Positions 1 through 64,000 are shown, counted from the stretch's first letter. The stretch: DNA of 64,000 nt from Desulfurobacteriaceae bacterium (GCA_027051905.1 JALUGO010000007.1:62001-126000); one strand, 5' to 3'. The notes: a model not told the origin generated them from the letters alone. Program-made: numbers and translations.

Positions 1-553
1 CGGCCATTATGTTGGCATCGCCGTATCCCATACCCTCCTTTCCCGTAAAGACGTAGTAGCTCTCAATTATGAAGAGGATTACTCCAGCTCCAAAGGAAGC
101 TCCGAAAACGGCCTCCTTAAAGGAGTGTTCCGGAACGAAGAAAGAGAGAAAAAGCCCTGAGAGGAGAGTTCCGTAGCTGAGCCTTACGGGAACTTCCATC
201 GTTTTGAGGTCTATGAACGAAACAACTATCAAATAGTAGATGAGCAGCAGGTAGTAAAAGGAAGAGAAACTCAGCCCGAACCTGCAAACGGTAGCAGCCG
301 TTAAGAGGCCGGTAAGGAGCTCCACCACCGGATACTGCCAGCTTATCCTCTCTCCACAACTTCTACACTTTCCCTTCAATATCAGGTAGCTGATAACAGG
401 GATGTTGTCGTAGGGTTTTATGGGGCTCCCGCACTTCGGGCAGTGTGATGGCGGCCAGACGACGGACTTCCCTTCAGGAATTCTGTAAATACAGACGTTG
501 AGGAAACTCCCGATGAAGAGACCCAGAACGAACAAGATGAGGCAGATTCCCAT
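1..553 (-). CDS. pilD: Prepilin peptidase / N-methyltransferase, 3' part outside window
   Basis: This integral inner-membrane aspartic protease cleaves the leader of type IV prepilins and methylates the new N-terminus. About 184 residues are visible. They include the paired CxxC zinc motifs of the cytoplasmic N-terminal domain (CPKC and CRSC), the first catalytic aspartate in FIDLKTMEVP and the GxGD motif (GMGYGDANIM) at the window edge. Several hydrophobic helices are present. The ATG overlaps the stop of the upstream gene by one base (TAATG), so the two are translationally coupled. Its substrates are probably the pilins near 35.4-36.2 kb. The C-terminus lies beyond base 1. Confidence 0.93.
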   Translation of the reverse strand, partial: MGICLILFVLGLFIGSFLNVCIYRIPEGKSVVWPPSHCPKCGSPIKPYDNIPVISYLILKGKCRSCGERISWQYPVVELLTGLLTAATVCRFGLSFSSFYYLLLIYYLIVVSFIDLKTMEVPVRLSYGTLLSGLFLSFFVPEHSFKEAVFGASFGAGVILFIIESYYVFTGKEGMGYGDANIMA

Positions 554-1179
554 TAGTGGGTCTCCTTGGGAGCGGACTTAACGAACTGGACGAGGTTCCT
601 CAGGAAGGCCGACCACTTCTCAACCGCCGATTTAACGTCTGTCTGAAGAACCTTAAGGGCTTCTTCTTCCTTCCCTTCATACATAAGGTCGTCTAACCTG
701 AAAACGGCGTCTTCAAGTTTTGCTATCTCCTCGTCTATTCCCTCGTAGAGGGGGAGAATACGGGAACCGGTGTCAACCAGTTTCACAGTCCAGTCTAAAG
801 AGTCAAGGAGATTGTGGAGCATAAGTTTTGCAAGCTCCGGTTTTGTGTGCCAGTCGGAGACTATCTGATCAATGGCATTTCTCATACCCTCCAGTGCCAC
901 AAGGGCCAGCTCTATCTGCTTCCTTACCATGTTCTGTGCTGGTTCCGTGACGATGTTGAGCTCCTCAACGTTTTTTATTTCGTCAACTTTTGCAGGATGG
1001 AGCTTCTCTCCCTTCATCTCCACGTATTTAATTGAACGTTCGGGGAACAGGTAGCGATACTCTATGAGCCTTAAAAGTCCTGTTGTAGAGGTTCCTTCTG
1101 CCTCTCTTCCCACTTCAAGCTCAACCGGTTTCCCGTCAATCTTTACCCTTACCTTTCTCTTTCCCCGTGACGTTCTCAA
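553..1179 (-). CDS. Hypothetical protein coupled to prepilin peptidase
   Basis: I do not recognise this 208-residue protein. Residues 9-70 look like a small beta-rich domain with basic start (KVRVKIDGKPVELEVG). The rest (about 80-200) is predicted alpha-helical and acidic, ending in a four-helix-like arrangement, with no membrane segment or signal peptide. The TTG start is supported by GGAGGT five bases upstream and lies 44 bases inside the helicase gene. Its stop overlaps the prepilin peptidase ATG. The context suggests a pilus- or nucleic-acid-related accessory role, but that is inference only. Confidence 0.75.
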   Translation of the reverse strand: MRTSRGKRKVRVKIDGKPVELEVGREAEGTSTTGLLRLIEYRYLFPERSIKYVEMKGEKLHPAKVDEIKNVEELNIVTEPAQNMVRKQIELALVALEGMRNAIDQIVSDWHTKPELAKLMLHNLLDSLDWTVKLVDTGSRILPLYEGIDEEIAKLEDAVFRLDDLMYEGKEEEALKVLQTDVKSAVEKWSAFLRNLVQFVKSAPKETH

Positions 1180-3418
1180 AGAGCACCTCCAGAGCTCTCT
1201 CTTTTGTGAGTTTTATAGCTTCTTTCCTTCCCACAAATAGAGATGAGAGGAATCGCAGGAGTTTCTCATCTCCCAGGGGAAATTTAATCCTCTGGACTGC
1301 TTTAACAATTGCTGTTGCTTCCCTTTCAACCTGCTGGACGGTATCGTATCTGTAAGAGAGGGCTTCCCTCAGGGCATCTAAAACCTCTATCTGCTCTTCC
1401 TTCAGGCCGTTGATCAGGGGAATTTCGGAGTGGTATTTGAGGAGCTCCCCCGCCCTTGCAAGGGCGTTTCCCCTCATATAGCCAAGTCCCCTGACGCTTC
1501 CAAGGAGGGAAAATCTGAAAGGAATTCCGCTTCTAACCATCATAACCGCCCTGTGGACGGTTTCAAAGTCGAAAATGTTGAGTTTGCAGAGGAGCTGACC
1601 CAAAAGGGAGCTCTCCGGCGGTAGCGTTGAGAGCTCCCCCGGCGGCCTCGCAACGTTCTTAAAGGGGAAAAAACCTCCTTCTGCGTAGAATGCTAAGACC
1701 TCAAAGTTGTCGTCTCCACTGAGTCCCGTCTTTTCCTCAACCGTTTCGAGAAGTTTCTCCGCCTCCCTCAAAAACCCCTCACCTGTAAACACGCTTACGC
1801 TTTTTGGGTTCAGTTCCTTCCTTAAGAAAGGTCTCAGAACGAAACTATAACCCACGGTTGGGTTTTCCTCTAAAAGGGTTTCAGAGGCGTTGAGCCTTTT
1901 TCGGAACTCCGAGAAACAGTAGGGGGAGACGAAAGAGGAAACCAGGAGTTTTGTAAGCTGTGTCGGCTCTGTTCCCTCTAAAAAGCCCATCTCCTGGAGC
2001 TCCTCTATTATTTCCTCAACCTCCTTCAGGAGTAGCGGATTTCTCTTCAGGCTGAACATTTTTCCGATGGCACTCTTCCAGCCCTCTCCGTATCTTATTA
2101 AAGGTCCAAGTAGCATAAGGCTTAGGAATGCTTTTCTCCTGTTCTGACATGCCTTTCCTTCCCTCTCAACTCCCGAAGAGAGGGCTGTTGAAAAAGGCAT
2201 CTCCATCTCCTCTTTCAGAGCCTCTTCAAGGGCGTTTTCCTTTGCGCCGGCAATTATGAGGTAGGAGTGTCCTTTTTCTGACAGGCCGAACCTTCCTGCC
2301 CTTCCCTCCATCTGGAGAATCGTCAAAGGGTCTGGGAAGAACCGATACCTGAGGGTCAGCCTGTCAAAACTCCCCTTAACAAAAATGACAACGTTGTCCG
2401 CCGGCAGGTTTACCCCGTAAGCAAGGGTCTGGGTTGCGTAGAGTCTCTCAAGTTCTCCCTCTTTAAACTCCCTTTCGATTACCTCTCTCTCCTCTTGAGG
2501 AACGTCTGCATTGTGAAAGGCAACTGTTCCCTTCCCCCCTTCCTCCGGTATAAATGGTAGTGTTTCGTTTAAAACCCTCTTTCTGTAAACCCCGTTTTCA
2601 ACCTGTAAAGCCTGCCAGCCAAGGTCTTTCCTGGGAACAAAAACGAGGGTTTTACCCTTTAGCTTCAGCTCCTCAACCGTTGCAACGACCTTCTCCTCCG
2701 GCGTTCCCTTTGGCAGTTTGACTCTACTCAGGAACTTCCTCATGTTCAGGATTTTCCTTTCTAATGGAACAGGCCGCCACTCAGACTCTAAGAGGAGCTC
2801 CGCCTCAATCCACTTGGCAAGTTCGGGAGCTCCCGGAATCGTTGCAGAGAGGGCAAGGAGAGGAATTCCCTCCTCTAAGGCGTAGCTGACAATTTCCTCA
2901 ACTGCTGCTCCCCTTGAGGGTTCTCTGATTATGTGTATCTCATCTATGACGAGAGCTCCTGCCTCTTCAAACCACTTTGCCCTGTTCCTTGCTGCTGAAA
3001 GGAGGCTCTCGTAAGTGCACACAACTGCCGGCTGGCTTATCTCTGAAAGCTCCTCTATCAGGTCCCCCGTTCTTATTCCAACCCTCCTGAAAAATCCTTT
3101 GAACTCCCTGAACTTCTCCCATATGAGCGAGCGGGTAGGGGCGGTATAGATGAACTTCCCTCCACTGTTTTTCAGGTAGAAGAGCAGAGATATGAGGGTT
3201 TTCCCTGAGCTCGTAGGAGACGAAATCAGGGCGTTGCCGCCACTGTAAAACCTGTAAAATGCTGTCTGAAGAGGGTTCAGCAGTTTAAAGGAAAATGGCA
3301 GTTTTTCAGACTTAACATCAACAAGCTCAATTTCTTCTATTTCTCCGTTAACGGTTAAAACGGCCTTCCCTTTACTTCCGGTAAAGTGAGACGATTCGAG
3401 AACTTTAATGGTTTCCAT
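1136..3418 (-). CDS. Ski2/Hel308-like DEAD/DEAH-box helicase
   Basis: A 760-residue superfamily 2 ATP-dependent helicase. Visible in order: Q-like segment near residue 50, Walker A (PTSSGKT), motif II DEIH, motif III SAT (ALSATIPG), and motif VI QMEGRAGR, followed by a long C-terminal helical region of about 350 residues rather than an RQC or HRDC domain. Motif VI of type QxxGRAGR and the DEIH box resemble Ski2/Hel308 families, which unwind branched DNA or structured RNA. Bacterial members are less common than archaeal ones. It is the first gene of a minus-strand set with the 208-residue protein and prepilin peptidase. The specific substrate cannot be read from sequence. Confidence 0.85.
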   Translation of the reverse strand: METIKVLESSHFTGSKGKAVLTVNGEIEEIELVDVKSEKLPFSFKLLNPLQTAFYRFYSGGNALISSPTSSGKTLISLLFYLKNSGGKFIYTAPTRSLIWEKFREFKGFFRRVGIRTGDLIEELSEISQPAVVCTYESLLSAARNRAKWFEEAGALVIDEIHIIREPSRGAAVEEIVSYALEEGIPLLALSATIPGAPELAKWIEAELLLESEWRPVPLERKILNMRKFLSRVKLPKGTPEEKVVATVEELKLKGKTLVFVPRKDLGWQALQVENGVYRKRVLNETLPFIPEEGGKGTVAFHNADVPQEEREVIEREFKEGELERLYATQTLAYGVNLPADNVVIFVKGSFDRLTLRYRFFPDPLTILQMEGRAGRFGLSEKGHSYLIIAGAKENALEEALKEEMEMPFSTALSSGVEREGKACQNRRKAFLSLMLLGPLIRYGEGWKSAIGKMFSLKRNPLLLKEVEEIIEELQEMGFLEGTEPTQLTKLLVSSFVSPYCFSEFRKRLNASETLLEENPTVGYSFVLRPFLRKELNPKSVSVFTGEGFLREAEKLLETVEEKTGLSGDDNFEVLAFYAEGGFFPFKNVARPPGELSTLPPESSLLGQLLCKLNIFDFETVHRAVMMVRSGIPFRFSLLGSVRGLGYMRGNALARAGELLKYHSEIPLINGLKEEQIEVLDALREALSYRYDTVQQVEREATAIVKAVQRIKFPLGDEKLLRFLSSLFVGRKEAIKLTKERALEVLFENVTGKEKGKGKD

Positions 3419-3474
3419 TTTATAAAGTTCTCCTTAAATTAAGAGTTGCCAATTTCACATCAAACGGAGGCAGC

Positions 3475-3630
3475 ATGCAAATTTATGTGTTTGAGTGTAA
3501 CAAGTGTGGAGCCGAGTTCGAGGAGGCTATCTACTCTCCCCTTCAGCTCATGGAGATTAAGTGTCCCTACTGCGGCTCTGAGGATGTTGAGGTAATTGAT
3601 ATTGCCAACTTCTGTTCTCCCTTTGGCTGA
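3475..3630 (+). CDS. FmdB-type zinc-ribbon small protein
   Basis: A 51-residue protein with two CxxC knuckles (CNKC and CPYC) spaced as in the FmdB/putative regulatory zinc-ribbon family. Such proteins are small, soluble and of poorly defined regulatory function. The ATG follows a good ribosome site (CGGAGG, five bases upstream). It is divergent from the helicase gene across a 56-base gap and is closed by a GC-rich hairpin directly after the stop. The assignment rests on cysteine spacing and size. Confidence 0.8.
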   Translation: MQIYVFECNKCGAEFEEAIYSPLQLMEIKCPYCGSEDVEVIDIANFCSPFG

Positions 3631-3640
3631 GGCTAAGCTG

Positions 3641-3663
3641 AAGGGGCGGTCTGCCCCTTTCTG
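3641..3663 (+). terminator. Hairpin terminator after the zinc-ribbon gene
   Basis: AAGGGGC and GCCCCTT arms enclose a five-base loop, followed by a short T-run. It begins ten bases after the stop codon of the zinc-ribbon gene. The weak T tail makes partial read-through into the TatA-like gene possible. Confidence 0.6.
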
Positions 3664-3696
3664 GTATCCTTACCCTAAACAGATAGGGAGAGAAAG

Positions 3697-3864
3697 TTGA
3701 TAGTAAAAATTCTGATTCTTCTGATAGTTGTTGGAGTTATCTTTGGCTGGGATAAGATTCTCAACCTGTTTAAAGCCTTCTTTCAGGCCAAAAAGGAGTT
3801 TGAAAAGGGTCTGAAGGAGGAAGAGCAGGAAGAGAAAAAGCCTGACATAAAAGTTGTAAAGTAG
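3697..3864 (+). CDS. TatA/E-like small membrane protein
   Basis: A 55-residue protein with one N-terminal hydrophobic helix (residues 2-18). The sequence FGWDKILNLFKAFFQAKKEF matches the TatA layout of a short membrane helix, an FG hinge and an amphipathic helix with the EFxKG pattern, ending in an acidic/lysine-rich tail. TatA multimers form the twin-arginine export pore. It starts with TTG behind AGGGAG six bases upstream. No tatC is nearby, so it could be a stand-alone pore subunit. It might instead be an unrelated single-pass amphipathic protein. Confidence 0.6.
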   Translation: MIVKILILLIVVGVIFGWDKILNLFKAFFQAKKEFEKGLKEEEQEEKKPDIKVVK

Positions 3865-3928
3865 CTCTTATACCCTGTTCCTCCTCTTTGATAAGATTGC
3901 CCTTATACTCTGGAGGAGGAGCAGGGAT

Positions 3929-5215
3929 ATGAAAAGAGCGCTGGCGCTTCTTTCCCTCTTTCTGATTCCGTCAATCTCCCGGGCTGGAAACGTTGATACT
4001 TTTGGAATAGGTTCCAAGGCCACAGCCCTTGGAGGGGCTTACTCGGCTTACGCAGATGACCCGTTTGCCGTTTACTACAACCCTGCCGGTCTAACCCAGA
4101 TAGACAGACCTACGGTTTCCATCGGTTTTGAGCTTCTGAATCCCCATTTAAGGGTTCACAACTACAGGGCTACCGATGGAGACGGAAACAGAGTAAACCC
4201 TTACGGCGTTTCGTTTACGGATTCCTCCGACAACCTCGTTGTTCCCCACTTTGGCTTTGCCACTCCCATGTGGAACAACATCTACTTCGGCATTGCTGCT
4301 TACATCCCTTACGGTCTCCATATAAAGTGGGAGGATGACCCATCTAAAAACCCCGCAGCTTACAACGGTTTTGAGTCTTACTACGTTAGGGGAGTTGTTA
4401 CTCCTACCGTTGCAATAAAGCTCACGGATAAGCTCTCTGCCGGTTTTGGAATCTCCTTCGGGCGTTCAGACGCAGGAACCCAGAGGAGGATATACGCTCC
4501 TTCAATTCCAACCCTTCACGGTAGGGTTATTGAGGGGAACCTCCACGACGACTTCAACATCTCCTTTAACGTTGGTATCCTGTATAAGCCCTACGATAAC
4601 CTATCTCTCGGTTTGGCCTACCGTTCAAGAACCAATACCGACTTTGAGGGAACAGTAGAGGTTAAAGGAGTTGATAAAGTTGATGCTTCTACCAGCATAG
4701 ACCATCCGGAACAGCTGCAGTTTGGCGTAAGGTATAAACCCAATAAAAAACTAACCCTGTTGGCAGACGTTGTATGGACAAACTGGAGCACTATTGGAGG
4801 TTATACGGTTAAGTTTAAAAGATCCCTTCTGGGGAAAAAGGAGGAGTATTTCCCGAGAGACTGGAAAGACACGAGGCAGCTGAGGGTTGGAATTGAGTAT
4901 AAGTGGAACGACTTCTTAACCCTCAGGGGTGGTTATTTCTACGATCCATCTCCCATTCCAGATCATACCTTCGACATGCTCTGGCCTGATGCCGACAAGA
5001 AGACCTACTCCCTGGGAGCCGGTTTCCACTTTGGCAGACTGACGATCGATACTGTAGTTCAGTATGTGGTGGCGGAGTATAAAAGGGAGGTTGGCGGGGA
5101 GAGCTCCAACCTCAACAACAGCTACCCTGGAGTTTCAGGAAATCCCGGCCGTGTTGAGATGTCTGCCGACGGACATCTCTGGGGTTATGGAATTACAGTC
5201 AGCTACAGGTTTTAG
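3929..5215 (+). CDS. fadL: FadL/OmpP1-family outer-membrane transporter
   Basis: A 428-residue beta-barrel for uptake of long-chain fatty acids or other hydrophobic compounds across the outer membrane. A signal peptide (residues 1-19, cleaved after SRA) is followed by the family hatch signature with GSKATALGGAYSA and YYNPAGL near residues 30-58. The protein ends in SYRF, the C-terminal aromatic expected for barrel insertion. A strong ribosome site (GGAGGAGGAG) precedes the ATG. The lipase-like lipoprotein starts 11 bases downstream, so both are probably one transcript. The substrate is inferred from that neighbour; aromatic hydrocarbons are the usual alternative in this family. Confidence 0.9.
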   Translation: MKRALALLSLFLIPSISRAGNVDTFGIGSKATALGGAYSAYADDPFAVYYNPAGLTQIDRPTVSIGFELLNPHLRVHNYRATDGDGNRVNPYGVSFTDSSDNLVVPHFGFATPMWNNIYFGIAAYIPYGLHIKWEDDPSKNPAAYNGFESYYVRGVVTPTVAIKLTDKLSAGFGISFGRSDAGTQRRIYAPSIPTLHGRVIEGNLHDDFNISFNVGILYKPYDNLSLGLAYRSRTNTDFEGTVEVKGVDKVDASTSIDHPEQLQFGVRYKPNKKLTLLADVVWTNWSTIGGYTVKFKRSLLGKKEEYFPRDWKDTRQLRVGIEYKWNDFLTLRGGYFYDPSPIPDHTFDMLWPDADKKTYSLGAGFHFGRLTIDTVVQYVVAEYKREVGGESSNLNNSYPGVSGNPGRVEMSADGHLWGYGITVSYRF

Positions 5216-5226
5216 AGGAGGGTATA

Positions 5227-7197
5227 ATGAGAAGGTGGCTGGTGTTTTTTCTTGCACTTTTCCTGCTCTCATCCTGTGGAGGCAGTCTTCAGGATACTGA
5301 AGACGTTTCAGATAAGATGAACGGTGGCAGTTTAGATAGAGTCTATCTTGTTTTTGATCCCTTCTCAACGGAAAAAGATCAGCCGCTGGGTATACCGTTT
5401 CCAAACGATATTTTCTGGCAGTCGGCAAACAGGGATGATGGCTACGTTAATTTTGATACCTCTTCAGTTTCAGATCCTCTTCAAAGGCTTCTGTTTGAAG
5501 CCGTGAATCAGCTTAAAATCGAGGGGTTGAGCCCGAATACCCCTATCTTTGTTCCCCTTTCCTCTGACATTTCCCTTAGTATGGACTCTTTAAACGGAAG
5601 GTTTTTCCTTTTTGATCTTACTGTTTTACTCTCAGGCCAGACGGGTGGGGAGTTAGTTCAGAACGGGAGGCTCTATCCTCTGCAGGATGGCAGGTATCTC
5701 AAGTTTTATCCTGTTAAGCCACTTGACCCAGGTCACCACTACCTTTTTGTTCTGCTTAAAGGAATTAAAGATATAAACGGAAAAGAGTTACTTCCACCTC
5801 AAATTTTCACTGAGCTTGAGGGGGAAAAGCCCCTTTCAGACCCAGACCTTGAAGCTCTAAGGTTGAGCTATAAGAAGATTTACGACGAGGTTTTGCCTAT
5901 TCTTTCTAATTTAACCGGAGTTGAGTTGAACAGAGATAGTGTTTTGGAGTTATTTACCTTTACCACTGCAAATAAGACACTTTCTGTGATGGATTTTGCA
6001 CAGATAAAAGCAGTTGCCGAAGGGAAAACGAACGGTTTAAATGTTACTGGCATTCCTTATTCTCAAATTGAGTCCGACTACAGGGTCTTTGATTCAGAAA
6101 ACGCTTCTCAATCCCTTCTTTACGGTGCTCTAAATGTCGTTTTAAGCAACAATACCCTTGTTTCTGAAAATGTAACTTTGAAGGAGATGCTGGGAGAAAA
6201 CAGGCTCTTTCCTGCCTTTGATATAACAAAACTAGCTGAACTCCTTACGGCTCTATCTAACAATGAAACTGTTGATCTGAGAGATTACGTGAAGTTTATT
6301 CCCGTTTACATTGGAAACGGTGAAAGCTACAACGGAACTGTTTACATCTTCCAGCACGGCCTCGGAAACGACAGAACGAGGGCGGAGAACCTACTTCAGG
6401 ATATCGATTACCCGGTAGTTGCCATTGACCTTCCCTATCACGGTGCCTATACAAAACTGACGGAGAACAGCACGCTTGAGTGTGGAGAGGGTAAGTACTA
6501 CCTTACCTCCAATGTTGTTGCAAACAGGTTAAATATCTATCAGTCTATTTTTAACCTCCGCCTTCTTGAGCTCCTTCTGAGGAACGGTGTTTACGACATA
6601 GACAACGACAATAGCACCGATTCTGTCCAAACTGTCAACTTTGTGGGCGTTTCCATGGGAGCCATAACCGGTTCCATCTACGCAAGGTTTGGAACTCCTG
6701 ATAAGGTTGTATTAAACGTTGGCGGCGGTAACTACGTCTCTATAGTGGATGCTGCTAAAAATGAACTCATAGAGGGGCTTTTAGAGTCAATAGGAGTGGA
6801 GAAGAACACGAACGGCTATGCCGTCCTTTTAGGTTTCTTCCAGCTGATCCTTGACCCTGCAGACCCTGTTTACCTTGGAACAGAGGATTCAAACTCAACG
6901 CTCATACAGAACGCCTGCTGCGATACCGTTGTTCCCTTTGTTTCAAACCTTGCCCTTGCTAAAAAGGCAGGTTTTAGTTCCTTTGTCAGACTTTCGACCG
7001 ATTCAGACTTTAATAGCCCTCCTGCCTCTCCGGGCTGGTATCTTTTTGGGGATGAAAACCACTGGGTTCATCACAGCTTTCTTGTTCATACAAACCTTGA
7101 AAGCTATCCGGAAGTTCAGCCCCACACAACTACCGATTACCTTTTAAAGGCTGAAAGGGCTGCAAGAAAGCAGATTGAGGACTTTTTCTCTCAGTAG
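5227..7197 (+). CDS. VolA/Pla-1-like surface lipase (lysophospholipase) lipoprotein
   Basis: A 656-residue lipoprotein. A signal peptide ends in a lipobox (LLSSC, Cys17), followed by an N-terminal domain of about 350 residues like the bacterial extracellular lipase N-terminal domain. An alpha/beta-hydrolase follows, with FQHGLGND, the nucleophile elbow GVSMG near residue 475, and an ENHWVHH segment that could hold the catalytic histidine. In Vibrio cholerae VolA, a surface lysophospholipase, works with FadL to harvest fatty acids from lysophospholipids. The same two-gene order is seen here with an 11-base gap. Lipase substrate is inference. The 3' end overlaps the convergent oppD-like gene by seven bases. 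Confidence 0.8.
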   Translation: MRRWLVFFLALFLLSSCGGSLQDTEDVSDKMNGGSLDRVYLVFDPFSTEKDQPLGIPFPNDIFWQSANRDDGYVNFDTSSVSDPLQRLLFEAVNQLKIEGLSPNTPIFVPLSSDISLSMDSLNGRFFLFDLTVLLSGQTGGELVQNGRLYPLQDGRYLKFYPVKPLDPGHHYLFVLLKGIKDINGKELLPPQIFTELEGEKPLSDPDLEALRLSYKKIYDEVLPILSNLTGVELNRDSVLELFTFTTANKTLSVMDFAQIKAVAEGKTNGLNVTGIPYSQIESDYRVFDSENASQSLLYGALNVVLSNNTLVSENVTLKEMLGENRLFPAFDITKLAELLTALSNNETVDLRDYVKFIPVYIGNGESYNGTVYIFQHGLGNDRTRAENLLQDIDYPVVAIDLPYHGAYTKLTENSTLECGEGKYYLTSNVVANRLNIYQSIFNLRLLELLLRNGVYDIDNDNSTDSVQTVNFVGVSMGAITGSIYARFGTPDKVVLNVGGGNYVSIVDAAKNELIEGLLESIGVEKNTNGYAVLLGFFQLILDPADPVYLGTEDSNSTLIQNACCDTVVPFVSNLALAKKAGFSSFVRLSTDSDFNSPPASPGWYLFGDENHWVHHSFLVHTNLESYPEVQPHTTTDYLLKAERAARKQIEDFFSQ

Positions 7198-8138
7198 TTG
7201 GGGAAGAAACACCTGACTTTCCTTCCCTCAACCTCAACGGTTGGGGGAACTTCTCTTCTACATACTTCTTTCGCTTTTCTGCATCTTGGATGGAATGGGC
7301 AACCTTCAGGCCTTTCAGACGGCTCTGGAACGGAGCCTGGAATTGCGGGAAGTTTCCTTTTCGGTTTTCCCGTAAGTTTTGGAGAGGATTTTATAAGTCC
7401 CTCTGTGTAGGGGTGGAGTGGGGTTTTAAAAATTTCCTCTGTTTCTCCCTCCTCCACGGTGTAGCCGGCATACATAACAAAGATTTTCTCTGCAAACTCT
7501 TCTACCACTCCCATGTCGTGGGTTATCAGAACGGTTCCCATTTTTCTGCTCTTTGAAAGCTCCAAGAGGAGCTCCAGTATCCTTTTCTGAACTGTCACGT
7601 CTAAGGCGGTTGTGGGCTCATCGGCTATCAGGTAGTTTGGGCTGCAGGCAAGTGCCATTGCTATTGCAACCCTCTGCTTCAAACCTCCAGACAGGTGGTG
7701 GGGGTAGGCGTCGAACCTCTTTTCTGCCTCAGGGATCTGAACCAGTTTAAAGAGTTCCACAACTTTTTCTTTCAGCTCTTTTTCTGTTTCTTTAAATCCG
7801 TGAAAAAGCAGAGCTTCGGCTACCTGTTCTCCAACTCTCATCAAAGGGTTCAGAGAGGATGAGGGATCCTGGAAAACCATTGATACCTTTTCCCACCTGA
7901 AACGGCGGAGCTCCTCCCCTTTTAGTTTCAAAACGTCTGTTCCGTCAACCTCCACTTTTCCTTCTACCTTCAGGTTTTCAGGCAGGAGCTTGAGAATGGA
8001 GAGACCCGTAAGGGACTTTCCGCTGCCACTCTCTCCAACAACGGCCACTCTCTCTCCCTTTTTGCAGAAAAGCTCCCCTTCAACCACCAGCTTAACGTTT
8101 CCCGCAGAGATAGAGAGGGCGTTTACTTTTAAAGACAT
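7191..8138 (-). CDS. OppD/DppD-family ABC transporter ATPase (orphan)
   Basis: A 315-residue ATPase of the oligopeptide/dipeptide/nickel importer type. Visible: Walker A GESGSGKS, Q-loop FQDP, signature LSGGLKQR, Walker B LIADEPTTALD, switch histidine ITHD, and the C-terminal oligo_HPY extension with the cysteine motif CPFHPRC..C..C that in OppD relatives can hold an iron-sulphur cluster. No permease or binding protein lies next to it, so partners must be elsewhere. It overlaps the upstream 572-residue gene by ten bases and shares its transcript. The substrate (peptide or nickel) is not readable. Confidence 0.88.
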   Translation of the reverse strand: MSLKVNALSISAGNVKLVVEGELFCKKGERVAVVGESGSGKSLTGLSILKLLPENLKVEGKVEVDGTDVLKLKGEELRRFRWEKVSMVFQDPSSSLNPLMRVGEQVAEALLFHGFKETEKELKEKVVELFKLVQIPEAEKRFDAYPHHLSGGLKQRVAIAMALACSPNYLIADEPTTALDVTVQKRILELLLELSKSRKMGTVLITHDMGVVEEFAEKIFVMYAGYTVEEGETEEIFKTPLHPYTEGLIKSSPKLTGKPKRKLPAIPGSVPEPSERPEGCPFHPRCRKAKEVCRREVPPTVEVEGRKVRCFFPNY

Positions 8139-9847
8139 CTCACTTCAACCCAGTAGGAGTTTTCGCTGAAAACGTCTGGCTCAAAGTAGAGCTCCCGGCA
8201 GGACACCTTCTTACCCTGCCTCTCCTTTGCTGCTATGTAGTGGGAGACTGCCGTGGGGAGCTCCCCTAAAAACTTCCCGTCTGCCGTCTGGAGAACGTAG
8301 GTTACCGGAGATTTTGGGTTCAGAGGTTCTGCCTTCAAGAAAAACTCCTCCTTCTCCCTTATAACCTTCTCCCAGTTGGGTCTGTAAATCCTTCTGGTTT
8401 TTACAGGAACGTAATACACGTCTATCTCTGCCAGCAGATGGTGGACATTTTCAAACTCTCCCATCTTCAGCAGGAACTTTGAGAGCTCATCGGGGAACGT
8501 TTCGTTTGAGAGAAGAGCAGCGATTAGAGGCCACAGGCCGTTTTTCTCTATGGTCTCTTTTATCTCCTCAAATTTTGCCTTCAGTATGTTGGGGTTCTTT
8601 TTCCACAGTCCTATAAGCCTGCTCCTTAAAAACTCAAAGTTTTCCGTTGTAAACTGGAAGTTGTCTAAGAGTTTGAGGAGCTCCTTAACCTCTGTTTTAA
8701 ACCGCTTTCGGTAGAGGAGTCTTGTCATAAGCCAGCGCCTGTTGACCTTTTTGAGGAGCTCCTCCCCCATATCCCTGTCCATAAACCAGCTGAGGTAAAC
8801 GCTTCCCCTGCCAAGCTCTGCGTCGTAAACCCTGTCGACGAACGGAGTAATTATCTTTTCTCCAAAGATGTCCTCAGTCAGCTCTCTGAACGATTCCCTT
8901 ATTACTGAGATTACTTTCTCGATCGATTTCTTTACGTCTTTTGAGCGAACGATAAACTCAACTCGTATGTCGGCTCCGTTAAGCTCCTCTGTAATCCTTG
9001 GAACGATGACCACTCCCTCTTTTTCAACAACCTCAAGGTTGGAGTAGGCAAGGTGTGTAGGAAAGTGGAATTCCAGTCCCTGAGCGATATATTCAAGAAC
9101 CGAGGTAGTGGCTGAGGAGAGAGTTCTATCTTCAACCTGGAACAGCTTTTCAACTCTTATCCTTTCTCCCTTTTCTCTTTTTTTCTCAACTTCGGGGTCT
9201 GTGAGCTTTACTTTTACAAACCTCTCCCATATAGAGAGGTCAACGTCGGGGTCGGAGAGCTGGAGCTCCACAACCTCCTCTTCCCTCAGGTATCTCCTTG
9301 CAGAGTCCCGAATTCTTTTAGCCCTCAGGAAATTCCTGGCCTCCTTTTTAGAGAGGTTCCACAGCTCTTCGGTTACGTGGATAACCTCCTCCCTGACAGG
9401 CCAGAAGTAGTTCTTCCTTACCTCCCTGACAAACTGGTAGGAGAATACCTTTTCAACAGGGGCTTTTAGTAGCTGGAAGTCAACGTTTGACAGTTCTCTA
9501 CTGGAAAGAACGACGAGGGATGGGGAAAAGGGAAAACGCTCCCTGATGATTTTCATCTTCTCGGAGATGTAAGTCTCAGAAACTCCTTCAAAGGGAACGG
9601 CGGAAAAGACGACTAAAATTCTGGAATTCCTGCTCAGAAAGTTCTCGCTTTTTATGGGAACAGAGAGGGCGTTTGAGAGGAGCATTGAGAAGGGGAGAGC
9701 TCCCGGGTCTCCGGGGTATATCCCGTCAAGCTCAACCCCTAATTTTTTAAGCCTTTCGGCAAAAAAGAGGAGGGCATCCGTAATAAGCTCCTGAGCTACC
9801 CGTTTAGACCTGAAAATCAGTGAAGTGCTTACCTCACTTATCTGCAT
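8129..9847 (-). CDS. Uncharacterised 572-residue protein
   Basis: I cannot assign a family. There is no signal peptide or membrane helix. Residues about 40-130 alternate beta and alpha (YPGDPGALPF, then RILVVFSAVPFEG), recalling a phosphoribosyltransferase or Rossmann-like core without a clear active-site motif. The middle (150-420) is highly charged and helical. The final 60 residues (TADGKFLGELPTA.., ending SYWVEVRCL) form a small beta domain vaguely like HIRAN modules. It sits between argD and the orphan oppD-like gene with 14- and 10-base overlaps, so it is certainly co-expressed with them. Confidence 0.8.
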   Translation of the reverse strand: MQISEVSTSLIFRSKRVAQELITDALLFFAERLKKLGVELDGIYPGDPGALPFSMLLSNALSVPIKSENFLSRNSRILVVFSAVPFEGVSETYISEKMKIIRERFPFSPSLVVLSSRELSNVDFQLLKAPVEKVFSYQFVREVRKNYFWPVREEVIHVTEELWNLSKKEARNFLRAKRIRDSARRYLREEEVVELQLSDPDVDLSIWERFVKVKLTDPEVEKKREKGERIRVEKLFQVEDRTLSSATTSVLEYIAQGLEFHFPTHLAYSNLEVVEKEGVVIVPRITEELNGADIRVEFIVRSKDVKKSIEKVISVIRESFRELTEDIFGEKIITPFVDRVYDAELGRGSVYLSWFMDRDMGEELLKKVNRRWLMTRLLYRKRFKTEVKELLKLLDNFQFTTENFEFLRSRLIGLWKKNPNILKAKFEEIKETIEKNGLWPLIAALLSNETFPDELSKFLLKMGEFENVHHLLAEIDVYYVPVKTRRIYRPNWEKVIREKEEFFLKAEPLNPKSPVTYVLQTADGKFLGELPTAVSHYIAAKERQGKKVSCRELYFEPDVFSENSYWVEVRCL

Positions 9848-11027
9848 TTTCCTTCAGAACCTCTTTTAGCAGTTCTATTCCATAGTCTATCTCCTCCTCT
9901 GTGATAACTAGAGGAGGAACAAACCTTAAGACGTTACCTGCCGTGCAGTTAATAATAAGTCCCTTTTGTAGGGCTGAGGCAACTATACCGCTGCAGGGCT
10001 CTTTGCACACAAGCCCTAACATCATTCCAAGTCCCCTTACACCTTCAAACCTCTCAGGGAACTCAGAAGCAACCTCTTCAAGTTTTTTCCTGAGATATTC
10101 TCCCCTTCTCTTTACCTCATCCATAAATCCCGGCTCTGTCATTATCTTCATAACCTCAACGCCGGCCCTCGTTGAGAGGAAGTTCCCTCCAAAGGTTGAG
10201 GCGTGGAGCCCCGGCTTTAGAACCTCTGAGAACTTCCCTTTAGTAACGATAGCTCCTATGGGGACGCCGTTTCCCAGGGCTTTGGCAAGTGTCATAACGT
10301 CTGGCTCAACACCGTAGTGCTGGTAGGCAAATAGCTCTCCTGTTCTTCCTATACCGGTCTGAACCTCGTCAAATATTAAAACTGCGTCAAACTGGTCGGC
10401 TATTCGGCGGAGCTCCCTCAGAAACTCCTTACTGGCCGGAACTACTCCCCCCTCCCCCTGAACAGGCTCAACGATTATTCCTGCAGTTCTTTTAGAAACA
10501 ACTTCTCTTACTGAGTCTATGTTGTTGAACTCTGCAAACTTAACTCCCGGAAGCATCGGGCCAAAGCCCTCGCTGTATTTATCCTGCCCCGTTACCGTAA
10601 CCGCCGCCATCGTCCTTCCGTGGAAAGACTGCTTAAAGGCGACTATCTCATACTTTTCAGGGTTCTTTTCTGTTCCATACCGCCTTGCAAGTTTGAGAGC
10701 TCCCTCGTTTGCCTCAGCTCCAGAGTTACAGAAGAAGACCTTATCTCCAAATGAGTTTCTACATATCAGCTCTGCAAGTTCAGCCTGAGGCTCTATGTGG
10801 AAAAGGTTAGAGGTGTGAATGATCGTTTTCGCCTGCTCACATATCGCCTCAGAGACCTTAGGGTGGCAGTGGCCTAAGTTGCAGACGGCAATTCCCGCCA
10901 GCATGTCTAAATACTTTTTCCCCTCACTATCGTAAAGCCAGCATCCTTTTCCCTTAACGAATGAGACCCGGTATCTATTGTAGGTTTTCATAACGAACTC
11001 TTCTGTTTTCCTCACCACTTCCTGCAT
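9834..11027 (-). CDS. argD: Acetylornithine / succinyldiaminopimelate aminotransferase
   Basis: A 397-residue class III PLP aminotransferase of arginine (and often lysine) biosynthesis, transferring the amino group of glutamate to N-acetylglutamate semialdehyde. Visible: SGAEANEGALKLAR cofactor phosphate region, LIFDEVQTGIGRTG with the pyridine-binding Asp220, the Schiff-base Lys249 in TLAKALGNG, and the substrate region ASTFGGN. The length is normal. The ATG has AGGAGGGAAG upstream. It is the first gene of a minus-strand unit with the uncharacterised 572-residue protein and the oppD-like ATPase. Confidence 0.94.
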   Translation of the reverse strand: MQEVVRKTEEFVMKTYNRYRVSFVKGKGCWLYDSEGKKYLDMLAGIAVCNLGHCHPKVSEAICEQAKTIIHTSNLFHIEPQAELAELICRNSFGDKVFFCNSGAEANEGALKLARRYGTEKNPEKYEIVAFKQSFHGRTMAAVTVTGQDKYSEGFGPMLPGVKFAEFNNIDSVREVVSKRTAGIIVEPVQGEGGVVPASKEFLRELRRIADQFDAVLIFDEVQTGIGRTGELFAYQHYGVEPDVMTLAKALGNGVPIGAIVTKGKFSEVLKPGLHASTFGGNFLSTRAGVEVMKIMTEPGFMDEVKRRGEYLRKKLEEVASEFPERFEGVRGLGMMLGLVCKEPCSGIVASALQKGLIINCTAGNVLRFVPPLVITEEEIDYGIELLKEVLKENADK

Positions 11028-11066
11028 TCTTCCCTCCTAAACGATTTGTGTTCGGGAGTATACACC

Positions 11067-11094
11067 TTGTGTTTTCTTCTTCACTCGTTATAAT
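11067..11094 (+). promoter_or_regulatory. Sigma-70-type promoter for the Wzz gene
   Basis: TTGTGT at 11067-11072, a 16-base spacer and a perfect TATAAT at 11089-11094, about 30 bases before the TTG start. It is divergent from argD, whose own -10 could be the TATACT read on the other strand at 11057-11062 (no convincing -35). Confidence 0.65.
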
Positions 11095-11124
11095 TTCCAC
11101 AAATTTCTATCGGGAGAGTGAAAC

Positions 11125-12012
11125 TTGAGTGGAGACAGGGAGCTGACAGATAAAGCTCGCTATGTTGAGTATTACGATGATGAAATTGACCTGTATGAAC
11201 TCTGGCTTGTTTTGAAAAAGAGAAAGTTCTATGTCTTTTCTGTGATAATTCTGTTTGTTCTTCTTGGTGGAATCTACGCTTTTGTTTCTCCCACCATTTA
11301 CAGAAGTTCTGCTGTAGTTGCACTTCCCTCGATGGATGTGAAGGAAAGAGGTAGAAATGTTCTTGTTGACTATTCAACTACAGAGAAAATAGTTGAGTCT
11401 TTAAACAGGAAGATAGAAGACAAAGATTACAAATCGCTGCCTGATAGCGTTAAAATCCCTGTGTTAAAAGCCCATGTCAGCAAAATTGATGCAAAATCTC
11501 TGGGAAGGAGAGGAGGAAAGGAAGTATTTTTACTCGAGGTTGAAGGTAAAAAAAAGGAAATTTTGCCTCAGGTGATTAATTCTGTTGTTGACTATTTAAA
11601 CGATAATTCCTTCGTCAGGAAGATAATAGAGGGACAGAAGAGTTTGCTTAAAAAGCAGTTAAATGCACTAGAGAAAGAGATTCCAAGGGTGGAAAGGGAG
11701 AGGGAAATTCTGAAAAAGAAGTTTTTAGGCTCAAAAGATATGAAAGTTTTTGGTTTTAACCCCATGGAAATTGACAAAAGTGTGATTGAACTTAAAGCGG
11801 AGCTTTCAAGACTCAAATATCTTTTGAGTGCTGGGGTGCATGGCTATGAGGTTGTTTACGTGGATTTTCCGGATAAGCCAGTGAAGCCAAAGAGGAAGCT
11901 CATCCTTTCTGTTTCTTTTGTTACGGGTCTGTTTCTTGGAGTCTTTGTAGCCTTTTTTGTTGAGTGGCTTGAGAACGCGAGGAAGAGGTTCAGCGGAGCT
12001 CCACAACGGTAA
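11125..12012 (+). CDS. Wzz/polysaccharide co-polymerase family chain-length protein
   Basis: A 295-residue inner-membrane protein with the Wzz layout: cytoplasmic N-terminus with DEIDLYELWLVLKKRK, first membrane helix about residues 36-57, a long periplasmic coiled domain (60-260) with heptad-rich KKQLNALEKEIPRVERER, a PxKPKRK motif, and the second membrane helix about 263-285. Such proteins set the chain length of O-antigen or capsule. The TTG start follows GGGAG eight bases upstream. No polysaccharide polymerase genes are adjacent. Its 3' end overlaps mutS2 on the other strand by 23 bases, and a GGAGCTCC octamer sits in that overlap. Confidence 0.85.
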   Translation: MSGDRELTDKARYVEYYDDEIDLYELWLVLKKRKFYVFSVIILFVLLGGIYAFVSPTIYRSSAVVALPSMDVKERGRNVLVDYSTTEKIVESLNRKIEDKDYKSLPDSVKIPVLKAHVSKIDAKSLGRRGGKEVFLLEVEGKKKEILPQVINSVVDYLNDNSFVRKIIEGQKSLLKKQLNALEKEIPRVEREREILKKKFLGSKDMKVFGFNPMEIDKSVIELKAELSRLKYLLSAGVHGYEVVYVDFPDKPVKPKRKLILSVSFVTGLFLGVFVAFFVEWLENARKRFSGAPQR

Positions 12013-14257
12013 CGCCGTCTCCGCCCTCTTCAGGCTTTCCAGACCGGAAAGACTTTGCGTAGGGAGATTCCTTCAGGTATTCCCTTATGAGCCTCTTTAA
12101 AATCCCCTCTCCGTAGCCGTGGACGATTTTTACCTCTTTAACTCCAACTAAGTTGGCCTCGTCTAAGAACTTCTCAACAGCCCTTAGGGCTTCCTCTCCC
12201 CTCATTCCAAGGACTTTTAAGACAGGGAAGAAACTTTCAGGCCTTTTAACGTTTACGCTTACAGTTTCTTCTTTTTTAGGAGCTTCTTCAACAACCTCTA
12301 ACTGTGAGAGTTTAACGTCAACTTTTAGAGCTCCCACCTGAACTTTTGCCGTTTTCCTCTCCCTGTTTATCTCAACAACAGTTCCCTTTCTCCCGCTCTT
12401 TAAGAGCTTTACGGTATCTCCTACCTTTGGCTCCCTTTTCGGCTTTATCTCCTCTTCCAACTTTGCCCTGTTTCTAACGCTTACAACAACCTGCCTGACC
12501 TTCTGTCTTGCCCTCTCGGCCTCTTTCTCCTTCAGGGCTTCTGCCGTTTTCTTCTCAAGTTCTTCTATGTAAGACTTTAGCTTCTCTGAAAATTCCTCTC
12601 TCAGTTTCCGCTCTTTCTCGTGGAGCTCCCTCTCTTTCTCTTCCAATTTTTTCTTCAGCTCTTCAACCCTTCTCCTTTCACTCTCAAGCCTCTTATACTC
12701 CCTCTCAAGGGCTTCTAAAATGTCCTCTGCTAATTTGTCTTCAGCCTTCATGAGGCTCTTGGCAGTTTCTATAACCTCTTTCGGAACGCTGAACCTCTCT
12801 GCAATTACAAGGGCGTAACTCCTTCCGACTATTCCGTAGGCCAGCCTGTATAAAGGCTTTAAAGTCTTTTCGTCAAAGAGGACAGAGGCAACTTGGTAGT
12901 AGTCGTCTTTGTAGGCAAAGAGCTTTACAGGTGTGAAGTGAGTTGTTGCAACAACCTTTGCCCCTTTCTCTTTCAGGTATTTAAGTATTGCAACGGCTAG
13001 CGTTGAACCCTCTACAGGATCTGTTCCCGCTCCAAGCTCGTCTAAGAGGACTAAAGAGTCTGAATCTGCCTCTTTCAGAATCCCCGCAATGTTCTTTATG
13101 TGGCCGCTAAAGGTTGAGAGAGACTGCTCTATGCTCTGCTCGTCTCCAATGTCTGCAAACCAGCTTTTAAAAAGCCTGATGGAGCTCCCTTCCTCTGCCG
13201 GAATGAGGAAACCTGTTTGAGCCATAAGGGTTAAAATCCCGGCAGTTTTGAGGGTTACAGTTTTACCTCCCGTGTTGGGTCCCGTTATAACGAGCCCCTT
13301 TTCAAGTTTTATGTCAACGGGGACAGTCTCTTTTCCAGAGAGAACTAAGAGCGGGTGCCTCGCCCCCTTAAGGTTTAAACTCCTGCCGATTTCAGGGAGA
13401 GTTCCCTTTAGCTTTAAGCTCATATATGAAACGGCGTAACGCCTGTCTATCTCAACAAGGGCTTTAAAGCTTTCCTTTATCTCCTCCCTGTGTTCAGAGG
13501 CAAGTTTTGAGAGCTCCCTCAGTATCAGCCTTACCTCCTCTTTCTCTTTTGAGCGGAGCTCCCGTAACTTGTTGTTCTCCTCAACAACAGATAACGGCTC
13601 AACGTAGAGGGTCTGGCCAGAGGAAGACCTGTCGTGTACTATTCCCTTGAACCTCTTTAGGAACTGAGGCTTTGCAAGGATTACGTATCTGCCGTCCCTC
13701 TCTGTAACTATTCTGTCGGGGCAGAGGTCTTCGTTCCTGTTGACAATTGAGGTGAGCTTCTCCTTTATTCTGTCTGAAATCTGCTTCAGAGAGCGCCTTA
13801 TAGACCTCAGCTGAGGAGAGGCGGAGTCCAGAATCTCTCCCGTTTCGTCAATTGACGAGTTGAGTTTTGAGCGGAGCTCCCCAACCTCGCTGAGCCTTTC
13901 GGCGAAAAACCTTATTCTCTCAAACCTCTCTTCAAGTTCAGAGAAAAACCGCTTTAGAACTGCAGACTGGTTTAAGACTTTTAAGATGGAGAGGAGCTCC
14001 TCAGGGCTTAGAATAGCTCCTTCAACCTTCAGCTTTTCTAAAACGGCGGAGATGTCTGGAAACGTCTCTAACGGTAGATTTCTCTCTGAGAGGAGTTTTA
14101 CAAAGGTGTCTGTCAGGGAGAGCTCTCTCTCAACCTCTTCTCTTTTTGTTCTTGGCCTTAAAAGAAGAACAACCTCTTTTCCCGGTTCACTCTTTGCAAG
14201 GCGGGAAGTTTCAGAGAGGAGCTTAAAGAACTCCAGAGTTTTGAGCGCCTTTTCCAT
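11990..14257 (-). CDS. mutS2: MutS2 endonuclease/ATPase with Smr domain
   Basis: A 755-residue MutS2. MutS2 lacks the mismatch-recognition domain and acts on branched DNA or collided ribosomes. Visible: core clamp helices, Walker A GPNTGGKT, Walker B region LLDELGAGTDP, ATTH, a long KOW/coiled segment (EREYKRLESERRRVEELKKK), and the C-terminal Smr nuclease domain (VKEVKIVHGYGEGIL). A TTG 48 bases further upstream is open, but it has no ribosome site. The chosen ATG gives the family's usual N-terminus (MEKALKTLEFFKLL). It converges on the Wzz gene. Confidence 0.93.
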   Translation of the reverse strand: MEKALKTLEFFKLLSETSRLAKSEPGKEVVLLLRPRTKREEVERELSLTDTFVKLLSERNLPLETFPDISAVLEKLKVEGAILSPEELLSILKVLNQSAVLKRFFSELEERFERIRFFAERLSEVGELRSKLNSSIDETGEILDSASPQLRSIRRSLKQISDRIKEKLTSIVNRNEDLCPDRIVTERDGRYVILAKPQFLKRFKGIVHDRSSSGQTLYVEPLSVVEENNKLRELRSKEKEEVRLILRELSKLASEHREEIKESFKALVEIDRRYAVSYMSLKLKGTLPEIGRSLNLKGARHPLLVLSGKETVPVDIKLEKGLVITGPNTGGKTVTLKTAGILTLMAQTGFLIPAEEGSSIRLFKSWFADIGDEQSIEQSLSTFSGHIKNIAGILKEADSDSLVLLDELGAGTDPVEGSTLAVAILKYLKEKGAKVVATTHFTPVKLFAYKDDYYQVASVLFDEKTLKPLYRLAYGIVGRSYALVIAERFSVPKEVIETAKSLMKAEDKLAEDILEALEREYKRLESERRRVEELKKKLEEKERELHEKERKLREEFSEKLKSYIEELEKKTAEALKEKEAERARQKVRQVVVSVRNRAKLEEEIKPKREPKVGDTVKLLKSGRKGTVVEINRERKTAKVQVGALKVDVKLSQLEVVEEAPKKEETVSVNVKRPESFFPVLKVLGMRGEEALRAVEKFLDEANLVGVKEVKIVHGYGEGILKRLIREYLKESPYAKSFRSGKPEEGGDGVTVVELR

Positions 14258-14359
14258 TAGAAGGTGCCCCGCTCCTTTGAACGTAATATGAAGACCCCCC
14301 TCCAATTACCCAAAGAAGCGAGGCACCAGCTTCCAGCGGTTAACATTATACCAATTTCC

Positions 14360-14803
14360 TTATGAAAGCAACTCCTTAACAATTCTGTTGACAACTGAGC
14401 CGTCTGCCCTTCCCTTAACCTTTGGCATAACGGCCTTCATAACCTTTCCCATGTCCTTGATTGAAGAGGCCCCAACCTCCTCAATGGTCTGTTTAACTAT
14501 CTCTCTAATCTCATCTTCGCTCATCTGCTTGGGCAGGTAAGACTCAACAACGGCAAGCTCGGCCTTCTCCTTCTCAACAAGGTCCTGCCTGCCTCCCTTT
14601 TCGTACATCTCAATAGACTCTTTTCTCTGCTTTGCATACTTCATAAGGAGCTGGATAATCTCCTCGTCTGTCAGCTCTCCCCTCTTCTCAATCTCGGCGT
14701 TCTTTATGAGGGAGTTAATCATTCTAATCGTTGAGAGCTTTACCTTATCTTTGGCCTTCATGGCCTCTTTCATGTCGGCCTTCAGGCGCTCCTTTAAGCC
14801 CAT
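14360..14803 (-). CDS. yqeY: GatB/YqeY domain protein
   Basis: A 147-residue stand-alone YqeY-type protein, matching the tail domain of GatB that contacts tRNA. Typical features are the N-terminal LKERLKADMKEAMKAKDK, the TIRMINSLIKNAEIEK helix and the GRADGSVVNRIVKELL end. It lies 14 bases downstream of rpsU, a frequent bacterial pairing, and should be co-transcribed with it. A role in tRNA-dependent amidation is suggested by homology but not proven for the family. Confidence 0.92.
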   Translation of the reverse strand: MGLKERLKADMKEAMKAKDKVKLSTIRMINSLIKNAEIEKRGELTDEEIIQLLMKYAKQRKESIEMYEKGGRQDLVEKEKAELAVVESYLPKQMSEDEIREIVKQTIEEVGASSIKDMGKVMKAVMPKVKGRADGSVVNRIVKELLS

Positions 14804-14817
14804 TTTCTCTCCTTGAA

Positions 14818-15045
14818 TTACTTTTTCTTCTTCTTGCCCTTTGGTGGAAGAAGACCGCGCTTCTTGAGGGCTTTAATCAACCTCTTCCTTGCGGCCATTG
14901 CCTTTCTTTTCCTCTTCTCAGAGGGCTTCTCGTAGTATTCTCTCCTTTTAATCTCTGTAAGGATTCCTTCCTTTTCGCAGAGCTTCTTGAACCTTTTAAG
15001 GGCTTTCTCAAAAGGTTCTCCGTCTCTAACGTAAACTGTTGCCAT
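14818..15045 (-). CDS. rpsU: 30S ribosomal protein S21
   Basis: A 75-residue basic protein matching bS21: [20 protein letters not shown], the [14 protein letters not shown] core and a lysine-rich tail. bS21 sits on the 30S platform near the anti-Shine-Dalgarno helix. The ATG follows an AAGGAGGCGATGCTT site. It has its own strong promoter 39-67 bases upstream and is followed by yqeY. This is notable because the window's starts are unusually dependent on Shine-Dalgarno sites, including many TTG/GTG codons. Confidence 0.96.
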
Positions 15046-15083
15046 AAAGCATCGCCTCCTTTTTGAGGATTTTTGCAGGGGCT

Positions 15084-15112
15084 ATTATATGACTGATTTC
15101 ATTCATTGTCTA
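15084..15112 (-). promoter_or_regulatory. Sigma-70-type promoter of rpsU-yqeY
   Basis: Read on the minus strand: TAGACA (15112-15107), exactly 17 bases, then TATAAT (15089-15084). It matches 11 of 12 consensus positions and lies just upstream of rpsU. Confidence 0.8.
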
Positions 15113-15178
15113 CTTGCTTCGGCTTCAGGCGATTTTTTTTAATAGAGTTGAAATGTTTCAAATAGAAATTTTGTTTCT

Positions 15179-15207
15179 TTGACAACGGAATAATTAGACA
15201 ATATAAT
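15179..15207 (+). promoter_or_regulatory. Perfect consensus sigma-70 promoter
   Basis: TTGACA (15179-15184), a 17-base spacer and TATAAT (15202-15207), a 12/12 match. It points at the 590-residue lipoprotein, whose GTG start is 58 bases after the -10. A dyad TTGAAA-TG-TTTCAA at 15148-15161 lies just upstream and may be an operator, which would make sense for a promoter this strong. Confidence 0.88.
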
Positions 15208-15265
15208 GGAAAGTGTGAAGCGTAGCTAATGCTAAAGTTTCTAACCAAATACAAAGGGGGGTATC

Positions 15266-17038
15266 GTGAGAAAGTGGCTCTCAGCAGTAACATCTTTAGC
15301 GGTAACATCTGTCTTAATGTTTTCATGTGGAGGAGGTGGTGGAGGAGTAGAAAGCTCCTCTACGCCAGGGAATGCCGGTGGCGTTGTAGCTGATGAATTT
15401 CTTAAAGGACTCCTGGTAAAAGTAAAAGGAGCAGACTGTGAAAAGCAGCCTCAGCTATGTGCGGTAACTGATAAGTATGGGCGTTTCCAGATTCCCGGAG
15501 CGGCCGGAAAAGTTCTGGAGGTTTACTACACCCACACTGGGAACTGCACTGTTAACATCAAGCTTGGGGAGTTTAAAGCCACAAAAGATAAGCAAATTGT
15601 TACTCCGCTAACTCTACAGCGAAATGAAGATGTAGGTGGACTGGTTGGTCTTGTTCTTGAGGAAATGGCAGGTTATGGGGCCAATTCTACCGATATTATC
15701 TGGGATTTGTCTTCAATAAACGATACAGCCTGTGAGGAAATGGCATCTGATCTGTGCTTGGCATTCAAAGATGCCCTTAACGCCACCTGTTCGAACGCAA
15801 CAGAAAACGCTACAGTTGTAAGTAGTATTGATTTTGCATCCCTTAATGAAACTCAAATAGAAACTATAGCTGCTTACTTCGGCGGAATGGATGATTTAGA
15901 GGAAAAGAAGCATCACTGTAAACACGTAACTCCTTCTATCGTTAAAGTTGTAAACAGCGGATTCGTAGACTTGCTTTCTAAAACTGTAACGCTAAAGGGA
16001 ACGTTGGAAACAAGCAGTAGAAAAGATTACCAGATTAAACTTATTCCCGATGAAAGAATTCTAAGTGCTTTTAAAGAAGATCCATTTATTGCAGCTGGTA
16101 GATTTGAAGATACCGAAGGTAAAGGAATTTACTTAGTAGGATATATTGGAGAAAGGGGAATAGTATTTGATACTTATATCCTTGGTTTGGTCTATCTTGA
16201 CGCAGACATCCCTGATTCTGTAGATGATCTGGAAGATTTTATATTTGAACATGAAACTGCCTTCAGGTTTGTATTTATAAGTGGTGTAAACTCTAAAGGT
16301 CTTGTGGGTTCTGGATTCTGGATTTCAGAAATTTTTGCTAAGTCAGCTGATTTGAAAAAGCTGATGAGGAATCCGGTTTATTCCCTGTTTAGACTGGAGA
16401 ATCAACTAAGCGAAGAGCCTCTTGGTAGTTCATTAGCTAAGAATCCTATACAGACGTTCAGGTTAGAAGTTTCAGTTGATGGTTCTGCCATTCCTTACAC
16501 GAAAGCAAGCATTGATGATTTGAGGAATACTCTTACATTTCTGCAGTATATCGATGATAGGCCTATGTTTGACTTCTTTGGAAACAATTACGGACTGCTA
16601 AATACCTGGTGGAGCGGAGTTCCCGTTAATGAAGACCAGACCATCATAACAGATTACAGGCTTAGGTTGACCAATTTTGCCTTAGATTCAGAAATAGAGG
16701 CGGATAATGGAGATAAACAGGGATCTGCAGTGATTTCTGAAAACGGTTTTGCGATAAATGTTCCGGCGTCTTTTGTAATTAGTTCCGGAAGTGATATATA
16801 TATTAAGGTAGCAGCTACAGTTGAAAGTTCTGGATCAGTTACAGAGAACTTCAATCCGGATATGGTTTACTACTTTGTTTGTGAAAGGGATATAGGAGGT
16901 ATTTGCTCTGCTGGGGATAAAGTTCCTTACCTTATCTCAGGTTCAGAAAACGCCGTGTTCAATTTTGATAACTCTACCATTCAGTCTGTTAACTTTAGAT
17001 CTTACGGTTTCCTGGGATTTCCATTCTTTGGAGATTAA
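15266..17038 (+). CDS. Secreted lipoprotein of unknown function
   Basis: A 590-residue protein from a GTG start with GGGGGG upstream. The signal peptide ends at a lipobox-like MFSC (Cys21), followed by a six-glycine linker. Residues about 45-125 resemble a carboxypeptidase-regulatory/Ig-like fold often used as a surface spacer (LLVKVKGADC..GRFQIPGAAGK). The rest has many Asn/Asp/Ser residues and paired cysteines, with no recognised catalytic motif. It is driven by a consensus promoter and closed by a strong terminator, and is the first member of the secreted-protein block. Function unknown. Confidence 0.82.
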   Translation: MRKWLSAVTSLAVTSVLMFSCGGGGGGVESSSTPGNAGGVVADEFLKGLLVKVKGADCEKQPQLCAVTDKYGRFQIPGAAGKVLEVYYTHTGNCTVNIKLGEFKATKDKQIVTPLTLQRNEDVGGLVGLVLEEMAGYGANSTDIIWDLSSINDTACEEMASDLCLAFKDALNATCSNATENATVVSSIDFASLNETQIETIAAYFGGMDDLEEKKHHCKHVTPSIVKVVNSGFVDLLSKTVTLKGTLETSSRKDYQIKLIPDERILSAFKEDPFIAAGRFEDTEGKGIYLVGYIGERGIVFDTYILGLVYLDADIPDSVDDLEDFIFEHETAFRFVFISGVNSKGLVGSGFWISEIFAKSADLKKLMRNPVYSLFRLENQLSEEPLGSSLAKNPIQTFRLEVSVDGSAIPYTKASIDDLRNTLTFLQYIDDRPMFDFFGNNYGLLNTWWSGVPVNEDQTIITDYRLRLTNFALDSEIEADNGDKQGSAVISENGFAINVPASFVISSGSDIYIKVAATVESSGSVTENFNPDMVYYFVCERDIGGICSAGDKVPYLISGSENAVFNFDNSTIQSVNFRSYGFLGFPFFGD

Positions 17039-17067
17039 AGTAAAGGCTAGGAGATTTAGATTCCTAG

Positions 17068-17095
17068 AAGGGGAGGAACATTCCTCCCCTTTTTT
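17068..17095 (+). terminator. Strong intrinsic terminator
   Basis: AAGGGGAGG and CCTCCCCTT arms around a six-base loop, followed at once by T5, 30 bases after the lipoprotein stop. A textbook rho-independent terminator. Confidence 0.9.
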
Positions 17096-17096
17096 C

Positions 17097-17105
17097 TGTT
17101 ATAAT
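17097..17105 (+). promoter_or_regulatory. Extended -10 promoter for the papain-like protease
   Basis: TGTTATAAT: TG, one base, then a perfect TATAAT. It lies directly after the terminator. No good -35 is present, which the extended -10 can replace. Confidence 0.6.
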
Positions 17106-17154
17106 CGACAATACCTGGTTGAGATTTAAAAATTTACTAAGGAGAAGGTGGCTG

Positions 17155-19416
17155 GTGTTCAAGAAATTTACAGCTCTCGTTTTTTCTTTTCTGCTTTGCT
17201 TTTCCTCTTATGCTTCAGCTTCGAAGTTGAAGTTTGGTTACAAGCCAACACCTCCAGAAAAAGCTCAGAAGTACCTTTACAGGCCGAGTCCCCGTTTAAA
17301 AGCTTACTCGCTGCCCACCTCAGTTGATCTTTGTAATCAGCTTCCCCCCGTAGGAGATCAGGGCTATCAGGGTTCCTGTGTTGCCTGGGCTGTTGGTTAC
17401 TATTACAAGTCTTTTCAGGAGTGTAAAGAGCACGGCTGGGATTGCGCCAACAGTTCAGAGATCTGCAGTCCTGCTTTTGTGTATAACCAGATTAACGGTG
17501 GTGAAGATAGAGGCTCCTATCCTATAGATGCCTTCCGCTTGATTGTAAGAGAGGGCTGCGATAATTTGCAGGACATGCCTTACGATGATAGCGATTATCT
17601 TACTTTACCCACAAAGGATCAGATGATAAACGCCCTCAACTGGAGAGGAGAAAGTTTTGGTTTCTTTTTTACCTTTGATAACAACTACACAGGAGCAAGG
17701 AATACTCCTTTAACGGACGATGTTATTTATGATATGAAGCAGCATTTAGCGAATGGCGATGTTTTTATGATTGCCATTCCCGTTTATACGAATTTCGAGT
17801 ATTTAGACAGCACGAATTATTTTTACGATGGGCCTGGGGATGGTGATGATTACCTGGGAGGACACGCCATCATTGTCTGTGGTTACGATGATGATGCAGG
17901 CGATGGAGCCGGAGGGTTTAAGATAAGGAACTCCTGGGGAACTACATGGGGAAACAACGGAGAGGCTTACCTCTCTTACAACTTTGTTAAGAACTACGCT
18001 TTTGAAGCGGCTTACATGACAGATAGAATAGGCTACCAGTGGAAAAGAATAGTTGATCTGGATATCGATGAACTGGAAAGGGGAAACCTGAATGCCACCG
18101 TTTCTAATGGAACAGATGAGATTACTTTGATGGGTGATTACCTATTCCAGAGCATTTCCGGGGATACCAGAAAAGGAGTCCATGCTGTTTTTGATATAAC
18201 AGATCTTGGAATTCCAGAGTCTTACATACTGTCTCTTCAGAATATGGGAGATTCGGGAAGTGATGGCACGTTAACTTCTTTACTCTTGAAGGATTCTGAC
18301 AACAGGACTTATGTTTATCCAGAAACTCCGGTTTCCATACCATCGGATGGAACAGTTGTAAGGCTTAATATCGATTATAAAGTTCCTGAAATCCTGAATT
18401 TTACGGTTTCTCCAGACAGGGGATATCCTCCGTTAACTACCAACTTTACGTATGAGGTTTCTGATTTTGACAGCGATAACCTGACCTGCTACTTTGACTT
18501 TAATGGAGATAACTCAACAGATGAGATTGTTGAAAACTGTTTAAATGGAACGGTTTCCTATACTTACGAGAACTATGGAACTTATAACGTTTCCTTTACT
18601 GTAAGTGATGGCGAGAACAGTGTTTCGATAACAAGAAACGTTTACGTTGATAATCCACCACCTGAGATAAAGGTTTTTGAAATCTCTCCCGATAGGGGAT
18701 ACGTTCCTCTTCAGGTAAATGCGACGGTTTCGGTTTATGATTTATTAGATGATACATTAACCTGTTATTTAGACTTTGATGAAGATAACAAGTATGATGA
18801 GGTAGTTGATAACTGCACAAATGCTACTCTTAGTTATACCTATAACAGAGCCGGAGAGTTTAGAGTAACTCTTGCTGTGAGTGATGGTTACACTACCGTA
18901 AGGAGCTCTAAAAGCGTTTCCATCAAGTATCTTAAAAAACTTCCTGAGACAAAGCTGGGAGAGGTTACCTTAGAGGTTGGTTCTGGAGTAGTTTCTGACT
19001 TTTCTGAAGTAAACAATGTTTCTGTTCAGGGCTATGACGTGATAACTGCACTTAGATTCAGGGTAGAAAATGCAACTTCTTCCGTTCCTGTTGTAATAAC
19101 CTTCCAGAAACCGTTACCTGCGAATGTTCGTATTCTGAAGAGGAACAGGGATATTACCTCACAGGTAAAAATAGCGGGTGATACGATTGCCTATACGATA
19201 GTAGATAATGGTCTTCTTGATGAAAATAGCAGTCCAGGTATAGTTGATGATCCGTTAATCATCGCTACCCCATCTTCTCAACCTTCTGGAAGCTCCTCAG
19301 GTGGCGGAGGAGGTGGTTGTTCTCTTATAGCGGAAATGCCGTCAGCGGCAGGATTGCTCAATTTATTCGTGGTTGGACTGCCGCTTTTCTACTTACGTAG
19401 GAAGAGACATAATTAG
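17155..19416 (+). CDS. Secreted C1A (papain-like) cysteine protease with PKD repeats and C-terminal anchor
   Basis: About 753 residues from a GTG preceded by AAGGAG; an in-frame TTG at 17119 would add 12 residues but has no ribosome site. Order: signal peptide; papain-like domain with catalytic Cys in QGYQGSCVAWAVGYY, His in GGHAIIVCGYDDD and Asn in IRNSWGTTWG; a spacer; two PKD domains (each starting SPDRGY..PL and ending SDG); a choice-of-anchor-type beta domain ending VDDPLII; a Ser/Gly linker with GGGGGGCS; a membrane helix; and a basic RRKRH tail. The tail fits a CTERM sorting signal of JDVT type. It probably displays the enzyme on the cell surface for protein scavenging. Confidence 0.87.
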   Translation: MFKKFTALVFSFLLCFSSYASASKLKFGYKPTPPEKAQKYLYRPSPRLKAYSLPTSVDLCNQLPPVGDQGYQGSCVAWAVGYYYKSFQECKEHGWDCANSSEICSPAFVYNQINGGEDRGSYPIDAFRLIVREGCDNLQDMPYDDSDYLTLPTKDQMINALNWRGESFGFFFTFDNNYTGARNTPLTDDVIYDMKQHLANGDVFMIAIPVYTNFEYLDSTNYFYDGPGDGDDYLGGHAIIVCGYDDDAGDGAGGFKIRNSWGTTWGNNGEAYLSYNFVKNYAFEAAYMTDRIGYQWKRIVDLDIDELERGNLNATVSNGTDEITLMGDYLFQSISGDTRKGVHAVFDITDLGIPESYILSLQNMGDSGSDGTLTSLLLKDSDNRTYVYPETPVSIPSDGTVVRLNIDYKVPEILNFTVSPDRGYPPLTTNFTYEVSDFDSDNLTCYFDFNGDNSTDEIVENCLNGTVSYTYENYGTYNVSFTVSDGENSVSITRNVYVDNPPPEIKVFEISPDRGYVPLQVNATVSVYDLLDDTLTCYLDFDEDNKYDEVVDNCTNATLSYTYNRAGEFRVTLAVSDGYTTVRSSKSVSIKYLKKLPETKLGEVTLEVGSGVVSDFSEVNNVSVQGYDVITALRFRVENATSSVPVVITFQKPLPANVRILKRNRDITSQVKIAGDTIAYTIVDNGLLDENSSPGIVDDPLIIATPSSQPSGSSSGGGGGGCSLIAEMPSAAGLLNLFVVGLPLFYLRRKRHN

Positions 19417-19438
19417 TATCACGTGTTGATTTTATAGG

Positions 19439-19464
19439 TTACAAAATTAAAGCTTTGTAATTTT
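19439..19464 (+). terminator. AT-rich hairpin, possible terminator
   Basis: TTACAAA and TTTGTAA arms with an eight-base loop, followed by TTTT, 23 bases after the protease stop. The stem is AT-rich and therefore weak, though position and T-run fit. The following stretch to about 19630 shows no gene I can support. Confidence 0.45.
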
Positions 19465-19634
19465 AGGTTTAGACTAAAACAGTTAACTGTGGGTGTTTAT
19501 CCTGTTTGAATGTGAGGACTTAACTACTTTGCAAAAGCTGTGTTTTCTAAGTAGATGTTTTGCTGTTGAAGTTCAGAAAGAAGGTGGATACCCTACAGTA
19601 ACTTTTAAATTTCACAAAAAGGAGGTGTCCACCC

Positions 19635-20109
19635 ATGAAACAACTAAAGGGATTCAGATGAACATCCCTCCACATATCATACACAAATACAGCATTCAAA
19701 GAAACAATGAAAAAAGGGAGAAAAATAAAGAAAACCCTTGACCTGATAAAAGACCCAAACGTTAGAAAAAGATTTAAATGGATAACCTACTACCACAAAA
19801 CAAATAACGCAAGAAAGACATGCAGATACTTTGGAATGAGTCCAACAACCTTTTATAAATGGTTCAAAAGATACCAAAATAAAAAACAGAGGTAGAAGAC
19901 CTTACAGAGTAAGACAACTTTAAATAGACCTGGAAATAGGAAACCTCATCATTACAATAAGAGGGAAATTCCCAACCTGGAGCAAAGAGAAGATATCCAT
20001 CTTCATATAAAAACAACTCGGAATGAACATATCCGCCTCAACAGTCTACAGAGTTCTCAAAAGATACGGACTTGTGGAAAGAACCAAGAAGTTGAAAACC
20101 TTATATTGA
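19635..20109 (+). pseudogene. Broken transposase fragment (helix-turn-helix, IS481/IS630-like)
   Basis: An ATG behind AAGGAGGT starts a frame that meets TGA at 19659. It reopens as a basic helix-turn-helix stretch (KTCRYFGMSPTTFYKWFKRY, with the start near 19707) up to a stop at 19895. After a one-base frame change it continues as GRRPYRVRQL, with in-frame TAA codons inside IDLEIGN.. and KISIFI..KQLG, and then SASTVYRVLKRYGLVERTKK. This order (HTH followed by the segment before a DDE catalytic core) is that of IS481/IS3-type transposases. The catalytic core is absent. I found no clear terminal inverted repeats. Confidence 0.75.
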
Positions 20110-20122
20110 ACTTGTATATAAC

Positions 20123-20151
20123 TTGACAGACTAAAAATAGAGGATTAAAAT
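20123..20151 (+). promoter_or_regulatory. Sigma-70-type promoter of the subtilase gene
   Basis: TTGACA (20123-20128), 17 bases, TAAAAT (20146-20151), an 11/12 match. It predicts a start of transcription near 20158, which places the ATG at 20157 at or before the mRNA 5' end and supports translation from 20181. Confidence 0.82.
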
Positions 20152-20180
20152 GATTCATGGAACCTAATGAAGAGGGTGTT

Positions 20181-23100
20181 ATGCTAAGAAAATCTTTAAT
20201 TCTGGGAGGGGTTTTAGGTCTTTTGCTTTCAGGCCAAGGGGTTTCACAGGAAGTTTTAAAATCAGATTTATTCCTGAAGAATCCCAGAAATTTCAATCTG
20301 AAAAAAATTGGAAAGTTAGAGAGGTTTGTAAAACCTTACAAAGAGCATGAGGTTCTTGCTAAGTTTTCTGAATTTCTCCCCACTACCCGGAACCTTTTGA
20401 TGAATAGAGGAATAAGGGTTTTAAGGGTTTACAAGGGTTTTTCTAAGAGTTCTTCAAAGAAGATAGTGTTACTTCATTCGGAAAAAATGACTACGGAGGA
20501 GCTGATAGAATATTTGAAAAAGCTGCCCTTTGTAGAAGAAGTTTCCCCCAACTACAGGAGATCCCTTTATGGTGTCGTTCCAAATGATACTTTGTTTTCC
20601 AATCAGTGGAATATGAACAATGAAAATGATACCGATATTAACGCTCCGGAAGCATGGCAGCTTACAACAGGTTCCTCTGATGTTGTGGTTGCTGTTGTTG
20701 ATAGCGGAGTTGACTATACCCATCCGGAACTGACTCCCAACATCTGGCGTAATACTGCTGAGTGTGATGGCACTCCCGGAGTGGATGACGATGGTAACGG
20801 TTATGTAGACGACTGTATGGGTTACGACTTTGGTGATAATGATAGCAATCCTATGGATTTAATGACAGTTCCCCATGGGACTCATGTTGCCGGTATCATT
20901 GGTGCTGTAGGCAATAACGGTGAAGGAGTCTCTGGAGTTAACTGGAATGTAAAGATAGTGCCGGTAAAGATATCGAAGGGAATTGGTGAGATTTACGATT
21001 CAGCCATAATTGAGGCACTCCATTACGTGGCTACTTTGAAGGATAAAGGTGTTAACATTGTTGCTGTAAATGCTTCGTGGGGAGGTTACTTCTACAACCC
21101 CATTCTTCGGGATGCAATTAAAGAGCTCGGTGAAAAGGGAATCATTTTTGTTGCTGCTGCTGGAAATGAGCAAGTAGAAAATGATGCTATGTCTGTGTAT
21201 CCCTGTGGTTACGACTTGAATAATATCATCTGTGTAGGTGCTTATGGAAAAGATGGAAATATTGCAAGTTTCTCTAACTATGGTAAAGGCACTGTAGATA
21301 TTGCTGCTCCCGGAGTAGATATCTGGAGCACGGTTATTAGGGAGCTTGAGTGTTCTGATGAGGTTCTGTTCTTCGATGATATGGAGAACGGCAGTGATAA
21401 CTGGATAGCTATAAATGGATGGGAGATTACAAGTGAGAACCCTCACAGCGGTAACTACTCCTGGAGCGATAGCCCTGGAGGTAATTACCCTGATGAAATA
21501 AATGAGGTTCTTGAACTTAATAAAGTTTTTGATGTTTCTTCTTATGATGGCGTGTGTGTGAATTTTTGGGCTGATGTCAATTTAGAAGAGGATTATGATT
21601 ATTTATACGTTGAATATTCTGAAAATAACGGTTCTTCCTGGACCCCTGGTTTTGCTTTTACCGGGGATACAGAGGGTTATGTGAGTTTTATCGCTCCTTT
21701 TCCTTCTAGCTCTTCAGATTTGAGGGTGAGATTTCATCTTGAATCAGATTGCTGTGAAAATTATGATGGGGCTTATGTTGATGATGTAAGAATTACTGGA
21801 GCACAGTTTGGAGAACCACGTTATCAGTCCTGGAATGGAACGTCTATGGCTACTCCCCATGTTACCGGTGCAGTTGCCCTTGTTGCAGCTATGTATCCTG
21901 ATGATACTATGGAAGACAGGATAGGAAGGATTATTGGAAACACGAAGATGAGGAAGAATTTTGATAAAGTGGTTGGAACTGGAGGTCTGGATCTTTACAA
22001 GGCTCTATCTGAAGGTCCGGGACCGTTTATTGACTCTGTTAAAAGGTTTGGAGTTCTTCCGGGAATGGAAATAACGATTTCTGGTAAGAATTTTGGTAGT
22101 TCTCCAGCAGTTGTTTTTGAAAACCTTGGAAACGACACTTCTATTTTGAACGGAAAGATTCTGTCTTATACTGATAACTCCATAACAGTTAGAGTTCCGA
22201 GGGATAAAAACCTGGGTAGATATCTTGCTGTGTTTAATGGCGGTAAGAGTTCACGCTTTGTAAAGCTTTCTGCATGGGAAGAAGTAGCAAGTTTACCTAA
22301 AAGACTATGGGCTTCAACAGTTACTTATTACAACGGAAGGATCTACTCTTTTGGAGGTATTGACTGGGAAGAGGATAAAACAGTAAGTGATTGCTATGTT
22401 TACGATACTGAAACTGGAGTATGGGATAACTGCACAGCATTTCCTGGAGATCCGGATTTACTCCCTTGGGGAAGCGCCTGTCCTTTCGATGGAAAAATAT
22501 ACGTTGGAGCTTACGATTCAATTTATGTGTATGATGTTTCTACAGGAAATTGGACTGCAGGACCTGAAATACCTTTGGGTTTAAGAATCCTTGGTTTAGT
22601 TAAAGTGAAAGATAACCTTTATATGCTGTCGTTTACAGGAGAAATTTACGTTTTGAGTGACAATGAAACTTTTGAACCAGTCGGCAACCTCAATGAACCT
22701 CGATTAACTGCAGGAGTTACTGTTTACGGAGATGAGATTTACGTTTTTGGAGGATACAACGGAACAGCAGCTATTTCCAGTGCTGAAAGGTGTGATCCTG
22801 AAACTGGAAGTTGCGTGGAACTCCCTCCTATGCCTGTTGCTGTAGCTCCTGCAAAAGCTGTGGCGGTTGGAAAGAAGATTCTCATTGTAGGAAATACATT
22901 TAATAGTAAGTATTATTGGTTATTCCCAACGAAAAGAACGGTAGCTCTTTTTTACTACCCTGAAGAAAACCGGTATGAATTTGTTCCCGGAAGTATTATG
23001 GAACCTCCGAAGGGAAACGTTGGGTTTGGATTGGTTTACGCTCCTAATAAGGGGTCAGTTTATATGGTAGGAGGAGGGATTTTATGGGTTAGAAGTTATG

Positions 23101-23666
23101 ATGATGTCTATAAACTTCCTGTGGTTGAAGATTTTGACCTTGGGAAAGTTAAAGGTGGAGTTCACATAACAATGCCAAAGGATTGTGACGAAAGTTGCTC
23201 TTATGACGTTTCTGTATTTGAGCCTTCCGATGTTAAAACTCCTTCTGGCTACAGGGTTTATTCAGATAAAGCTATAAATATTGTGGCAAGAGACACAGAT
23301 GGTCTTTCAGTAGGTGTCGAGATTAGTTTTGATTCTCCACTACCTGAGAATGTTGTTCCTTTTAAGGTTACTAAAGACGGTAAATTTATTTCCCTTGCAA
23401 ATTACCTAAGTGAAGATAGGAGAAACCTTGTCTACAATATTTCTGATAACGGGAAATTTGATGACAACAGTTCTTCAGGAGTTATAGAAGATCCTGTTGT
23501 TCTTCTGGAAAAGACAGAAAGATCAACGGCAAGCAATAGTAGCAGCAGTAGTGTTGGATGTTCTATCGGGCAGACTGGTGGAGAAATTGATCTTTCATTC
23601 CTTTCAGTTGTATTTGCTTTTGGACTACTAGGGCTTAAGATGAGGAAGAGAAAGTTAACTAATTAA
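20181..23666 (+). CDS. Large secreted subtilisin-family (S8) serine protease with beta-propeller and C-terminal anchor
   Basis: About 1161 residues. The start at 20181 gives a clean signal peptide (MLRKSLILGGVLGLLL) and fits the promoter. Order: inhibitor-like propeptide; S8 catalytic domain with Asp in AVVDSGVDYTHPEL, His in HGTHVAGIIGA and Ser in NGTSMATPHVTGA; a MAM/jelly-roll-like insert of about 150 residues between the His and Ser motifs; an IPT/TIG-like domain; Kelch-like repeats (YSFGG, YVFGGYNG, YMVGGG); an anchor domain ending IEDPVVL; a Ser-rich linker with VGCS; a membrane helix; and a basic RKRK tail. Its anchor closely parallels that of the papain-like protease upstream. The likely role is extracellular protein digestion. 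Confidence 0.9.
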   Translation: MLRKSLILGGVLGLLLSGQGVSQEVLKSDLFLKNPRNFNLKKIGKLERFVKPYKEHEVLAKFSEFLPTTRNLLMNRGIRVLRVYKGFSKSSSKKIVLLHSEKMTTEELIEYLKKLPFVEEVSPNYRRSLYGVVPNDTLFSNQWNMNNENDTDINAPEAWQLTTGSSDVVVAVVDSGVDYTHPELTPNIWRNTAECDGTPGVDDDGNGYVDDCMGYDFGDNDSNPMDLMTVPHGTHVAGIIGAVGNNGEGVSGVNWNVKIVPVKISKGIGEIYDSAIIEALHYVATLKDKGVNIVAVNASWGGYFYNPILRDAIKELGEKGIIFVAAAGNEQVENDAMSVYPCGYDLNNIICVGAYGKDGNIASFSNYGKGTVDIAAPGVDIWSTVIRELECSDEVLFFDDMENGSDNWIAINGWEITSENPHSGNYSWSDSPGGNYPDEINEVLELNKVFDVSSYDGVCVNFWADVNLEEDYDYLYVEYSENNGSSWTPGFAFTGDTEGYVSFIAPFPSSSSDLRVRFHLESDCCENYDGAYVDDVRITGAQFGEPRYQSWNGTSMATPHVTGAVALVAAMYPDDTMEDRIGRIIGNTKMRKNFDKVVGTGGLDLYKALSEGPGPFIDSVKRFGVLPGMEITISGKNFGSSPAVVFENLGNDTSILNGKILSYTDNSITVRVPRDKNLGRYLAVFNGGKSSRFVKLSAWEEVASLPKRLWASTVTYYNGRIYSFGGIDWEEDKTVSDCYVYDTETGVWDNCTAFPGDPDLLPWGSACPFDGKIYVGAYDSIYVYDVSTGNWTAGPEIPLGLRILGLVKVKDNLYMLSFTGEIYVLSDNETFEPVGNLNEPRLTAGVTVYGDEIYVFGGYNGTAAISSAERCDPETGSCVELPPMPVAVAPAKAVAVGKKILIVGNTFNSKYYWLFPTKRTVALFYYPEENRYEFVPGSIMEPPKGNVGFGLVYAPNKGSVYMVGGGILWVRSYDDVYKLPVVEDFDLGKVKGGVHITMPKDCDESCSYDVSVFEPSDVKTPSGYRVYSDKAINIVARDTDGLSVGVEISFDSPLPENVVPFKVTKDGKFISLANYLSEDRRNLVYNISDNGKFDDNSSSGVIEDPVVLLEKTERSTASNSSSSSVGCSIGQTGGEIDLSFLSVVFAFGLLGLKMRKRKLTN

Positions 23667-23679
23667 TTACAATGTTTTT

Positions 23680-23709
23680 GGAAGGGGAGGTTTCTCCTCT
23701 TCCGTTTTA
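23680..23709 (+). terminator. Intrinsic terminator after the subtilase
   Basis: Ten-base arms GGAAGGGGAG and CTCCTCTTCC (one G-T pair) with loop GTTT, then GTTTTA. It lies between convergent genes, overlapping the last bases of the ArsA-like gene on the other strand. Confidence 0.8.
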
Positions 23710-24591
23710 TGTCCTTATTAACTTTTTAAAAGTCCCTGTTAAACTTTGAAGTTTTCGGATCCCTTTAGGTTCTTTCTCTAAAGCAGGAATGAAGATTTTG
23801 GGAATTCCTGGGAAGTCTTTTTCTATCAGCTTTTTTTCTTCTTCTATTGAGGTTTTATTTCCGACTATCAGTTTGGCTTCTATGCCGGCGGCAGAAAGCT
23901 CCCTTACAGTCCGCTTCCCTATTTCTACGGGGAGGGTTTGGGGATTGACAACTATCCCTATTAGGGTTTCAGGAGAGAGCAGGAGATTGCGGAGCTCCCT
24001 AACCTCCTTTAACCTCCTCTCAAGGATTCCCAGAACCGGGTCTTCTTCCACCTTTTTTCCTGCCATCTTTCTGTATTTGAGAGCTTCTCTCCTTAGAACT
24101 ATGAGCTTCTTAAGCCACTCCTCTGTCAGCTCAGGGAAGGTGAGCATTCTCAATGTGTAGCCAGAAGGTGCCGTGTCAAAGATTACCCTCTCAAACTTCC
24201 TCTCTGAAACGGCCACCCTGTAGATAACGTCTGCCGTTGCAAGCTCTAAAGCCCCTGGTGAGTAGTAGGCAAGCTCTATCTGCTTCTCTATCTCTCCGAT
24301 TACGACAGGTGAGAGGAGCTCCCTTGCCTCCCTCTTAACCCGGTTCAGATATCTTTTAGCTTCTTTTTCAGGATTTATTTCAACTGCGAAGAGGTTTTTC
24401 GTAATCTCTTTTGGCTTCTCTCCAATTTCTGTGTCAAATGTTAAAGAGAGTGAGTGAGCAGGGTCTAAAGAGACCACTAAGGTTTTAAACCCTTTTTCTG
24501 CAAAGAAAAGGCCTAAGGCTGAGGAAACTGTGCTCTTCCCAACGCCCCCCTTCCCTGAAAGGAAAACAGTTTTAAACTCCGTCAGGTTCAA
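23707..24591 (-). CDS. ArsA/GET3-family ATPase
   Basis: A 294-residue deviant-Walker-A ATPase. The P-loop SGKGGVGKST (residues 11-20) carries the intradimer signature lysine. A DPAHSL switch I, FDTAPSGYTLRML switch II and a VVNP motif follow. In other organisms ArsA drives arsenite efflux and GET3 handles tail-anchored proteins. This single-domain form has no ArsB or cysteine triad nearby. The TTG start overlaps the stop of an 89-residue gene by four bases (TTGA). It ends the LPS operon. The client is unknown; envelope protein targeting is a guess from location. Confidence 0.87.
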   Translation of the reverse strand: MNLTEFKTVFLSGKGGVGKSTVSSALGLFFAEKGFKTLVVSLDPAHSLSLTFDTEIGEKPKEITKNLFAVEINPEKEAKRYLNRVKREARELLSPVVIGEIEKQIELAYYSPGALELATADVIYRVAVSERKFERVIFDTAPSGYTLRMLTFPELTEEWLKKLIVLRREALKYRKMAGKKVEEDPVLGILERRLKEVRELRNLLLSPETLIGIVVNPQTLPVEIGKRTVRELSAAGIEAKLIVGNKTSIEEEKKLIEKDFPGIPKIFIPALEKEPKGIRKLQSLTGTFKKLIRT

Positions 24592-24857
24592 GGCTCCCCC
24601 ACTTCTTCCATAACTCTTGAGATTACGCTTTCCCTGTCTGCCATTCTCCTTTCCCAGCCAGGAATCTCGTTTCCGATATAAGGGAGGAGCTCCACCGTGT
24701 AGTAGGCCATCGGGTTTGGAATTCCAAGCCTTTCGCTGAGAACAACCGTTAAAAGGGTGTCGTTTAGAACTGCAGCCTTATATTCCAGCTTGTCTGTTGC
24801 CGAATCTGAGACGGCTCCCCTGAAAAAGAGTTTAACTGCCTTCAGCCACTCTTTCAT
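24588..24857 (-). CDS. Small protein paired with the ArsA-like ATPase
   Basis: An 89-residue soluble acidic protein that I do not recognise. It is largely helical (MKEWLKAVKLFFRGAVSDSA, then VLNDTLLTVVLSERLGI) with a central PNPMAYYTVELLPYIG and an acidic C-terminus. No membrane helix or cysteines are seen. The ATG follows AAGGAG seven bases upstream and lies 26 bases inside the acyltransferase gene. Its stop is fused to the ATPase start. Such strict coupling suggests it binds or regulates that ATPase. Confidence 0.72.
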   Translation of the reverse strand: MKEWLKAVKLFFRGAVSDSATDKLEYKAAVLNDTLLTVVLSERLGIPNPMAYYTVELLPYIGNEIPGWERRMADRESVISRVMEEVGEP

Positions 24858-25704
24858 TTTTCCACTCCTTGAGCTCAGGTGAGTTCTTCCACCGCCTGTG
24901 GAACCAGAACCACTGCTCCGGGTGTTCCCTTACAGCCCTCTCAATTGCAGATGTATATTCCTGGGTCAGCTCTTCAACGCTTTTCCCTTTCGGGTATATC
25001 GGCTCGTAAACTGCTATTCTGTATTTTTCCCCTTCTAAAAAGCAGAAGGCCGGGATTACAGGTTTTCCTGTCTTTAGAGAGAGTAGTGCCAGTCCTTTGT
25101 TTGTGTATGCCTTCCTTCCCAAGAACGTTGTGAGGACTCCTTCCTTAACCTTTGGCCTCTGGTCTAAGAGAATTCCAACGTAGTTTCCCCTCTTTAACTC
25201 CCTGAAAACTGCCGTTCCCTTACCGGTTGGAATGACCCTTACTCTCCAATGTTCCCTTATACTGTTTATGAGGCTGTCTACCCGTTTGTTCTTCATCGGC
25301 TTTGCAACAACGGCGAGCTTACCGCCGCTCAAAAGGGAAAAGAGAGCTCCCATCACCTCCCAGTTCCCTATGTGTGCCGTTAAGAGGAAACCTCCCCCTT
25401 CGGGAACGACAGACGGGTCAATGGGAAAAAAAAGTTCCTTTAGACCTTCTGGCGTGTAGGTAGGAAGTCTGAAAAAGTCTGCAGAGCATTTGAGGAAGTT
25501 CTTAAAGCTCTCTTTTCCGATCTTCTTCGGGAATCCCGTAAACTCCAGGTTCTCCTCTGTTACCTTCTTTATTCGGGGGTAGTTGTAGGCAAACTCTCCG
25601 AGTTTTTCTGCAAGGGAAAAAGCCTTTTCCCTTGAGGGTTTCTGGGTTCCCTTAATGAGTAGCTTTAAAAGTAGATACTCCAGAAGGTGAAAGCTCTCCT
25701 TCAA
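24832..25704 (-). CDS. lpxL: LpxL/HtrB-family lipid A acyltransferase
   Basis: About 290 residues. The conserved HxxxxE catalytic motif (HIGNWE) lies near residue 120, with later LLDQRP and FHRRWK motifs typical of late acyltransferases that add the secondary chains of lipid A at the inner membrane. Open reading continues upstream to a TTG at 25728, but only the TTG at 25704 has a ribosome site (AGAGG, seven bases). Either choice overlaps the lpxK coding end by over 50 bases, which is unusually long. It is followed by the small ArsA-associated gene. Confidence 0.88.
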   Translation of the reverse strand: MKESFHLLEYLLLKLLIKGTQKPSREKAFSLAEKLGEFAYNYPRIKKVTEENLEFTGFPKKIGKESFKNFLKCSADFFRLPTYTPEGLKELFFPIDPSVVPEGGGFLLTAHIGNWEVMGALFSLLSGGKLAVVAKPMKNKRVDSLINSIREHWRVRVIPTGKGTAVFRELKRGNYVGILLDQRPKVKEGVLTTFLGRKAYTNKGLALLSLKTGKPVIPAFCFLEGEKYRIAVYEPIYPKGKSVEELTQEYTSAIERAVREHPEQWFWFHRRWKNSPELKEWKNERVAEGS

Positions 25705-26746
25705 CTGCTTCCTCTTCAACCTTTTCAACGTTTTTTATGTTTGCCAGTATAAACTCTTTCAGGCCGTAAACGTCAACACTTAGAACCGGTGCTTTTACGT
25801 GAGGAATTTTTCCTTTCAACTTAATTAGATCTTTCTCTGTAGTTACCGGATTTTTAAGTTCTTTAAGTTTCTCAATTTCTTCTTCCGTATAGATGTGATG
25901 GTCATCGAATATAATTAGATTTTTGATCTTAAATCCCATTTTTAAAACCATTTCGATGAACTGTCCGGGGTTACCTATTCCGCAGAAGAGGTCTATCTCC
26001 CTGTTTTCAGGTGGTTCTGTTCTGTTGAAATTCCCATCAATCCAGTGGCTAAATGTTTGTTCGGCTCTGAAAATTGGTTTTTTAAAAGTTTTAAGAAAGA
26101 GCTCTAAGGATTGAACTCTTTCTCTTGAGACCAGGTTTGCTCTTGAAATCACAAAAGCATCAGCTCTTTTAAGTCCTGAAAGAGGTTCTCTTAGAAGCCC
26201 CAGTGGTAAACAGTGGTTGTCTCCAAAGGGGTTGAACGGATCTATTACCACTATTGAAAGAGTGGGAATTACCCTTCTGTGCTGGAAACCATCGTCTAAA
26301 ACGACAGCTGTTGCTCCATTCTGGAATGCAAATGAGACTCCTTCTACTTTAACTCTAGAGGCAACAGTTCTGAACTTCTTTAAGGCGTAAACAGAGCATT
26401 CGTCTCCAAATTTTGCAGGATCGGGCTCTGCGAAGGCAGGCTTTTTGATTTTTCCTCTATACCCTTTGCAGACAATTACTGGAAAGAAACCTGCTTCTTC
26501 GAATATTCTGTATACTGTTTCCGTTATAGGGGTTTTGCCGCTTCCACCTACCGTTATGTTTCCAATGGATACCACTGGAAACTGAAAGTGCTCACCCTTC
26601 AGAATTCCAGAGTCGTATAGGTAATTTCTGATTGAAGCAGTTGCACAATATAGCTTAGAGAGTAAAAAGAAAATTGGGTAAAGAAGAGCGAAAATTCCGT
26701 CTTTTCTTAAAACTTTTTTCCTAAAGTCGTTCAGATTAAAACTCAA
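25652..26746 (-). CDS. lpxK: Tetraacyldisaccharide 4'-kinase
   Basis: A 364-residue inner-membrane-associated P-loop kinase that phosphorylates the 4' position of the lipid A disaccharide. The LpxK-specific Walker A SIGNITVGGSGKTP follows an N-terminal hydrophobic helix (about residues 14-36). Other marks are VLDDGFQHR with the catalytic Asp and IDPFNPFG. The TTG start has GGAG six bases upstream. It overlaps waaA by 11 bases and the acyltransferase by about 53-77 bases, so its last 20 or so residues are encoded inside the next gene's start region. Confidence 0.93.
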   Translation of the reverse strand: MSFNLNDFRKKVLRKDGIFALLYPIFFLLSKLYCATASIRNYLYDSGILKGEHFQFPVVSIGNITVGGSGKTPITETVYRIFEEAGFFPVIVCKGYRGKIKKPAFAEPDPAKFGDECSVYALKKFRTVASRVKVEGVSFAFQNGATAVVLDDGFQHRRVIPTLSIVVIDPFNPFGDNHCLPLGLLREPLSGLKRADAFVISRANLVSRERVQSLELFLKTFKKPIFRAEQTFSHWIDGNFNRTEPPENREIDLFCGIGNPGQFIEMVLKMGFKIKNLIIFDDHHIYTEEEIEKLKELKNPVTTEKDLIKLKGKIPHVKAPVLSVDVYGLKEFILANIKNVEKVEEEAVEGELSPSGVSTFKATH

Positions 26747-27917
26747 CAGTTTCTCCGATCTTTTTGAGGATTCTCTCCGTTACTCCCCTCTCCATCTTCC
26801 AGTTCAGGAAACTCCTGCTGGATTTCTCCTGCCTTAATTTAGGGTTTTGAAGTAGTGTTCGTAAAGTTCTCTCTAACTCTAGTGGTGTGACAACATCAAC
26901 TCCAAGTCTCTCTGCAACGTCTGAGAACTCTGTTCCGTAAACACCCATTACAGTTGGAACGCCTGTTGCGACCGGCTCAACCGGGTTGTGGCCTCCGATT
27001 CCCGGAACCAAGCTCCCTCCGACAACGGCAACCGTTGAGTAGGAGTAGAGGGAAGGGAGCTCCCCAACAGTATCAACAACGTAGAACTCTGCATCTGACG
27101 GAACCGTTTGAGACTCGCTCCTGAAAACCGTTTTACCGGGAAGTTTTAAGCTCTTCGCCCTTCCAACGTGCCTTGGAGCGATTACGGTTAAAAGGCCGGG
27201 AAACTCCTCCTTTAACTTCTGGTGAACCTCTGCCGCCAATCTTTCCTCTCCGGAGTGGGTGCTTCCCCAAAGAACCACAAAACGCCTCCCTTCTATTTTA
27301 AGTGGAGCTCTCTCCTGTGGCGGCTCGTAGTCAAGCTTCAGATCTCCCACAACCTCAACCTTTTTAAATCCTACCTCTAACGCCCTCTCTGCGTCTTTTT
27401 CGCTCTTTGCAAGGAATGTTTTGTCCTCAATCAGCGGCTTTAAAAACTTTTTAAACTTTAAAAGCCTTCTGTAAGCCTTCTCTCCTATCTTTCCGCTTAC
27501 AAAGAAGAGCGGAATGGAGAGCTCTGTCGTTGCTTTTAAAAGAGATGGCCAGATTTCAGACTCGTAGATGAGAATAGCTTTCGGCCTGTTCTTCTTCAGG
27601 AACTTCTTTATTAGAGGGTAGAGGTCTAACGGAGTGACCCTTGACGGAACTTCAGGGTAGAGCTTCTTAGCCCTCTCAAGGCCGTAGTCTGTAAAAGTTG
27701 TAAGGGCAACCTTTCCTTCTAACTTTTTAACCAGCGGTTTAACCGTATTTACCTCTCCAATGCTTGCAGCGTGGAGAAAGATTTTGTTCTCGGCACCCGG
27801 GAAGTTGGTTGAAAGCCTTGGTTTCAGGTGAACTTCTCCCCTATCCTTTGTTTTCAGTTTTACTATCGGAAAGAGAGGAACAGAAAGAGCCACAAGGAAG
27901 TTGTATATCCAGAACAC
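26736..27917 (-). CDS. waaA: Kdo transferase
   Basis: A 393-residue GT30 glycosyltransferase that adds Kdo to lipid IVA at the cytoplasmic face. An N-terminal membrane anchor is followed by HAASIGEV with the catalytic Glu of the family, the NPVEPVATGVPTVMG donor-binding loop, and a GSLVPGIGGHNP glycine loop. It starts with GTG (GGGG seven bases upstream), overlapping the queE stop by one base. Mono- or bifunctionality cannot be told from sequence. Confidence 0.93.
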   Translation of the reverse strand: MFWIYNFLVALSVPLFPIVKLKTKDRGEVHLKPRLSTNFPGAENKIFLHAASIGEVNTVKPLVKKLEGKVALTTFTDYGLERAKKLYPEVPSRVTPLDLYPLIKKFLKKNRPKAILIYESEIWPSLLKATTELSIPLFFVSGKIGEKAYRRLLKFKKFLKPLIEDKTFLAKSEKDAERALEVGFKKVEVVGDLKLDYEPPQERAPLKIEGRRFVVLWGSTHSGEERLAAEVHQKLKEEFPGLLTVIAPRHVGRAKSLKLPGKTVFRSESQTVPSDAEFYVVDTVGELPSLYSYSTVAVVGGSLVPGIGGHNPVEPVATGVPTVMGVYGTEFSDVAERLGVDVVTPLELERTLRTLLQNPKLRQEKSSRSFLNWKMERGVTERILKKIGETVEF

Positions 27918-28579
27918 TACTTTACCCCAATCAGCTTGTGAACCTGAGGGATTACCCTTATCTCAAACTGTGAGAGGAGCTCCCTCTCCTTCAAAACCAT
28001 TTTAACCACCCTCCGGCAGGTTTCCCTGTATTCCTCTTCCGGGTGGTGGAGCGGCTGGAGAACAACTGGAAAGTTTATAAGTTTTCGGTATTCTTTCAAG
28101 AACTCTTTAATCCTTTCAAGATCTTCCTCTGAAAAGAGGGTGAACTTCAGCTCAACGTTTTCATAGTTTTCAAGGAACTTAGAAACCTCTCTAAACGGGA
28201 ACTCAACCCCCATAGTTAGCGGCTTTGGAGAGACGACAAGATGGAGTTTCTGGGTTGGGAGCTCCCTGAAAAAATGGCCGCAGGTTTCAAGCGTAATCCT
28301 TCTAACGGATTCAACCTGTGAGATTTCTAAAAGAACTTTGTCAATTTCCGGCTCCTCTAAAGGTTCCCCTCCCGTAATTATCACGTCTGGAAGAGCAGTT
28401 TTCTCAACAATTTCCCTTATCTCCTCTGCTGAATAGTCCCTTCCCGAGTTCCAGGAATACTTTGTGTCGCAGAACTTACAGCTAACAGAACACCGGCCGG
28501 TTCTTATAAAGAGTGAGGGAGCTCCAACGGTAAGCCCCTCCCCCTGAACAGACTCAAATACTTCACAGACCCTAATCAT
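27917..28579 (-). CDS. queE: 7-carboxy-7-deazaguanine synthase
   Basis: A 220-residue radical-SAM enzyme of queuosine/7-deazaguanine biosynthesis. It converts carboxytetrahydropterin to 7-carboxy-7-deazaguanine. The cluster motif CSVSCKFC is the classical Cx3Cx2C, followed by DTKYSWN, the TGGEPL motif and an SPKP motif. An ATG at 28579 gives the family N-terminus with ESVQGEG. A TTG four codons upstream is also possible. It is embedded in the LPS operon, overlapping the small lipoprotein by eight bases. Confidence 0.92.
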   Translation of the reverse strand: MIRVCEVFESVQGEGLTVGAPSLFIRTGRCSVSCKFCDTKYSWNSGRDYSAEEIREIVEKTALPDVIITGGEPLEEPEIDKVLLEISQVESVRRITLETCGHFFRELPTQKLHLVVSPKPLTMGVEFPFREVSKFLENYENVELKFTLFSEEDLERIKEFLKEYRKLINFPVVLQPLHHPEEEYRETCRRVVKMVLKERELLSQFEIRVIPQVHKLIGVK

Positions 28580-28742
28580 CCTTCTTCTCAACCTCTACAG
28601 GTGGCTGAACCTTTACGTTGTAGTGCTTCCCAACGTAGTAACCTCCGGCGGCGCCGGCTCCTGCAGCTGCAAGAAGCGGAAGACAGCTCTGGAGCGTTAG
28701 AGATAAACAGAGAAGCAGAGCGGCAGGGAGCAGGTATCTCAT
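28572..28742 (-). CDS. Small lipoprotein
   Basis: A 56-residue precursor with a signal peptide, lipobox TLQSC (Cys20) and a Gly/Ala stretch (AAAGAGAAGGYYVG) like the glycine-zipper helices of small envelope proteins. It ends in a charged tail (EVEKKDD). The mature protein would be about 37 residues. The ATG has GAGGAAGAG upstream. It lies between cobO and queE in the same operon. Function is unknown; a membrane-inserted glycine-zipper role is inferred. Confidence 0.72.
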   Translation of the reverse strand: MRYLLPAALLLCLSLTLQSCLPLLAAAGAGAAGGYYVGKHYNVKVQPPVEVEKKDD

Positions 28743-28753
28743 CTCTTCCTCCG

Positions 28754-29266
28754 TCAGTAGTCTATTCCCTTCCTGGCTCCCTCTTCCCTATAAAAAGGAT
28801 GTTTGACAAGCTGGAAGTAGGTTACGTAGTCGGCGGCCTCAATTAAACGGCTTGTTGCGTGTCTCCCGGTTAGAACAACCTCAACATTTTCAGGTTTCCT
28901 TTCTATAAGGGAAAGGAGTCTGTTTTCCTCTAATAGGTTCAGATGAACGGCAACGATTATCTCATCCAGAACTAAAACGTCTGTTTCTTCCAACTTCTCC
29001 TCTGCCAGTTTCAGCCCCTCGTGAACCATTCTCCTGTCTTCCTCTGTAGGCTTAAAGTCGTAGTCTGGCCTTCCCGTCTGGATGAACTCAAAACCGGGCA
29101 GGTATTTTGCGGCGAGGAGTTCCCCCGTCTCCCACCCCTTTAGAAACTGGATAAACGTGCACTTTAAACCCCTTCCAACAGCCCTTAAACAAAGCCCCAA
29201 AGCGGCAGAGGTTTTACCCTTACCGTTTCCCGTGTAAACGTGGACAAAGCCCTTTTTCAGCGCCAA
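28754..29266 (-). CDS. cobO: Corrinoid adenosyltransferase
   Basis: A 170-residue CobA/CobO/BtuR enzyme that transfers adenosyl from ATP to cob(I)alamin precursors. The P-loop TGNGKGKTSAALGL, FLKGWETGELL and VLDEI are diagnostic. The most upstream start is a TTG overlapping the dxr stop, with AGGAG immediately next to it, an odd spacing. No ATG precedes the P-loop, so a non-standard start is required. The match to a cobalamin need fits corrinoid-dependent autotrophic metabolism (inference). Confidence 0.92.
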   Translation of the reverse strand: MALKKGFVHVYTGNGKGKTSAALGLCLRAVGRGLKCTFIQFLKGWETGELLAAKYLPGFEFIQTGRPDYDFKPTEEDRRMVHEGLKLAEEKLEETDVLVLDEIIVAVHLNLLEENRLLSLIERKPENVEVVLTGRHATSRLIEAADYVTYFQLVKHPFYREEGARKGIDY

Positions 29267-30354
29267 CTCCTGAAAACCTCCAGGGAGAGCTCCTTAGCCC
29301 TCCTGTCTATCTCGGCAACTTCGTAGATATCTTTGGGCGGTTTAAAGTCTGCCCTACTCAGTGTTTCCTCAATCAGCTTTGGAATTTCTGTAAACTTAAT
29401 CTTCCCTTTAAGGAACAGCTCAACTGCAACCTCGTCTGCAGCGTTTAGAACTATCGGATAAGGGTAGCCCATCTTTAAGCTCTCGTATGCAAGCCTTAAG
29501 CAGGGAAACTTCTCGGTATCCGGCTCTAAAAACGTAAGGTTCAGCCCGAAAAGGTTCAGGCGGAGCTCCTCTTCCTTCAGCGGGAGCCTTTCAGGGTAGG
29601 AGAGGGCGTAGGCTATGGGAATTCTCATATCGGGAACCCCTAGCTGAGCCTTAGCAGAGTTATCTCTGAACCTTACGAGGGAGTGGACTATGCTCTGAGG
29701 GTGGATAACAACCTTTATTCTCTTTACGGGGAGACCAAAGAGCCAGTAAGCCTCTATAACTTCCAGTCCCTTGTTCATAAGGGTTGACGAGTCAACCGTA
29801 ACTTTTTTCCCCATATCCCAGTTCGGGTGCTTCAGGGCTTCTTCAGGTTTTACGTTCTCAATGTTTTCTCTGTTTAGGAACGCTCCTCCCGAGGCTGTGA
29901 GGATAATCTCGTCAACTTCCTCTTTCTTCTCTCCCACAAGGCATTGGAAGATTGCAGTGTGTTCGCTGTCAACAGGGATAATCTCTTTCGCAACCTCTGT
30001 TATGAAGTTTCCGGCGCAGACCAAAGACTCCTTGTTTGCAAGGGCTAACCTTTTCCCTTTCTCTGCTGCCCAGTAGGTCGGGAGAATTCCGGCAGACCCT
30101 GAGATTGCACAGACTGCAACGTTAAAGTCCGTTTCGTCAATGAGCTTTTTTATCCCTTCAAGGCCTACTTCTGAGTAGAGGGCTACTCTTTCAACGTTAA
30201 ATCGTTCTTTCTGCTCCTCCAGTTTCTCCCTGTTTGACCCTGCGACAAGGCCAACAACTTTAAACCTCTCAGGGAACTGCTCAACAACTTTTAGCGTGTT
30301 TTCACCTATTGAACCTGTTGAGCCGAGTATCAGAATTTTCTTAGAGTCTTCCAA
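29257..30354 (-). CDS. dxr: 1-deoxy-D-xylulose 5-phosphate reductoisomerase
   Basis: About 365 residues; second step of the MEP isoprenoid pathway, NADPH-dependent. NADPH loop GSTGSIGENTL, the metal/substrate motif PVDSEH, SGGAF and the KHPNWDMGKKVTVDSSTLMNKG block are all intact. Open frame extends to a TTG at 30399, but the TTG at 30354 has GGAGGAG four bases upstream and fits the family length. The ribosome site is itself one of the GGAGCTCC octamers. The same pathway's ispD lies at 47.1 kb. Confidence 0.94.
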   Translation of the reverse strand: MEDSKKILILGSTGSIGENTLKVVEQFPERFKVVGLVAGSNREKLEEQKERFNVERVALYSEVGLEGIKKLIDETDFNVAVCAISGSAGILPTYWAAEKGKRLALANKESLVCAGNFITEVAKEIIPVDSEHTAIFQCLVGEKKEEVDEIILTASGGAFLNRENIENVKPEEALKHPNWDMGKKVTVDSSTLMNKGLEVIEAYWLFGLPVKRIKVVIHPQSIVHSLVRFRDNSAKAQLGVPDMRIPIAYALSYPERLPLKEEELRLNLFGLNLTFLEPDTEKFPCLRLAYESLKMGYPYPIVLNAADEVAVELFLKGKIKFTEIPKLIEETLSRADFKPPKDIYEVAEIDRRAKELSLEVFRSWR

Positions 30355-31573
30355 GGAGCTCCTCCAGGCTCTCAACCCTTTCCTGTTTTCCGGTCTCAAG
30401 CTCCTTTAAAGAGAAGAAGCCCTCCTGAACCTCCTCTTCCCCGATTATTACCGCAAAGGCTGCCCTCTCCCTGTCTGCTGCTTTCATCTGAGCCTTGAAA
30501 CTTCCCTGTCTGTGGTCTATCTGAGTTTTTATTCCCTTGCTCCTTAAAAACTCTGCAACCTCTAAGCCTTTTCTGTAAGCCTCATCTCCCCGTGTAATTA
30601 CGAATACCCCTTCCCTCTTTTCCTCCTCTTCCGGCAGAAGCAGTAGAACCCTGTCTATTCCCATTGCAAAGCCTAAAGCGGGAGTGTCGGGCCCTCCAAT
30701 CTCTTTTACAAGGTCGTCGTATCTTCCGCCAGCAAGAACTGTGCTCTGGGCTCCAAGCTCAGAGCTCTTAAACTCAAAGACGGTTTTTGTGTAGTAGTCA
30801 AGTCCCCTCACAAGGAGAGGGTTCTCCTTAAACTCAACTCCTAAAAGGTTCAGGTATTCCTTAAACTTTTTGTAGTGCTCCTCGCACTCTTCGCACAGGT
30901 AGTCTGTGATTTTGGGAGCTCCCTCAACAACCCTCTGGCACCCTTCTTCTTTACAGTCAAGAACCCTCAATGGGTTCCTCTCAAGCCTTTCCTTACAGGT
31001 TGGGCAGAGGGAGTCAACCTTTTCCCTCAGAAACTCAATTAAGGCTCTCCTGTATTCAGGCCTGCACTTTTTACACCCAATTGAATTTATCTCAAGCTCG
31101 GCGTTAACATTCAGCCTCTTTAAGATTTCAGAGGCCATCTTTATGAGCTCTGCATCTGCTCCCGGGTTTTTAAGGCCGAAAACCTCGCAACCTGCCTGGA
31201 AAAACTGTCTTTTCCTTCCCGCCTGAGGCCTTTCAAACCTGAACATAGGTCCAACGTAGAACCACTTTGTAAAGGGCTCTTTTGCGAAAACCCCGTGCTC
31301 AACGTAAGCCCTTACGGCAGATGCTGTCCCTTCAGGCCTTAAAGCGATTACCCTTCCTCCCTTGTCCTCAAATATGTACATCTCCTTCTGGACGATGTCT
31401 GTTGCCTCCCCAACGCTCCTTGAGAAAAGCTTTGCTTCCTCAAATATGGGAAGAATTACCTCCTTAAACCCGTAGAGCTCCACAGTTTTCTTGAAAGTGT
31501 CAACAACCTTCTCAAACCTTAAGCTCTCTGGCGGCAGTATGTCCTCAACGCCTCTTATCGCTTTAAACTCCAT
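30341..31573 (-). CDS. hisS: Histidyl-tRNA synthetase
   Basis: A 410-residue class II synthetase. Visible: motif 1/2 regions with FRFERPQAGRKRQFFQ, the histidine-specific LVRGLDYYTKTVFEF, motif 3 AGGRYDDL..GFAMGIDR, and the anticodon-binding domain at the C-terminus. A four-cysteine insert (CKKC, CPTC, CKEEGC, CEEC) probably holds zinc. The ATG at 31573 has GGAG four bases upstream; open frame upstream of it belongs to upp. It overlaps upp by 11 bases and dxr by 14. Confidence 0.95.
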   Translation of the reverse strand: MEFKAIRGVEDILPPESLRFEKVVDTFKKTVELYGFKEVILPIFEEAKLFSRSVGEATDIVQKEMYIFEDKGGRVIALRPEGTASAVRAYVEHGVFAKEPFTKWFYVGPMFRFERPQAGRKRQFFQAGCEVFGLKNPGADAELIKMASEILKRLNVNAELEINSIGCKKCRPEYRRALIEFLREKVDSLCPTCKERLERNPLRVLDCKEEGCQRVVEGAPKITDYLCEECEEHYKKFKEYLNLLGVEFKENPLLVRGLDYYTKTVFEFKSSELGAQSTVLAGGRYDDLVKEIGGPDTPALGFAMGIDRVLLLLPEEEEKREGVFVITRGDEAYRKGLEVAEFLRSKGIKTQIDHRQGSFKAQMKAADRERAAFAVIIGEEEVQEGFFSLKELETGKQERVESLEELLGRL

Positions 31574-32216
31574 AGCTCTCCACCACCTCCACCTCTTCTG
31601 TTCCGCAGAACCTGTCTCCGGCATCTCCAAGTCCGGGAACGATGTATCCGGCGTCGTTGAGCCTCTCGTCAACAGAGGCGGTAATTAATTTAGCCTCAGG
31701 AAACTTCTTTAGCCTCTCTATCCCTTCAGGAGCTGAAACTACAGAGACAAACGTAATTTCACTTTCGGGAATTCCGTTTTCCTTTAGGATGTTAACGGCC
31801 TGCTTTGCCGTTCCCCCCGTTGCAAGCATCGGGTCAAGAATTACATAGTGAGCTCCGGGAACTTTTGGGAACTTGATGTAGTAGTTAACGGGCTTCAGAG
31901 TCTCCTCGTTCCTGTAGGTTCCTATGAAACCTATTCTTCCCTTTGGAAATACGGAGACAGCCGGCGGAATCAGTGAAAGCCCTGCCCTTAAGATGGCTAT
32001 GAAGACAACTTCCTGAGAAATCCTTTCTGCAATTCCTTTTGCTACCGGCGTTTCAACCTCTGTTTTTTCCGTTTTTAAATCCTTTAGTGCTTCTGAAATC
32101 AGAAGAACTCCAATCCTCTCAAAGGCTTCTCTGAACTCTTCGGGTGGAGTTTCCCTGTTTCTCAACTTAAAGAGGAGCCCCTCCTTTAAAGCTCCCTCAA
32201 TCACCTTTAGCTTCAC
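31563..32216 (-). CDS. upp: Uracil phosphoribosyltransferase
   Basis: A 217-residue salvage enzyme making UMP from uracil and PRPP. The PRPP loop DPMLATGGTA and the uracil-binding GYIVPGLGDAGDR at the C-terminus are intact. The GTG start has GAGAGG eight bases upstream. It overlaps the TPR-like gene by four bases. De novo pyrimidine genes pyrB and pyrC are in a separate operon near 50-53 kb. Confidence 0.95.
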   Translation of the reverse strand: MKLKVIEGALKEGLLFKLRNRETPPEEFREAFERIGVLLISEALKDLKTEKTEVETPVAKGIAERISQEVVFIAILRAGLSLIPPAVSVFPKGRIGFIGTYRNEETLKPVNYYIKFPKVPGAHYVILDPMLATGGTAKQAVNILKENGIPESEITFVSVVSAPEGIERLKKFPEAKLITASVDERLNDAGYIVPGLGDAGDRFCGTEEVEVVESYGV

Positions 32217-32884
32217 TTCATCAACCTCTCTGCAAGTTGAGTTATCGGCAGGTCACCGTAATCTCCTTTAAGGGTGTCAAGAATGTTCTTTGCATCATTT
32301 ACTCTCTTCTCTTTGAGAGCAATTAAAAGCCTGTCGTAGAGAGCCTCAGGGTGAGTCCACTCCTCCCTCTTAACCCTCTCTAAAGTGGCTTTGGCCTCTT
32401 TCAGCTTTCCTCTATCTATGTAGAGAGCTCCTAAGGAAGTTTTAGACGGCGGAGAGAAGAGGAAGCTCTTTCCTTTTGAGAGCTCCGTTAGGTATTTCTC
32501 TTTTCCGTCAAGCTTTCCTAACAGAAACTCTGCCAGCTTAGAGGAGGGAGCTCCCTTATACTCCTTAACAGCCTTCTCAAACAGAGAAAAAGCTTTCTTC
32601 TTCTCTCCTTTGTCCAGGTAGTAAAGCCCTTCATCAACTATCCTGGCAGCCTTTGACTCAACTGATGAGAGGTACCAGGTGTAACCTCCATAAGTTCCGC
32701 CGAAAATAAGAAGTGATAGAATAAATAAAAGTATCTTCTTTTTATGTTTTCCAAGGAAGTGGAGGAGTGAGTAAAGATCTGAAACCAACTGTTCAGCCTG
32801 CGGAGTGTCTATTTTCTCAGGTATCGGAACTTTCGGTTTTTCCTTCTCCTTTTTCCTGTAAGCCCTGTAAGATGGCTTCTTCAA
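32213..32884 (-). CDS. Membrane-anchored TPR-like protein (YfgM type)
   Basis: A 223-residue protein: a basic, proline-rich cytoplasmic segment (1-45), one membrane helix (about 51-71), then TPR-like helices (RIVDEGLYYLDKGEKKKAFSLFEKAVKEY and later repeats). The layout matches YfgM, which with PpiD assists protein folding at the Sec exit and lies next to hisS in many bacteria. Here it is next to upp, upstream of hisS. TTG start with GGAGGG seven bases upstream. It is the first gene of the long minus-strand operon. Confidence 0.75.
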   Translation of the reverse strand: MKKPSYRAYRKKEKEKPKVPIPEKIDTPQAEQLVSDLYSLLHFLGKHKKKILLFILSLLIFGGTYGGYTWYLSSVESKAARIVDEGLYYLDKGEKKKAFSLFEKAVKEYKGAPSSKLAEFLLGKLDGKEKYLTELSKGKSFLFSPPSKTSLGALYIDRGKLKEAKATLERVKREEWTHPEALYDRLLIALKEKRVNDAKNILDTLKGDYGDLPITQLAERLMK

Positions 32885-32929
32885 CTTTTAACCCTCCGGT
32901 TAGTTTGCTCCAATTTTACCAGCTGGAGA

Positions 32930-35239
32930 ATGCAAATGCTTGGTAACAACAGATTTTACATATCCATTTTATGGTTTTTTATTTTGTGTGTTATAGCTTT
33001 TACAGCCTTTAACTATTACTTCTTTGAGAGAGAGATTCAGGATGCAATATACACAACTACTGTAACAGAATCAGAGAAAAAATTGAACTTTCTTGTTGAT
33101 TCTGCAATCGCTATGGCTAAAGTGGAAGAGAAACTTTTTGAAAGTATGGCTAAAAGGGAAATTAAAAGAGAAGTTGATAATGCTTGGCATGTTGCTAATA
33201 CCATTTATCTCTTTTGTAAGGAAAAGAGATGTAGTAAAAAAGCAACGGAGCTTTTGATTAAAAGAGCTCTATCCAAAATTAGATTCTTTAGTGGTAAGGG
33301 GAATGGATACATTTTCATTGATTCTGTTAAGGGAAATGTGATACTAAGCCCAGGGTATTCGAAGATTGAAGGTAAAAATGTGTGGAATGAGAAAAATCCA
33401 ACGGGAATTTATCTTCATAAGAAGTTTGAAGAGATAGTCCTTTATTCGCCCATGGGAGGGGGGTATGTATCTTACAAGTTTTATTTACCAGGAACGAAGC
33501 AACTGGATTTTAAGACTTCGTATATAAAATATTTTAAACCTTTGGGCTGGATAATAGGTGCAGGATATTACCGTTCTTATGTGAAAGAAAAGGTTAAAGA
33601 GCATGTTTTGGCTACTCTTAAGCCGTTCAATGTATTTATTGTTGATAGTAATACCAAAATAAATCAAGAAAAATACAGTTTTATTGAGAATATTCCTTTA
33701 AAAAAACTCGAAGATGGCGTTCTTATCCGACATTTTGGGAAGATTTATTACGTTAAATACTATAAAAACTGGAACTGGATTGTAGGAGCTTACGTTACTG
33801 GCTCGGAACTTTTACAGGAAGTTTACTACCTTAAAAAGCAGTTTCTCACAAGAGTAAATGCAGCTTTACTTGTGAGCTCAGTTATTATTGTATTGATAGT
33901 TTTAGTTGCAAGTTTTGGTCTTTACAAGGCTAATAAAGATCTTTTGAAAGCAGTTGTTTCCCTAAGAAAACACAAACGAGAACTGTCAAGACTTAGCAGA
34001 CGTTTGAAGTTAACGGCTTATAAAGACGATATTACTGGCCTTCCTAACAGGAAAAAGTTCCTTGAGGATGTAATAAACCTCAAGATGCGGGAGAATCTGC
34101 ACTTTGCTCTAATTAATATCAGGAACTTCAGAGATATCAATGACCTTTTAGGTTTTGATGATGCCAATATTATTCTCAAAGAGTTCGGGCAGGAACTGAA
34201 AAATATTGTTAAGAGTAAATGTAAGGAATGTCTTGTGTATAGGATAAGAGGAGATAAGTTTGGTCTTCTTGGCTGTGGCTTTAGTGAGGTAGGCTTTGTT
34301 GATTTTGTTCAAAGAGTTATAAGGAACCTTGAAGCTAAGAGCTTTAATCTGAAAGACATCAATTTACGTCTCGATGTTGTAGCCGGTATTTCGGAAAATC
34401 CTGACAATTTCCTCATAGAATCAGAGATGGCGGAAGAAGAAGCGAAGAGGAAAGGACTGGATCTTTATGTGTTTGACGAAGAACTTGAAAAGAAGTTTGA
34501 AAGCCTTGAGAAAAATGTAAGAATAGCGACTGAGATTAAAAAAGCTCTAGAGGAAGATAGAGTTGTTCCGTTCTTTCAGCCTATAGTTGATTTGAAAAGC
34601 TCACAGCCTGTAAAGTATGAAGCCCTTATCAGGATAATTGATAGTAATGGAAACTACTTAAACCCTGGAGAGTTTTTACCAATTGCCAAGAAGATTTCGA
34701 TTTACAGGAAGCTGTCGAGGGCTGTTCTGGAGAAAGCTTTTAAAGTGGCAGCTGATAAGAGATTAAACATTTCTGTAAACCTGTCAGCTGAAGATATTGC
34801 CTATTCTACAATGGTTGACTGGATTATTGCCTCAATTAAACACCACGATATTGCAGAAAAGGTGTGTTTCGAAGTTGTTGAGACAGAGGCTTTCAGTGAT
34901 ATAAAGACCCTTGAGAAATTTTATTTTAGGATAAAAGAGCTGGGGAGTTCACTTGCTATTGATGACTTTGGCAGTGGCTACTCAAACTATGAGTATCTTG
35001 CAACCATAAAACCAGACTACATAAAGATAGACGGAAGTCTTATAACCAAAGTTACAAAATCTAAGGAAATAGAGAAACTGGTTTCCCATATCGTTATGTT
35101 TGCCAGAGACCTTGGGATAAAGACAGTTGCTGAGTTTGTTGGTAGTAAAGAGATTTACGAAAAGGTTAAGGAATTAGGTGTAGATTACGGCCAGGGCTTT
35201 TACCTTGGTAAGCCCTCTCCTAAAGTGCCGGAGGTTTAA
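32930..35239 (+). CDS. Membrane sensor with degenerate GGDEF and intact EAL domain
   Basis: 769 residues. First membrane helix about 12-32; periplasmic Cache-like sensor about 33-300 with two GWIIGAGYYRSYV / WIVGAYV units typical of sCache/Cache_2 domains; second helix about 303-326. The GGDEF domain has RIRGDKFGLL at the active site, so cyclase activity is unlikely. The EAL domain has YEALIRI, NLSAEDI, VVETEAF, DDFGSGYSNY and KIDGSLI, as in active c-di-GMP phosphodiesterases. It is immediately upstream of the pilin genes, suggesting ligand-dependent c-di-GMP control of pili. ATG at 32930 or two codons on (GGAGA upstream). Confidence 0.9.
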   Translation: MQMLGNNRFYISILWFFILCVIAFTAFNYYFFEREIQDAIYTTTVTESEKKLNFLVDSAIAMAKVEEKLFESMAKREIKREVDNAWHVANTIYLFCKEKRCSKKATELLIKRALSKIRFFSGKGNGYIFIDSVKGNVILSPGYSKIEGKNVWNEKNPTGIYLHKKFEEIVLYSPMGGGYVSYKFYLPGTKQLDFKTSYIKYFKPLGWIIGAGYYRSYVKEKVKEHVLATLKPFNVFIVDSNTKINQEKYSFIENIPLKKLEDGVLIRHFGKIYYVKYYKNWNWIVGAYVTGSELLQEVYYLKKQFLTRVNAALLVSSVIIVLIVLVASFGLYKANKDLLKAVVSLRKHKRELSRLSRRLKLTAYKDDITGLPNRKKFLEDVINLKMRENLHFALINIRNFRDINDLLGFDDANIILKEFGQELKNIVKSKCKECLVYRIRGDKFGLLGCGFSEVGFVDFVQRVIRNLEAKSFNLKDINLRLDVVAGISENPDNFLIESEMAEEEAKRKGLDLYVFDEELEKKFESLEKNVRIATEIKKALEEDRVVPFFQPIVDLKSSQPVKYEALIRIIDSNGNYLNPGEFLPIAKKISIYRKLSRAVLEKAFKVAADKRLNISVNLSAEDIAYSTMVDWIIASIKHHDIAEKVCFEVVETEAFSDIKTLEKFYFRIKELGSSLAIDDFGSGYSNYEYLATIKPDYIKIDGSLITKVTKSKEIEKLVSHIVMFARDLGIKTVAEFVGSKEIYEKVKELGVDYGQGFYLGKPSPKVPEV

Positions 35240-35266
35240 AATTGTCGGTGAACCACTACCCTATTT

Positions 35267-35303
35267 TGACAAAAAATGTCAGTGATTGTGACCAAAATTG
35301 TCA
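35267..35303 (+). promoter_or_regulatory. Two phased 15-base dyads (enhancer-binding protein sites)
   Basis: TGACAAAAAATGTCA (35267-35281) and TGACCAAAATTGTCA (35289-35303) share TGAC-N7-GTCA. Their centres are 22 bases apart, two helical turns, and lie about 110 and 87 bases before the expected transcript start of the sigma-54 promoter. The layout is that of NtrC/PilR-type activator sites. Confidence 0.72.
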
Positions 35304-35356
35304 GTTTGTGGTTTGTGGTTTCGATGAATTCCCTTTTGGGAAAAGGAATTTGAATT

Positions 35357-35372
35357 TGGCATAGATGTTGCT
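35357..35372 (+). promoter_or_regulatory. Sigma-54 promoter of the major pilin gene
   Basis: TGGCATAGATGTTGCT: GG and GC dinucleotides at exact -24/-12 spacing, matching TGGCAyr-N4-TTGCw at all the key positions. It lies 47 bases before the pilin ATG. Type IV pilin genes are often sigma-54 dependent. Confidence 0.88.
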
Positions 35373-35418
35373 ATACTAATCAAAAATAGAATGAAAAAAT
35401 TTTAAAGGAGGTAGTATC

Positions 35419-35802
35419 ATGAGAAAGGCGTTTACACTGGTGGAGTTGCTGATTGTTATTGCAATCATCGCCATCCTGGCAGCAATTGCAATACCACAGT
35501 ATACCAAGTATGTGAAAAAAGCTGCTGCATCAAATGCTCAGGCAGCGTTTTCTGCGTGTCTCTCAGCTGCAATGGCTCAGTTTGCTGATAACGGTTCTGC
35601 AAAGGATTATGATTGCACCATAGATTTGGGTAATGGTAGCAATGCTACGTATACTATTAAACTGGATGATGATGGGAACTTGGCTGGTTTCGCGGATCCT
35701 GACAATGCTTCTAATACAACAACAAGCATTACGGTTAAAATTAAAGGTCATCAGGTAACCTGTGAAGCTAAAACAAGCACTAATACAATTTACTGTTACT
35801 AA
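35419..35802 (+). CDS. pilA: Type IV pilin, major-type
   Basis: A 127-residue prepilin with a very short leader (MRKA) before [21 protein letters not shown], with Glu5 of the mature protein present. The residue before the cleavage site is Ala instead of the usual Gly, which some peptidases accept. A C-terminal cysteine pair (CEAK..IYCY) and an earlier pair (SACL..YDC) suggest disulphide-closed loops. The strong ribosome site AAAGGAGG is consistent with an abundant product. It is processed by the peptidase at the window start. Confidence 0.93.
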
Positions 35803-35815
35803 TCAACAATTTTTC

Positions 35816-35824
35816 TGGTATAAT
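35816..35824 (+). promoter_or_regulatory. Extended -10 promoter for the second pilin
   Basis: TGGTATAAT: TG, one base and TATAAT, 23 bases before the second pilin ATG. The possible -35 (TTACTA) is weak. It would allow the second pilin to be made independently of the sigma-54 promoter. Confidence 0.55.
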
Positions 35825-35846
35825 GGAGGGAGGGGGAAAATAATCT

Positions 35847-36221
35847 ATGATGGAGAGGGGAGGATTTACCTTAATAGAACTTTTAATAGCGATTGCCATT
35901 CTTGCTATTCTTACGGCTGTTGCTCTGCCCGCTTACGTGAAGTATAAGAACAATGCAGTTGTTTCCCACGTTCAGCAGAACCTTGTGAACTGTGCTTCTC
36001 AGCTTATGGCTGAATATGCGGATAACGGCACAGACTCCAGAAACTGCACTATGGATATTTCCAGTAACTCCTGCGAACTGGAAGTAAGTGAAAACGGTAG
36101 CTACATAAAAATAGCAACATCTTACTGTATCTTTGAGATAAACGGGGTAAAGGTTAAGTGTGAAATAAGAACAGACTACGGTGACGTTAACGGACGGATA
36201 GACTGTTATCGGATTCAGTGA
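35847..36221 (+). CDS. Type IV pilin-like protein, second copy
   Basis: A 124-residue prepilin with leader MMERG and the canonical Gly before FTLIELLIAIAILAILTAVAL, Glu5 conserved. It resembles the first pilin in length, in the ADNG motif around residue 55, and in cysteine placement (NCAS, RNCT, SCEL, YCIF, KCE, DCY), with more cysteines. The pair probably arose by duplication and divergence. It may be a minor pilin or a condition-specific fibre. It converges on lptD with a 13-base gap. Confidence 0.9.
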   Translation: MMERGGFTLIELLIAIAILAILTAVALPAYVKYKNNAVVSHVQQNLVNCASQLMAEYADNGTDSRNCTMDISSNSCELEVSENGSYIKIATSYCIFEINGVKVKCEIRTDYGDVNGRIDCYRIQ

Positions 36222-36234
36222 CTATTTTGAAGTC

Positions 36235-38169
36235 TTACTCTTTTCTTCCTGTGAGTTTATATCCGTAACTACCCAGTTTCATTAAATCGATTCTTAGGAC
36301 TATCTGGTAGTCAACCGTGTTGTTGTAATTTTTAATCCACCTGTAAGAGATGTTTCCATTCCAGCAACCTCTGTTGATCCAGAGGGAATACTGCCTCTCC
36401 CTGTCTTCACTCAGTTTAAGGTCGTATCTCTGCTGATAGGAAAAAGAGAGGAACCTGTTTATCGGTAACCATGTTCCCCACCTGAGGTAGGTTATCTCTT
36501 CCGGAGTGTTTTGTCTGTAGTAGTTACTCCATAGTCTTATGTTGAATGGCAGTTTGAAAGAGATTCTTGTGTTTGAGAAATTCAGGTTGCCCTCAGACAA
36601 GTTAAACTGCAGGGTTTCTCTCAGATTGAGCCAGCTTAAAGGAGACGTATCTGTATCAAACATCAGGTTTTCCCAGCTATCTGTTAAACTGTATTCCGCA
36701 GACATTAAAACCCTTGCTATCCTGCATTCAGGTGAGTAGATGTAAAGCTCCATTTCCGGAGTGAGAACTCTTCTTCCCTTCAACCTGTCTGTTAGGTCGA
36801 AAAATGGATTTGAGCTCTGGTCTTCACTCTCCCTGTAGAAAAACGTAAGCTGAGGGTTAACCGAGAAACTGTATGTTCCTGTCCTGTAGAATCTGCTGGT
36901 TTCTGTTGTATTTTTGAACTCTACTATGTGTCTGCTTCCTCCCTCCTGGTAGGAGGTAAAGAGGTAGCTGAGCTTTGAGCTGTTTTTCAGAATTCCCAGT
37001 TTTCTGGTGTACCTAAGAGATGGCAGAGCGTTAAACCTGTAACCGCTACCGCCGGCTTCTCTGTAGAAGTAAGTTACGTCTGAACTGAGGTTGAACGTAA
37101 AGGGCGTTCCGGGAACAGGTGTGTCTAAGAGGTAGAAGTTCACGTTTGGAACCTTCTGATAGGCTGTGTTTGTGGAACCGGTAAGGTAGCGGAGGTATGT
37201 GGTGTTGACGTTCAGGATCGCCCTTTCCCAGAGCTTAGACCCGGTTACTGTGGATTTTGTGTATAGCCTTGTTTGAGCTTCAACGTCAAACGTTGAAGAG
37301 TTTATGTAGTAAGACCTGCTGCTGATAATGTTTGCCTTTGTTTTAAAGTAGAGAAAGTCTGATGGGTTGTAAGAGTGATAGAAATTAAGGCGCCAGTCTT
37401 TACTCCTCTTTTTGTTGAGCTGGTAGTAGTTTATCTCTCCGCTGTTTCTATTTCCCAGAACGTAGCGGAGCTCTCCTTCTAATCCCTGTCCGTCGATTGT
37501 TCTCTTCTCAAAAGTTAGCGTGAGGTCTGCGCTTCTTCCTAAGACAAAGTATACAGGCTGTTTGTAGATGAAGCCGTCGTTGCTCATGTAGCCCAGTTTA
37601 GGAACGAGGAATCCCGATTTTCTCTCCTTCTGAATGGGGCCTGATAGGTAGGGAGATACCAGGATGGGGATCTCCTTTACCCTGAATGCTACCCACTTTC
37701 CACGGAAGGATTCTCCAAGAAGTATTTTGAACTTTTTTGAAGTTACAGACCAGTCGGGGCAGGTGTGGGAGCAGGGGGTATATTCTCCATCGTAGGCTAT
37801 CCACTCCTTTTCAGAGATTCTTTCAATTCTGTCGGCTTTGATCCTGTCTGTTGGAGACAGGAAGCCGTGAACATCTGTAAGAACTGCCCTTTTGGTTTTT
37901 AGGTTATAAACGAGCTCCCTGCAGAAGAGGTGGGCAGGTTTTTCGATTATCTCAACGTTTCCCCATACTCTGATGATTCCGGTTTCCTTGTTGTATGAGG
38001 CGTTGTCTCCTTTGATTGTAACTTCCTGATACTTTACGAAAACTTTGCCGGAAGCTGTTACTGACTTTTCAACGTTCCCAGAAATTCTGTCTGCGGTAAT
38101 GTGAACGGGAACTGCTGCCAGCGAAATGGCTGGAAAAAGTGCCACCAGTAGTGTAGCTAACTTTTTCAA
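36235..38169 (-). CDS. lptD: LPS-assembly outer-membrane protein
   Basis: A 644-residue protein. A signal peptide (1-18) is followed by an OstA/LptA-like jelly roll (ITADRISGNVEKSVTASGKVFVKYQ) and then the LptD barrel with the family signature (YTPCSHTCPDWSV, IPILVSPYLSGPIQKERKSGFL). LptD inserts LPS into the outer leaflet together with LptE. The paired cysteines in CSHTC are the only obvious disulphide candidates near the domain boundary. It is shorter than the E. coli protein. TTG start with AGGGG seven bases upstream. The rest of the Lpt machinery is not in the window. Confidence 0.92.
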   Translation of the reverse strand: MKKLATLLVALFPAISLAAVPVHITADRISGNVEKSVTASGKVFVKYQEVTIKGDNASYNKETGIIRVWGNVEIIEKPAHLFCRELVYNLKTKRAVLTDVHGFLSPTDRIKADRIERISEKEWIAYDGEYTPCSHTCPDWSVTSKKFKILLGESFRGKWVAFRVKEIPILVSPYLSGPIQKERKSGFLVPKLGYMSNDGFIYKQPVYFVLGRSADLTLTFEKRTIDGQGLEGELRYVLGNRNSGEINYYQLNKKRSKDWRLNFYHSYNPSDFLYFKTKANIISSRSYYINSSTFDVEAQTRLYTKSTVTGSKLWERAILNVNTTYLRYLTGSTNTAYQKVPNVNFYLLDTPVPGTPFTFNLSSDVTYFYREAGGSGYRFNALPSLRYTRKLGILKNSSKLSYLFTSYQEGGSRHIVEFKNTTETSRFYRTGTYSFSVNPQLTFFYRESEDQSSNPFFDLTDRLKGRRVLTPEMELYIYSPECRIARVLMSAEYSLTDSWENLMFDTDTSPLSWLNLRETLQFNLSEGNLNFSNTRISFKLPFNIRLWSNYYRQNTPEEITYLRWGTWLPINRFLSFSYQQRYDLKLSEDRERQYSLWINRGCWNGNISYRWIKNYNNTVDYQIVLRIDLMKLGSYGYKLTGRKE

Positions 38170-38232
38170 GACTTTCCCCTTTTTCCTTTGTCTTCATAAT
38201 TTTAAACTGAAATTACAATCGGGAGGTTGACT

Positions 38233-38553
38233 ATGAAAAGTCCTGCAGAGATTGTCAAAAAGGTTGCTTTGCTCCAGATAGGTTTTATCTCCCTTGTTTC
38301 TGAGAAGGTAGAAACTTTTGTGAAGGAGCTTGAGGAAAAAGGAAAACTTTCTGAAGAAGAGGGGAAGAAATTCATTCAGCAGCTTAAAGGGCAGCTGGAG
38401 AAACAGAAGGAGGAGGTGGCCAGGGAGGTTTCGAAGGTTTTGAAAGAGCTCCCTGTAGCAACAAAATCTGAGCTTGATGCTTTGAGAAAGGAGATAAAGG
38501 AACTCAGAGCTGAAGTGGAGGAGCTTAAAAAGGCTCTTGAAGAGAAGAAGTAA
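38233..38553 (+). CDS. Phasin/PhaF-like coiled-coil protein
   Basis: A 106-residue helical protein. An N-terminal phasin-like helix (AEIVKKVALLQIGFISLVSE) is followed by continuous heptads rich in Lys/Glu to the C-terminus (LRKEIKELRAEVEELKKALEEKK). The ATG has GGGAGG six bases upstream. It is coupled to the UbiB-family kinase by TAATG, a pairing also seen elsewhere, where PhaF-like proteins co-occur with ABC1 kinases and may scaffold them. PHA granule binding is possible but no PHA genes are in view. Confidence 0.78.
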   Translation: MKSPAEIVKKVALLQIGFISLVSEKVETFVKELEEKGKLSEEEGKKFIQQLKGQLEKQKEEVAREVSKVLKELPVATKSELDALRKEIKELRAEVEELKKALEEKK

Positions 38554-40067
38554 TGTCACGTCTTTTAAGGCTCTGGCAGGTTGTTGCTTATCTTTTTTTC
38601 TGTTCTTACGAGATTCTGGAGCGGTATTTGACCCCTGTGGGGGTGTTTTTTCTGAGTTTTCTTTTCTTTCCTTACAGGGAGCTCCTCTCCTACCCTCCTC
38701 CAAGGCGTCTGAAGATAGCTTTTGAGAGGTTAGGAGGCGCTTATGTAAAGATTGGTCAGCTCCTCTCTACAAGGGTCGACATCCTTCCGGCTGAATTTGT
38801 CAGAGAGCTTGAAAGCCTGCAGGACAGAGTTCCCCCTCAACCTTTAAAAGAGCTCCTAAGGCACTACCCTGCTCTTGAAAACGCTTTTCTGTCAATCGAT
38901 GAGGAGCCGATAGGTTCGGGCTCGGTTGCCCAGGTTCACAGGGCTGTTCTCAAAGATGGGAGGGAAGTTGCTTTAAAGATAATACGGCCTAAGGCTGAAG
39001 AGTTAATAAAGAGAGACGTTTCTATCTTGAGAACTCTGGTCTTTTTAATCTCATTCATACCTGCCGTTAAAGAGTTTAGAGTTCCTCAGATAGTTTCTGA
39101 GTTTGAAAGGATGTTGCTGAACGAACTTGAGCTTACCACTGAAGCGGCTTATATGGAGCTTTTCAGGAAATTTTCCCGGAAAGAGCCGGGCTTATACGTT
39201 CCGGAAGTTATCTGGGAATTTACGGCTTCCAGATACCTTACTACTGAGTTTGTGAAGGGAGAAAAACTCTCAGAAAAGCTGTTTGAACCTTATATCCCTA
39301 AAGAGAGGGAAAGGCTTGCGCGGAAGTTTGTCCATATAGTTAACAGAACGGTTTTTGAGCTTGGCGTTTTCCACGGGGACCTTCACCCCGGTAACATATT
39401 TCTTCTGGAAGATGGAAGGTTTGCTTTTGTCGATTTTGGCATCGTTGGAAGGCTGTCGCCAGATACGTTAAGAGAATTCTTCTTTTTCTCTATTGGGGTT
39501 ATGAACAGGGATCCAGATATGATAGTAAGTGCCCTCAAGAGGATAGGAGCAGTTAGTGATAAAGTAAATGAGAATCTGCTAAAGAGGGAGATTCTGATTT
39601 TCCTCGATAAATACTATAACAGACCTCTGTCTCAGATAGACGCTGAGAGGCTGTTTTACGAGGAGCTTTCTGTTGCAAGGCGTTTTAGGATTGTTCTTCC
39701 TGAAGAGCTTGTCACTCTTATGAAGACTATTGCCCATACTGAATCTATAGCCAGAATTATCTATCCGGATTTCCACCTGCCTCCCGTTTTAAAACCCTAC
39801 CTGATGAAGTTAACTCCCGGTATGGTGGCCTCTTCGGTAAAGAGGGTGGCTTTGAGAATGGCTCTGGATTACGGGGAGCTCCTATCTCAGCTTCCGTCTT
39901 ACGTTAAAAATGTCGGAAGAGAAGAAGCGGAAAAGCAGAAGAAAGTTTCTTCAACTTTTTGGGGAGCAGCTCTTCTTGGGTTTTCTATCGTTCTTACACT
40001 CTCTCCCAAGCTACTTCTTGTTTACCTGCCGGGACTTTACTTCTTTAAAAGGGCTGCTGAAAAGTAG
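38553..40067 (+). CDS. ubiB: UbiB/ABC1/AarF-family atypical kinase
   Basis: A 504-residue membrane-associated protein-kinase-like ATPase. Family marks in order: KIGQ (GAYVKIGQLLSTR), the alanine-rich nucleotide loop GSGSVAQVHRA, catalytic lysine VALKII, ExD region, GDLHPGNIF and FVDFGIVG. C-terminal hydrophobic helices lie about 470-500. Homologues support ubiquinone or other isoprenoid-quinone synthesis; in Aquificota the partner would be a menaquinone or demethylmenathioquinone (inference). Confidence 0.9.
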   Translation: MSRLLRLWQVVAYLFFCSYEILERYLTPVGVFFLSFLFFPYRELLSYPPPRRLKIAFERLGGAYVKIGQLLSTRVDILPAEFVRELESLQDRVPPQPLKELLRHYPALENAFLSIDEEPIGSGSVAQVHRAVLKDGREVALKIIRPKAEELIKRDVSILRTLVFLISFIPAVKEFRVPQIVSEFERMLLNELELTTEAAYMELFRKFSRKEPGLYVPEVIWEFTASRYLTTEFVKGEKLSEKLFEPYIPKERERLARKFVHIVNRTVFELGVFHGDLHPGNIFLLEDGRFAFVDFGIVGRLSPDTLREFFFFSIGVMNRDPDMIVSALKRIGAVSDKVNENLLKREILIFLDKYYNRPLSQIDAERLFYEELSVARRFRIVLPEELVTLMKTIAHTESIARIIYPDFHLPPVLKPYLMKLTPGMVASSVKRVALRMALDYGELLSQLPSYVKNVGREEAEKQKKVSSTFWGAALLGFSIVLTLSPKLLLVYLPGLYFFKRAAEK

Positions 40068-40097
40068 TATGCTTTCAAAAACGGACAGGAGAGGGTG

Positions 40098-40649
40098 ATG
40101 GCAGTTTATACCACTCTTCTTCACTACCCCGTTTATAACAAGAGCAAAAAAGTGGTTGCAACCTCACTTACTACCCTTGATATACACGATATAGCAAGGG
40201 CTTCCAGAACTTACGGAGTTAAGCGTTACTACGTTGTTCAGCCCATAGAAAACCATCTCTGGCTTGCAAGGAAACTCCTCTCCTTCTGGCAGAGCGGTCA
40301 CGGCAGGGAGTATAACCCGAAACGCTGGGAAGCGCTGAAGATAGTTGAGGCTGTTCCTTACTTTGAGGATGTTTTAAGTGATATAAGGGAGAAGGATGGT
40401 GTTACTCCGAAGGTTGTTGTTACATCTGCCAGACGTTACGGTAACGCTGTCTCTTACGCTTTTCTGAGAGAAAGGATATCTGCAGGGGAAGACGTTATTA
40501 TCTGTTTTGGAACAGGATGGGGGTTGACGGAAGAGTTCATTTCATCGGCAGATTACGTTCTGGAACCGATAGAGGGGATTACCGATTATAACCATCTCTC
40601 TGTGAGGTCGGCTGCGTCAATTATCCTAGACAGGTTAATGGGAAGGTGA
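40098..40649 (+). CDS. SPOUT-type RNA methyltransferase
   Basis: A 183-residue protein resembling the SAM-dependent RNA methyltransferase domain family first described in Aquifex. It has an N-terminal beta-alpha unit (YTTLLHYPVYNKSKKVVATS), the ARASRTYGVKRYYVV segment and the C-terminal trefoil-knot region (IICFGTGWGLTEEFI, then ITDYNHLSVRSAASIILDRL). Knotted SPOUT enzymes bind SAM there as dimers. The ATG at 40098 has AGGAGAGGG upstream. The RNA target is unknown. A hairpin follows directly. Confidence 0.85.
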   Translation: MAVYTTLLHYPVYNKSKKVVATSLTTLDIHDIARASRTYGVKRYYVVQPIENHLWLARKLLSFWQSGHGREYNPKRWEALKIVEAVPYFEDVLSDIREKDGVTPKVVVTSARRYGNAVSYAFLRERISAGEDVIICFGTGWGLTEEFISSADYVLEPIEGITDYNHLSVRSAASIILDRLMGR

Positions 40650-40671
40650 GCCCGAAGGCCCACCAAATTTT
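40645..40671 (+). terminator. Hairpin between convergent genes
   Basis: GGTGAGCC and GGCCCACC arms (one mismatch on the plus strand, a G-T pair on the minus strand) enclose CGAA, read as UUCG on the other strand. A TTTTA follows. It overlaps both stop regions and may serve both genes. Confidence 0.5.
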
Positions 40672-42100
40672 ACTCCCCCTTGTATTCCCACTTTCCTGTT
40701 GTCAGATATCTATGGATGGATTTTGCAGCTATCTGGGCGTGTCTGATAGCCGTAACAACGAGGTCTCCTCCGTTGACTACGTCGCCTCCTGCCCAGATTC
40801 CTTCAACGTTTGTTCTGAACTCCTCGTCAACGGTTGAAAGGTTGTTCCACTTATCGATCTTGAGGCCTTCAAAGTCTTTGTAAGCTACCGGGTTGTCTCC
40901 CTGACCTATTGCAAAAATAACAACGTCACAGGGGATTTCAAACTCAGACCCTTCAATAGGCTTGACCTTTGGTCTTCCGCTTTCCTGGGGAATCAGCTCC
41001 ATCTTAACGCACTTGAGAGCTCTCACGTTTCCATCTTCGTCGCCTAAAACCTCAACGGGTTGTGTCAACCAGTTAATCTTAATTCCTTCCTCTTCGAGCA
41101 TTTCCCACTCATCTTCCCTTGCCGATGATGTCTCCTTTGTTCTTCTGTAAACCACCTCAACTTCGTTTCCGAGTCTGACGGCTACAAGAGCACAGTCAAC
41201 AGCAGTGAAACCTCCGCCTACAACGATGACCCTTTTATCTTGGGGGAGCTCTATGTCTGCTTCGGGGGCAAGGAGAGGATGAATTTCACCTGTGTTTACC
41301 TTCATGAGGAAGCCGATTGCGGAGTAGGCACCCTTCAGGTCTGCTCCGGGAATGTTCATCTTTTTCCCTCTTCCGGAGCCGACGGCAATGAAAACGGCGT
41401 CATAGTCGTTTTTTATTTGCTCAAGGGTTATGTCTTCACCTACAACTGTGTTTGTTTTTACCTCAACTCCAAGGTTGAGGATCAGATTAATGTCCCAGTC
41501 TAAAGCCTCCCTTGGGAGCCTTGGTTCAGGAATTCCATACCTCATTACTCCGCCAAGGTATGGAAGGGCCTCGAAAATTGTTACTCTGTGTCCCTTCTTT
41601 GCAAGGAAGTAAGCGGCTGCAAGCCCTGCAGGCCCTCCTCCGATTATGGCAACCTTTTTACCTGTGTCTTCACACTCCTTTTCATCTACCCAGTTAATGC
41701 CAGACATCCTTACGTTATCTGCTATAAACCTTTCAAGGCCTCCTATTGAAACGGCTTCACCGTTTTTCCTCCTAAGGAGAATGCAGGTGCTTTCACATAG
41801 CCTTTCCTGAGGACAGACTCTTCCGCAAACAGAGCTAAAGGGGTTTCTATCCCTCAGGATTTTGTATCCCTCTATAACGTTTTCCTTCTGGATGGTCTCT
41901 ATCCATTCTGGAATTCTGCTGTTTACGGGGCATGAGTCCATACATGTAGGAGTTTTACATAGGAGACAGCGGATGGATTCATCTTTTGCAGCGGTGTGGC
42001 CGTATCCCAAAACGTATTCGTTGAATACTCTCTTTCTCACTTCTGGTGGAAGAACCGGCATGGGCATTCTATCCATCCATCTGTCCAGTTTCTTTTTCAT
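40670..42100 (-). CDS. gltD: Glutamate synthase small subunit / NADPH-dependent oxidoreductase
   Basis: A 476-residue flavoprotein with an N-terminal [4Fe-4S] module (CLLCKTPTCMDSC and CGRVCPQERLCESTC). It then carries an FAD-binding GGGPAGLAAAYFLAKKGH and an NADPH-binding GGGFTAVDCALVAVRLG domain, ending with GIWAGGDVVNGG. It passes electrons from NADPH to a glutamate synthase large chain. In its absence similar proteins act as NfnB or sulphide dehydrogenase. No large subunit lies nearby, so a homotetrameric or Nfn-like role remains possible. Confidence 0.88.
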   Translation of the reverse strand: MKKKLDRWMDRMPMPVLPPEVRKRVFNEYVLGYGHTAAKDESIRCLLCKTPTCMDSCPVNSRIPEWIETIQKENVIEGYKILRDRNPFSSVCGRVCPQERLCESTCILLRRKNGEAVSIGGLERFIADNVRMSGINWVDEKECEDTGKKVAIIGGGPAGLAAAYFLAKKGHRVTIFEALPYLGGVMRYGIPEPRLPREALDWDINLILNLGVEVKTNTVVGEDITLEQIKNDYDAVFIAVGSGRGKKMNIPGADLKGAYSAIGFLMKVNTGEIHPLLAPEADIELPQDKRVIVVGGGFTAVDCALVAVRLGNEVEVVYRRTKETSSAREDEWEMLEEEGIKINWLTQPVEVLGDEDGNVRALKCVKMELIPQESGRPKVKPIEGSEFEIPCDVVIFAIGQGDNPVAYKDFEGLKIDKWNNLSTVDEEFRTNVEGIWAGGDVVNGGDLVVTAIRHAQIAAKSIHRYLTTGKWEYKGE

Positions 42101-42203
42101 TCCCTTCCTCCAAAGTGTGTTTATGGAATTTTACAGTCTTGTAAAAAATTTGTAAAAACTCCCTGTCTGTATAATTTCCAGACCAAAACTTCCGGAGGAG
42201 CTG

Positions 42204-42851
42204 ATGCCAAAAGTTATCCTTGTCAGGCACGGGAAAACGGTCTGGAACGCAGAGGGAAGATATCAGGGGAAGATGGATATTCCCCTTAACGAAGAGGGTA
42301 AAGAACAGGCCAGAAGAGTGGGAGAGGCGTTGAAGGATTTTCCCGTTAAAGCTGTCTTTTCAAGTCCTCTTTCAAGGTGCAGAGATACTGCTGAAGAGAT
42401 TGCCAGACATCACGGTTTAGATGTTCAGGTAAAGGAAGGTTTTAAGGAGATCGACCACGGAGAGTGGGAAGGAATGCTTGCTTCTGAGGTTGAGGAAAAG
42501 TATCCGGAGCTCCTCAAACTCTGGAGGACTAAGCCGGCAGAGGTTCAGATGCCGGGAGGGGAGAGTTTAAAGGACGTTTACGATAGGGCAGTAAGAGCTT
42601 TTGAGGAAGTTGTTTCGCAGTTTTCTCCCGAAGATCTGATTGTTATAGTCGGCCACGATGCTACGAACAAGGTTTTAATGTGCCACCTCCTTGGAACTGA
42701 CCTCAACAAGTTCTGGGCCTTCAAACAGGCAAACTGCGGGATAACCGTTCTCGAATATAACCCAGAAACAAAACAGATTGTTGTTCACGTTGCAAATGCT
42801 ACTGGGCACCTTGGAAAAGAGATAGACCTTGAGGTTCAGAAATCTCTCTAA
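42204..42851 (+). CDS. Histidine phosphatase family protein
   Basis: A 215-residue phosphoglycerate-mutase-like enzyme: catalytic RHG in LVRHGKTVWN, FSSPLSRCRDTAEEIA, the acid residue in EIDHGEWEG and the second histidine in VGHDATNK. Candidates are alpha-ribazole phosphatase (cobalamin) or the metal-independent phosphoserine phosphatase known from Hydrogenobacter; sequence alone does not decide. AGGAG lies three bases before the ATG. A TATAAT lies at 42170-42175 without a clear -35. It is coupled to sfsA by TAATG. Confidence 0.87.
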   Translation: MPKVILVRHGKTVWNAEGRYQGKMDIPLNEEGKEQARRVGEALKDFPVKAVFSSPLSRCRDTAEEIARHHGLDVQVKEGFKEIDHGEWEGMLASEVEEKYPELLKLWRTKPAEVQMPGGESLKDVYDRAVRAFEEVVSQFSPEDLIVIVGHDATNKVLMCHLLGTDLNKFWAFKQANCGITVLEYNPETKQIVVHVANATGHLGKEIDLEVQKSL

Positions 42852-43537
42852 TGGTTCTGGTAGATCTCAAGTCCTACTTTGGGAAGTTCATAAGAGGGAA
42901 GTTTTTAGAAAGGCTTAACAGGTTTGTGGTTCTTGTTGAAGTAAATGGAGAGATTAAAAAGGCTCACTTGAGCGATACCGGAAGGCTGGGGGAGCTCCTT
43001 GTGCCGGGAGTTCCCGTTCTCCTTTCTCCCAACCCGAAGGGAAAACTCGACTACAAGTTTGTGGCCGTTGAGAAAGGGGGAGAGTGGGTTCTTTTGAACA
43101 CTTCGGTTCACTCAAAGATTGCCCGTAAAGTTCTGGAAAGTGGCGTTTTAGGATTTAAGCCCCGAAATCTGAAAGCCGAGTATAAACTGGAAAACAGCCG
43201 TATAGATTTTCTTGTAGATGAAAATCTTCTTCTTGAAGTTAAGGGGTGTAATCTCGTTGAGGAGGAAGTCTGCCTCTTTCCCGATGCTCCTACAGATAGA
43301 GGTAGGCGGCATTTAGGAGAACTCCTCTCTGCATTAAACAGGGGCTATAGATCAGCCGTCTTATTCCTTGCTTTTAGAGGCTGTAAATGTTTCCTGCCTA
43401 ATAGAGAGAGGGATCCCGATTTCTCTAACGTCTTTTACAGAGCTCTTAATGCCGGCGTTGAGTTCTATGCTGTTCGACTTCAGTTTCAGCCAACGGGGGA
43501 AGTTTTGTTTAGAAAAAGTTTAAAACTTTGCACTTGA
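42851..43537 (+). CDS. sfsA: SfsA DNA/RNA nuclease family protein
   Basis: A 228-residue protein with the SfsA OB-like N-terminus (KFLERLNRFVVLVEVNG, HLSDTGRLGELL) and a PD-(D/E)xK nuclease core (IDFLVDENLLLEVKGCNLV, with FPDAPTDRGRRHLGEL). Despite the historic sugar-fermentation name, it is thought to be a nucleic-acid binding or cleaving enzyme. It overlaps the phosphatase stop by one base. A promoter-like sequence begins at its 3' end. Confidence 0.92.
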   Translation: MVLVDLKSYFGKFIRGKFLERLNRFVVLVEVNGEIKKAHLSDTGRLGELLVPGVPVLLSPNPKGKLDYKFVAVEKGGEWVLLNTSVHSKIARKVLESGVLGFKPRNLKAEYKLENSRIDFLVDENLLLEVKGCNLVEEEVCLFPDAPTDRGRRHLGELLSALNRGYRSAVLFLAFRGCKCFLPNRERDPDFSNVFYRALNAGVEFYAVRLQFQPTGEVLFRKSLKLCT

Positions 43538-43561
43538 CTTTGTGATTCAAGTTTATATTAT
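43534..43561 (+). promoter_or_regulatory. Promoter-like sequence ahead of a short CU-rich transcript
   Basis: TTGACT (43534-43539), 16 bases, TATTAT (43556-43561). Transcription would start near 43568 and reach the strong terminator at 43601-43631, giving an RNA of about 60 bases with no open frame. It starts inside the sfsA stop region. Confidence 0.5.
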
Positions 43562-43600
43562 ATCCCACCCAGATGCTCCATCTCTCCCTCCTCACGTTAA

Positions 43601-43631
43601 GGCTGCCCCCTCCGTTTGGGGGCCTTTTTTA
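43601..43631 (+). terminator. Strong intrinsic terminator after sfsA
   Basis: CCCCC and GGGGG core, extended by GGC/GCC around a two-base bulge, loop TCCGTTT, then T6. It lies between convergent genes; the last bases are shared with the stop of the FeMo-cofactor-like gene. Confidence 0.85.
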
Positions 43632-43985
43632 TTCGTTGGGTTCTTCAAGTATCTTCAGGTTACCGTTTTTGAACATTTCAATAGCGTTGTCTAAAAACTT
43701 AACCTCTGCTGGAACGAGATAAATGGAAATTCCAAAGGATCTTAACTTTTCAAAGGCTCCGGATCCTATTTCTTTGACTAAAACGGCTTCTACTCCTTTT
43801 TCAGAAAAAGCTCTGGCAATTAAATTTCCCCTTCCCCTTTCAAGGTGTAGTGCCGGGTTTTCAAGGAGCTCCATTTCTCCAGTTTCGGTATTCACTATGG
43901 CAAAAAGGTTTGACTTTCCAAAGTGGTAGTTAACGAGTCTTTTACTGTTTATTTCCTTTTCAATTACAGGTAAAGCAACCTTCAT
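43629..43985 (-). CDS. Dinitrogenase FeMo-cofactor-binding domain protein
   Basis: A 118-residue protein of the NifX/NafY/NifB-tail family: MKVALPV start, YHFGKSNLFAIVNTETGEM, a middle cluster VEAVLVKEIGSGAFEKLRSFGI and an acidic end. Family members bind iron-molybdenum or other metal-sulphur clusters. No nif genes are in the window, so it may handle another metal cofactor. Its position next to the Ni-CO dehydrogenase (149-base divergent gap) makes a role in nickel-cluster handling worth considering, though this is inference. Confidence 0.85.
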   Translation of the reverse strand: MKVALPVIEKEINSKRLVNYHFGKSNLFAIVNTETGEMELLENPALHLERGRGNLIARAFSEKGVEAVLVKEIGSGAFEKLRSFGISIYLVPAEVKFLDNAIEMFKNGNLKILEEPNE

Positions 43986-44058
43986 TGCAACCTCCTAAAA
44001 TAATTTAAATTTAATTGTAAAACTCCAATTAATTGTGTATTCAAATATAGGGTTGGTA

Positions 44059-44100
44059 TTGACATATATCAAGGAAATTCTGCTTTTCGGAATTTATCCT
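44059..44100 (+). promoter_or_regulatory. FNR/CRP-like box and -10 ahead of the CO dehydrogenase
   Basis: TTGACATATATCAA (44059-44072) differs from the FNR palindrome TTGAT-N4-ATCAA at one position. A -10-like TATCCT at 44095-44100 would put the start near 44107, so the box is centred about 41.5 bases upstream, the class II activator position. No good -35 exists apart from the TTGACA inside the box, which has no -10 at 17 bases. Confidence 0.68.
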
Positions 44101-44133
44101 ATGAATTAGAAACTAAAAACTCAGGAGGAGAAG

Positions 44134-46098
44134 ATGTTTGGATTCTTCAAGAAAGGGAACGGAGGAGATGGCAAACAGAATGAGCCAAACTTCTGCGTGG
44201 AGTCTGACCTTGCTACAGGCGTAGGTCTCAAAATGCCATCCGTTCACGAAAGTGTCAATTTCATGTATCAGAAAGTTAAAGAGGCAGGGCTTTCCAACGT
44301 TGCCGACCGTTTTGAGGCAATGGAGAAAGTCCGCTGTAAATTCTGTAAAGAGGGGGTTTCCTGTCAGCTCTGTTCAATGGGGCCCTGCCGTATAACTCCT
44401 CAAACTCCAAGGGGAGTTTGTGGTATAGATGCCCACGGTATTGTTATGAGGAACCTTCTGATTAAAGCCAACATGGGTCTTGCAGCCTACACTTACCACT
44501 GTAGAGAAGCTGCTCTTACGCTTTTAGAAACTGCAAGGGGTAACACCGTTTACGAAATTAAAGACCCTTCAAAGGTAGATGCTCTTGCTCAGATTTTAGG
44601 AGTTGATACTTCTCTTCCTCTTGACGCTAAGGCAGAGAAGGTTGCTCAAAGGGTTCTTGAAACCCTTTCCGAGAACAAGACCTCAACCTTTGTAGAAGCC
44701 CTTGCTCCTGAAAGTAGAAAAGAGGTCTTCAAGAAGCTGGGTATCGTTCCAAAGGGGCCAATGAACGAGCTTGTAGATTCTGTGACCCGTTCAATGACAA
44801 ACATAGATGGAGACTACATTACCCTTGCCCTTGCAGCCCTCAGAAATGGAGTTGCTTCTGCCTTTGGAAGCCTTGTTCCCCTTGAGATGATCCAGGATGC
44901 TCTTTACGGAACTCCATCTCCTCACGAGTGCACAGTTGACTTTGGCGTTCTCGATCCAGACTACGTTAACATCTTGCCAAACGGTCATGAACCTTTTGTC
45001 GGTATGGCTCTTATTAAACTTGCCCAAGATGAAAAGTTTCAGCAGATGGCTAGAGAGGCTGGAGCTAAAGGTATAAGAATAGTTGGTTCTATTGAAACCG
45101 GCCAGGAAATAATGGCACGGGTTGAGTGTGATGATGTTTTTGCAGGTTTGACTTCAAACTGGATTTCCATTGAATACTTCCTCTCAACCGGAGCGGTTGA
45201 CGCTTTTGTTATGGATATGAACTGTTCCCTTGCGAACCTGAAGGAGTATGCAGACAAATATACCTTTAAACTAATTGCCGTTTCAAACATTATTGGCGTT
45301 CCCGGTTCAATCAGGCTTGAGTATAAGCCAGGAAACGAAGCGAAGGTAGCTGAAGAGATAATCAAGCTGGCTATTGAGAACTTTAAGGAGAGGAGGAATA
45401 AGCAAAAGGTTGACGTTTCTAAGTTCAGACAGAAAGCCCTTGTTGGATTCTCTGCTGAAGCTATAGTTAACGCCCTTGGTGGAAGCCTTGATCCACTCCT
45501 TGAGGTTATTAAGAGCGGTGATATTAAAGGAATTGCGGCTCTCGTTAACTGCACCTCCCTCGGAAATGGGCCTCAGGACAGCGTAACAGTTCAGATAGCC
45601 AAAGAGCTTATCAAGAGAGACATTCTTGTTATTGGTGCCGGTTGCGGTAACGCCGGTATGCAGAAGGCTGGCCTTGAAACGGTTGAAGCAGCTGAAAAGT
45701 ATGCAGGTCCAAAACTTGCAGGTGTATGTAAGGAACTTGGAATTCCTCCTGTTCTTTCCTTTGGAACCTGCACAGATACAGGCCGTATCATAATGACAGC
45801 AGTAGCTATAGCTAACGCTCTTGGTGTAGATCCTTCTCAGCTTCCGGCTGTTGTTACGGCTCCTGAATACATGGAGCAGAAGGCAGTAATTGATGGTTTC
45901 TCTGCAGTTGCTATGGGCTTCTATACACATGTTTCTCCTGTTCCCCCTGTTACAGGATCAGACAAAGTTGTTAAGCTCCTGACCGAGGAAGTGGAAGGAC
46001 TTACAGGTGGTAAGATTGCAGTTGGGGATGATCCTGTTAAAGCTGTTGATGGAATGGAAGAGCATATATTGAAGAAGAGGGAACTCCTTGGTATATAG
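44134..46098 (+). CDS. cooS: Ni-dependent anaerobic CO dehydrogenase catalytic subunit
   Basis: A 654-residue homodimeric enzyme oxidising CO to CO2 at a NiFe4S4 cluster. The B/D-cluster cysteines lie in RCKFCKEGVSCQLC (Cys68, 71, 77, 80) and GPC (Cys85). C-cluster ligand regions are ILPNGHEP (His), DMNCSLAN, NCTSLGN, GAGCGNAG and FGTCTDTGR. The length and motif set are those of stand-alone CooS proteins. No acsB or cooF is adjacent, so the electron acceptor is elsewhere. It may serve CO-dependent energy metabolism or CO detoxification. AGGAGGAG lies four bases before the ATG. It is flanked by a strong terminator and a Crp/Fnr regulator gene. Confidence 0.95.
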   Translation: MFGFFKKGNGGDGKQNEPNFCVESDLATGVGLKMPSVHESVNFMYQKVKEAGLSNVADRFEAMEKVRCKFCKEGVSCQLCSMGPCRITPQTPRGVCGIDAHGIVMRNLLIKANMGLAAYTYHCREAALTLLETARGNTVYEIKDPSKVDALAQILGVDTSLPLDAKAEKVAQRVLETLSENKTSTFVEALAPESRKEVFKKLGIVPKGPMNELVDSVTRSMTNIDGDYITLALAALRNGVASAFGSLVPLEMIQDALYGTPSPHECTVDFGVLDPDYVNILPNGHEPFVGMALIKLAQDEKFQQMAREAGAKGIRIVGSIETGQEIMARVECDDVFAGLTSNWISIEYFLSTGAVDAFVMDMNCSLANLKEYADKYTFKLIAVSNIIGVPGSIRLEYKPGNEAKVAEEIIKLAIENFKERRNKQKVDVSKFRQKALVGFSAEAIVNALGGSLDPLLEVIKSGDIKGIAALVNCTSLGNGPQDSVTVQIAKELIKRDILVIGAGCGNAGMQKAGLETVEAAEKYAGPKLAGVCKELGIPPVLSFGTCTDTGRIIMTAVAIANALGVDPSQLPAVVTAPEYMEQKAVIDGFSAVAMGFYTHVSPVPPVTGSDKVVKLLTEEVEGLTGGKIAVGDDPVKAVDGMEEHILKKRELLGI

Positions 46099-46134
46099 TT
46101 GGTATCTTCATCTCCTCCCTCCCAGTGAGTGTTA

Positions 46135-46164
46135 CCCTCCCCATTTTGGGGAGGGCTCTTTATT
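46135..46164 (+). terminator. Strong intrinsic terminator after cooS
   Basis: CCCTCCCC and GGGGAGGG perfect arms, loop ATTTT, then CTCTTTATTTT. It starts 36 bases after the cooS stop and separates it from the YgbA-type gene. Confidence 0.88.
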
Positions 46165-46187
46165 TTGGAGATGGCTGGAGGACTGGG

Positions 46188-46514
46188 TTGAGTGCTATAG
46201 AGAAGGAAAAAGAAACGATCAGAAAGATGGTTGAAATTTTTTGCTGGAAAAAGCACGGTAGTAACAGGGGAGAGTTGTGCCCGGAGTGTGAATTACTTTT
46301 AAGTTACGCCTTTAAACGCTTGGAACTTTGCCCTTTTGGTGATGAAAAACCAACTTGTAAAAAGTGTCCGATTCACTGCTATAAGCCTGATATGAGGGAA
46401 AAAGTGAAGCAAGTTATGAAATTTAGCGGCCCAAGGTTGCTTATTTACGATCCTATTGGCTGGTTGCTTCATGAAATAAAGGAGAAATTCTCCTTAAAAG
46501 GCAATATCTCTTAA
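46188..46514 (+). CDS. YgbA-type (nitrous-oxide-stimulated promoter family) cysteine-rich protein
   Basis: A 108-residue protein with the family cysteine pattern: FCWKKHG, LCPECELLLSYA, LELCPFGDEKPTCKKCPIHC and YKPDMREKVKQVMKFSGPR. E. coli YgbA is induced by nitrosative stress and supports growth during it. The TTG start has GGAGG six bases upstream; an earlier GTG lies before the terminator hairpin and is unlikely. The many cysteines suggest a metal or iron-sulphur site. It converges with the Crp/Fnr gene, overlapping 21 bases. Confidence 0.86.
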   Translation: MSAIEKEKETIRKMVEIFCWKKHGSNRGELCPECELLLSYAFKRLELCPFGDEKPTCKKCPIHCYKPDMREKVKQVMKFSGPRLLIYDPIGWLLHEIKEKFSLKGNIS

Positions 46515-47141
46515 GGCTTCAAGGTTCTTTATTCTTATTCTACTTTTTGACTTTTCTATTATTCCGAGTTCTTTTAGTTTGCCGAGCATTCTTGATACAG
46601 TTTCTTTAGTTAAGCCGAGTTCCATGGAAGCCATACTGGTGCTAAAAGGTATTTCTTTTTCCTCTAACTCTTCATATTTTCTCAGTATGTAAGAAGCAAC
46701 TTTAGAAAGGGCGTTCTTGAGTGATAAGTTTTCTATAACGTTTGTAAGGTGTATAAGTCTTTGAGCCATTACTGATAGTAGTTTCATTCCGATTTCGGGG
46801 TCTTCTTTTAGAAGCTGGAGAAAGCGGTGTCTGGGTATTATGAGGATTTCTGAGTCCTCGATAGCCTCTGCCCAGGCCGGAAAATTTTTTCCTGTGAAAC
46901 TGGCAGCTTCTCCAAAGAGAGCGGGTTTATCAAAAACCTTTATTATCTGTTCTTTCCCTTTTGCAGTTTTGAAAACTTTTACTTTTCCCTTCCTTAGTAT
47001 GAAAAAGTGATCACCTTTTTCTGAAGGGTTGAATATGACTTCCCCTTTTAAGTAGTTTTTTGAATATGAAATTTTTTTTATTCTTTCAATTTGATTTTCT
47101 GAGAGCCCGCTAAATAGAGGTATTTCTTTTAAAAACTCCAT
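46494..47141 (-). CDS. Crp/Fnr-family regulator lacking cysteines
   Basis: A 215-residue regulator with an N-terminal cyclic-nucleotide-binding-like barrel (about 10-115), a long dimer helix (about 118-140) and a C-terminal winged helix. Its recognition helix contains TKETVSRMLGKL; the E-x-x-S-R pattern is that of FNR, which reads TTGAT half sites. There is no cysteine in the protein, so it cannot hold an FNR-type iron-sulphur cluster; haem (CO or NO), as in CooA or Dnr, is a possible alternative. It is next to cooS and the YgbA-type gene, and an FNR-like box lies before cooS. Confidence 0.9.
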   Translation of the reverse strand: MEFLKEIPLFSGLSENQIERIKKISYSKNYLKGEVIFNPSEKGDHFFILRKGKVKVFKTAKGKEQIIKVFDKPALFGEAASFTGKNFPAWAEAIEDSEILIIPRHRFLQLLKEDPEIGMKLLSVMAQRLIHLTNVIENLSLKNALSKVASYILRKYEELEEKEIPFSTSMASMELGLTKETVSRMLGKLKELGIIEKSKSRIRIKNLEALRDIAF

Positions 47142-47849
47142 TTACTCTCCTTCTATGTAGAGCTCTCTGAGGAATGTTTCTGCTATTTTAACATCTTCTG
47201 GAGTTGTTATTTTGATATTTCTATAATCTCCTGCTATGGAAACTACCGTGTAACCAAATTTTTCAAGGATAGCTGAGTCGTCGGTTGTAACTATTTCTTC
47301 CTTTTCAGCCCTTTTATGGCACTCTAAAAGAACTTCAAATTTGAAGATCTGGGGAGTTTGAACAAGGATCAGTTTTTCTCTGTTGAGAGTTTTTTTTATC
47401 AGGAAATCGCCGGGTTCTAAAGGAGCTCCCACCTCCTTTACCGTCTCCTTTGGCTTTACGCCGGGGATAACGCCGTCTGCCCCATAATCTGAAAGGGCTA
47501 CTGTAAGCTCTGTTATGAGAGAGAGCTCCACTACCGGCCGAACCCCATCGTGGACTATAACCTCTTGAGGGTTTAGCTCTGAAGCCTTTAAAAGACCTTT
47601 AAAGACCGAAGACTGCCTTTCGCTTCCTCCCTCGACAACTGCGGCAATTTTGGGGAACTTCTGCTGGAGCTCCCTTCCCAGTCCAACGTCCTCCTTTGGA
47701 AGAACAAGGACAATTGCATCTATCAGTTCACTCTTGCTGAAGATCTCAAGGGGAAACTCTACGATGGGTTTCCCTAAAATTTTGAAGAATTGCTTCTTCC
47801 CGCCGAACCGTCTTCCAGATCCGGCAGCGGGAATTACGGCAACCCTCAC
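47142..47849 (-). CDS. ispD: 2-C-methyl-D-erythritol 4-phosphate cytidylyltransferase
   Basis: A 235-residue MEP-pathway enzyme using CTP. The CTP loop IPAAGSGRRFGGKKQF, the VHDGVRPVV block and TPQIFKFEVL followed by TDDSAILEKFG are diagnostic. It overlaps the PIN/TRAM gene by four bases and ends directly at the start of the Crp/Fnr gene. CarD, PIN/TRAM and IspD in this order is a known conserved bacterial arrangement. Confidence 0.94.
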   Translation of the reverse strand: MRVAVIPAAGSGRRFGGKKQFFKILGKPIVEFPLEIFSKSELIDAIVLVLPKEDVGLGRELQQKFPKIAAVVEGGSERQSSVFKGLLKASELNPQEVIVHDGVRPVVELSLITELTVALSDYGADGVIPGVKPKETVKEVGAPLEPGDFLIKKTLNREKLILVQTPQIFKFEVLLECHKRAEKEEIVTTDDSAILEKFGYTVVSIAGDYRNIKITTPEDVKIAETFLRELYIEGE

Positions 47850-48826
47850 TTTACCACCTCTTTCAGCCTTCCGAAGATGATCTTTCCAGCGGAGGTCTGG
47901 AGAATGTTGTTAACCAGAACCTTTACCTTATGACCTATCAGGTGTTTAGCGTTATCGACAACAACCATTGTGCCATCTTCCAGGTAGCCAACTCCCTGGT
48001 TCTTCTCTTTTCCTTCCTTAACCAGGAAAACTACCAGCTCCTCGCCAACGGCGACTACCGGCTTTAGGGCATTTGCAAGGTCGTTAATGTTCAGTATTTC
48101 AACCCCTTTAATCGTTGCCACTCTGTTGAGGTTGTAGTCTGTCGTTATTAGCTTGGCATTCAGTCTTTTGGATAGCTCCACAAGTTTTGCGTCAACGTCC
48201 TTTATCCAGGGAAAATCCCTCTCGTAGATCTCAACAGGCGGTTTCTCAAGGGTTTTCAGCTGAGAGACTATCTCAAGTCCCTTTTTTCCTTTTGTCCTTA
48301 CCGTTGGATCTGTTGAATCGGCAAGGAGCTGGAGCTCCTCTAAAACAAACCTGGGGATAATTATCTTTCCCTCTATGAACCCTATCTTTGCTATTTCGTA
48401 AACCCTGCCGTCTATAAGGGCGCTGGTATCGACAACCTTTGCCGTGCAGTAGAGGGGAGACTCTTCTTTCAGCAGCTGACTTATGGGCTTGTCGGCTCCT
48501 AACTCTACGGCTAAAAAGGCAAAGAGATAGGGGAGAGTCAGAAAGAGAATGTCCTGCAGGTAGGCAAACGACGAAAATATGGGGAAAAGTGATAGGGTAA
48601 TGCCCTTTGCGAGGTAAAGCCCCAGGTAAAAACCTGCGAAAAAGAGGAGGATTACCTTAACCGACAGTTTTCTTCTGAGAACGAACTGGTAGAAGAGAAA
48701 AGAGGCGGCCGTTATGAAAATGCCAAGAATTAGAGACTGGGTAAGGGTAAAGCCGTAGTTTTTGAAAATTACAATGGTTACGAAAATGAGGAAAAGGAAG
48801 AATCCACCTATTATTTTCGTAATCAC
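47846..48826 (-). CDS. Membrane PIN-TRAM domain protein (YacL type)
   Basis: A 326-residue protein: four hydrophobic helices in residues 1-110, then a PIN nuclease-like domain (VVDTSALIDGRVYEIAK, with acidic residues in DVDAKLVELSK and TTDYNLNRVA), and a C-terminal TRAM RNA-binding domain (GYLEDGTMVVVDNAKHLIG). The architecture matches YacL. Its GTG start overlaps the carD stop. It is presumably a membrane-attached ribonuclease; the target is unknown. Confidence 0.9.
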   Translation of the reverse strand: MITKIIGGFFLFLIFVTIVIFKNYGFTLTQSLILGIFITAASFLFYQFVLRRKLSVKVILLFFAGFYLGLYLAKGITLSLFPIFSSFAYLQDILFLTLPYLFAFLAVELGADKPISQLLKEESPLYCTAKVVDTSALIDGRVYEIAKIGFIEGKIIIPRFVLEELQLLADSTDPTVRTKGKKGLEIVSQLKTLEKPPVEIYERDFPWIKDVDAKLVELSKRLNAKLITTDYNLNRVATIKGVEILNINDLANALKPVVAVGEELVVFLVKEGKEKNQGVGYLEDGTMVVVDNAKHLIGHKVKVLVNNILQTSAGKIIFGRLKEVVK

Positions 48827-49314
48827 TTGTTCTTAACCTCTTTCAGGATCTTCCTCATCCTCTGTTTAACCTTTCTAACGGGCTCTCCAAGGGAGAGGGC
48901 TATCTCTTCAGCTAACTTGCTGAAAGCCTCCTCAAACATTCTCTTTTCGGAGTATGAGAGTTCCTTATCTTTGGATCTGTAAGATAGGTTCCTTACAACG
49001 GTTGCAAGCTCTTTAACGTTTCCCGTTTTGAGCCTGTCAACGTTAAGCCTGTGGCGAACAGTCCACTTTTCGCTGATATTCTTTGGAACTTCCGAGAGGT
49101 AGTTGAAGAGCTCCTCTATTTCCTCTTCCGATAGAACGGGTCTTATTCCAGAGCTCTCTGCACTCTCCTGGGGAACCAGGATTGACATGTTCCTGCCTAT
49201 GAGGGTTATTCTCAGGTAGACAACCTTCTTCCCCCCGACCTCCCTCTCTTCTTTTCCCTCGATTACTCCTACTCCGTGAGGGGGATAAGCCACCTTGTCT
49301 CCTATTTTGAACAC
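48823..49314 (-). CDS. carD: CarD-family RNA polymerase-binding regulator
   Basis: A 163-residue protein with the N-terminal RNAP-interacting domain (MFKIGDKVAYPPHGVGVIEG) and the C-terminal helical domain (LSYSEKRMFEEAFSKLAEEIALSLGE). CarD stabilises open complexes and is important at rRNA promoters in other bacteria. The GTG start has AGGAG seven bases upstream. It is the head of the carD-PIN/TRAM-ispD group, ten bases after the SDH protease gene. Confidence 0.93.
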   Translation of the reverse strand: MFKIGDKVAYPPHGVGVIEGKEEREVGGKKVVYLRITLIGRNMSILVPQESAESSGIRPVLSEEEIEELFNYLSEVPKNISEKWTVRHRLNVDRLKTGNVKELATVVRNLSYRSKDKELSYSEKRMFEEAFSKLAEEIALSLGEPVRKVKQRMRKILKEVKNK

Positions 49315-49324
49315 TTTATCGCTC

Positions 49325-50200
49325 CTAATGTGGTTTCCTTACCGGCACCTCCCCTTTCTTTGGTTCACCGTAGGGGATGGGAATATACTGGACTGACGTC
49401 TGTCCGGACGGCTGGTAGTAGAGCTCCATAAGGTCGTAAACCTCTTTCGGAACATCGGTAGAGACCTTAAGCCCTAAAGATTCAACAACTTCAACGGTTA
49501 GCGGGTAGTCGTGAGTCCAGTATCCACACGTTAAGAGGTCTGCTATTTTTCTGGCCTTTTCTTCGTCGTGTCCTTTCTGTTTCAGGATTTTCTCTATGGT
49601 TCCCTTCATTTGAGCAAGCGCTTTCTCGGCAACGTCTGAAAGAATGAGGATTTCATCCTTAACGCTAGATTTCTCGTGTTGTAGTTTTTCCCTCACAGCT
49701 CTTATTATCGATGGAGCCGGGAACTGCCCCAGCTGTGGATCGAGGGGGCCTAAAACGGCGTTGGGATCCATAACTATTTCGTCTGCCGCAAGGGCGATAA
49801 GGGTTCCGCCGGACATCGCGTAGTGGGGAACGATAACCCTTACAGGGGCTTTATGTTTTGCAAGTGCAGAGGCTATCTGGGTTGCCGCTAAGGCCAGACC
49901 GCCGGGAGTGTGAATTATCAGGTCTATGGGCATGTCTTCAGGAGTCATTCTTATTGCTCTGAGTATTCTTTCGGAATCCTCTATTGTTATGAAACGGACG
50001 AGGGGGAATCCCATGAAGGCCAGCCGCTCCTGTCGGTGGATCATTGTGATGACGCGAGATTTTCTCTTTTTCTCAATCTCTCTTATGAGCCTGAGCCTTG
50101 CCCATTCAAGGTTTTTCTGCTGGAAGAGTGGCCAGAGGGAAAAGAGGATTATGAGGAGCCAGAAGAGGTCGAAGAAACTGAATCCGGGCTGCTGGTGCAT
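49325..50200 (-). CDS. SDH-family ClpP-fold serine protease, membrane-anchored
   Basis: A 291-residue protein of the serine dehydrogenase proteinase family. One N-terminal membrane helix (about 8-28) precedes a ClpP/crotonase-like core with IIHTPGGLALAATQIA, the nucleophile region HYAMSGGTLIALAADEIVMD and LGPLDPQLGQFPAPS. The ATG is preceded by a GGGAGCTCCC stretch that doubles as ribosome site and one of the recurrent octamers. Homologues act in membrane protein quality control. The substrate is unknown. Confidence 0.9.
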   Translation of the reverse strand: MHQQPGFSFFDLFWLLIILFSLWPLFQQKNLEWARLRLIREIEKKRKSRVITMIHRQERLAFMGFPLVRFITIEDSERILRAIRMTPEDMPIDLIIHTPGGLALAATQIASALAKHKAPVRVIVPHYAMSGGTLIALAADEIVMDPNAVLGPLDPQLGQFPAPSIIRAVREKLQHEKSSVKDEILILSDVAEKALAQMKGTIEKILKQKGHDEEKARKIADLLTCGYWTHDYPLTVEVVESLGLKVSTDVPKEVYDLMELYYQPSGQTSVQYIPIPYGEPKKGEVPVRKPH

Positions 50201-50209
50201 GGGAGCTCC

Positions 50210-51493
50210 CTACACAGTTTTGTAGACTATTCTACCATTATGTAGGGTGAATTTCACCATTCCTTTAAGTTTCCAGTTGAGAAATGGAGTGTTTCTGCTT
50301 TTAGACTTTATCAAATCCTCTGTTAGGGTAAACTCCTCCTCCGGGTCGAAAACGGTTATGTTCGCCCTTGCTCCCGGTTTGAGGGTTCCTATATCACTCT
50401 TCCCGATTATTTTTGCTGGGTTGGTAGAAAGCTTTTCAACCATTTGGTTCAGTGTAAGGTAGCCTTCTCTCACAAGGTTCAGAGAGAGTGAAAGTGCCGT
50501 TTGGAAACCGATGATTCCAAACGGAGCCTGGCAGAACTCAACCAACTTTTCATCTTCTGTGTGGGGGGCGTGGTCTGTCGCTATTGCGTCTGCAACTCCT
50601 GTTTTGAGGGCATTTCTGCAGGCTTCAACGTGGTCTCCGGTTCTCAGCGGTGGGCACATCTTTGCGTTTGTGTTGAACTCTTTAACTGCTTCTTCTGTTA
50701 GGGTGAAATGATGGGGAGTTATTTCACAGGTAACCCTCACGCCTTCCCTTTTTGCAGCTTCTATTATCTGGAGAGCTCCCTTACTTGATACGTGGCAGAC
50801 GTGGATGTGAGCTCCCGTGAGCTTTGCAACGAGTATGTCCCTCATGGTTCCTATATCTTCTGCTTCCGGAGGCATTCCGGGAATACCCAGAAGGCTTGAG
50901 AGGGGGCCTTCGTTCATGTGACCGCCGGCAGAGAGAGTTTTGTCTTCAGAATGTGTAAAAACAGGAATTCCTAAACTCCTTGCGTAGTCCATTGCGTTTC
51001 TTAAGACTTTTGAATCTTTTGGAGTTTCTCCGTCGTCAGAAATTGCAACAATACCTGCCTTTACCATAAGGCCTATCTCTGCAAGTTCTTCTCCTTTAAG
51101 CCCTTTAGTTATTGCTCCAATTGGAAAAACGTCACACAGCCCTACTTTCTCGGCCTTTTCAATGATGTATCTGGTGACCGTTGGGTTGTCGTTTACAGGG
51201 TCTGTGTTTGCCATACAGCAGACAGACGTAAATCCGCCTGCCACAGCAGCATGGGTTCCTGTCTCAATATCTTCCTTCCACTCCTGACCGGGGTCTCTCA
51301 GATGGGAGTGGAGGTCTATAAAGCCGGGAGTGAGAATCAGGCCAGATACATCTATTACCCGCTCTGCCTCCACAGAGCTGATGTTTTCCTCAAGCTTAGA
51401 GATCCTTTCTCCCTCTACTAAGACGTCCAACTTTTCGTCTATTTCCTGTGATGGGTCTATAACTCTTGCACCTTTAAAGAGGAGTCTTGTCAT
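50210..51493 (-). CDS. pyrC: Dihydroorotase
   Basis: A 427-residue zinc amidohydrolase of pyrimidine synthesis. Zinc-binding DLHSHLRDPG near residue 57, carboxylated-lysine region, HVCHVSSKGA and the catalytic TDHAPHTEDEK are present. The ATG at 51493 (GGAGA six bases upstream) gives the usual start RLLFKGARVIDP; longer open frame upstream belongs to the cytochrome gene in another frame. It overlaps that gene by 20 bases, in the order hisD-pyrB-cytochrome-pyrC. Confidence 0.95.
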   Translation of the reverse strand: MTRLLFKGARVIDPSQEIDEKLDVLVEGERISKLEENISSVEAERVIDVSGLILTPGFIDLHSHLRDPGQEWKEDIETGTHAAVAGGFTSVCCMANTDPVNDNPTVTRYIIEKAEKVGLCDVFPIGAITKGLKGEELAEIGLMVKAGIVAISDDGETPKDSKVLRNAMDYARSLGIPVFTHSEDKTLSAGGHMNEGPLSSLLGIPGMPPEAEDIGTMRDILVAKLTGAHIHVCHVSSKGALQIIEAAKREGVRVTCEITPHHFTLTEEAVKEFNTNAKMCPPLRTGDHVEACRNALKTGVADAIATDHAPHTEDEKLVEFCQAPFGIIGFQTALSLSLNLVREGYLTLNQMVEKLSTNPAKIIGKSDIGTLKPGARANITVFDPEEEFTLTEDLIKSKSRNTPFLNWKLKGMVKFTLHNGRIVYKTV

Positions 51494-51827
51494 TGCTTCT
51501 CTCCACATTTTGCCTGTGGCATCTTGAGCAGTTTTTGGGGTTTTTGGCGTCAAAAGCTTTTGTTCCGTTGTGGCACGCTCCACAGTATTTGCCGTTCCAG
51601 ATGTCCTGCATTGTGAACTTGTCAGCACCGAATCTCTTCTTGAAGAGTTTTGGATGGCAGTAGGAACAGTGCTGTTTCTTTACTTTAACGTGGTAGACGT
51701 GGCTGAAAACTACGTCTCCATTTTTGTTCTTGAAAACGAGGTTTTTATTTAAAACGCCTCCTTTGAAACAGCCTGCCGTTAAAAGGGTAAGTCCGGCTAT
51801 CAGGCTTAGAGAGAGAAATTTCTTCAT
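51474..51827 (-). CDS. Trihaem c-type cytochrome lipoprotein
   Basis: A 117-residue precursor with a lipobox (LLTAGC, Cys20) and three CxxCH haem sites: CSYCH, CGACH and CSRCH. Histidines in FSHVYHVK could be distal ligands. The size, three haems and spacing resemble the cytochrome c7/c3 family, small periplasmic electron carriers. Lipidation would tether it to a membrane. It is tightly packed between pyrB and pyrC (4- and 20-base overlaps), an unexpected site for a cytochrome. Confidence 0.9.
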   Translation of the reverse strand: MKKFLSLSLIAGLTLLTAGCFKGGVLNKNLVFKNKNGDVVFSHVYHVKVKKQHCSYCHPKLFKKRFGADKFTMQDIWNGKYCGACHNGTKAFDAKNPKNCSRCHRQNVERSNDKTPL

Positions 51828-52759
51828 TGGACTTCCTCCTTCAGTTTTTCGAGTCTTTCGCAGAGAAGTGACAGAACAACCATCCGAACTGCCAGCCCAG
51901 TTTCTACCTGGCCGAAGATGAGTGTTCTTTCAGAGACCACAACGTCGTTTGTAAGCTCAACACCTCTGTTGAAGGGTCCCGGGTGGAGAATAACTGTTTC
52001 AGGCTTTAACTGTTTCAGTCTGTTCCTGTTGAGCCCGAAGAGCTCAGCGTATTCTCGAACGGATGGAAATGTTTTTTTCGCGTTCTGCCTTTCAAGCTGA
52101 ATTCTCAGCAGAATTACGGCGTCTGATACTTCTATAACCTCTTCAAAACTTTTCAGGACTTTTATTCCCATTGCTTCGGGGTATCTTGGCATCATTGTTG
52201 AGGGGCCATAGGCAAAAACTTCCGCCCCTAACTTCCTGAGGAGAATGGCATCTGAGCGGGCAACCCTGCTGTTAGCAATATCTCCAACTATCGTTATTCT
52301 TTTTCCTTCAGGGCTGCCAAAGTGTTCTTTCAGGGTTACGGCGTCGAGGAGAGCCTGTGTTGGGTGTTGGTGTCTGCCGTCTCCTGCGTTTACTATTGCA
52401 GCTTTAACGAAGGGTCTGGCTGTGTGGGGAGCTCCCTCACAAGGGTGCCTTAAAACGATAACGTCGGGGTGCATCATATCAAGGTTTTTAAGAGTATCTA
52501 CCAGGCTTTCTCCCTTCTTAACAGAACTTGTAGATGTGCTTATGTTTATCACGTCTGCCGAGAGGAACTTTCCCGCCTTCTCAAAGGAAGACCTCGTCCT
52601 CGTTGATGGTTCAAAGAAAAGGTTCACAACGCACTTTCCCCTCAGAACTGAGAACTTTTTTCTACCCTCCCGAAGAGCTCCCTTCACTTTCTGTGCCGTT
52701 TCGTAAATTTCGTTAAAGGTTTCAACGGTTATATCTTCTGCAGAAAGGAGGTGTTCCAT
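51824..52759 (-). CDS. pyrB: Aspartate carbamoyltransferase catalytic subunit
   Basis: A 311-residue enzyme condensing carbamoyl phosphate with aspartate. The carbamoyl-phosphate loop FEPSTRTRSSFE, the HPCEGAPHTARPF and DGRHQHPTQALLD blocks, and HPGPFNRGVEL near the end are complete. An in-frame GTG is one codon further upstream. No pyrI is adjacent. In other thermophiles the ATCase can pair with dihydroorotase, which here is two genes downstream. It overlaps hisD and the cytochrome gene by one and four bases. Confidence 0.95.
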   Translation of the reverse strand: MEHLLSAEDITVETFNEIYETAQKVKGALREGRKKFSVLRGKCVVNLFFEPSTRTRSSFEKAGKFLSADVINISTSTSSVKKGESLVDTLKNLDMMHPDVIVLRHPCEGAPHTARPFVKAAIVNAGDGRHQHPTQALLDAVTLKEHFGSPEGKRITIVGDIANSRVARSDAILLRKLGAEVFAYGPSTMMPRYPEAMGIKVLKSFEEVIEVSDAVILLRIQLERQNAKKTFPSVREYAELFGLNRNRLKQLKPETVILHPGPFNRGVELTNDVVVSERTLIFGQVETGLAVRMVVLSLLCERLEKLKEEVQ

Positions 52760-54090
52760 CACTCCCTCACAGCTTCTGTAGCTTTAATCACCATCTTCAC
52801 AGCTTCTCTCACCTCAACGGCAAGTCTGTGAGCTTCAAGGCCTTCGCACTCTGCAAGCTCTCTTGCCGCTCCGCTTACCCTCTTAAACCCTTCAGGGCTC
52901 ACGTAAAGAACCGATGAGCGTTTTATAAAGTCGTAAACCCCAAGTGGAGAGAAGAACCTTGCACTTCCTCCGGTTGGGAGAACGTGGTTGGGACCTAAAA
53001 CATAGTCTCCCAGGCTTTCGCAGGTGTAGTGGCCTAAGAAAATAGCTCCTGCGTGTTTAATGTGGTCTAAAAGAGCGAAAGGTTCCTCTGTTGCTACCTC
53101 TAAGTGTTCGGGGGCTATCTCGTTTGCAACTTCACAGGAGTGGTAGATATCCCTAGTCAGGAAAACTGTTCCAAAGTTTTCAATGGCCTTTTCTGCTATC
53201 TCTTTCCTTTTAAGGGTTTTAAGTTTCTCCTCAACCGCTTTAACAACCTCTTTAGCCACTTTTTCACTGTGGGTAACTAAAAAGGCTCCGGCAAGCTCGT
53301 CGTGTTCCGCCTGAGAGAGGAGATCTGTTGCAACCCAGTCGGGGTTTGCCGTTTCGTCTGCAATTACGAGGATCTCACTGGGGCCTGCAACCATATCTAT
53401 GTCAACTGTTCCAAAGAGAAACTTTTTGGCAAGGGCAACGTAGATGTTCCCGGGGCCCACAATCTTGTCAACCTTTGGAATACTTTCTGTTCCAAAGGCT
53501 ATAGCGGCAACTCCGTGGGCTCCTCCAACTCTGTAGATCTCATCAACTCCAGAAAGTTTTGCAGCAACTAAAGAGTAGGGGTTGACTTCCAGGGAACCTA
53601 TTGCAGGAGTTATCATTACAACTTTCTCAACCCCTGCAACCTTTGCGGGAACTGCGTTCATAATTACAGAAGAGGGGTAGGAGGCTTTCCCTCCGGGAAC
53701 GTAGATTCCGGCGCTATCCAGAGGCGTTACCTTTTGACCTAAAACAATTCCAGGTTCTGTTATAAAGTAGGAGTTCTCCTTCTGGTGCTGGTGGAACTTC
53801 TTCACCCTCTCAACGGCAAACTCTATGGCTTTAATAACTTCATTCGGAACTTTTCTAAACGCCTCTTCTATCTCTTCCTCTGAAACCTTTACGTTTTCAG
53901 GAGTTAGCTTAACTCTGTCAAACTTCTCTGCGTAGCCAAATACGGCTCTATCTCTGAAATTCCTGACGTTTTCTATTATCTCAAGAACTGCAGGAGCAAA
54001 CTTTGACTCAAGTCCCTGTCCTCTGTTTCTTATTCGGGAGAGTTCCGGATCTTCCCTCCAGCTGTCATTCCTCAGGTTAACGATTTTCAT
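52759..54090 (-). CDS. hisD: Histidinol dehydrogenase
   Basis: A 443-residue zinc enzyme performing the last two NAD-dependent steps of histidine synthesis. Signature KFLFGTVDIDMVAGPSEILV, VPGGKASYPSS, AEHDELAGAFLVT, and catalytic EH in NEIAPEHLEVAT are present. A GAAGGAGAAAGGT site precedes the ATG. A minus-strand TATAAT at 54129-54124 lies 34 bases upstream, without a good -35. It is the first gene of the pyrB-cytochrome-pyrC unit. Confidence 0.95.
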   Translation of the reverse strand: MKIVNLRNDSWREDPELSRIRNRGQGLESKFAPAVLEIIENVRNFRDRAVFGYAEKFDRVKLTPENVKVSEEEIEEAFRKVPNEVIKAIEFAVERVKKFHQHQKENSYFITEPGIVLGQKVTPLDSAGIYVPGGKASYPSSVIMNAVPAKVAGVEKVVMITPAIGSLEVNPYSLVAAKLSGVDEIYRVGGAHGVAAIAFGTESIPKVDKIVGPGNIYVALAKKFLFGTVDIDMVAGPSEILVIADETANPDWVATDLLSQAEHDELAGAFLVTHSEKVAKEVVKAVEEKLKTLKRKEIAEKAIENFGTVFLTRDIYHSCEVANEIAPEHLEVATEEPFALLDHIKHAGAIFLGHYTCESLGDYVLGPNHVLPTGGSARFFSPLGVYDFIKRSSVLYVSPEGFKRVSGAARELAECEGLEAHRLAVEVREAVKMVIKATEAVRE

Positions 54091-54294
54091 ACCTTTCTCC
54101 TTCTTCTTAGTTTAGCCAGACAAATTATATGATAACGATTAAGAGGGAACTCCCGGCAGATTTTACAGGCAGATTAAGGCTGAGTAAGATTGGCTTTCCT
54201 GTGATTTATTGATTTTTGTTTAACTGGTTTGCGGCGGGCGTTTTGTTTAAGACTGGAGGGAAAAACTTGCTGATGGAGCGGATGTTTGGTTAAG

Positions 54295-54390
<96 letters not shown>

Positions 54391-54398
54391 AGGTGAAG

Positions 54399-54474
<76 letters not shown>

Positions 54475-54483
54475 ACTTTGTTG

Positions 54484-54578
54484 TGGCGGAGGGGGAGGGA
54501 TTTGAACCCCCGGAGGGCCGGTTAGGCCCTCAGGTGATTTCAAGTCACCCGCCTTCAGCCAGACTCGGCCACCCCTCC
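54484..54578 (-). tRNA. tRNA-Ser (TGA)
   Basis: A 95-base minus-strand cloverleaf, acceptor GGAGGGG pairing CCCCTCC, discriminator G, encoded CCA. Anticodon loop CTTGAAA gives TGA, reading UCN codons. A long variable arm (GAGGGCC/GGCCCTC) confirms serine. It is first in the tRNA transcript. Confidence 0.95.
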
Positions 54579-54597
54579 GCGCTTTTAGCGTTTAAGG

Positions 54598-54626
54598 AAG
54601 ATATGCCTTGAACTTTACCGTGTCAA
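54598..54626 (-). promoter_or_regulatory. Sigma-70-type promoter of the tRNA cluster
   Basis: Read on the minus strand: TTGACA (54626-54621), 17 bases, TATCTT (54603-54598), 20 bases before the first tRNA. It lies just after the Hsp20 stop. Confidence 0.78.
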
Positions 54627-54639
54627 GGGAGTGTTAATT

Positions 54640-55155
54640 CTACTTTTCCTTGTTGTCTTTATCCTCTTTTTTCTTCTCTTCTGGTTCTTTGACAATGATT
54701 TTCACTTCTTTTCTTGCAGCTTCAGCTTTAGGTAGCCTTATCTCAAGGATTCCTTTGTCGTAGTATGCCTCTATTCCCTCTTCCTTAACCTCTACAGGTA
54801 AGGGAATTACCCTCTGGAACTCGCCGTAGAATGTTTCGCTGAAGAAAACGTTATCCTTCTCTTCTTTCTGCTCCTGTTTTTTTACTCCCCTTATGATGAG
54901 GTAGTTGCCGCGAACCTTTACGTCTATGCTGTCTTTGTCGAGGCCAGGCATTTCAGCCTTTACGACTATTTCGTCTGGGGTTTCATACATCTCGATTCTA
55001 GGCTCAAAACCGGCTTCAAAACCGGGGAACTCCCTGAATCCGCCGAAACCCCTCATCATTTCGGCCATCATTCTCTCTATTTCCTGAAACTGCCTGAACA
55101 TATCCTCAAAAGGGTCAAACCCTCTTCTGCCTCTTCCGAAGAATCCTCCAAACAT
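54640..55155 (-). CDS. Hsp20 / alpha-crystallin small heat-shock protein
   Basis: A 171-residue chaperone that holds unfolding proteins. It has a Phe/Gly-rich N-terminus (GGFFGRGRRGFDPFEDMF), a central alpha-crystallin domain (YETPDEIVVKAEMPGLDKDSIDVKV and GILEIRLPKA with the conserved GxLxxxxP), and a highly charged C-terminal tail of Lys/Glu. The IxI-type motif is not obvious in the tail. AGGAGGGAGAG precedes the ATG. It is oriented towards the tRNA cluster, which has its own promoter. Confidence 0.93.
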   Translation of the reverse strand: MFGGFFGRGRRGFDPFEDMFRQFQEIERMMAEMMRGFGGFREFPGFEAGFEPRIEMYETPDEIVVKAEMPGLDKDSIDVKVRGNYLIIRGVKKQEQKEEKDNVFFSETFYGEFQRVIPLPVEVKEEGIEAYYDKGILEIRLPKAEAARKEVKIIVKEPEEKKKEDKDNKEK

Positions 55156-55231
55156 CTCTCCCTCCTACAATTTGGTTTTAGTAAACTTAAAATCCTATTT
55201 TAATTTTAGACCTGCCAGGCTCGAGAGTCAA

Positions 55232-56956
55232 CTACTTAACGCCAAATTTTTTCCGTTTCTCTTTTACGAAGCGCTGGAGCTCCCTCAAACTCCCGGCGTT
55301 AACAACGTCCTTTTTCTCAACCCAGCCCCTTCTGGCCGTTCCAACCCCCAACTTCATCATCCACATGTGGTCTACGTGGTGGGAATCTGTGCTTATGACG
55401 AGTTTTACTCCGAACTTTACGGCCATCCTGCAGTGGGCGTCTTTAAGGTCTAATCGGTTATAGTAGGAGTTAACCTCTAAAGCTGTTCCCGTTTCTGCAG
55501 CTGCTTTCATCACCTTTTCAAGGTCTAACGGGTAGCCGTCCCTCTGGCCGATAACCCTTCCCGTTGGGTGGGCAATGGCGTTTACGTATGGGTTGTTTAT
55601 GGCCTTTAGAATTCTCTCTGTGTTGTCCTGTGTAAATCGGGAGTGAATGGCGGCAACAACAAAGTCTAGCTCTTTCAGTATCTCATCGGGGTAGTCGAGG
55701 CTTCCATCTGGGAGGATGTCAACTTCTGCTCCCTTCAGAATTTTTATTTTCCCCTTAAATTTCTCGTTGAGTTTGTCTATCTCGTAGTTTCTCCTCTCTA
55801 AGTCCTCCTCAGAGAGGCCGTTTGCAACCTTTAAACTTTTGGAGTGGTCGGTAATTGCGACGTATTTATAACCCATTTCTATGGCCTTTTTCGCAATTTC
55901 CTCTATCGTTGAGGCACCGTCTGACCAGTTTGAGTGGATGTGGAGATCTCCCTTAATCTCGTTGTAACCTATAAGCCTTGGGAGCCTGTGTTCAAGTGCT
56001 GCCTCAATCTCTCCCGTATCTTCCCTTATCTCCGGAGGAGGGGTGTCCATTCCAAGGGCACTGTATATCTCCTCTTCCGTTTTTCCTGCAATCTTCTCCT
56101 CTCCTTTAAAGAGGCCGTATTCGTTGAGCTTGTAGCCCAGCTTCAGGCAGATTGTTCTGAGGTGTATGTTGTGGGCTTTTGAGCCTGTGAAATACTGAAG
56201 GGCTGAACCGTAAGAGTCTGGCTCAATTACCCTCAGGTCAACCTGTTCTCCCTCCTCAACTATCACGGTTGCCTTTTTCGTTCCTTTCCAGAGAACTTCC
56301 TTAACGTTTGGAAGGTTCACAAATGCTTCGATTATCTCAAGGTTGTTCCCTGTTGCCAGGATGTCTATGTCTCCAACTGTTTCTTTCATTCTCCTCGTCG
56401 AGCCGCAGACCGATATCCTCTCAACGGCGGAGTGTTCCTTTAGCTGGTTGACGATTCTGTCTGCTATGAATACGGCTACTCCCAGGAGGATTCTTCCGCC
56501 GCTCTTCTCAAGGAGTTCTATACCCTTCTTTATTTTTTCAACCTTTTTGATGCCAAAACCCGGAAGTTTCAGGAGGTCTCCCCTCTCAATTGCTCTCTTT
56601 AGGTCTTCAATGCTCCTTATTCCGAGTTCATCGTAGAGGAGCCTGACCGTTTTAGGACCCACTCCCGGAATATCTAACAGTGTGAAGATGGTATCAGGAA
56701 CCTGCTGTTTCAGTTTCTCAAACTCTTCAATTTTTCCAGTTCTCAGAAACTCCAGGATTTTTGCTTGAAGTCTCTGGCCTATTCCCGGAAGCTGAGAGAG
56801 TTTCCCCTCCTTTGCCAGGACTTCTATGTCCTCAGAGAGGTCTCTAATCAGCCTTGCAGCGTTCCTGTAAGCCCTTATGTGGTATGGATTGTCTCCCATA
56901 AACTCAAGTATGTCTGCCCACTTGTCAAAAATGTCGGCAAGCTCTTTGTTCTTCAT
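55232..56956 (-). CDS. polX: Family X DNA polymerase with PHP domain
   Basis: A 574-residue bacterial PolX for gap-filling repair. N-terminal helix-hairpin-helix repeats (LPGIGQRLQAKI, IPGVGPKTVRLLYDELGI, LPGFGIKKVEKI) bind DNA. The nucleotidyl-transfer site has CGSTRRMKETVGDIDILA with the paired Asp. The C-terminal PHP 3'-5' exonuclease has GDLHIHSNWSDGASTIEEI, AITDHS and STDSHHVDHM. All metal-binding histidines are seen. The ATG has GGGAGG six bases upstream. It is divergent from the thioesterase gene over only 42 bases. Confidence 0.94.
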   Translation of the reverse strand: MKNKELADIFDKWADILEFMGDNPYHIRAYRNAARLIRDLSEDIEVLAKEGKLSQLPGIGQRLQAKILEFLRTGKIEEFEKLKQQVPDTIFTLLDIPGVGPKTVRLLYDELGIRSIEDLKRAIERGDLLKLPGFGIKKVEKIKKGIELLEKSGGRILLGVAVFIADRIVNQLKEHSAVERISVCGSTRRMKETVGDIDILATGNNLEIIEAFVNLPNVKEVLWKGTKKATVIVEEGEQVDLRVIEPDSYGSALQYFTGSKAHNIHLRTICLKLGYKLNEYGLFKGEEKIAGKTEEEIYSALGMDTPPPEIREDTGEIEAALEHRLPRLIGYNEIKGDLHIHSNWSDGASTIEEIAKKAIEMGYKYVAITDHSKSLKVANGLSEEDLERRNYEIDKLNEKFKGKIKILKGAEVDILPDGSLDYPDEILKELDFVVAAIHSRFTQDNTERILKAINNPYVNAIAHPTGRVIGQRDGYPLDLEKVMKAAAETGTALEVNSYYNRLDLKDAHCRMAVKFGVKLVISTDSHHVDHMWMMKLGVGTARRGWVEKKDVVNAGSLRELQRFVKEKRKKFGVK

Positions 56957-56983
56957 CTCAACCTCCCTCTTCTATTTATAACC

Positions 56984-56989
56984 TATAAT
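56984..56989 (+). promoter_or_regulatory. -10 element giving a probably leaderless thioesterase mRNA
   Basis: A perfect TATAAT ends nine bases before the ATG at 56999 and no ribosome-binding site lies between, so the transcript would begin at or within three bases of the start codon. The -35 is poor. The overlapping minus-strand TATAAA may serve polX. Confidence 0.5.
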
Positions 56990-56998
56990 TGCACTACT

Positions 56999-57409
56999 AT
57001 GAACGGAAGAGAGCTGAGAAGGGATAGATACTGTTTCGTCTGCGGAGAGGAGAACCCCAGGGGCATGCACCTTAGTTTTGAGAGGAGAGAGGGCAGGGTT
57101 TACAGCCGTTTTTCCCTCTCTAAGTTCTACCAGGGCTACGACAACGTTATCCACGGGGGAATAATCTCTCTCATTCTGGATGAGTCTATGGCCTACCTCC
57201 AGGGAGTGGAGGAGCGGTTTTTAACAGGGAAGATAACCGTAAAGTTTCATTCTCCCCTTTACGTTGGGGAGGAGGTTGAGGTTGAAGCCTGGATAGAGGA
57301 GGAGAGGAAACGGTTTAAGATAACTAAAGCTGTTATGAGAAAGGTTGGCGGGGAAAAGGTTGCTGAGGCTGAAGCTCTGATGTTTGTTTTCAGGGAGAGT
57401 CAAAAATGA
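56999..57409 (+). CDS. PaaI-type hotdog thioesterase
   Basis: A 136-residue acyl-CoA thioesterase-like protein. N-terminal CFVCGEENPRGMHL, then the hotdog helix with VIHGGIISLILDESMAYL, in which Gly-Gly and the acidic residue shape the active site. Beta strands KITVKFHSPLYVGEEVEVEAWIEE follow. The pair CFVCG is common in this subgroup. Open frame upstream of the ATG is antisense to polX and has no start signal. Coupled to the next gene by ATGA. The substrate is unknown. Confidence 0.87.
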   Translation: MNGRELRRDRYCFVCGEENPRGMHLSFERREGRVYSRFSLSKFYQGYDNVIHGGIISLILDESMAYLQGVEERFLTGKITVKFHSPLYVGEEVEVEAWIEEERKRFKITKAVMRKVGGEKVAEAEALMFVFRESQK

Positions 57410-58488
57410 AAAAACTTCTTGTTGTGCTTGCTCTTTTTGTTCCGGCTGTTTGTGGAGCTCAAGAGTTTAAGGTTGTTTCAAGTGCCGCTTCTATAAGGCA
57501 GATTCCGATGGGGCAAATTGAGAAGACTTTAAACAGAGGGGAGGGAGCTTCCCTCTCCTCCCTCTTCACTTTCTGGGGAAAGACCGAAAACGGCTGGGTT
57601 AACCTCGACTATACCAGCTTTGATTTTCCATTTGAGAAGGTGATGGGGGAGCTCCCGTTAAAGTTTGCCGTCATCTCTCACCCAAAAACCATCGATGGGA
57701 TTGAGCTAAAAGAGAACGACGTTCTGTATGTGGCGAAAGTTGAGGATGGGCAGGCGGTTTGCCTCTTTAAAAACAGAGCCCTTCTGGTTCCTGAGAAAGA
57801 TTTAAACGTTGAGTCGGCAACTTTCTCTGTGGTTGTTGTTAACGGGGGAGCTCTTCTCCTTTCAGACGGCTCAGACTCACTGAAAATTGAACCGGGAACA
57901 GCTCTGTTAAGGGGAGAAGGTGGTTATCTCTACCGGAACCACTACTACACTTCCCTTGAGCCTCTGGTGGAAGAAAAGAGTGTTGACGTTGATACCGTTT
58001 TAAAAGAGGTAAACAGGCTCATCGACATATTCAACAGCGCCAAACTCTCCTCTGCCATTGCAGACCGACTTGGCTATTACGTTAAAACGATGCCGGTAAA
58101 GGATACAGACCTGAAATTTGTGAGAACGGAAGACGGCGGTGTTGGAGTTGTTATTTCCCTGAAGTATAAGTTTTTCCTCAAAAGCGGTGAGCCCATAACA
58201 GGCAGGAAGACAAGGCTATTCTTGAAAGAGTCGAATTACGAGTTCTGGAGAAAACTTACCGAAGAGCTCTTTAACTCTGGAGTTAATAAGTTCGTTGACA
58301 TAAGAGTTCTGAGGTTTGATGGGGAGTCTTCTTACGAAGAGTGCGGTTTTGTAGATTCCAGCTACCATCTCTACAAACTGGGCTACCTGAAGAGCTGGAA
58401 GTCGTTTTTAGAGAACTCGGAGTCCAACCTCAGCGATGACCTCTGGTTCTTTGCAGATGAGGTCTACGAGAGGTTAGAAAATGGTTAA
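57406..58488 (+). CDS. Exported protein with SH3-like N-terminal domain
   Basis: A 360-residue protein with a signal peptide (1-18, cleaved after CGA). Residues about 22-70 look like a bacterial SH3 domain (KVVSSAASIRQIPMGQIEKTL..GWVNLDYTSFD), often a wall- or protein-binding module. The rest is mixed alpha/beta with no recognised active site, acidic, with a single late Cys. It overlaps the thioesterase by four bases and yggS by eight, so it is part of that transcript. Function unknown. Confidence 0.75.
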   Translation: MKKLLVVLALFVPAVCGAQEFKVVSSAASIRQIPMGQIEKTLNRGEGASLSSLFTFWGKTENGWVNLDYTSFDFPFEKVMGELPLKFAVISHPKTIDGIELKENDVLYVAKVEDGQAVCLFKNRALLVPEKDLNVESATFSVVVVNGGALLLSDGSDSLKIEPGTALLRGEGGYLYRNHYYTSLEPLVEEKSVDVDTVLKEVNRLIDIFNSAKLSSAIADRLGYYVKTMPVKDTDLKFVRTEDGGVGVVISLKYKFFLKSGEPITGRKTRLFLKESNYEFWRKLTEELFNSGVNKFVDIRVLRFDGESSYEECGFVDSSYHLYKLGYLKSWKSFLENSESNLSDDLWFFADEVYERLENG

Positions 58489-59170
58489 GAAGAACTACGA
58501 AAGGATAATGGAAGAGATAGAGAAGGCCTGTGAGAGAGCCGGGAGGAAGCCCGAAGAGGTAAAGCTTCTTGCAGCAACCAAAACCAGAACTCCCGATGAG
58601 ATAAGGGAAGCTTACGAGGCAGGGGTAAGGCTTTTCGGGGAGAACAGAGTTCAGGAGGCGAGAGAAAAAATCCCTCAGCTGAAAGACCTTGAAGATGCAG
58701 AGTGGCACATGATAGGCCATCTCCAGACCAACAAAGTGAAATACGCCGTTGGGCTCTTCAGCTGCATAGAGACCCTCGACAGAAAAGAGCTTGTGGATGA
58801 GCTCCTGAAGAGGATGGAGCGGAAAGGCGTTAAAAAGATGGATGTTTTAGTGGAAATAAAGCTCTCTCCTGAGGAGTCGAAACACGGATGCCCTCCGGAG
58901 AACGTTGAGGGGCTCCTTACCTATACCTTCCAGTTCCCTCAGCTTAACGTTTTAGGTTTTATGACAGTTCCCCCATACCTTGAAGACCCTGAGGAAGTTC
59001 GACCGTTTTTCAGGGAGCTCCGCCGGATAAGGGATAAAATGGAGGGTATCTTTAGCAGGAAGTTCCCGGAGCTCTCTATGGGAATGTCCCACGACTTTAC
59101 CGTTGCAATTGAGGAGGGAGCTACAATTGTGAGAATAGGAACTGCCCTTTTCGGTCCAAGAAAATATTAG
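58481..59170 (+). CDS. yggS: YggS-family PLP homeostasis protein
   Basis: A 229-residue alanine-racemase-like barrel that binds PLP and buffers its level. Lys in LLAATKTRTPDEIREAYEAG forms the Schiff base. ENRVQEA, WHMIGHLQTNKVKYAV, LSMGMSHDFTVAIEEGATIVRIGTALFG complete the family set. The upstream exported-protein gene overlaps it by eight bases. It is ten bases ahead of the dehydroquinate synthase gene. Confidence 0.94.
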   Translation: MVKKNYERIMEEIEKACERAGRKPEEVKLLAATKTRTPDEIREAYEAGVRLFGENRVQEAREKIPQLKDLEDAEWHMIGHLQTNKVKYAVGLFSCIETLDRKELVDELLKRMERKGVKKMDVLVEIKLSPEESKHGCPPENVEGLLTYTFQFPQLNVLGFMTVPPYLEDPEEVRPFFRELRRIRDKMEGIFSRKFPELSMGMSHDFTVAIEEGATIVRIGTALFGPRKY

Positions 59171-59180
59171 GAGGGAAGGA

Positions 59181-60185
59181 ATGAAAAAGGAGTTAATCGT
59201 TTACGTTAAAGATCCAAAGAATAAGAAAGTTGTTACTGCCGCCCTTGAGTCTGGAGTTTCTGCTCTCCTTTTGGACAAACCTGAAAGTGAAAAGGTGAAA
59301 AGGCTTGCTAAAGTAAAGACGATTGCTCCGGATGGAGACTACAAACTTGGGGAAGACTACATCATTGTTGAGATAAAAGGAAAGGAAGACGAGGAGAAGG
59401 CGGCGGAGCTCCTCAAAAAAGGAAAAAAAGTCATTGTAAAAACAACCGACTGGACGATTATTCCGTTAGAAAACCTTTTAGCTCAGGGAGACGACGTTTA
59501 CGCATGGGTCAGGAATGCCGAAGAGGCTGAAACCGCAATAACCATACTGGAGAAGGGCGTTAAGGGAGTAGTCCTTGATACTGAAGACGTTAACGAAATA
59601 AAAGCTGCAGGTGAGGCAATCAACCTTTCAGGCGAGAAGGTTCAGCTTGAGGTTGCAAAGATTACACGGGTAAAACCCATAGGCATGTGTGACAGGGTCT
59701 GTATAGATACCTGCTCAAACATGACCCGCGGGGAGGGAGCTCTCGTTGGGAACTCCTCTGCAGGAATGTTTTTAGTCCACGCGGAGACAGAGTCAAATCC
59801 TTACGTTGCTGCAAGGCCCTTCAGGGTAAACGCCGGAGCCGTTCACATGTATGTCCGTCTTCCCGGTGGAAAGACGAAATACCTATCGGAAATAGAGAGC
59901 GGTGATGAGGTAATGATTTACAACTACAAAGGTGAGGGGAGAATAGCCTACGTTGGAAGAGCAAAAGTTGAAAGGCGTCCAATGCTCCTTATAGAGGCCA
60001 GAACAGAAGACGGCAAAAAAGTGTCTGCAATTCTGCAAAATGCAGAAACCATCCGCCTCACATCTCCCAAGGGAGAACCCATATCGGTTGTTGACCTCAA
60101 AGAGGGAGATGAGGTTCTTGTTTACACGGAGGAACCTGGAAGGCACTTTGGAATGAAGGTGAAAGAGACAATAGTTGAAAAGTAG
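59181..60185 (+). CDS. aroB': 3-dehydroquinate synthase II (archaeal type)
   Basis: A 334-residue member of the archaeal-type DHQS II family, which makes 3-dehydroquinate by NAD-dependent deamination of 2-amino-3,7-dideoxyheptulosonate. Family blocks: VQLEVAKITRVKPIGMCDRVCIDTC, GEGALVGNSSAGMFLVHAE, NPYVAARPFRVNAGAVHMYV, and a C-terminal beta domain ending PGRHFGMKV. It does not resemble classical AroB. The partner aldolase (ADH synthase) is not in the window. It replaces or supplements the usual first steps of aromatic amino-acid synthesis. AGGAGGGAAG precedes the ATG. Confidence 0.92.
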   Translation: MKKELIVYVKDPKNKKVVTAALESGVSALLLDKPESEKVKRLAKVKTIAPDGDYKLGEDYIIVEIKGKEDEEKAAELLKKGKKVIVKTTDWTIIPLENLLAQGDDVYAWVRNAEEAETAITILEKGVKGVVLDTEDVNEIKAAGEAINLSGEKVQLEVAKITRVKPIGMCDRVCIDTCSNMTRGEGALVGNSSAGMFLVHAETESNPYVAARPFRVNAGAVHMYVRLPGGKTKYLSEIESGDEVMIYNYKGEGRIAYVGRAKVERRPMLLIEARTEDGKKVSAILQNAETIRLTSPKGEPISVVDLKEGDEVLVYTEEPGRHFGMKVKETIVEK

Positions 60186-60193
60186 GGATAGAT

Positions 60194-60505
60194 ATGGGAG
60201 AGGAATTTTTTAGAGAGCTGATGGCCGATGCCCTTGGAAAATCTCCGGAGGAGCTTTCTGAGTATTTGGGAGAGAGCCGTAAGGTGTGCGACGTTTTCGT
60301 TCAAAGGGTTTACATGGACGATGAGCTTAGCAGGTTTGAATGGGGCGTTTCTGTTGTCAGATTTAACGGAGATGAGCTTGAAGAGGCTGCAACTTACGGG
60401 GTTTTCCACAGCTGGAACCTTGCAAAGAAGTATGGACGTGCCCTTAGTGAGTTTTTTAAGAGCAGAGGTTATGAAACACATCTCAAAGGGGAGCTTGGAG
60501 AATGA
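60194..60505 (+). CDS. Small hypothetical protein
   Basis: A 103-residue protein, not recognised. It is acidic, with a helical start (EEFFRELMADALGKSPEELSEY), a beta middle (KVCDVFVQRVYMDD, SVVRFNGDELEEAATY) and a final helix (AKKYGRALSEFFKSRGY). One cysteine, no membrane segment. It begins eight bases after the DHQS II gene and overlaps hldD by four (ATGA), so it is surely translated with both. Confidence 0.72.
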   Translation: MGEEFFRELMADALGKSPEELSEYLGESRKVCDVFVQRVYMDDELSRFEWGVSVVRFNGDELEEAATYGVFHSWNLAKKYGRALSEFFKSRGYETHLKGELGE

Positions 60506-61446
60506 GAGTTCTTGTTACAGGTGGAGCAGGATTTATCGGTTCAAACTTAACTCTTGAGCTTCAAAAACGCTATCCGGACTGGGAGATATTTGTTTTAGAT
60601 GACTTTTCTAAAGGAACTTTTAAAAACCTTATAGAGTTTGAAGGAGAAGTTATAACCGGTTCAATTACAGAACCTGAAACCCTTGAAAAACTCAGGAAGT
60701 ATAACTTTGATGCCATCCTCCATCAGGCTGCAAACGTCGATACGACAGATATGAACCAGCAACGGATGATGGAGGTTAACAGTGAGGCGTTTAAAGACCT
60801 CCTGGAGCTCGTTAGAGAGTCTAAAGGAAGAATGGTTTACGCTTCCTCTGCCGCCGTTTACGGAAACACTCCTCCCCCTATGAGGGTTAAAAGCGGTTTA
60901 AAACCAGAGAACGTTTACGGCTACTCAAAGCTTGCAATGGACAGGTATGCCTACCGTTTTATGGCAGAGAATCCGAAAATTCCTGTGGTTGGTCTTCGCT
61001 ACTTCAACGTTTACGGGCCCAGGGAGACCCACAAAGGGAAAATGGCCAGCATGGTTCTTCAGCTTACAGTTCAGATACTTAAGGGAAAGCGGCCTAGGCT
61101 CTTTAAGTGGGGAGAGCAGAAGAGGGACTTCGTTTACGTTATGGATTGTGTAGAGGCCAACATAAGAGGGCTTTTTGCTGAAAAAAGCGGCGTTGTAAAC
61201 GTTGGAACCGGAAGAGCCAGAACTTTCAATGAGGTAGTTGAGATAATCAAGAAAACCCTGGGAGTTGATGTAGAGACCGAATACTTTGATAACCCTTACG
61301 ACTTCTACCAGAACTACACGGAGGCCGACCTTACAGAGACTAAAGAGATTCTGGGTTGGTATCCAACTGTTCAGATAGAGGAGGGGATTCCACTTTACGT
61401 TAACTGGATAAAAGAGAACGTTAACTGGGAGAAGCTTCCCTACTGA
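60502..61446 (+). CDS. hldD: ADP-L-glycero-D-manno-heptose 6-epimerase-like SDR
   Basis: A 314-residue extended short-chain dehydrogenase. NAD(P) loop TGGAGFIGSN, catalytic YGYSKLAMD (YxxxK), Ser in SSAAVYG, and the HldD-like block GPRETHKGKMASMVLQL, GKRPRLFKWGEQKRDFVYV. HldD makes the heptose precursor of the LPS inner core, matching lpxK/waaA at 25-28 kb. Other sugar-nucleotide epimerases are less likely given that block. It is the last gene of the run from the thioesterase. Confidence 0.9.
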   Translation: MRVLVTGGAGFIGSNLTLELQKRYPDWEIFVLDDFSKGTFKNLIEFEGEVITGSITEPETLEKLRKYNFDAILHQAANVDTTDMNQQRMMEVNSEAFKDLLELVRESKGRMVYASSAAVYGNTPPPMRVKSGLKPENVYGYSKLAMDRYAYRFMAENPKIPVVGLRYFNVYGPRETHKGKMASMVLQLTVQILKGKRPRLFKWGEQKRDFVYVMDCVEANIRGLFAEKSGVVNVGTGRARTFNEVVEIIKKTLGVDVETEYFDNPYDFYQNYTEADLTETKEILGWYPTVQIEEGIPLYVNWIKENVNWEKLPY

Positions 61447-61491
61447 TTAACTGTCCGCTCCTCCTGAGGTTAAAATGCTATTTTAGAATAG

Positions 61492-61526
61492 TTGACGCTC
61501 GGTTTAAAAATAACTAAATTGTTATT
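61492..61526 (+). promoter_or_regulatory. Promoter with overlapping inverted repeat before the MerR/HspR gene
   Basis: TTGACG (61492-61497), 17 bases, TAAATT (61515-61520). A perfect inverted repeat AATAAC-N6-GTTATT (61509-61526) covers the -10. Such a site could be the operator through which the following regulator represses its own operon. Confidence 0.55.
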
Positions 61527-61549
61527 CAAGGATATAGGAGGAGTGGGCG

Positions 61550-61921
61550 GTGATAGACAAAGACACTCCAGTCTACATGATAAGTATCGTTGCAAAGATT
61601 GCAGGCGTTCATCCCCAGACTCTCAGGTTCTACGAAAGTGAGGGGCTTATTAAACCCTCAAGAACAGAAGGGAAAACCCGTCTCTACTCTGAGAGGGATT
61701 TGATCCGCATTAAGCGGATAGTTTCCCTTACCAGGGAAAGGGGCGTTAACGTTGCAGGGACGAGTCTTATTCTGAAACTTGAGGATGATATTGAACGCCT
61801 TTTTGAGGCGATAGCCAAAAGGCTTGATAGTGAAACGAAAGAGCTTCTGATGGAGCTCCTTTCAGAGCTCCACTTCGACGAACTTAACAGTAAAAAACTC
61901 ATAGAAATACTAAACAGATAG
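61550..61921 (+). CDS. hspR: HspR-like MerR-family regulator
   Basis: A 123-residue regulator. The N-terminal MerR winged helix contains VAKIAGVHPQTLRFYESEGLIKPSRTEGKTRLY, with the HPQTLR signature of HspR proteins, then a helical dimerisation end (DDIERLFEAIAKRLDSETKELL). HspR represses heat-shock genes such as clpB and dnaK in other bacteria. Here it is 12 bases upstream of a Clp ATPase. GTG start with GGAGGAG upstream. The observed inverted repeat differs from the actinobacterial HAIR sequence. Confidence 0.87.
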   Translation: MIDKDTPVYMISIVAKIAGVHPQTLRFYESEGLIKPSRTEGKTRLYSERDLIRIKRIVSLTRERGVNVAGTSLILKLEDDIERLFEAIAKRLDSETKELLMELLSELHFDELNSKKLIEILNR

Positions 61922-61933
61922 AGGAGGAGAGAG

Positions 61934-64000
61934 ATGAACATCTGGGATGTTTTAAGCGGTAGAGCGAAGGATGCAATTCTTCTTTCTCAGGAGGTTGCAA
62001 GGCAGCTTGGAGAGAGGTATGTAGATACAGAGCATCTACTCCTTGCAATGGTGGAACTTCCAGGTTCTCCAATACTCGACATCTTTACCCTTGCAGGCTA
62101 CGACCCTGTCAGGGCTAAGAAGTTCATAAGGGAACAGGTGGACAGGGTTGGAAGGTTAGGGCTTCCAAGTAGCGCCTATACAGGTTATGAGGAGATTTAC
62201 ATAACTCCCACTCTAAAGAAAGTCTTTGATGCAGCTTTAGATATAACCCGTCAGATGAAGGCCCGTAGCGTTGATCTTGAGCATCTGTTCCTTGCTTTCT
62301 ACGAGGTTCCTGAAGGTATGGCCTACAGAATACTTCTAAAACTCGGCCTTGAGAAAGAAGAAGCCCTTAAGGCTGTCAAGAAGTATAGGGAAGGCAGGGC
62401 TAAAGTTTCCCGTGAGATTGGAGCCAAGGCAGGCAGGGGAGGCAAACAGCTTCCCGAAATCCTCAGAAAGTTTGGAATTGATCTTACCGGCCTTGCAGAA
62501 GAGGGTAAGCTTGATCCTGTTATCGACCGTGAGACGGAGATTAAGAGAGTTATTCAGATACTCTCCCGTAGAACGAAGAACAACCCTGTTCTTGTTGGAC
62601 CTGCAGGTGTAGGTAAAACTGCAATTGTTGAAGGTGTTGCCCAGAAAATTGCCAACGGTGAGGTTCCAGACAACCTGAAAGATAAAAGGATTGTTGCCCT
62701 TGATATGGCAGCCCTCGTTGCAGGAACCAAATACCGTGGTGAGTTTGAGGAGAGGCTCAAGCAGGTTCTTGATGCCGTTAAGGAAGAGGGGAACATTATT
62801 CTCTTCATCGATGAGCTCCATACCGTTATAGGGGCAGGTGCAGCCGAGGGTTCAATGGACGCAGCAAACATTATGAAACCTGCCCTTGCCCGTGGGGAGA
62901 TAAGGGTTATTGGTGCTACAACCGTCGATGAGTTCCGGAAGCACGTAGAGAAAGACCCTGCACTTGAAAGGCGTTTTGCTCCTGTATGGGTTGATGAGCC
63001 AGATATTGAAACGGCGATTCTCATGCTCAAAGGTTTAAGGCCTAAACTTGAGGAGCACCACGGCGTTAAGATTACAGACGAAGCAATTGAAGCTGCCGTT
63101 AAGCTCTCCAAGAAATACATCCAGGGCAGGTATCTTCCCGACAAAGCCATTGACGTTTTAGACGAAGCCTGCGCACGCAAGAAGATAGAGGCCACTTACA
63201 GCTCTCCGGAGCTCTCTGAGCTCAAAGAGAAACTTCACACTTTAAGGGCTGAACTTGACGAAGCCGTTAAAAACGAGGAGTTTGACAGGGCTGCAAAGCT
63301 CAAAAAAGAGATTAAAGAGATAGAGGAGCGTATCAAAGAGATTGAAGAGAAGATGGAGAAGGCAAAAGAGCAGGGAGAGGAGAAACCTGTCGTTACTGCT
63401 GAAGACATAGCCGAAGTAATCTCTGAGATGACAGGAATCCCTGCTTCCAAGCTCCAGGAGGAGGAGATTCAGAAGCTCCTTAGGATGGAGGAGGAGCTCC
63501 ACAAGAGGGTTATCGGTCAGGAGAGGGCTATCAAGGCTATCTCCGAGGCTATCAGGCGTGCAAGGGCAGGGCTTCAGCCTCCAAACAGGCCACTTGGTAG
63601 CTTCCTCTTTCTTGGACCAACGGGAGTTGGCAAGACTGAGCTTGCTAAAGCCCTTGCCGAGTATCTCTTCGGCGATGAGACTGCAATGATAAGGCTCGAC
63701 ATGTCTGAATACATGGAGAAACACGCAGTTTCCAAGCTTATCGGTGCACCTCCAGGATACGTAGGTTATGAGGAGGGTGGACAGCTTACAGAGGCCGTAA
63801 GGCGTAAACCTTACAGCGTAATTCTCCTTGATGAGATAGAGAAAGCTCATCCAGACGTGTTTAACATCTTGCTTCAGATACTCGACGACGGAAGACTTAC
63901 AGACGCCAAAGGTAGAACCGTTGACTTCAGCAACACCGTGATAATCATGACCAGCAACGTTGGCTCTGAATACCTCATGAACCTCTCCAAAGAGGAATTT
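61934..64000 (+). CDS. clpC: Clp-type AAA+ chaperone ATPase, 5' part
   Basis: The first 689 residues or so. Two Clp_N repeats ([42 protein letters not shown]), AAA-1 with [13 protein letters not shown] and [13 protein letters not shown], a short middle segment of UVR type ([21 protein letters not shown]), and AAA-2 with [14 protein letters not shown] and [13 protein letters not shown]. The short middle region is like ClpC and unlike the long M-domain of ClpB, so a protease partner such as ClpP is expected. The diagnostic IGF/L ClpP loop is beyond the window. It is coupled to the HspR-like gene. Confidence 0.9.

Follow-up and report, generated by a model that had tools for sequence, protein, structure and literature searches.

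A predicted CooS-V-type hybrid-cluster enzyme and a putative HcpR/DNR-like regulon in the Desulfurobacteriaceae

Genes and regulatory sites of the cooS locus

The analyzed window, a 64-kb stretch of DNA, comes from contig C7 of a Desulfurobacteriaceae genome of 1.36 Mb that is about 84% complete. It contains the cooS gene (44134–46098, plus strand; ATG start, 654 aa), which is followed on the same strand by ygbA (46188–46514) and, in convergent orientation, by the gene of a Crp/Fnr regulator (46494–47141, minus strand). A NifX/NifB-like gene (PF02579; 43629–43985, minus strand) is divergent from cooS, an arrangement found in nearly all of genera g1–g6.

The upstream region of cooS contains the box TTGACATATATCAA (44059–44072, plus strand), an HcpR/FNR-type palindrome at the class II position with its centre at about −41.5. 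The box is unique in the window, its two matches being the two strands of the same site, and shuffled sequence gives a mean of 0.29 matches. The −10-like hexamer of the cooS promoter, TATCCT (44095–44100, plus strand), follows after a 22-bp spacer. Across 19 genomes the −10 score is highest when the spacer measures exactly 22 bp (3.89 of 6; the next value is 3.16). Such a distance from box to −10 is typical of class II activators whose site has its centre at −41.5. An FNR-type box at this position had been proposed from the window sequence, and the comparison of genomes bears it out, since every one of the 22 Desulfurobacteriaceae genomes has the box ahead of the cooS transcription unit. It directly precedes cooS in 19 of them; in two (G019 and G021) it precedes a cupin gene that starts the cooS operon, and in G015 it was found on the contig carrying an N-terminal cooS fragment. 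The family consensus is TTGAYnTAnRTCAA, i.e. TTGA(C/T)nTAn(G/A)TCAA; the chance expectation for TTGAYnnnnRTCAA is below 0.001 per 100 bp. Such conservation is far from chance and, judged by it, the box is real and functional. The possibility that TTGACA is a sigma-70 −35 element of cooS was rejected, as no usable −10 is found at 15–19 bp and the palindrome itself is conserved.

A conserved TTCAAATATTG-like element, here TTCAAATATAG (44040–44050, given without strand), is located 8 bp upstream of the box. The gap is exactly 8 bp in 13 of the 19 genomes and 7 bp in one more. This element could be either an UP-element contacted by the alpha-CTD at the cooS promoter or the −10 region of the divergent gene. 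The region 43985–44072 also holds the minus-strand promoter-like pair TTGATA-17-TATATT, in which the box serves as the −35 element. Since the predicted −35 of the NifX-like gene overlaps the box, repression of this gene by the regulator may accompany the activation of cooS.

The ygbA gene belongs to the YgbA_NO (nitrous oxide-stimulated promoter) family. Its best start is TTG at 46188, judged by the ribosome-binding site GGAGGA (46177–46182). The protein matches PF11756 with an E-value of 3.5e-37 (127.5 bits; gathering cut-off 25) and also exceeds the cut-off of NF007714. In all 22 genomes ygbA is single-copy and always adjoins or follows cooS; no YgbA was found beside CooS-V in the loci examined outside the family. 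In enterobacteria, ygbA and hcp both belong to the NO-responsive NsrR regulon. The suggested link to nitrosative stress is supported. Unlike its NsrR-regulated counterpart, ygbA of the Desulfurobacteriaceae is tied to a Crp/Fnr box and adjoins the gene of an enzyme with the CO dehydrogenase (CODH) fold.

The spacer between cooS and ygbA contains a strong hairpin with a U-rich tail (46135–46155, plus strand) that resembles a terminator or attenuator. Hairpins at this place are strong in all 20 family loci examined, and their stems vary in sequence. Because of this hairpin, we suggest that read-through from cooS to ygbA is attenuated. In several family loci CTCCTCC flanking the hairpin is complementary to the ribosome-binding site of ygbA and could pair with it. 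CTCCTCC before the hairpin was dropped as a candidate for a special anti-Shine–Dalgarno element, as a similar stretch precedes another terminator of the window (43605).

Active site of the cooS product

The window enzyme scores 786.5 bits with the TIGR01702 profile (cut-off 478). Its closest solved structure is 7b7q (674 bits; 418 bits for the runner-up), which is CooS-V of Carboxydothermus hydrogenoformans, with 51% identity to the window enzyme. The hybrid cluster of CooS-V is of the [4Fe-3S-nO] type; the enzyme is inactive with CO and CO2 and reduces NH2OH slowly, and its defining change is the replacement of Cys295 by Glu (PMC9311411). Turnover of NH2OH by the C. hydrogenoformans protein is poor, its catalytic NO reduction is not above background, and its redox potentials are about 300 mV below those of Hcp (PMC9311411). 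A C295E variant of CODH-II is Ni-deficient, and its CO oxidation is abolished (PMC9311411).

The same replacement is seen here. Residue E321 of the window enzyme corresponds to Glu295 of CooS-V and to Cys295 of CODH-II, and it is Glu in all 22 family genomes, including that of T. ammonificans (G013, taken to be Thermovibrio ammonificans HB-1). In the same alignment true CODHs retain Cys (the second copy in G007, 6elq and 6t7j). The Cys295 to Glu change thus breaks the full C-cluster ligand set of a Ni,Fe CO dehydrogenase (His and five Cys). The second change of CooS-V, Gly41 to Cys (C71), is present in all sequences that cover the position. The predicted hybrid-cluster ligands H285, E321, C364, C473, C504, C546 and E581, with N363 in the second sphere, are those of CooS-V. 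Of these, E581 (Glu556 of CooS-V, Glu494 of Hcp) is kept in 22 of 22 genomes, and H285, C364, C473, C504 and C546 are likewise conserved in the family, as is the Cys pair C68/C71 predicted for the bridging cluster; C77, C80, C85 and C96 are predicted to bind the B-cluster. The enzyme falls into clade D (group D-1), the HCP-identical active site of which was remarked on earlier (PMC6344411).

The family cooS product therefore resembles a CODH in overall sequence and not at the active site, and on these residues the name CO dehydrogenase is a misnomer for a predicted hybrid-cluster enzyme of the CooS-V (group D-1) class. The CO dehydrogenase activity assumed in the sequence-only reading finds no support in the active-site residues or in the closest structure, which is that of a protein without CO activity.

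The genomic setting differs from that in the description of CooS-V, according to which the gene is always accompanied by further CODH genes and its contexts show no obvious links to C1 metabolism (PMC9311411). In most Desulfurobacteriaceae genomes, by contrast, no CODH-fold protein other than this enzyme was found, and its operon and regulon are conserved. No second CooS besides the CooS-V type was found in 20 of the 22 genomes, and acetyl-CoA synthase (cdhC) was found in none of the 22. Canonical Hcp (TIGR01703) is above the cut-off in none of the 22 genomes either; the window enzyme itself reaches only 50.7 bits with this profile (cut-off 360.8). Given the hybrid-cluster active-site residues, the neighbour associated with NO stress and the single dedicated switch protein, the enzyme is more likely to act in defence against reactive nitrogen than in carbon fixation.

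The regulator, its box and its regulon

The regulator gene directly follows ispD and encodes a cysteine-free protein of 215 aa with a K-ETVSR recognition helix. Both the ETVSR helix and the lack of cysteine agree with what had been noticed in the window. The regulator is the only HTH_Crp_2 protein over the cut-off in each of the 22 genomes. In genera g1–g6 its gene is convergent to cooS–ygbA and directly behind ispD; in genus g7 it closes the cooS operon. With one such regulator per genome and a conserved box, the two belong together by comparative evidence, as had been supposed.

One or two non-conserved Cys residues occur in 3 of the 22 orthologues, and neither a Cys nor an invariant His is conserved among them. 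An FNR-type Fe-S sensor, already doubted from the window protein, is excluded by the lack of a conserved Cys. Met125 is invariant in 18 of the 22 orthologues and is lost in the outlying genus. HcpR itself uses a Met together with a second ligand that is not conserved (PMC12750200), and the missing invariant His is for that reason not decisive.

Among characterized gas sensors the regulator is most similar in sequence to DNR (74 bits), followed by CooA (52 bits) and FNR (46 bits). A structure model (pLDDT 86, pTM 0.57), adequate for the fold but not for the ligand pocket, gave TM values of 0.61 with DNR, 0.57 with HcpR and 0.40 with CooA; ranked by E-value, the top fold match is 4ev0, a Crp-type protein of Thermus. 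Both comparisons place the regulator nearer to DNR and HcpR than to CooA. With DNR, the NO sensor of P. aeruginosa, it shares the linker motif E..LSLKNA and the Crp/Fnr fold. It differs from DNR in having about 28% identity, a different regulon and no identifiable haem ligand. Also common in the family are short proteins of about 160 aa that match the sensor domain of the regulator but lack a DNA-binding domain (G000:C4:3640-4023 and relatives).

The family box equals the HcpR motif wyTTGACnnnnGTCAArw, published for a regulon with hcp and the ferredoxin gene frdX as core targets and known from δ-proteobacteria and cyanobacteria (PMC1274295). According to the published specificity rule, Arg180 of the regulator goes with G at box position 3 (PMC1274295). 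Outside the family, Crp/Fnr genes were found in the fetched flanks of five CooS-V loci. R180 (R-E-T) goes with the box GTGAYnnnnRTCAC at three of them (L139, L150 and L152) and S180 (S-E-T) with TTGACTTAAGTCAA at L156; the Desulfurobacteriaceae regulators have K/V-E-T and a TTGAY box. Where a box is visible, regulators linked to CooS-V follow the residue-180 rule.

In genome-wide searches with the box pattern, conservation of an intergenic site was seen only before cooS and before a ferredoxin gene. The latter encodes an 83-aa protein with two [4Fe-4S] clusters and has a perfect box about 85–110 bp upstream in ten genomes (G000, G002–G006, G008, G009, G013 and G020). Two genomes have a site with one mismatch, and the remaining readable genomes a poorer site or no site at all. 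The gene lies behind a response-regulator-like gene and is followed by a second ferredoxin-like gene. This two-gene operon (L234:6682-7370 on contig C9 of G000; L235 near 1484 in G013) is a probable second member of the regulon. The likeness to the HcpR regulon of δ-proteobacteria and cyanobacteria comprises the motif TTGACnnnnGTCAA, a Crp/Fnr regulator, and targets encoding a hybrid-cluster enzyme and ferredoxin. The difference lies in the target, which is CooS-V in a family that lacks Hcp, and in the constant partner YgbA.

Another recurrent box, inside a gene read as accC, was discarded as a codon coincidence in coding sequence. Perfect boxes also adjoin genes that look, by eye, like outer-membrane efflux genes in G012 and G009 (L098 and L103); the gene across the box there is transporter-like or ArsR-like. 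In two g7 genomes (L100 and L101) a perfect box stands before a secreted-protein gene that, again by eye, is DUF4198-like and possibly serves nickel uptake.

Nitrogen-oxide defence and competing explanations

These observations are best explained by an HcpR/DNR-like regulon in which a CooS-V-type enzyme replaces Hcp in nitrogen-oxide defence, to which we assign a probability of roughly 0.63. Nitrogen-oxide stress would activate the regulator, probably via NO bound directly or through a cofactor. The regulator would then bind the box and switch on cooS, the ferredoxin operon and, through read-through from cooS, ygbA. Low-potential electrons from ferredoxin could allow the [4Fe-3S-nO] cluster to reduce NO or a hydroxylamine-type species, YgbA would serve some repair or protection step, and the divergent NifX-like gene would probably be occluded while the box is filled. 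The main reservation is twofold: catalytic NO reduction went undetected in the C. hydrogenoformans enzyme, and genomes that lack a NapA-like nitrate reductase (G007, genus g7) have the unit too. Endogenous nitrate reduction can therefore not be the sole source of the signal, and a link to nitrate respiration via NapA is at most partial. Also counted against nitrogen-oxide defence are the missing invariant haem ligand of the regulator, the hairpin that splits cooS and ygbA, the absence of YgbA near CooS-V outside the family, and the ferredoxin box being less than universal.

The same enzyme and regulator–box pair might instead have a signal and a substrate other than nitrogen oxides, such as low-potential redox stress in general, peroxide or sulfur species that abound at vents. 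The low potentials and undetected NO reduction of CooS-V (PMC9311411), the persistence of the unit without NapA and the recurrence of small cupin genes near CooS-V agree with such a signal. The HcpR-type motif, the ferredoxin co-target and the YgbA partner, however, point to known NO/nitrite regulons, and we regard a non-nitrogen signal as unlikely, if a serious contender. It is quite improbable that the regulator is a ligand-free Crp-type activator and the box only sets the basal promoter level. Its best fold match by E-value, its contiguity with the housekeeping gene ispD and its lack of conserved ligand residues would fit this, but a dedicated stress-type regulon of one regulator and two targets over seven genera is unusual for a constitutive factor, and in genus g7 the regulator sits in its own target operon.

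The two explanations that involve carbon monoxide fare worse. Theam_1337 of T. ammonificans was proposed to be a true Ni,Fe CO dehydrogenase that feeds the reductive acetyl-CoA pathway, and the protein was found in the proteome alongside folate enzymes (PMC5441870). The TIGR01702 equivalog match speaks for this proposal as well, but it is very improbable here and already largely refuted by the active-site residues, namely Glu at the Cys295 position in every genome, a substitution that leaves CODH-II Ni-deficient and without CO oxidation. No acetyl-CoA synthase was found either, and the regulator and neighbouring genes are not carbon-metabolism genes. Control of CO oxidation by a haem-based sensor of CO (and NO), as envisaged in the sequence-only reading, draws on the cooS annotation and on the Crp/Fnr fold common to the regulator and CooA. 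It is hardly credible given an enzyme that is not a CODH, a regulator without invariant His or Cys, and CooA ranking below DNR by both sequence and fold. The box, which is of the HcpR/FNR and not the CooA type, counts against it too. Of the gas-responsive unit imagined to combine CO oxidation with NO defence, the NO-defence side is thus retained and the CO-oxidation side is lost; the supposed CO half is probably itself part of the nitrogen-oxide side.

In a wider sense, a hybrid cluster may have evolved independently on the CODH scaffold and taken over the role of Hcp in nitrogen-oxide defence in the Desulfurobacteriaceae, aided by ferredoxins, YgbA and an HcpR-like switch of its own; we consider the chances of this evolutionary scenario to be even. 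If true, a second Hcp system would have arisen by convergence, and CooS-V would for the first time have an assignable physiological role. The enzyme class (CooS-V) and the regulatory logic (HcpR type) are already known; new are their combination, the absence of Hcp and the constant partnership with YgbA. Also new is the consequence for T. ammonificans, for which the published CODH argument loses a pillar. A 2026 genomic-context survey, which saw no clear pattern, left clade D aside (PMC13056359). The regulator, box and YgbA partner conserved over the 22 genomes, together with the ferredoxin co-target, offer a specific and testable context for the role of CooS-V and clade D. The annotation 'carbon monoxide dehydrogenase' is misleading throughout this family from hydrothermal vents, whose enzyme has active-site residues of another kind, those of an iron–sulfur–oxygen enzyme.

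Small cupin genes are found repeatedly beside CooS-V (L156:3531-3917, L053, L055, L164 and L166). The hosts of these cupin genes are genus g7, an Actinomycetota MAG and Thermoplasmata MAGs.
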